A DNA stretch of 13,599 nucleotides from an uncultured Collinsella sp. (GTDB taxonomy: Bacteria; Actinomycetota; Coriobacteriia; Coriobacteriales; Coriobacteriaceae): the NCBI GenBank assembly GCA_902388545.1, contig CABMPS010000033.1, positions 1 through 13,599 of the forward strand. The letters run 5' to 3'. The position numbers and the translations under genes are program-made. Positions within the stretch are counted from its first letter, which is position 1, and every line of letters starts with the position of its first letter. Below, in pieces: positions 1-13,599 of the stretch. Under the pieces are notes generated by a model. That model searched no databases. It had not been told where the DNA came from and saw only the letters and a list, made by a program, of their open reading frames with translations.

Positions 1-2018
1 GTCTGCGCACATGCTGCGCTGACCGTAAGAACATAGTTCTGTGAGAAGAACGGGAATTGCCTCGGATCCACCGGCGGATGCGGCATCGGCGTGCCCTGGG
101 GCCCACCCTGCGGTCCGCCCTGACCGCCCATCATCTTATCGATGGCGTCCTGAACCTCGCCCTCGAACTTTTTCATTCCCTCGTGTAAACGACGCTGACC
201 GTCCTCAGAGCGCAGCTCCTCCATCTGCTCGGGCGAAATACCCAGTAGCTCGCCCAGCACGCCCATCATCTCGTTTCGCATGCGCTCGCTCGTATCCTCG
301 TCAGCAAAACGGCGCACCTCGGCGCGCGCCAGCGAATCGACCGTCATACGCTCCTTGCCGTTAAGCCCCAGGTCGGACCACGCGAGCATGTACGGCCAGG
401 AGCGCTCGGCAAACGAACGGGACGAAACGATCGGTGCCGTCGGCAACATGCGGCGGGCAGCCTCACCCTGTCGAACGAGCATCAGCAGCAGCGAGCAGGC
501 CTCAGGCTTGCCAGCGGCCATCGGGATGTCGTCGAAAGATCGATTGCGGTCCACGTGCGCCTCAAGCGCGCCATCGATCTCACCCGGCTCGAGCCCGCCG
601 AGCAGCTGTGCCGCGCGGTCGAGCATGTCGACCGGGCCGTCGAGCGTCGAGAGCGCCCGCGCCAGCACGCGCTCCATGCAATCTTCCACCGCGTTGAGCG
701 TCACGAGCTCCTGCGGCACCACGGCAGACGTGCGGTTGCGCACGCGCGCCACAAACTCGAGCGTCGACAGGTACACATCACCAAAGGGCGCGTAATCGCC
801 CTGGTAGCCACCGCAAAGCGCCGGTGCCGCCAACGCATACTCGGTCTTGGAAAGCGGGCTCAGAGCCATCGCGCCCAGCTCGAGCGCCGTATCCTCCAGC
901 ATGAGGCCCAGCGTACGCGAGCGCAGGCGCTCGGCATCGCCCGCTGACACATCGCGGTCGAGTACGCGCGCCGCATCCGGCGCATCGCGCTCAACCGTGC
1001 GAATATGCAGGCGCTCGGCAATCGCGCGAACGGCGGCACAACGGGCGGCCTCAGCCTCTTCCTGCGCTGGCGTAAAGATGCGGTTGCGGTCCAACACCAG
1101 GCCGATCACATTGCGCGAACCCAATGCATCGACAGCCAGCGCCGCAAGCAAAGACGACGGCAGGTCGCCCTCGAGCGCCACCACGGCACGCGACGCGCCA
1201 TGGGCACGGGCGTTATCGCGCACAGCGAGCACCAGCGCCTGCCACAGCCACTCATCGGAACGGAACTCGGGCAGTTCGTGATCTTCCAGGGCATCGAGCA
1301 TCACGCCGCGCTGAATCTCCTGAACCAGCAGGCTCTCCTCAAAACACGGCGCCTGGGCCACCACGCGACCGCAGTCGTCGAGCACAAACGAACCGCCGGT
1401 ATACACCGACTCGTCATAGGCACCGACCGGCGCCATGCAGGCAAACCACACGCTGCGCTTGGATGCGATCTTGCGGTAGGCACCGCTGCGAACGGCGGCA
1501 ATGGCGGCCGTCTCGCGGTCGGTCATATCAAACGCGTTGAACTGAAAATAGGCGATGAGGTCGACGCCGGTCGGCAGCATCTCGAGTTCGCGGTCCAAGT
1601 CGAAGATCACGGCGATACGCACGCCGTCCACGTCGAACACCGGCGGTGCCCAACGGGCATCACCGTTCCCACCACGCTGCAGAGCAATGCTCGAACGGGC
1701 CGGCACCACATGACCGTCCTTGAGCATCATGTAGTCGAGTAGCGGCTGGCCCTCAAACGAAACCGCCGCGGGCACGATGCAGATCATGTCAAGCTCCTGG
1801 ATGCGCTCGGCGACACCAGTCAAGCCGGCAAGCATGTCGTGCTCAAAGTCGGCAGCGCCCACCAGGCCACCGGGCATGGCGCCCATAAAGAGCGGAGCCG
1901 GAACGCACAGCACGCGCGCCCCGCGCTCGTGGGCCAGACGAGCCTGGTCCTCGATGCGGCCGCAAATGCCCTCAATATCACCCAGGCGCATATCGATCTG
2001 TGCAAGCGCGAGCTTCAT
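1..2018 (-). CDS. NAD synthetase-like two-domain protein, probable pseudoenzyme; C-terminus cut by window edge
   Basis: The ATG at 2018 opens a frame that stays open to the window edge (672 codons visible). An AAAGGG-type ribosome binding site lies about 7 bases upstream. Residues 1-250 follow the glutaminase (nitrilase-fold) domain of glutamine-dependent NadE: it begins KLALAQIDMRLGD, and APVGAYDESVYTGGSF matches the family's VGGQDE-FDGGSF region. Residues about 255-549 follow the NAD synthetase domain: LAALAVDALGSRNVIG, then GGYQGDYAPFGDVY, then a stretch near 520-549 resembling the family's usual C-terminal end. The catalytic residues are missing. Amidase Glu is Ala41 (VPAPL for FPEL), Lys is Ser109 or Ser110, and Cys is Phe139 (IFDL for ICED). 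The ATP-binding SGGxDS is EGDLPS at 283-288, and TGNKSE is PLSKTE at 388-393. Residues 550-672 are an added tail with a Gly/Pro/Gln-rich stretch near 631-642. I infer a non-catalytic, perhaps regulatory or binding, role. Automated pipelines would probably call it NAD+ synthase. Confidence 0.85.
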   Translation of the reverse strand, partial: MKLALAQIDMRLGDIEGICGRIEDQARLAHERGARVLCVPAPLFMGAMPGGLVGAADFEHDMLAGLTGVAERIQELDMICIVPAAVSFEGQPLLDYMMLKDGHVVPARSSIALQRGGNGDARWAPPVFDVDGVRIAVIFDLDRELEMLPTGVDLIAYFQFNAFDMTDRETAAIAAVRSGAYRKIASKRSVWFACMAPVGAYDESVYTGGSFVLDDCGRVVAQAPCFEESLLVQEIQRGVMLDALEDHELPEFRSDEWLWQALVLAVRDNARAHGASRAVVALEGDLPSSLLAALAVDALGSRNVIGLVLDRNRIFTPAQEEAEAARCAAVRAIAERLHIRTVERDAPDAARVLDRDVSAGDAERLRSRTLGLMLEDTALELGAMALSPLSKTEYALAAPALCGGYQGDYAPFGDVYLSTLEFVARVRNRTSAVVPQELVTLNAVEDCMERVLARALSTLDGPVDMLDRAAQLLGGLEPGEIDGALEAHVDRNRSFDDIPMAAGKPEACSLLLMLVRQGEAARRMLPTAPIVSSRSFAERSWPYMLAWSDLGLNGKERMTVDSLARAEVRRFADEDTSERMRNEMMGVLGELLGISPEQMEELRSEDGQRRLHEGMKKFEGEVQDAIDKMMGGQGGPQGGPQGTPMPHPPVDPRQFPFFSQNYVLTVSAACAQ

Positions 2019-2055
2019 GGCTCAGCCCTTTCCGTCGTAAACCATCGAAATCGTA

Positions 2056-2089
2056 GTAAAAGCGCCGGCCGCATGATGCAGTCGGCGCT
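2056..2089 (-). terminator. Probable Rho-independent terminator after the superoxide reductase gene
   Basis: Read on the minus strand, AGCGCCG (2089-2083) and CGGCGCT (2067-2061) form a perfect 7 bp GC-rich stem, and a run of four T follows at once. The loop contains a small inner GCA/TGC pairing. It begins 46 bases after the superoxide reductase stop codon. It has no T-run in the plus direction, so it should work only for minus-strand transcripts. It would separate the superoxide reductase transcript from the NadE-like gene, which then needs its own promoter or read-through. The short T-run makes its strength uncertain. Confidence 0.6.
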
Positions 2090-2135
2090 CGCATGTGCAT
2101 ATGCTAGCTATGATACCCCGAGCGGGGGCGCGCTC

Positions 2136-2498
2136 CTAGAACGTCGCGGACCACAGCCCGTGCAGGTTGCAGTAGGCATAGACGGTACCGGTCTTGGAAC
2201 CGCCGGCAAAAAACGTCGCGGGCTTCATGCCGGGCTCAAGGTAATGGACCTCTAAGCGGCCCTCGGCCTCAAGGGCGATCCACTCAATATAGTGCTCGGG
2301 CAGGCTGGGGTGCTCGACCGAGCCAACGCGTGCGCGAATCACGTGACCGTCGCGCTCGGTCTCGACAACAGGCACGTGCTTCTCGTGCGCCGCGTCCTCA
2401 GTGTTTGCGGTCAGTTCCGTGCAACCGGCAGGGGTTGCAACGTCGTTGCCAAGGGCGGCAATGAGCTTACCGTCGGGGTCCTTAAAGAATTTCGCCAT
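2136..2498 (-). CDS. Superoxide reductase (desulfoferrodoxin family, without the N-terminal rubredoxin-like iron centre)
   Basis: This 120-residue cytoplasmic enzyme is expected to reduce superoxide to hydrogen peroxide at a mononuclear Fe(His4Cys) centre, taking electrons from rubredoxin or a similar donor. It protects anaerobes without releasing oxygen. All five expected iron ligands are visible: His41 in EKHVP, His63 in VEHP, His69 in EHYIEW, and Cys110 and His113 in YCNLHG. Glu39 and Lys40, which assist catalysis in the family, are also kept. The first 38 residues align with the desulforedoxin domain of class I proteins but have lost its CxxC and CC iron ligands; only Cys26 remains and it does not align with a ligand. 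This resembles class III. The start is fixed by AAGGAG six bases before the ATG; a longer in-frame reading from 2639 lacks such a site. The 150 bases upstream hold no clear promoter. A terminator follows the gene. Confidence 0.93.
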   Translation of the reverse strand: MAKFFKDPDGKLIAALGNDVATPAGCTELTANTEDAAHEKHVPVVETERDGHVIRARVGSVEHPSLPEHYIEWIALEAEGRLEVHYLEPGMKPATFFAGGSKTGTVYAYCNLHGLWSATF

Positions 2499-2504
2499 GA
2501 TGTT

Positions 2505-2510
2505 CTCCTT
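2505..2510 (-). promoter_or_regulatory. Shine-Dalgarno site of the superoxide reductase gene
   Basis: AAGGAG lies six bases upstream of the ATG at 2498. It decides the start in favour of the 120-residue product that begins MAKFFK, and against an upstream in-frame ATG near 2639 that would add 47 residues of non-conserved sequence. Confidence 0.85.
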
Positions 2511-2648
2511 TGCTGACGTGCCAATGTTCTTGATGGTTCTTATGCCCAAAGGCAGGCAAACCATCCACGGCATTGCAAATGAACACATAACGGGCGGGGA
2601 CGATGGGGCAGCGTGCGCTATCCGCCCTGGCGGCCCCACCCGAGCGGG

Positions 2649-5600
2649 TTAGCGCCCGTCGCCGCCCAGCAGCGCCAGAACATCTTCGCGGGTAAACAGC
2701 GCCGACGAGATGCCGTCGCCGCCGAGCACGCTGTTGACCAGGTCGCGCTTGGACTCCTGCATCTGCATAATGCGTTCCTCGATCGTGCCCTTGGCGATGA
2801 GCTTGTACACGGTCACGGTATGTTGCTGGCCAATACGGTGCGCGCGGTCGGTCGCCTGGTCCTGCGCTGCCACGTTCCACCACGGGTCGTAGTGGATGAC
2901 CACGTCGGCCGCCGTCAGGTTAAGGCCCACGCCGCCCGCCTTGAGCGAAATCAAAAAGACCGGAACCTCGCCCGCTTGGAACTGCGCGACCATCTTGGCG
3001 CGGCTCTCCTTAGACGAAGCGCCCGTGAGCTTAAGGAAGGCGATGTCCTCCTTGGCCAAGCGCTTAGCGATGATATCGAGCATACCCGTAAACTGGCTGA
3101 ACAACAGGATGCGATGCCCGCCGTCGAGTGCGCCGTGCACGAGCTCCATACACGTATCGAGCTTGGCGCTCCCCGCCTTGTAATCCTCGTAGTGTAGACG
3201 CGGGTCGCAGCAGATCTGGCGCAGCTTGGTGAGCTCGGCGAGCACCTTGAGCTTGTCCTTCTTAAACTCCCCAGCCTCGCGGTGCTGCACCTGCTGGGCG
3301 ATGCGGTCCTGGTTGGCCAGGTAGAGCTTGCGTTGCTCGCCGGTAAGCTGTGCCATCACCGTGTCTTCGATCTTTTCGGGCAGGTCGGCCACCACGTCTT
3401 CCTTAACGCGACGCAGCACAAACGGCGACACGAGCGCCTGCAGGCGAGCGGCGCTATCGCCCTCGGCATGCTCGACGGGGCTCTCAAAGCGCTTGGCAAA
3501 CGACTCGCGCGTCCCCAAAAGGCCCGGCATCAAAAAGTCGAAGATGCTCCAGAGCTCGGACAGGCGGTTTTCGATGGGCGTGCCCGTCAGGGCAAAGCGC
3601 ACGCCGGCAGGCAGGCGCTTTGCGGCGCGTGGCACCTGCGTGAGCGGATTTTTAATGTACTGTGCCTCATCGAGCACCACGCGGGCAAAATCCTGCTCGA
3701 CGTACTCGTCGATATCGCGCCGCATAAGGTCATACGACGTCACGACCACGCTATGCTCGGCCACGCCGGCGATCTGCACGCGGCGTTGAGCCTTGGCGCC
3801 CACAATGGCGCACACATCGAGCGACGGTGCAAAGCGCTCCAGCTCGGCAGTCCAGTTGTACACGAGTGAGGCCGGGCATACCACGAGCGTGGGCTTGGTG
3901 TCCCCCGCCTCCACGCGCGCCAGAATATGCGCAATCATCTGGAGCGTTTTGCCCAGGCCCATGTCGTCGGCCAAGATGCCGCCAAGGCCCAGGTGTTCGA
4001 GCGAGCCGAGCCACTGGTATCCGTCGACCTGGTAGCCGCGCATCGTTGCCTTGAGCGATGCCGGCACCGTAAAGTCCATCTTGCCGAGCGTATCCAGGCG
4101 CTCGACGGTACGGCGGAACGCAGCGTCGCGATCGGCCTCGAGCGCCGGCGTGCGTGCGAGCATGCTGTCGACGAACAGGGTGCTCGACGCGGGAAGCGAC
4201 ACGCCGTCGAGCAGGTCGACGGCATCGACACCCAGATCCTCGGCAAGGCCAAACGCGGCGCGCGCCCCCTCGTCCAGGCGAATGATGTCGCCGGACGTAA
4301 GGCGCGCAAACGTTTGATGGCGCTTGTACGAATCGAGATAGACGGCAAGGTCCGCGGCCGAAAGCCCGCTCGCGCCCAGCTCGACATCGAGCAGATTGCT
4401 CTTAACGGTCGCACGAACCGAGAGCTTGGGCGCGGGGCGGACCGAAATCTGGCGCAGACGGTCGCTGAGCATGACCTCACCCAGTTCGGACAGGGCGGAC
4501 AGGCCCTCGGTCAGCAAATGGAACAGGCTCTCGTCATCGCGTTCCTCAAACGCCAGGCCGCCCTCGTAAAAGTCGAAATACAGGGCTGCCGTGTCCATAA
4601 CGCGAAACTCTGCCACCTCGTCGCGGGACGGCACACCGGGGCGCTGCTCTTCGAAGGGGCTGCCCGGAGCGCCCAGGCTAAAGAGATCCGCCGACCAATC
4701 GCCGTAGGTAACCGTAATTTTGCAGGTCACGAGCCCATCGTCGACACCGATCGCCATAGCAAAGCTCGGCTCGGGTGCCACGGTATCGAGCGCGGCGGGC
4801 GCGGTGAGGTCGGTGTAGTCGCGCAAAATGGGCAGCGCCATACGGCAGAACTCACCCACCTGCTCGGCGGCAATATGGGCGGGCGTGCGGCACGGCAGCA
4901 AGCGCGACAAAAAAGGTGCGACATGCTGAGCAAATGCAGCGTCGGTACGGCGCGCGCAGCGCGTGTCAACCAAGTAGGCGGCATCGCCCGACGCAAAGCA
5001 GTACATATCGGCGGGCAGGCGCAGGTCATAGCTACCACCAGCCGCCGGCGCGATTTTGGCGGCAAGCAGCGGTGAGCGCTTAGCGGATACCTCGTCCTCC
5101 CCTTGCGGAGACAGCTCAACCGCCACGTCGTAGGTGCGATGCGTCGTCATCCCCCGCGACCAGGCGGGCTCAAAGGAGATGGTCTGGCCGCGCAGCAGGT
5201 CCAGCACATATACGATGCTATGCTCGGGCAGCGGCAACTGACGCTCGGCAACAAAACCACTGCGGGCAAAGTCGTACGACGCCGAACGCGAGCTTGTGAT
5301 GTCATCGAGATAGGCAACTGTCGTCGCAACAAGGTTGAGCAGCTTTGCCGATGTTTCGTCAAAGGCCTCAGGTGAATGGACAAACGTGAGCTTCTTGCCA
5401 TAGGAGAACGTGCCGCCGCGCACGTAGGCATCGGCCATGCCGTCGATGTCCTTGACCACGTAGGAGACCGATCCACAGCGAATGCGGAACTCGAGCGCCC
5501 AGCTAAAGCGGTCAGCGAACAGCGGATTGTAGTACGGCACCAACGAGGGCTCCAACGCCGCTTTGGGGGCGTCGGGATCAACGGCACCGGCAAGCTTGCG

Positions 5601-6113
5601 GCGCATGCTCGCCAGCTCATCCATGCGCGCGTCCGAAAGATCGGAAAGCGCCGCCACAAGGCTCGGGCTCGTGGGGACGGGCGTCGGGAAGGGAAAGTTG
5701 GGGTTGACGGCCGGCGCGGCGGACGCGGTGCGCGCGGGCTGTTTCGGCTGCGCCGTAAACGTGCGGACCGGCGTGCGCAAACCTTCGACGGGCTCGGCGC
5801 CGCTGGCATCCAAATACGCCAGAGCCGTGGCAATAGCGTGCTTGCACATACCGGGGTAACGATAGGCGGCGGGGCAATCGCAGTCGTAGTCGATCACCTC
5901 GTGCTCGTCCATGTCGAGCGCCACGTGCGTCTTGTACAGGTCGCCGCGCGAGCCGCGCACCGACCCCTCAATCGTCACGCTTTTGGAGAAGCGCGAGCCG
6001 CTGTCCTCAATCGACAGCACGGCACCGTTGAGCATGAGCGAACGCCCCTTCATAAAGGTGCCGCTCAACGCCGCCTCTTTGCGAAGCGCCTGCGCAAACG
6101 TCCCCTGCGCCAT
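2649..6113 (-). CDS. SWIM zinc-finger SNF2-family DNA-dependent ATPase
   Basis: The product has 1154 residues. A SWIM zinc-binding motif (CxCx9CxH) uses Cys78, Cys80, Cys90 and His92. A low-complexity Pro/Ala linker (about 120-150) and a long region typical of bacterial SNF2 proteins (SNF2-associated domain) follow. The ATPase core fills the last 460 residues: Walker A in DDMGLGKT (Lys722), DEAQ at 815-818, TGTPIENRLSELWS, SQFTGML, KAGGVGLNLT, and the arginine-finger region DRAHRIGQ (His1092). Such proteins move along or remodel nucleic acid-protein complexes without unwinding the duplex; RapA, which recycles RNA polymerase, is the best-known bacterial relative. The exact target here is unknown. 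GGAGG five bases upstream supports the ATG at 6113; the in-frame GTG at 6131 has no good site. The 28 bp gap after dnaE suggests one operon and a replication- or repair-linked job, which is inference. Confidence 0.93.
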   Translation of the reverse strand: MAQGTFAQALRKEAALSGTFMKGRSLMLNGAVLSIEDSGSRFSKSVTIEGSVRGSRGDLYKTHVALDMDEHEVIDYDCDCPAAYRYPGMCKHAIATALAYLDASGAEPVEGLRTPVRTFTAQPKQPARTASAAPAVNPNFPFPTPVPTSPSLVAALSDLSDARMDELASMRRKLAGAVDPDAPKAALEPSLVPYYNPLFADRFSWALEFRIRCGSVSYVVKDIDGMADAYVRGGTFSYGKKLTFVHSPEAFDETSAKLLNLVATTVAYLDDITSSRSASYDFARSGFVAERQLPLPEHSIVYVLDLLRGQTISFEPAWSRGMTTHRTYDVAVELSPQGEDEVSAKRSPLLAAKIAPAAGGSYDLRLPADMYCFASGDAAYLVDTRCARRTDAAFAQHVAPFLSRLLPCRTPAHIAAEQVGEFCRMALPILRDYTDLTAPAALDTVAPEPSFAMAIGVDDGLVTCKITVTYGDWSADLFSLGAPGSPFEEQRPGVPSRDEVAEFRVMDTAALYFDFYEGGLAFEERDDESLFHLLTEGLSALSELGEVMLSDRLRQISVRPAPKLSVRATVKSNLLDVELGASGLSAADLAVYLDSYKRHQTFARLTSGDIIRLDEGARAAFGLAEDLGVDAVDLLDGVSLPASSTLFVDSMLARTPALEADRDAAFRRTVERLDTLGKMDFTVPASLKATMRGYQVDGYQWLGSLEHLGLGGILADDMGLGKTLQMIAHILARVEAGDTKPTLVVCPASLVYNWTAELERFAPSLDVCAIVGAKAQRRVQIAGVAEHSVVVTSYDLMRRDIDEYVEQDFARVVLDEAQYIKNPLTQVPRAAKRLPAGVRFALTGTPIENRLSELWSIFDFLMPGLLGTRESFAKRFESPVEHAEGDSAARLQALVSPFVLRRVKEDVVADLPEKIEDTVMAQLTGEQRKLYLANQDRIAQQVQHREAGEFKKDKLKVLAELTKLRQICCDPRLHYEDYKAGSAKLDTCMELVHGALDGGHRILLFSQFTGMLDIIAKRLAKEDIAFLKLTGASSKESRAKMVAQFQAGEVPVFLISLKAGGVGLNLTAADVVIHYDPWWNVAAQDQATDRAHRIGQQHTVTVYKLIAKGTIEERIMQMQESKRDLVNSVLGGDGISSALFTREDVLALLGGDGR

Positions 6114-6118
6114 CACTT

Positions 6119-6123
6119 CCTCC
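6119..6123 (-). promoter_or_regulatory. Shine-Dalgarno site deciding the SNF2 start
   Basis: GGAGG stands five bases before the ATG at 6113. It lies downstream of the alternative GTG start at 6131, so translation should begin at the ATG and the product should begin MAQGTF. Confidence 0.8.
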
Positions 6124-6141
6124 AATCTCACCCGGGGTAGC

Positions 6142-9100
6142 TTAGATCACCGTCACGCGGCCCTGGTTACCCACAATGGCCTTGGCCTCGGCCAGCAGCG
6201 GAATCGAACGCGCGTTGACCTTGGCAGGTACCTCGGCACGCAGCACGCGCCCGTCCACCTGCTCGATAAAGATCTCCACGCGGTCGCCGCCCGGGTTGGC
6301 GGTAAGCACCGTGGCGAGACGCGCCATATTGCCCTGGCTAAAGCGGCTGTTGGGCACCATGACCTCAAACACCTTGGGCTTGTTGCTCTCCTCGTTGAGC
6401 TCAAGCGGCACGATCTCCTGCGCGATGATCTGGTCGCCGCGGTCCGAGCGCTCGAGCTTGCCCTTAATGCGCACAAAGGCATCGGACAGCTGCGCGCCGG
6501 TCTCGGGATCGACCTCGCCGTACAGGTACCCCTCGGCCTCTTTATAGGTCTTGGGGAACACGACGACGGTGGCCTCGCCTTCCATGTCCTCGAGCTGCAC
6601 GATGCCCATGGGGTCACCGTTTTTGGTCACGCGCTTGGACACGCTCGAGACCATGCCGGCCCACCACAGCGCCTTGCCCTCGGGAATCTCCTGGTTGATG
6701 GTGCCGCCCGTAGGATTCTGAACTTCGTAGCCGGTATCGATCTGCGAGAACGAGAAGTCGCGCGCCTTGGCTAGTGCATACTCAAACGGGCGCAGCGGGT
6801 GGTCCGAGACATAGATGCCCAGAACCTCCTTCTCCTGGCTCAACTTAAGGTGGCGGTCCCACTCCTGGCCATCTGGATCGGGCACGCTGACCTCAAAGCC
6901 CGAGCCCTCAACATCGCCAAACATGTCGAAGAACGACGTCTGGCCGCTCGCGCGATCCTTCTGGCGCTTTACCGCGGCGTCGATGATGTTCTCGGGGTTG
7001 TTCTTGTCCACAAAGTGCATCATCTGGCGACGCGGATAGCCCGTGGAGTCGAAGGCGCCTGCCTTGATGAGCGATTCGATCACACGGCGGTTTGCCTGGC
7101 TGGAGTCCACGCGCTCGACAAAGTCGTGCAGCGTCTTAAACGGGCCGCCCGCCTCGCGCTCGGCGATAATCGCCTGCGCCACGCCGGTGCCCACGCCGCG
7201 GATGCCGGCCAGACCAAAGCGCACGCCCTCCTTGGTAGCCGTGAACTCGGTACCGGACTCGTTGACATCTGGCGACAGCACGGGGATGCCGTCGTGACGG
7301 CATGCCGAGACGTAGTGCACGATCTTGTCGGTCTTGCCCGTATAGGACGTCAGAACGGCCGCCATGTACTCGTGCGGATAGTGCGCCTTGAGCCACGCCG
7401 TCTGCATAACCAGGATGGCGTAGCCGGCGGAGTGCGACTTGTTGAAGGCGTAGGACGCGAACTCGAGAACATCGTCCCAAATCTTCTGGGCGACCTCGCG
7501 CGTATAGTTGTTCTTGATGGCGCCGTTCATCCAGTGGTCGTAGGTGGTCTCGTCGGAGCCATCCTCCCAGTGGAGCACCGTCGACGTGAGCAGCTTGATC
7601 TTTTTCTTAGCCACGGGCTTACGGATACGCGAGTCCGATTCGCCCTTGGAGAAGCCGCACATCTCGACGGAGATGAGCATAACCTGCTCCTGGTAGACCA
7701 TGGTGCCGTAGGTTTCGCCCAGGATGTCGTCCAGGCGGTCGTCGTAGGAGACCGCCGGCTCCTTGCCGTTCATACGGTTGATGTAGGACGAGACCATGCC
7801 GGCGCCCAGCGGGCCCGGGCGGTACAGGGCGATCAATGCTACGACGTGCTTGTACTCGGTGGGCTTCATGTTCTTGATCGTGGCCGTCATGCCGGCGGAC
7901 TCGACCTGGAAGACGCCGGCGGTGTGGCCGGAACCCATGAGCTTAAAGATCTCGGGGTCGTCAAAGGGAATCTCTTCCTCTTTGATGTCGATGCCGAAGT
8001 TCTTTTTGATGTTTGCCTTGGCCTTGGAGATAACAGTCAGCGTGCGCAGGCCCAAGAAGTCCATCTTGAGCAGGCCCATATCGGCAACGGTATGGCCCTC
8101 GTACTGGGTAATCTCGACGCCGCCCTTGGTATCGAGCTTAGTGGGCACGTGCTCGTTGACGGGGTCGCGGCAGATCAGAACGGCGCACGCGTGCACGCCC
8201 TCGCCACGGGTGAGGCCCTCGATTGAGAGCGCCGTGTCGATGATGCGGCGGGCGTCGTCGTCCTTTTTATAGGCCTCGGCAAAATCGGGGTTAAACAGAT
8301 CCTCTTTGCCGGGCTGCTTGTCGAGCACCTGCTTGAGCTTGACCTTGGGGTCGCTCGAAACCATCTTGGACAGGCGCTGACCCATGTAGACCGGGTAGTC
8401 CAGGACGCGCGCGGCGTCGTTGATGGCCTGCTTGGCCTTAATGGTCGAGTAGGTGATGACGTGGGTGACCTTCTCGGGGCCGTAGAGCTGGCGAACGTGC
8501 TCCACGACCTCGAGGCGCCGCTCATCGTCGAAGTCCATATCGATATCGGGCATCTCGGTACGCTGCGGGGACAGGAACCTCTCGAACATCAGGCCGTTCT
8601 CGAGCGGGTCGAACGCGGTGATGTTCATGGCGTAGGCGACGATAGCGCCGGCGGCCGAGCCACGGCCGGGGCCGACGCCGATGCCGTTGTCCTTGGCCCA
8701 TTGCACGTACTCGGCAACGATCAAGAAGTAGGCGGCAAAGCCCTTGTCGCAGATGACTTTGTATTCGTACTCAAAGCGCTCTTTGATGTTGACGCCACCA
8801 ATCTCGCGCGTGGCCCAGTCGTCGCCGTAGTGCTGGCGCAGGCCCTTCTCGCACTCGCGGCGGAACTGGCTCTCGTGCGTCTCGCCGGGATCGAGCAGCG
8901 GGAAGCGCGGCAGGATGATGGAGTCCCAGTCCAGCTCTACGTAGCACTTGTCGGCGATCTCGAGCGTGTTGTCGCAGGCCTCGGGGCAATACGGGAACAT
9001 CGCCCGCATCTCCTCCTCGGTCTTCATATAAAACTCCGAGCCGGTCATGCGCATGCGGTTGGGGTCGTCGACCTTGGCGTTCATGCCAATGCACATGATG

Positions 9101-9945
9101 ACGTCCTGCACCGGCGCGTCCTCGCGGCGCAGGTAGTGGAAGTCGTTGGTGGCAATGACTTTGACGCCCACCTGCTTGGCGATATCGATGAGCGTGCGGT
9201 CCATCTGCTCGTCGGTCAGGCCGTTGTCGGTGGTGATGCCGTGTTCCTGGATCTCGATATAAAAGTCGCCGGGTTCGAAGGTATCGCGGAAGGTCTCGGC
9301 CCACTTGATGGCGCCCTCCATGTCACCGCGGTCGATGTATTTGGGAATGATGCCCGCGATGCAGGCGCTCGTGCAGATCATGCCCTTGGCATGGCGGCGC
9401 AGGTTGTCGAGCGTCACGCGGGGCTTGTAGTAAAAGCCCTGCACGGCGGCCTCGGAAACCGTCTGCATCAGGTTGACGTAGCCCTCCTGGTCCTTGGCCA
9501 GGAGGATCATGTGGTAGAGCTCGGGCTTATGGTCGCGGGCAAGGGTCTCGTCCGGCGTAAAGTAGACCTCGCAGCCAAAGATGGGCTTGATGACCAGGGG
9601 CGGCTTGAGCTCGTCGATATTGCCCTTCTCGTCCCACATAGCCATGTCCTTAACGTACTGGGCATGCTCGCGCGGGTTTTCCTCGGGGTCGGGCTCCACC
9701 AGCTCGTCGCGGCGGTCCTTTTCCAAGAAGGCCTTGTCGTGGCTCCAGGTTTTGTACTCGGGCGTGTTGTGGTTAACGGCGTCGCAGGCCAGCGCCAAGT
9801 CGGGCACGCCATACATGTAGCCGTGATCGGTAATGGCCACGGCAGGCATGCCAAGCTCAACGGCACGGTTGACCATATCCTGGATACGGGTTGCGCCGTC
9901 GAGCATGGAGAAAACAGTGTGATTGTGCAGATGGACGAATGCCAT
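6142..9945 (-). CDS. dnaE: DNA polymerase III subunit alpha
   Basis: This is the 1267-residue catalytic subunit of the replicative polymerase. An N-terminal PHP domain begins FVHLHNHTVFSMLDG, with further metal-site blocks ITDHG (Asp40, His41), GCE (Glu126), His145, CTSAC and ATNDFHYL. Enough ligands are kept that PHP 3'-5' proofreading is plausible, as in mycobacterial DnaE1. The polymerase catalytic aspartates are Asp467 and Asp469 in PDIDMDF and Asp629 in KMDFLGL. Family blocks GPGRGSAAG, YRPGPL, YQEQVM and FNKSH (834-838) are present. A helix-hairpin-helix region (GIRGVGTGVA), a likely beta-clamp binding motif QTSFFDMF (from Gln1002) and an OB-fold (ALWWAGMVSSV) follow. The ATG has GGAG eight bases upstream. 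Two oddities are a charged insertion of about 55-60 residues in the PHP domain and a changed, longer segment before FNKSH. It is followed by the SNF2 gene after 28 bp, probably co-transcribed. Confidence 0.97.
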   Translation of the reverse strand: MAFVHLHNHTVFSMLDGATRIQDMVNRAVELGMPAVAITDHGYMYGVPDLALACDAVNHNTPEYKTWSHDKAFLEKDRRDELVEPDPEENPREHAQYVKDMAMWDEKGNIDELKPPLVIKPIFGCEVYFTPDETLARDHKPELYHMILLAKDQEGYVNLMQTVSEAAVQGFYYKPRVTLDNLRRHAKGMICTSACIAGIIPKYIDRGDMEGAIKWAETFRDTFEPGDFYIEIQEHGITTDNGLTDEQMDRTLIDIAKQVGVKVIATNDFHYLRREDAPVQDVIMCIGMNAKVDDPNRMRMTGSEFYMKTEEEMRAMFPYCPEACDNTLEIADKCYVELDWDSIILPRFPLLDPGETHESQFRRECEKGLRQHYGDDWATREIGGVNIKERFEYEYKVICDKGFAAYFLIVAEYVQWAKDNGIGVGPGRGSAAGAIVAYAMNITAFDPLENGLMFERFLSPQRTEMPDIDMDFDDERRLEVVEHVRQLYGPEKVTHVITYSTIKAKQAINDAARVLDYPVYMGQRLSKMVSSDPKVKLKQVLDKQPGKEDLFNPDFAEAYKKDDDARRIIDTALSIEGLTRGEGVHACAVLICRDPVNEHVPTKLDTKGGVEITQYEGHTVADMGLLKMDFLGLRTLTVISKAKANIKKNFGIDIKEEEIPFDDPEIFKLMGSGHTAGVFQVESAGMTATIKNMKPTEYKHVVALIALYRPGPLGAGMVSSYINRMNGKEPAVSYDDRLDDILGETYGTMVYQEQVMLISVEMCGFSKGESDSRIRKPVAKKKIKLLTSTVLHWEDGSDETTYDHWMNGAIKNNYTREVAQKIWDDVLEFASYAFNKSHSAGYAILVMQTAWLKAHYPHEYMAAVLTSYTGKTDKIVHYVSACRHDGIPVLSPDVNESGTEFTATKEGVRFGLAGIRGVGTGVAQAIIAEREAGGPFKTLHDFVERVDSSQANRRVIESLIKAGAFDSTGYPRRQMMHFVDKNNPENIIDAAVKRQKDRASGQTSFFDMFGDVEGSGFEVSVPDPDGQEWDRHLKLSQEKEVLGIYVSDHPLRPFEYALAKARDFSFSQIDTGYEVQNPTGGTINQEIPEGKALWWAGMVSSVSKRVTKNGDPMGIVQLEDMEGEATVVVFPKTYKEAEGYLYGEVDPETGAQLSDAFVRIKGKLERSDRGDQIIAQEIVPLELNEESNKPKVFEVMVPNSRFSQGNMARLATVLTANPGGDRVEIFIEQVDGRVLRAEVPAKVNARSIPLLAEAKAIVGNQGRVTVI

Positions 9946-9984
9946 GTGATGAGCTCCGATGCGGGTTCGTGTTCTGACTGAACG

Positions 9985-9990
9985 ATTTTA
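9985..9990 (-). promoter_or_regulatory. Candidate -10 element for dnaE
   Basis: TAAAAT on the minus strand begins 45 bases upstream of the dnaE ATG and matches five of six bases of the TATAAT consensus. No convincing -35 hexamer stands 16-18 bases further upstream, so the call rests on one box. Its place between the stem-loop and dnaE fits a separate dnaE promoter. Confidence 0.35.
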
Positions 9991-10046
9991 CCGCACGGCA
10001 CGGACAGCACCCGAACCTAGCCAAACCCACACGGCTCCTCTTGCAG

Positions 10047-10109
10047 TTGCGGTGGAATAGCTCCCGCTTAGGCCGCCTGGGCCGCAATACAGGAACTATT
10101 CCACCGCAA
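10047..10109 (-). repeat. Long inverted repeat (stem-loop) between the addA-like gene and dnaE
   Basis: TTGCGGTGGAATAG at 10047-10060 is matched by its perfect reverse complement at 10096-10109. In RNA from the minus strand the stem extends by six to seven more pairs, because the next mismatches (10061/10095, 10065/10091, 10067/10089) become G-U; in plus-strand RNA they would be C-A. An inner GGCC/GGCC hairpin (10071-10074, 10080-10083) caps it. It starts 12 bases after the stop codon of the addA-like gene. It lacks a T-run, so it is not a classical terminator; it may protect an mRNA end, act with Rho, or be a copy of an intergenic palindromic repeat family. Copy number cannot be judged from one window. 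Confidence 0.8.
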
Positions 10110-10121
10110 GTTATCTGAGGG

Positions 10122-10922
10122 CTAGAGATTGTAGATGACTACTTGGGGCTCGGCAGGTTCGACGAAGATGGTCGGATCGGCCTGCTCCACGCGGACGAAC
10201 TTGACCGTCACGGCCTCAAAGCCTGCCTTGTGCAACACATCGGCGTAGACGCGCGCCTGCAGGGCGTGCTTCCCCTGCAGCTGTTCCGGCGTCTCGTCCG
10301 GCGTGCCGCCCGTCTTGTAGTCGATGACCAGCGCGCGCGACGGATCGGCCGGGTTCGTCGCCAAAGCGTCGATGGCGCCTTCGGCATATGCACCGTGGCG
10401 AGCGATGTCCTCGTCCTCACAGCCCAGCGAAAAGAACGGCACCTCGGCACGGATACACGGCCACGCGAGCAGCTCGGCACGAACAGCCGACTTGAGCCAG
10501 CGGTCCAGGGCAACGTCGAAGCGTTCGCGCTGCTCCGGCGTCAGGCACCACAGGCGCGCCAGCGCATCGGCACGCTCAGCGGGCAGCGCATCGGCACCCA
10601 TCTCGATGAGCCACTGGCAGGCAGCATGGAAGGCCGAGCCCAGCGCCATAGGATTGCCGGTGGGCTCGACAGCAGCCACGTCCGTATCCGTCATCTCCGA
10701 GCCATCCGACTCCGCATCATCGCCAGCCTCGTCCATGGGAACACGCGTCTCGGCGGCACGGTCCTCGGCCTCGGCATGGAGCGCCGCGGCGATCGACGAA
10801 TAGCTGTACGAATCACGCGCCGGGAACGGACACGTGCCCATGCGCACGCCCGCCGCCTGGGGATACACAAGCATCGGGCTCGGGGTCGGCAGGACCGGGA
10901 ACGGCGGCTCGGGCATCTGCAC
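10122..10922 (-). CDS. AddA-like C-terminal nuclease domain, in a shifted frame from its helicase part
   Basis: This frame carries the rest of the AddA-like protein after the frame change: VYPQAAGV, a short SYSSI block, a GSAFHAA motif that opens the nuclease domain, and the PD-(D/E)xK nuclease core GAIDAL (Asp codon 10368-10370) and VIDYKTGG (Asp-Tyr-Lys codons 10314-10322). The fold cuts single-stranded DNA with bound metal as part of the double-strand-end processing machine. The frame is also open upstream to 11132, but that part is a shadow of the helicase frame. If translated on its own, the best start is the GTG at 10922, six bases after GGAGG (10929-10933), giving 266 residues; the ATG at 10916 is an alternative. 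The simplest reading is one gene broken by an indel or sequencing error. A truly separate nuclease polypeptide is possible but unproven. Confidence 0.7.
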   Translation of the reverse strand: MQMPEPPFPVLPTPSPMLVYPQAAGVRMGTCPFPARDSYSYSSIAAALHAEAEDRAAETRVPMDEAGDDAESDGSEMTDTDVAAVEPTGNPMALGSAFHAACQWLIEMGADALPAERADALARLWCLTPEQRERFDVALDRWLKSAVRAELLAWPCIRAEVPFFSLGCEDEDIARHGAYAEGAIDALATNPADPSRALVIDYKTGGTPDETPEQLQGKHALQARVYADVLHKAGFEAVTVKFVRVEQADPTIFVEPAEPQVVIYNL

Positions 10923-13599
10923 CGGCACCCTCCGACTCCGCATCGCCGCGGACAAGCCTGCCCTCGGCATCCAGTGAAGCGTTGGCCTCAAACGCCTGCT
11001 CGCCAAAGGTAAAGTCCGAAAGCGAAATGAGCTCGTAATCGCCCGGCTGAGAGTTGTCGAACACCAGGCGGTCGGCATCGAGCTGCGGCATGTCCAGAGC
11101 GTCGGTCGGCAAAATACGGCGCAGCACGTCATAGGTCAGATCGGTCTCGACGTCGAAGGTCGGCGCCGTCACCTTGCCACGGCTCACGCCGGCATCCATC
11201 GCCAAGATCACCAGCTCGCGCGCACGCGTCATGGCAACGTAGAGCAAACGAGCCCGCTCCTCGAGCGAAAGCTGCAGGTCGTCGCTGCGCAGGCGAACGA
11301 ATGCCTCGGCGGGAGAGCCCGTCGCGCAGACGTCCTCCATGAGCTCCGGCGGCAACCATAGCGACGTGCCCTTGCCCTTAAACGCATGCTCAAACTGTTT
11401 TTTGACGTCGTCGCCCTTCACAAAGGTTCCGTCGGCGAGCTTAACGCCGTCGAAGCGTGCCGGCAGCGCCACGACCTGCGCTCCGCCCTCGACGCGACCC
11501 ATCTGTGCCGTGCCCGAGGACTTACGCACGCCAAAGCACTCGGCGACCGCCACGACCGGATATTCCAGACCCTTGGAGGCGTGCACCGTCATGATGCGCA
11601 CCGCGCCGTCGCCCTCCTCGTTGAGCGCGCCCGGCGCCTCCTTGCCCGCCAAGAAGCGGTCGAAGGCCAGCGCGATGGAACGCGGCGAGTTACCGAACTC
11701 AGCCTCAGCCTCGGCCACGGCGTCGAGTGCCTTGAGCACGTTGGCGGCAATGGCCTTGCCCTCGGGACCACGCTGTGCCAGGCGTACAAACCAGCCGGAG
11801 GCGTTGACCACGTCGCGCGCGATGGCGGCGAACGAATCGCGGCCCACACGACGAAGCGCATACCGCAGCACCTCGCGGGCGCGCGTCACCAGCGGCAAGT
11901 CTTGCAAACCCAGCACGTCGAAATCACTCATAATGCCCACGTCGATATTCCGGCGCGAGGTCTCCCCCGTCTCGCTATCGAGCTTGGTCGCCAGCGCCAG
12001 GAACTCCTGGGCGCCGAACGCAAACATCGGCGAGGCGAGCAGCAGCATAAGGCCCTGCGCCGTATCGGCCGGATTGGCGAGCGCACAAACCAGGGCGCGC
12101 ACCGTCTGCACCTCGGCTGCCTGGGCAAAGACAGAGCCACCCGCGATCACGCAGTCGAGCCCCTGATCGCGGAAGGCTTGCGCATAGACGTCGGCGTTGG
12201 TCATGCGGCCCAGCAGCAGCACCATGCCGCCCTGGGGCTGGCCGGCATCGGCAAGCGCGCGGAAGCGTTCGGCGATCGCACGGGCCTTGGCCTGCGTGCG
12301 CTCCTGCGTACTGCCGCCGGCAACAAAGAGGGCCTGGCGACGCGAGGCGTCCGCCACCAGCGTGTCCTTGCGGCCGTCGCTCGCCTCAAGATCCAAAAAG
12401 CCCTGCATCAGGCCGCCGTCATCGCCGTCGAAAACGCGTGCCACGTAACGCAGCACCTCGTCATGGCTGCGGAAGTTGCGCACGAGCTTGACGAGCTCGC
12501 CGGCGGGGACATCCAGCGTGTCGACCGTCTCGGACGCCGCCGTCGAGCCCACCTTGCGCTCTTGGCGACGGAACACCTCGACCTCGGCGCCGCGGAAACG
12601 ATAGATCGACTGCTGCGCATCGCCCACGGTGCACAGCGCGCGCTCCCCCGCGCCGGTCAGGTAGCGGATCAGGTCGACCTGCATCTGGTCGGTATCCTGG
12701 AACTCGTCGATCATGACCATCTTAAAGCGGCCCTCGTAGGCGGCTCGGATGGCGGGGTAATCGCGCAGCGCCTCATAGGCCATGCGCAGCAGGTCGTTGT
12801 TGTCGAGGGCAGACTGGCCGGCCTTGAGCGCGCGGTACTCAGCCTCTACGGCACGGGCAAGCCCCACCAGCGCATCGAGCGCCGGGCCGCCGCAGGCAAG
12901 CACGATATTGATAAATGCATCGGCGGCCTCGGCCTTGAGCAGCTCGACCTGCTCCTTGGGGAACGCCTTGCTCGCGCGCGGCATGGTGCACGACATCATG
13001 AGTCGTGCCGCATCGGCCATGGTCTTGCCGCTCGCCTCAAACACATCGATGGCGTCGAGCGCCGCTTGCGCTTTCTCGGTCGCGGCCTTGCTTGCGCCCA
13101 GCGCCGCACGATAGGCATCGGCGAGTGCCGAGGTATCGGCCTGGCCGCGCGCCACGCGTACGTCGTCCATGCCGCCCGGCAGCTGGCTCGAGAGCTCCAG
13201 CAGGTCGCGCACCAGACCCTTGATGGTCGTGCCGGCGCCAAAGGGACCGCCCTCGCCCGCCATGGGATACCAGGCGTAGAGGCTTTTAAGCGAAGCGGCG
13301 AGCTCGGGGGCGGCATCGGGCGCCGTCGCGCGGGCCAGCACATGCTCAACAGCCTGGTCCATAAGCTCATCGGTATCGGTGAGCACCGTGAACTCGGGAT
13401 CGATACCCAGCTCCAACGCGTGTGCGCGCAGGATACGCGAGCACATGCCGTGAATGGTCGAGATCCACGCATCGTCGACGGTCAGGGCTTCCTCGTCCAT
13501 GCCCTCGTCGATGAGCGCGCGGCGCACGCGGTCGCGAATCTCGGCCGCGGCATCTTTGGTAAAGGTAATGGCGAGCACCTGGTCCAGATGCTCGACGAA
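10813..13599 (-). CDS. addA: AddA-like UvrD-family helicase, 5' end beyond the window, 3' end frameshifted
   Basis: The product resembles the AddA subunit of AddAB, which unwinds and trims double-strand DNA ends before recombination. The frame is open to the right edge, so the N-terminus with Walker A is outside the window. Visible superfamily 1 motifs in order: TFTKDAAAEIRDRV (Ia) near the right edge, ISTIHGMC, DEFQDT (12691-12708), VGDAQQSIYRFRGAE, LVRNFRSHDEVLRY, TVHASKGLEYPVV (near 11557-11590) and LLYVAMTRARELV (near 11208-11250). The sequence reads as normal family protein to about 10985. The last roughly 36-40 codons to the stop at 10813 look out of frame: they have poorer third-base GC and no nuclease domain, while the domain continues in the frame one base over. 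An AddB partner, if present, would lie outside the window. A RecB-like or generic UvrD-nuclease name is the alternative. Confidence 0.85.
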   Translation of the reverse strand, partial: FVEHLDQVLAITFTKDAAAEIRDRVRRALIDEGMDEEALTVDDAWISTIHGMCSRILRAHALELGIDPEFTVLTDTDELMDQAVEHVLARATAPDAAPELAASLKSLYAWYPMAGEGGPFGAGTTIKGLVRDLLELSSQLPGGMDDVRVARGQADTSALADAYRAALGASKAATEKAQAALDAIDVFEASGKTMADAARLMMSCTMPRASKAFPKEQVELLKAEAADAFINIVLACGGPALDALVGLARAVEAEYRALKAGQSALDNNDLLRMAYEALRDYPAIRAAYEGRFKMVMIDEFQDTDQMQVDLIRYLTGAGERALCTVGDAQQSIYRFRGAEVEVFRRQERKVGSTAASETVDTLDVPAGELVKLVRNFRSHDEVLRYVARVFDGDDGGLMQGFLDLEASDGRKDTLVADASRRQALFVAGGSTQERTQAKARAIAERFRALADAGQPQGGMVLLLGRMTNADVYAQAFRDQGLDCVIAGGSVFAQAAEVQTVRALVCALANPADTAQGLMLLLASPMFAFGAQEFLALATKLDSETGETSRRNIDVGIMSDFDVLGLQDLPLVTRAREVLRYALRRVGRDSFAAIARDVVNASGWFVRLAQRGPEGKAIAANVLKALDAVAEAEAEFGNSPRSIALAFDRFLAGKEAPGALNEEGDGAVRIMTVHASKGLEYPVVAVAECFGVRKSSGTAQMGRVEGGAQVVALPARFDGVKLADGTFVKGDDVKKQFEHAFKGKGTSLWLPPELMEDVCATGSPAEAFVRLRSDDLQLSLEERARLLYVAMTRARELVILAMDAGVSRGKVTAPTFDVETDLTYDVLRRILPTDALDMPQLDADRLVFDNSQPGDYELISLSDFTFGEQAFEANASLDAEGRLVRGDAESEGAGADARAAVPGPADPEPDACVSPGGGRAHGHVSVPGA
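10915..10985 (-). other. Frame-change zone inside the addA-like gene, with an internal Shine-Dalgarno site
   Basis: Upstream of this zone, coding sense is in the helicase frame (…SLSDFTFGEQAFEAN…); downstream it is in the frame one base further along (PPFPVLPTPSP…). Joining them needs one base to be skipped or two re-read, so relative to an intact gene there is one extra base or two missing. GGAGG at 10929-10933 stands six bases before a GTG (10922) and twelve before an ATG (10916), both in the nuclease frame. No obvious homopolymer or prfB-like slippery stop signal is present. Confidence 0.7.

Follow-up and report, generated by a model that had tools for sequence, protein, structure and literature searches.

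A conserved and probably non-catalytic relative of glutamine-dependent NAD synthetase in the Coriobacteriaceae

The window analysed here, a stretch of 13,599 nucleotides, carries on its minus strand a gene for a protein shaped like glutamine-dependent NAD synthetase (NadE) in which the catalytic residues of both domains are replaced. We consider it likely (probability about 0.64) that this pseudo-NadE is a conserved pseudoenzyme, namely a vertically inherited NadE of the Coriobacteriales, of the dimeric NadE2 type by kinship, that has become a folded platform after losing its amidase residues and then its synthetase residues. Comparison of living relatives brings out the order of these losses, a replacement NadE1, purifying selection and a predicted disordered tail that nearly always ends in F-S-x-N.

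Genomic context and extent of the gene

The minus-strand frame at 3-2018 is open according to the ORF list and runs off the window edge. Its orthologues terminate after residue 661 (..FFSQN-stop); the window diverges from them directly after that Asn and continues for 11 codons to its own edge, and residues 662-672 were therefore left out of the protein (Table 1). The sequence-only reading had described an open frame of 672 codons: open it is, but it is not a complete gene of that length, since the orthologues stop after residue 661. The last 11 codons may reflect either a contig edge or an insertion. The stretch behind residue 661 had no match at <=3 mismatches in 43 genomes of the genus, and none in the fetched loci or in viral contigs. 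At six loci (L038, L057, L063, L044, L068 and L071) short repeat-like stretches, differing strain by strain, lie immediately behind the pseudo-NadE stop. The protein P0008 appears to read past the tip into one such stretch, and the window edge may be a similar case.

Table 1. Coordinates of the pseudo-NadE features and of the conserved upstream neighbour within the window
Feature	Positions	Strand	Evidence
Pseudo-NadE, residues 1-661, part common to orthologues	36..2018	-	AF2 model, Pfam/NCBIfam/PDB matches
Nitrilase/amidase-like domain, ~residues 1-250, catalytic residues lost	1269..2018	-	
A41, place of the catalytic Glu	1896..1898	-	alignment
S110, place of the catalytic Lys	1689..1691	-	alignment
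D140, place of the catalytic Cys	1599..1601	-	alignment
NAD-synthetase-like domain, ~residues 251-550, catalytic motifs lost	369..1268	-	
EGDLPS, former ATP loop SGGxDS, residues 283-288	1155..1172	-	alignment
PLSKTE, former TGNKSE, residues 388-393; K391 retained	840..857	-	alignment
Helical extension, residues 551-630	129..368	-	AF2 helices between 560 and 630; no Pfam over cut-off
Low-complexity variable linker, residues 631-656	51..128	-	pLDDT <50 at 633-650; entropy 2.7 bits
Tip F-F-S-Q-N, residues 657-661, C-terminus of orthologues	36..50	-	f1 column entropy 0.55 bits
Frame continuation past the orthologues' stop, off the window; not counted as protein	1..35	-	
Desulfoferrodoxin/superoxide reductase gene, conserved upstream neighbour	2136..2498	-	PF01880 62.5 bits

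In transcription order the minus strand presumably encodes an addA-like helicase, dnaE, an SNF2-type helicase (these three names being read from the ORFs), desulfoferrodoxin and the pseudo-NadE. All 20 loci matched in named genomes belong to Collinsella, with best segments 94-98% identical to the window, the source of which is, as judged from these identities, a Collinsella close to C. aerofaciens.

Relationship to NadE and predicted fold

The NadE-like layout claimed from the sequence was borne out by database matches covering both domains: PF02540 (37.7 bits), PF00795 (26.4 bits), NF010588 (139.1 bits, below the curated cut-off of 479) and the solved structures 4f4h, 3n05 and 5kha (E 9e-25 to 1.1e-23). 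The AF2 model (pLDDT 87.8, pTM 0.83) has the two-domain NadE fold and aligns with solved NadE. Five families were listed for the window protein at E <=1, and NF002730, the model of NadE1Gln, was not among them.

According to an excerpt of PMC7196632, NadE1 is octameric and NadE2 dimeric, with PII acting on NadE2 as a dissociable regulatory subunit. The NadE2 label used here rests on that excerpt, which names the B. thailandensis enzyme. The pseudo-NadE shares the two-domain layout and fold of dimeric NadE2Gln (NF010588/PRK13981; 3n05, 4f4h, 5kha), from which its family descends; unlike NadE2Gln, it has lost the amidase triad and the ATP/Mg residues and carries a predicted helical extension followed by a disordered tail ending in F-S-x-N. 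Neither the helical extension nor the tails matched anything in Pfam over the cut-off. Octameric NadE1Gln of the M. tuberculosis type (NF002730/PRK02628) is found in the same genomes, but it forms a separate branch of the tree and the NadE1 copies listed do not end in F-S-x-N.

Loss of both active sites

NadE function relies on a Glu-Lys-Cys triad, the SGGxDS and TGNKSE motifs and Mg ligands, all of which were checked here against intact relatives. Neither the triad nor the two motifs expected of NadE2Gln were found in the window protein, which reads A41, S110 and D140 at the triad, EGDLPS (283-288) at the ATP loop and PLSKTE (388-393) at TGNKSE, where K391 is retained. The replacement of Glu by A41, of Lys by S110 and of SGGxDS by EGDLPS, and the change in TGNKSE, had all been noticed in the sequence-only reading and hold in the alignment. 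Its assignment of the Cys to F139 was wrong: the ..VTICEDAW of intact relatives aligns with ..AVIFDLD of the family, so that the catalytic Cys corresponds to column 140.

These losses were surveyed in f1 (Coriobacteriaceae, a label taken from the names Collinsella and Coriobacterium). Of 237 matches that passed the E-value threshold 120 were listed, and 102 of these met a length and start filter; adding the window protein and removing redundancy at 90% identity left 95 sequences. Among these sequences from the matches listed, none retains the catalytic Glu, Cys or ATP-loop Asp: the Glu place holds A, S, V, T or F in 95/95, column 140 is D in 94 and E in one, and the Asp place holds P, A, Q, S or T in 95/95. 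A larger set of 167 f1 rows, which includes redundant sequences, likewise has no row with the catalytic Glu, Lys, Cys or Asp (rows gapped at these places: 3, 3, 3 and 1), and its column 140 is D in 163 and E in one of the 164 ungapped rows. All 29 intact relatives from the class have E, K and C at the three amidase places. A loss confined to the window's strain is thus ruled out, as the changes are common to all 95 sequences from the matches listed; being fixed across the family, they go beyond chance. From this pattern we infer that the pseudo-NadE is inactive at both sites.

Stages of loss among relatives

The phylogeny (82 rows, quick method, SH-aLRT support only, 19 f3-type rows placed) groups f1 (support 100) with f5 (99; Atopobiaceae, a label taken from protein names), the two together receiving a support of 100, the same plus f3-type sequences 98 and all Coriobacteriales copies 100. 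The pseudo-NadE falls, on long branches, inside the NadE of the Coriobacteriales, a position on which we reject the acquisition of an unrelated NadE-like protein from another source.

Three states can be recognised among the living relatives. All four catalytic residues are kept in 29/29 two-domain copies from other orders of the class, these being the best matches to profile A3 (in f11, f13 and f14 of the class the match is confined to the synthetase part). The f3-type sister clade (P0121-P0163; for P0122-P0163 the name denotes similarity to the protein of the single f3 genome, P0121 = L001) has a dead amidase like the pseudo-NadE, and a tip of the form FS[K/N]N in 42/43; unlike the pseudo-NadE, it retains the ATP loop and the TGNKSE Glu in 43/43. 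With these motifs intact, the f3-type protein is probably still an ammonia-dependent NAD synthetase. Both sites are gone in f1 and f5, the f5 set including 3 matches of 103 (P0321-P0323) that are intact NadE of other lineages. The NF010588 scores drop stepwise, from 746.8 bits in one intact class relative through 391.4 (f3) and 141.0 (f5) to that of the window protein.

The intermediate state is not restricted to f3: 11/11 two-domain copies from f3, f4 and f6-f10 (L001, L003-L011, L013) are amidase-dead and synthetase-intact, and, going by these residues, the half-dead NadE of these groups should depend on free ammonia. The half-dead homologues P0176 and P0194 retain a Glu and lack the Cys, and f2 genomes mostly hold a lone synthetase domain. 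Second long NadE-like genes of another type, encoding 632 and 688 aa, were seen beside the half-dead one at G046:C247 (L123) and G145:C5 (L125), respectively.

Distribution, selection and a second NadE

A full or nearly full copy was detected with the family profile in 65/65 f1 genomes, two of which have an extra match of ~20 bits. In f5, 89/91 rows have a match to the A1 profile, some of them a weak one, and G047 has a likely copy found through profile A3 (122 bits, 642-codon frame). The gene is missing from G091, a one-contig f5 genome 99% complete in which NadE1 alone was seen; it is in pieces in G264, which has no NadE1 match, and its match is weak in G230. It is not indispensable everywhere.

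Purifying selection is evident from the median dN/dS of 0.053 (0.037-0.068) against 20 loci, with values of 0.052 and 0.044 for the two domains and 0.080 for the helical region plus tail. The neighbouring genes gave 0.043 (superoxide reductase, 18/20 loci usable), 0.080 (SNF2) and 0.008 (dnaE, 19 loci). Across 11 genomes, 53 same-genome pairs gave medians of 0.064 for the pseudo-NadE and 0.090 for intact NadE1. At larger distances dS is near saturation and the ratio climbs to ~0.3; such values were left uninterpreted. Catalytic residues are thus gone with the predicted fold kept, and the loss is common to orthologues under purifying selection, as expected of a pseudoenzyme. The low dN/dS, the fixed losses and the retained predicted fold all support the sequence-only reading in its central claim that a descendant of glutamine-dependent NadE is kept under selection as a non-catalytic protein; the combination it had named as speaking against that claim, close relatives with intact residues and relaxed selection, was looked for and not found.

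It had also called for a second, intact nadE to be sought, and one was found in 65/65 f1 genomes (a set to which the window's own genome does not belong). This NadE, of the M. tuberculosis type, is likewise present in 90/91 f5 rows, the exception being G264 (E <=1.6e-137; rows counted by hand). The NadE1 copies that were read have intact motifs, and that of G001 scores 844.9 bits on NF002730 (cut-off 473). Elsewhere in the order a strong NadE1 match occurs only in G111, G112 and G120, and an A1 match in none. Profile A3 finds only the NadE1 locus in G111, the NadE1 locus plus one 24.5-bit match in G112, and nothing in G120, the genomes being 82%, 99% and 77% complete, respectively, and the NadE1 match of G120 a fragment. 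As these genomes have NadE1 without a detected full old NadE, the old gene seems, outside f1 and f5, to be lost once NadE1 arrives. The NadE1 of G112 (L142; L143 is that of G111) groups with f5 NadE1 (support 100, four NadE1 rows in the tree), hinting at transfer.

The C-terminal tail and neighbouring genes

Beyond the NadE fold the AF2 model places helices (560-630), a disordered linker and the tip. Linker and tip differ in mean column entropy, with 2.7 vs 0.55 bits in f1, 2.15 vs 0.65 in f5 and 0.99 vs 0.04 in f3-type sequences, where few linker residues align and where, the linker columns being fairly conserved too, the tip is less conspicuous. Proteins ending in F-S-x-N make up 153/167 f1, 95/103 f5 and 42/43 f3-type sequences and 0/29 class-intact ones. 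This count requires F, S and N by definition; x varies in f1 and f5 and is K in 41/42 f3-type sequences. Twelve of the 14 exceptions in f1 appear truncated, fused or frame-shifted or overrun the tip (P0008), one (L073) lies at a contig edge and one reads FAQN; the eight in f5 comprise two ISDN, the three intact NadE of other lineages and three whose ends differ in other ways or are truncated. The tip is accordingly not universal, the window and P0008 both reading past it. Three of the 32 positions kept across f1, f5 and f3-type are tip residues. These alignments show a constrained terminal peptide common to the pseudo-NadE and its synthetase-intact sister clade.

Outside f1, f5 and f3-type, half-dead NadEs end FLxN-like or otherwise; the ends of L128, L134, L137, L138, P0209, P0212, P0232 and P0236 include FLDN, ISAN, ILEN, FLEN, YLAN and FLAN. 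Such ends are possibly related to the F-S-x-N tip.

The DNA pattern FF-S-x-N-stop, searched in 10 f1 genomes, hit the pseudo-NadE in 9 and one other place (reversed control: 2 matches, both in G088), and the tip as a general hub peptide of many proteins was rejected on this search, which required two Phe and misses looser tips. Self-docking was rejected too: the tip is disordered (pLDDT <50) in the monomer models of both the window protein and the f3 protein P0121.

Counted over loci that are not all independent genomes, ruvC, ruvA and ruvB follow the pseudo-NadE gene in the same orientation in 37/38 f1 loci (the remaining locus stops at this gene), 19/20 f5 loci and 0/15 other loci, and a superoxide reductase (DFX) match is present in 38/38, 15/20 and 1/15, the last being the f3 one. 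Since ruvCAB is absent at the single f3 locus examined, the tip would be older than, or independent of, the ruvCAB linkage. By gene order alone, superoxide reductase and RuvC/A/B are the first candidates for a partner. The superoxide reductase of the window (2136-2498, minus strand) keeps HVPV and CNLHG, which we take to be the iron-site motifs of this enzyme, and lacks an N-terminal Cys motif still present in the f3 neighbour (L121 8325-8723).

Alternative explanations

A dead synthetase pocket could still bind NAD, deamido-NAD, ATP or another nucleotide and signal to a partner through the tail. The fold is kept, G284, D297 and K391 persist in f1, f5 and f3-type sequences, making residual ligand binding possible, and f1 has acquired new near-fixed residues at the old site (D285 0.90, P287 0.86, R326 0.94). 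Against such a sensor, synthetase-intact relatives conserve 39 positions that have been lost here, including S283, G285, D287 and N390, and in f5 also E393; moreover, the replacements in f1 and f5 mostly differ, as expected of decay followed by structural repair and not of one shared ligand, and we hold this explanation to be unlikely. A new enzymatic activity housed in the old fold, with D140 as one conceivable nucleophile, might be read from the near-invariance of that residue in f1, but T and S predominate at the matching f5 position (41 and 27 of 103) and neither Glu nor Lys remains; f1 and f5 thus share no catalytic set, which makes such an activity very improbable. The notion of a decaying gene without function fares equally poorly: it could draw on the loss of both sites, the long branches and the f5 genomes in which the gene is absent or in pieces, yet for the window's family it is contradicted by the conserved tip and the confidently predicted fold, and the presence in 65/65 f1 genomes together with the dN/dS led us to reject a pseudogene.

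That the pseudo-NadE forms a hetero-oligomer with intact NadE1, or inhibits it, and so tunes NAD synthesis would fit the joint occurrence of the two genes in 65/65 f1 and most f5 genomes. The f3 genome G037, however, combines the tip and a dead amidase with only a NadE1-profile cross-match at the same locus; because the tip is also found in this sister clade, whose one examined genome has no second NadE, the role is weakened. The octameric-type NadE1 and the dimeric-type lineage of the pseudo-NadE are, moreover, separate branches (our tree; excerpt of PMC7196632), and G091 has NadE1 without the pseudoenzyme. We regard such a partnership as quite unlikely. Among a sensor, a NadE partner and a scaffold, the tail tip favours a putative docking role.

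Proposed history and implications

A conserved pseudoenzyme derived from Coriobacteriales NadE therefore remains our preferred reading. The amidase residues would have been lost first and the synthetase residues second. The tail tip would be a putative docking peptide for a specific partner, its role perhaps already in place before NAD synthesis was lost, and this role may be the reason the gene stayed after the arrival of NadE1. Put together, the Coriobacteriales NadE may have gained a tail-borne docking function while still an enzyme and, once NadE1 was present, shed both activities, being kept in all 65 examined genomes of the window's family as an F-S-x-N docking platform between the superoxide reductase gene and ruvCAB. 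This passage of an essential enzyme, by way of moonlighting, to a pseudoenzyme is a tentative proposal, to which we give somewhat less than even odds. A regulatory partner for an old NadE2 is not far-fetched, given that dimeric NadE2 has PII as a dissociable regulator in the excerpt of PMC7196632.

The pseudoenzyme PDX1.2 reportedly has a regulatory role, and the pseudo-NadE resembles such proteins in being a catalytically dead relative retained in a lineage. No pseudoenzyme derived from NadE or NAD synthetase came to light in a search of open-licence papers. In the sources, the pseudo-NadE or its f5 relatives are called hypothetical protein, nitrilase-related hydrolase or 'NAD+ synthase', and with names such as the last, metabolic models may credit an activity that has probably been lost.

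Pseudoenzymes are usually known as an end state, and here living relatives preserve the steps from an intact enzyme through a dead amidase to the loss of both sites. With its sites gone and its shape and near-invariant tail tip guarded by evolution, the pseudo-NadE probably holds another protein, and the short conserved peptide offers a concrete handle on a function that would have outlived catalysis, in a protein found in all 65 examined genomes of a family that includes Collinsella, a genus of the human gut.
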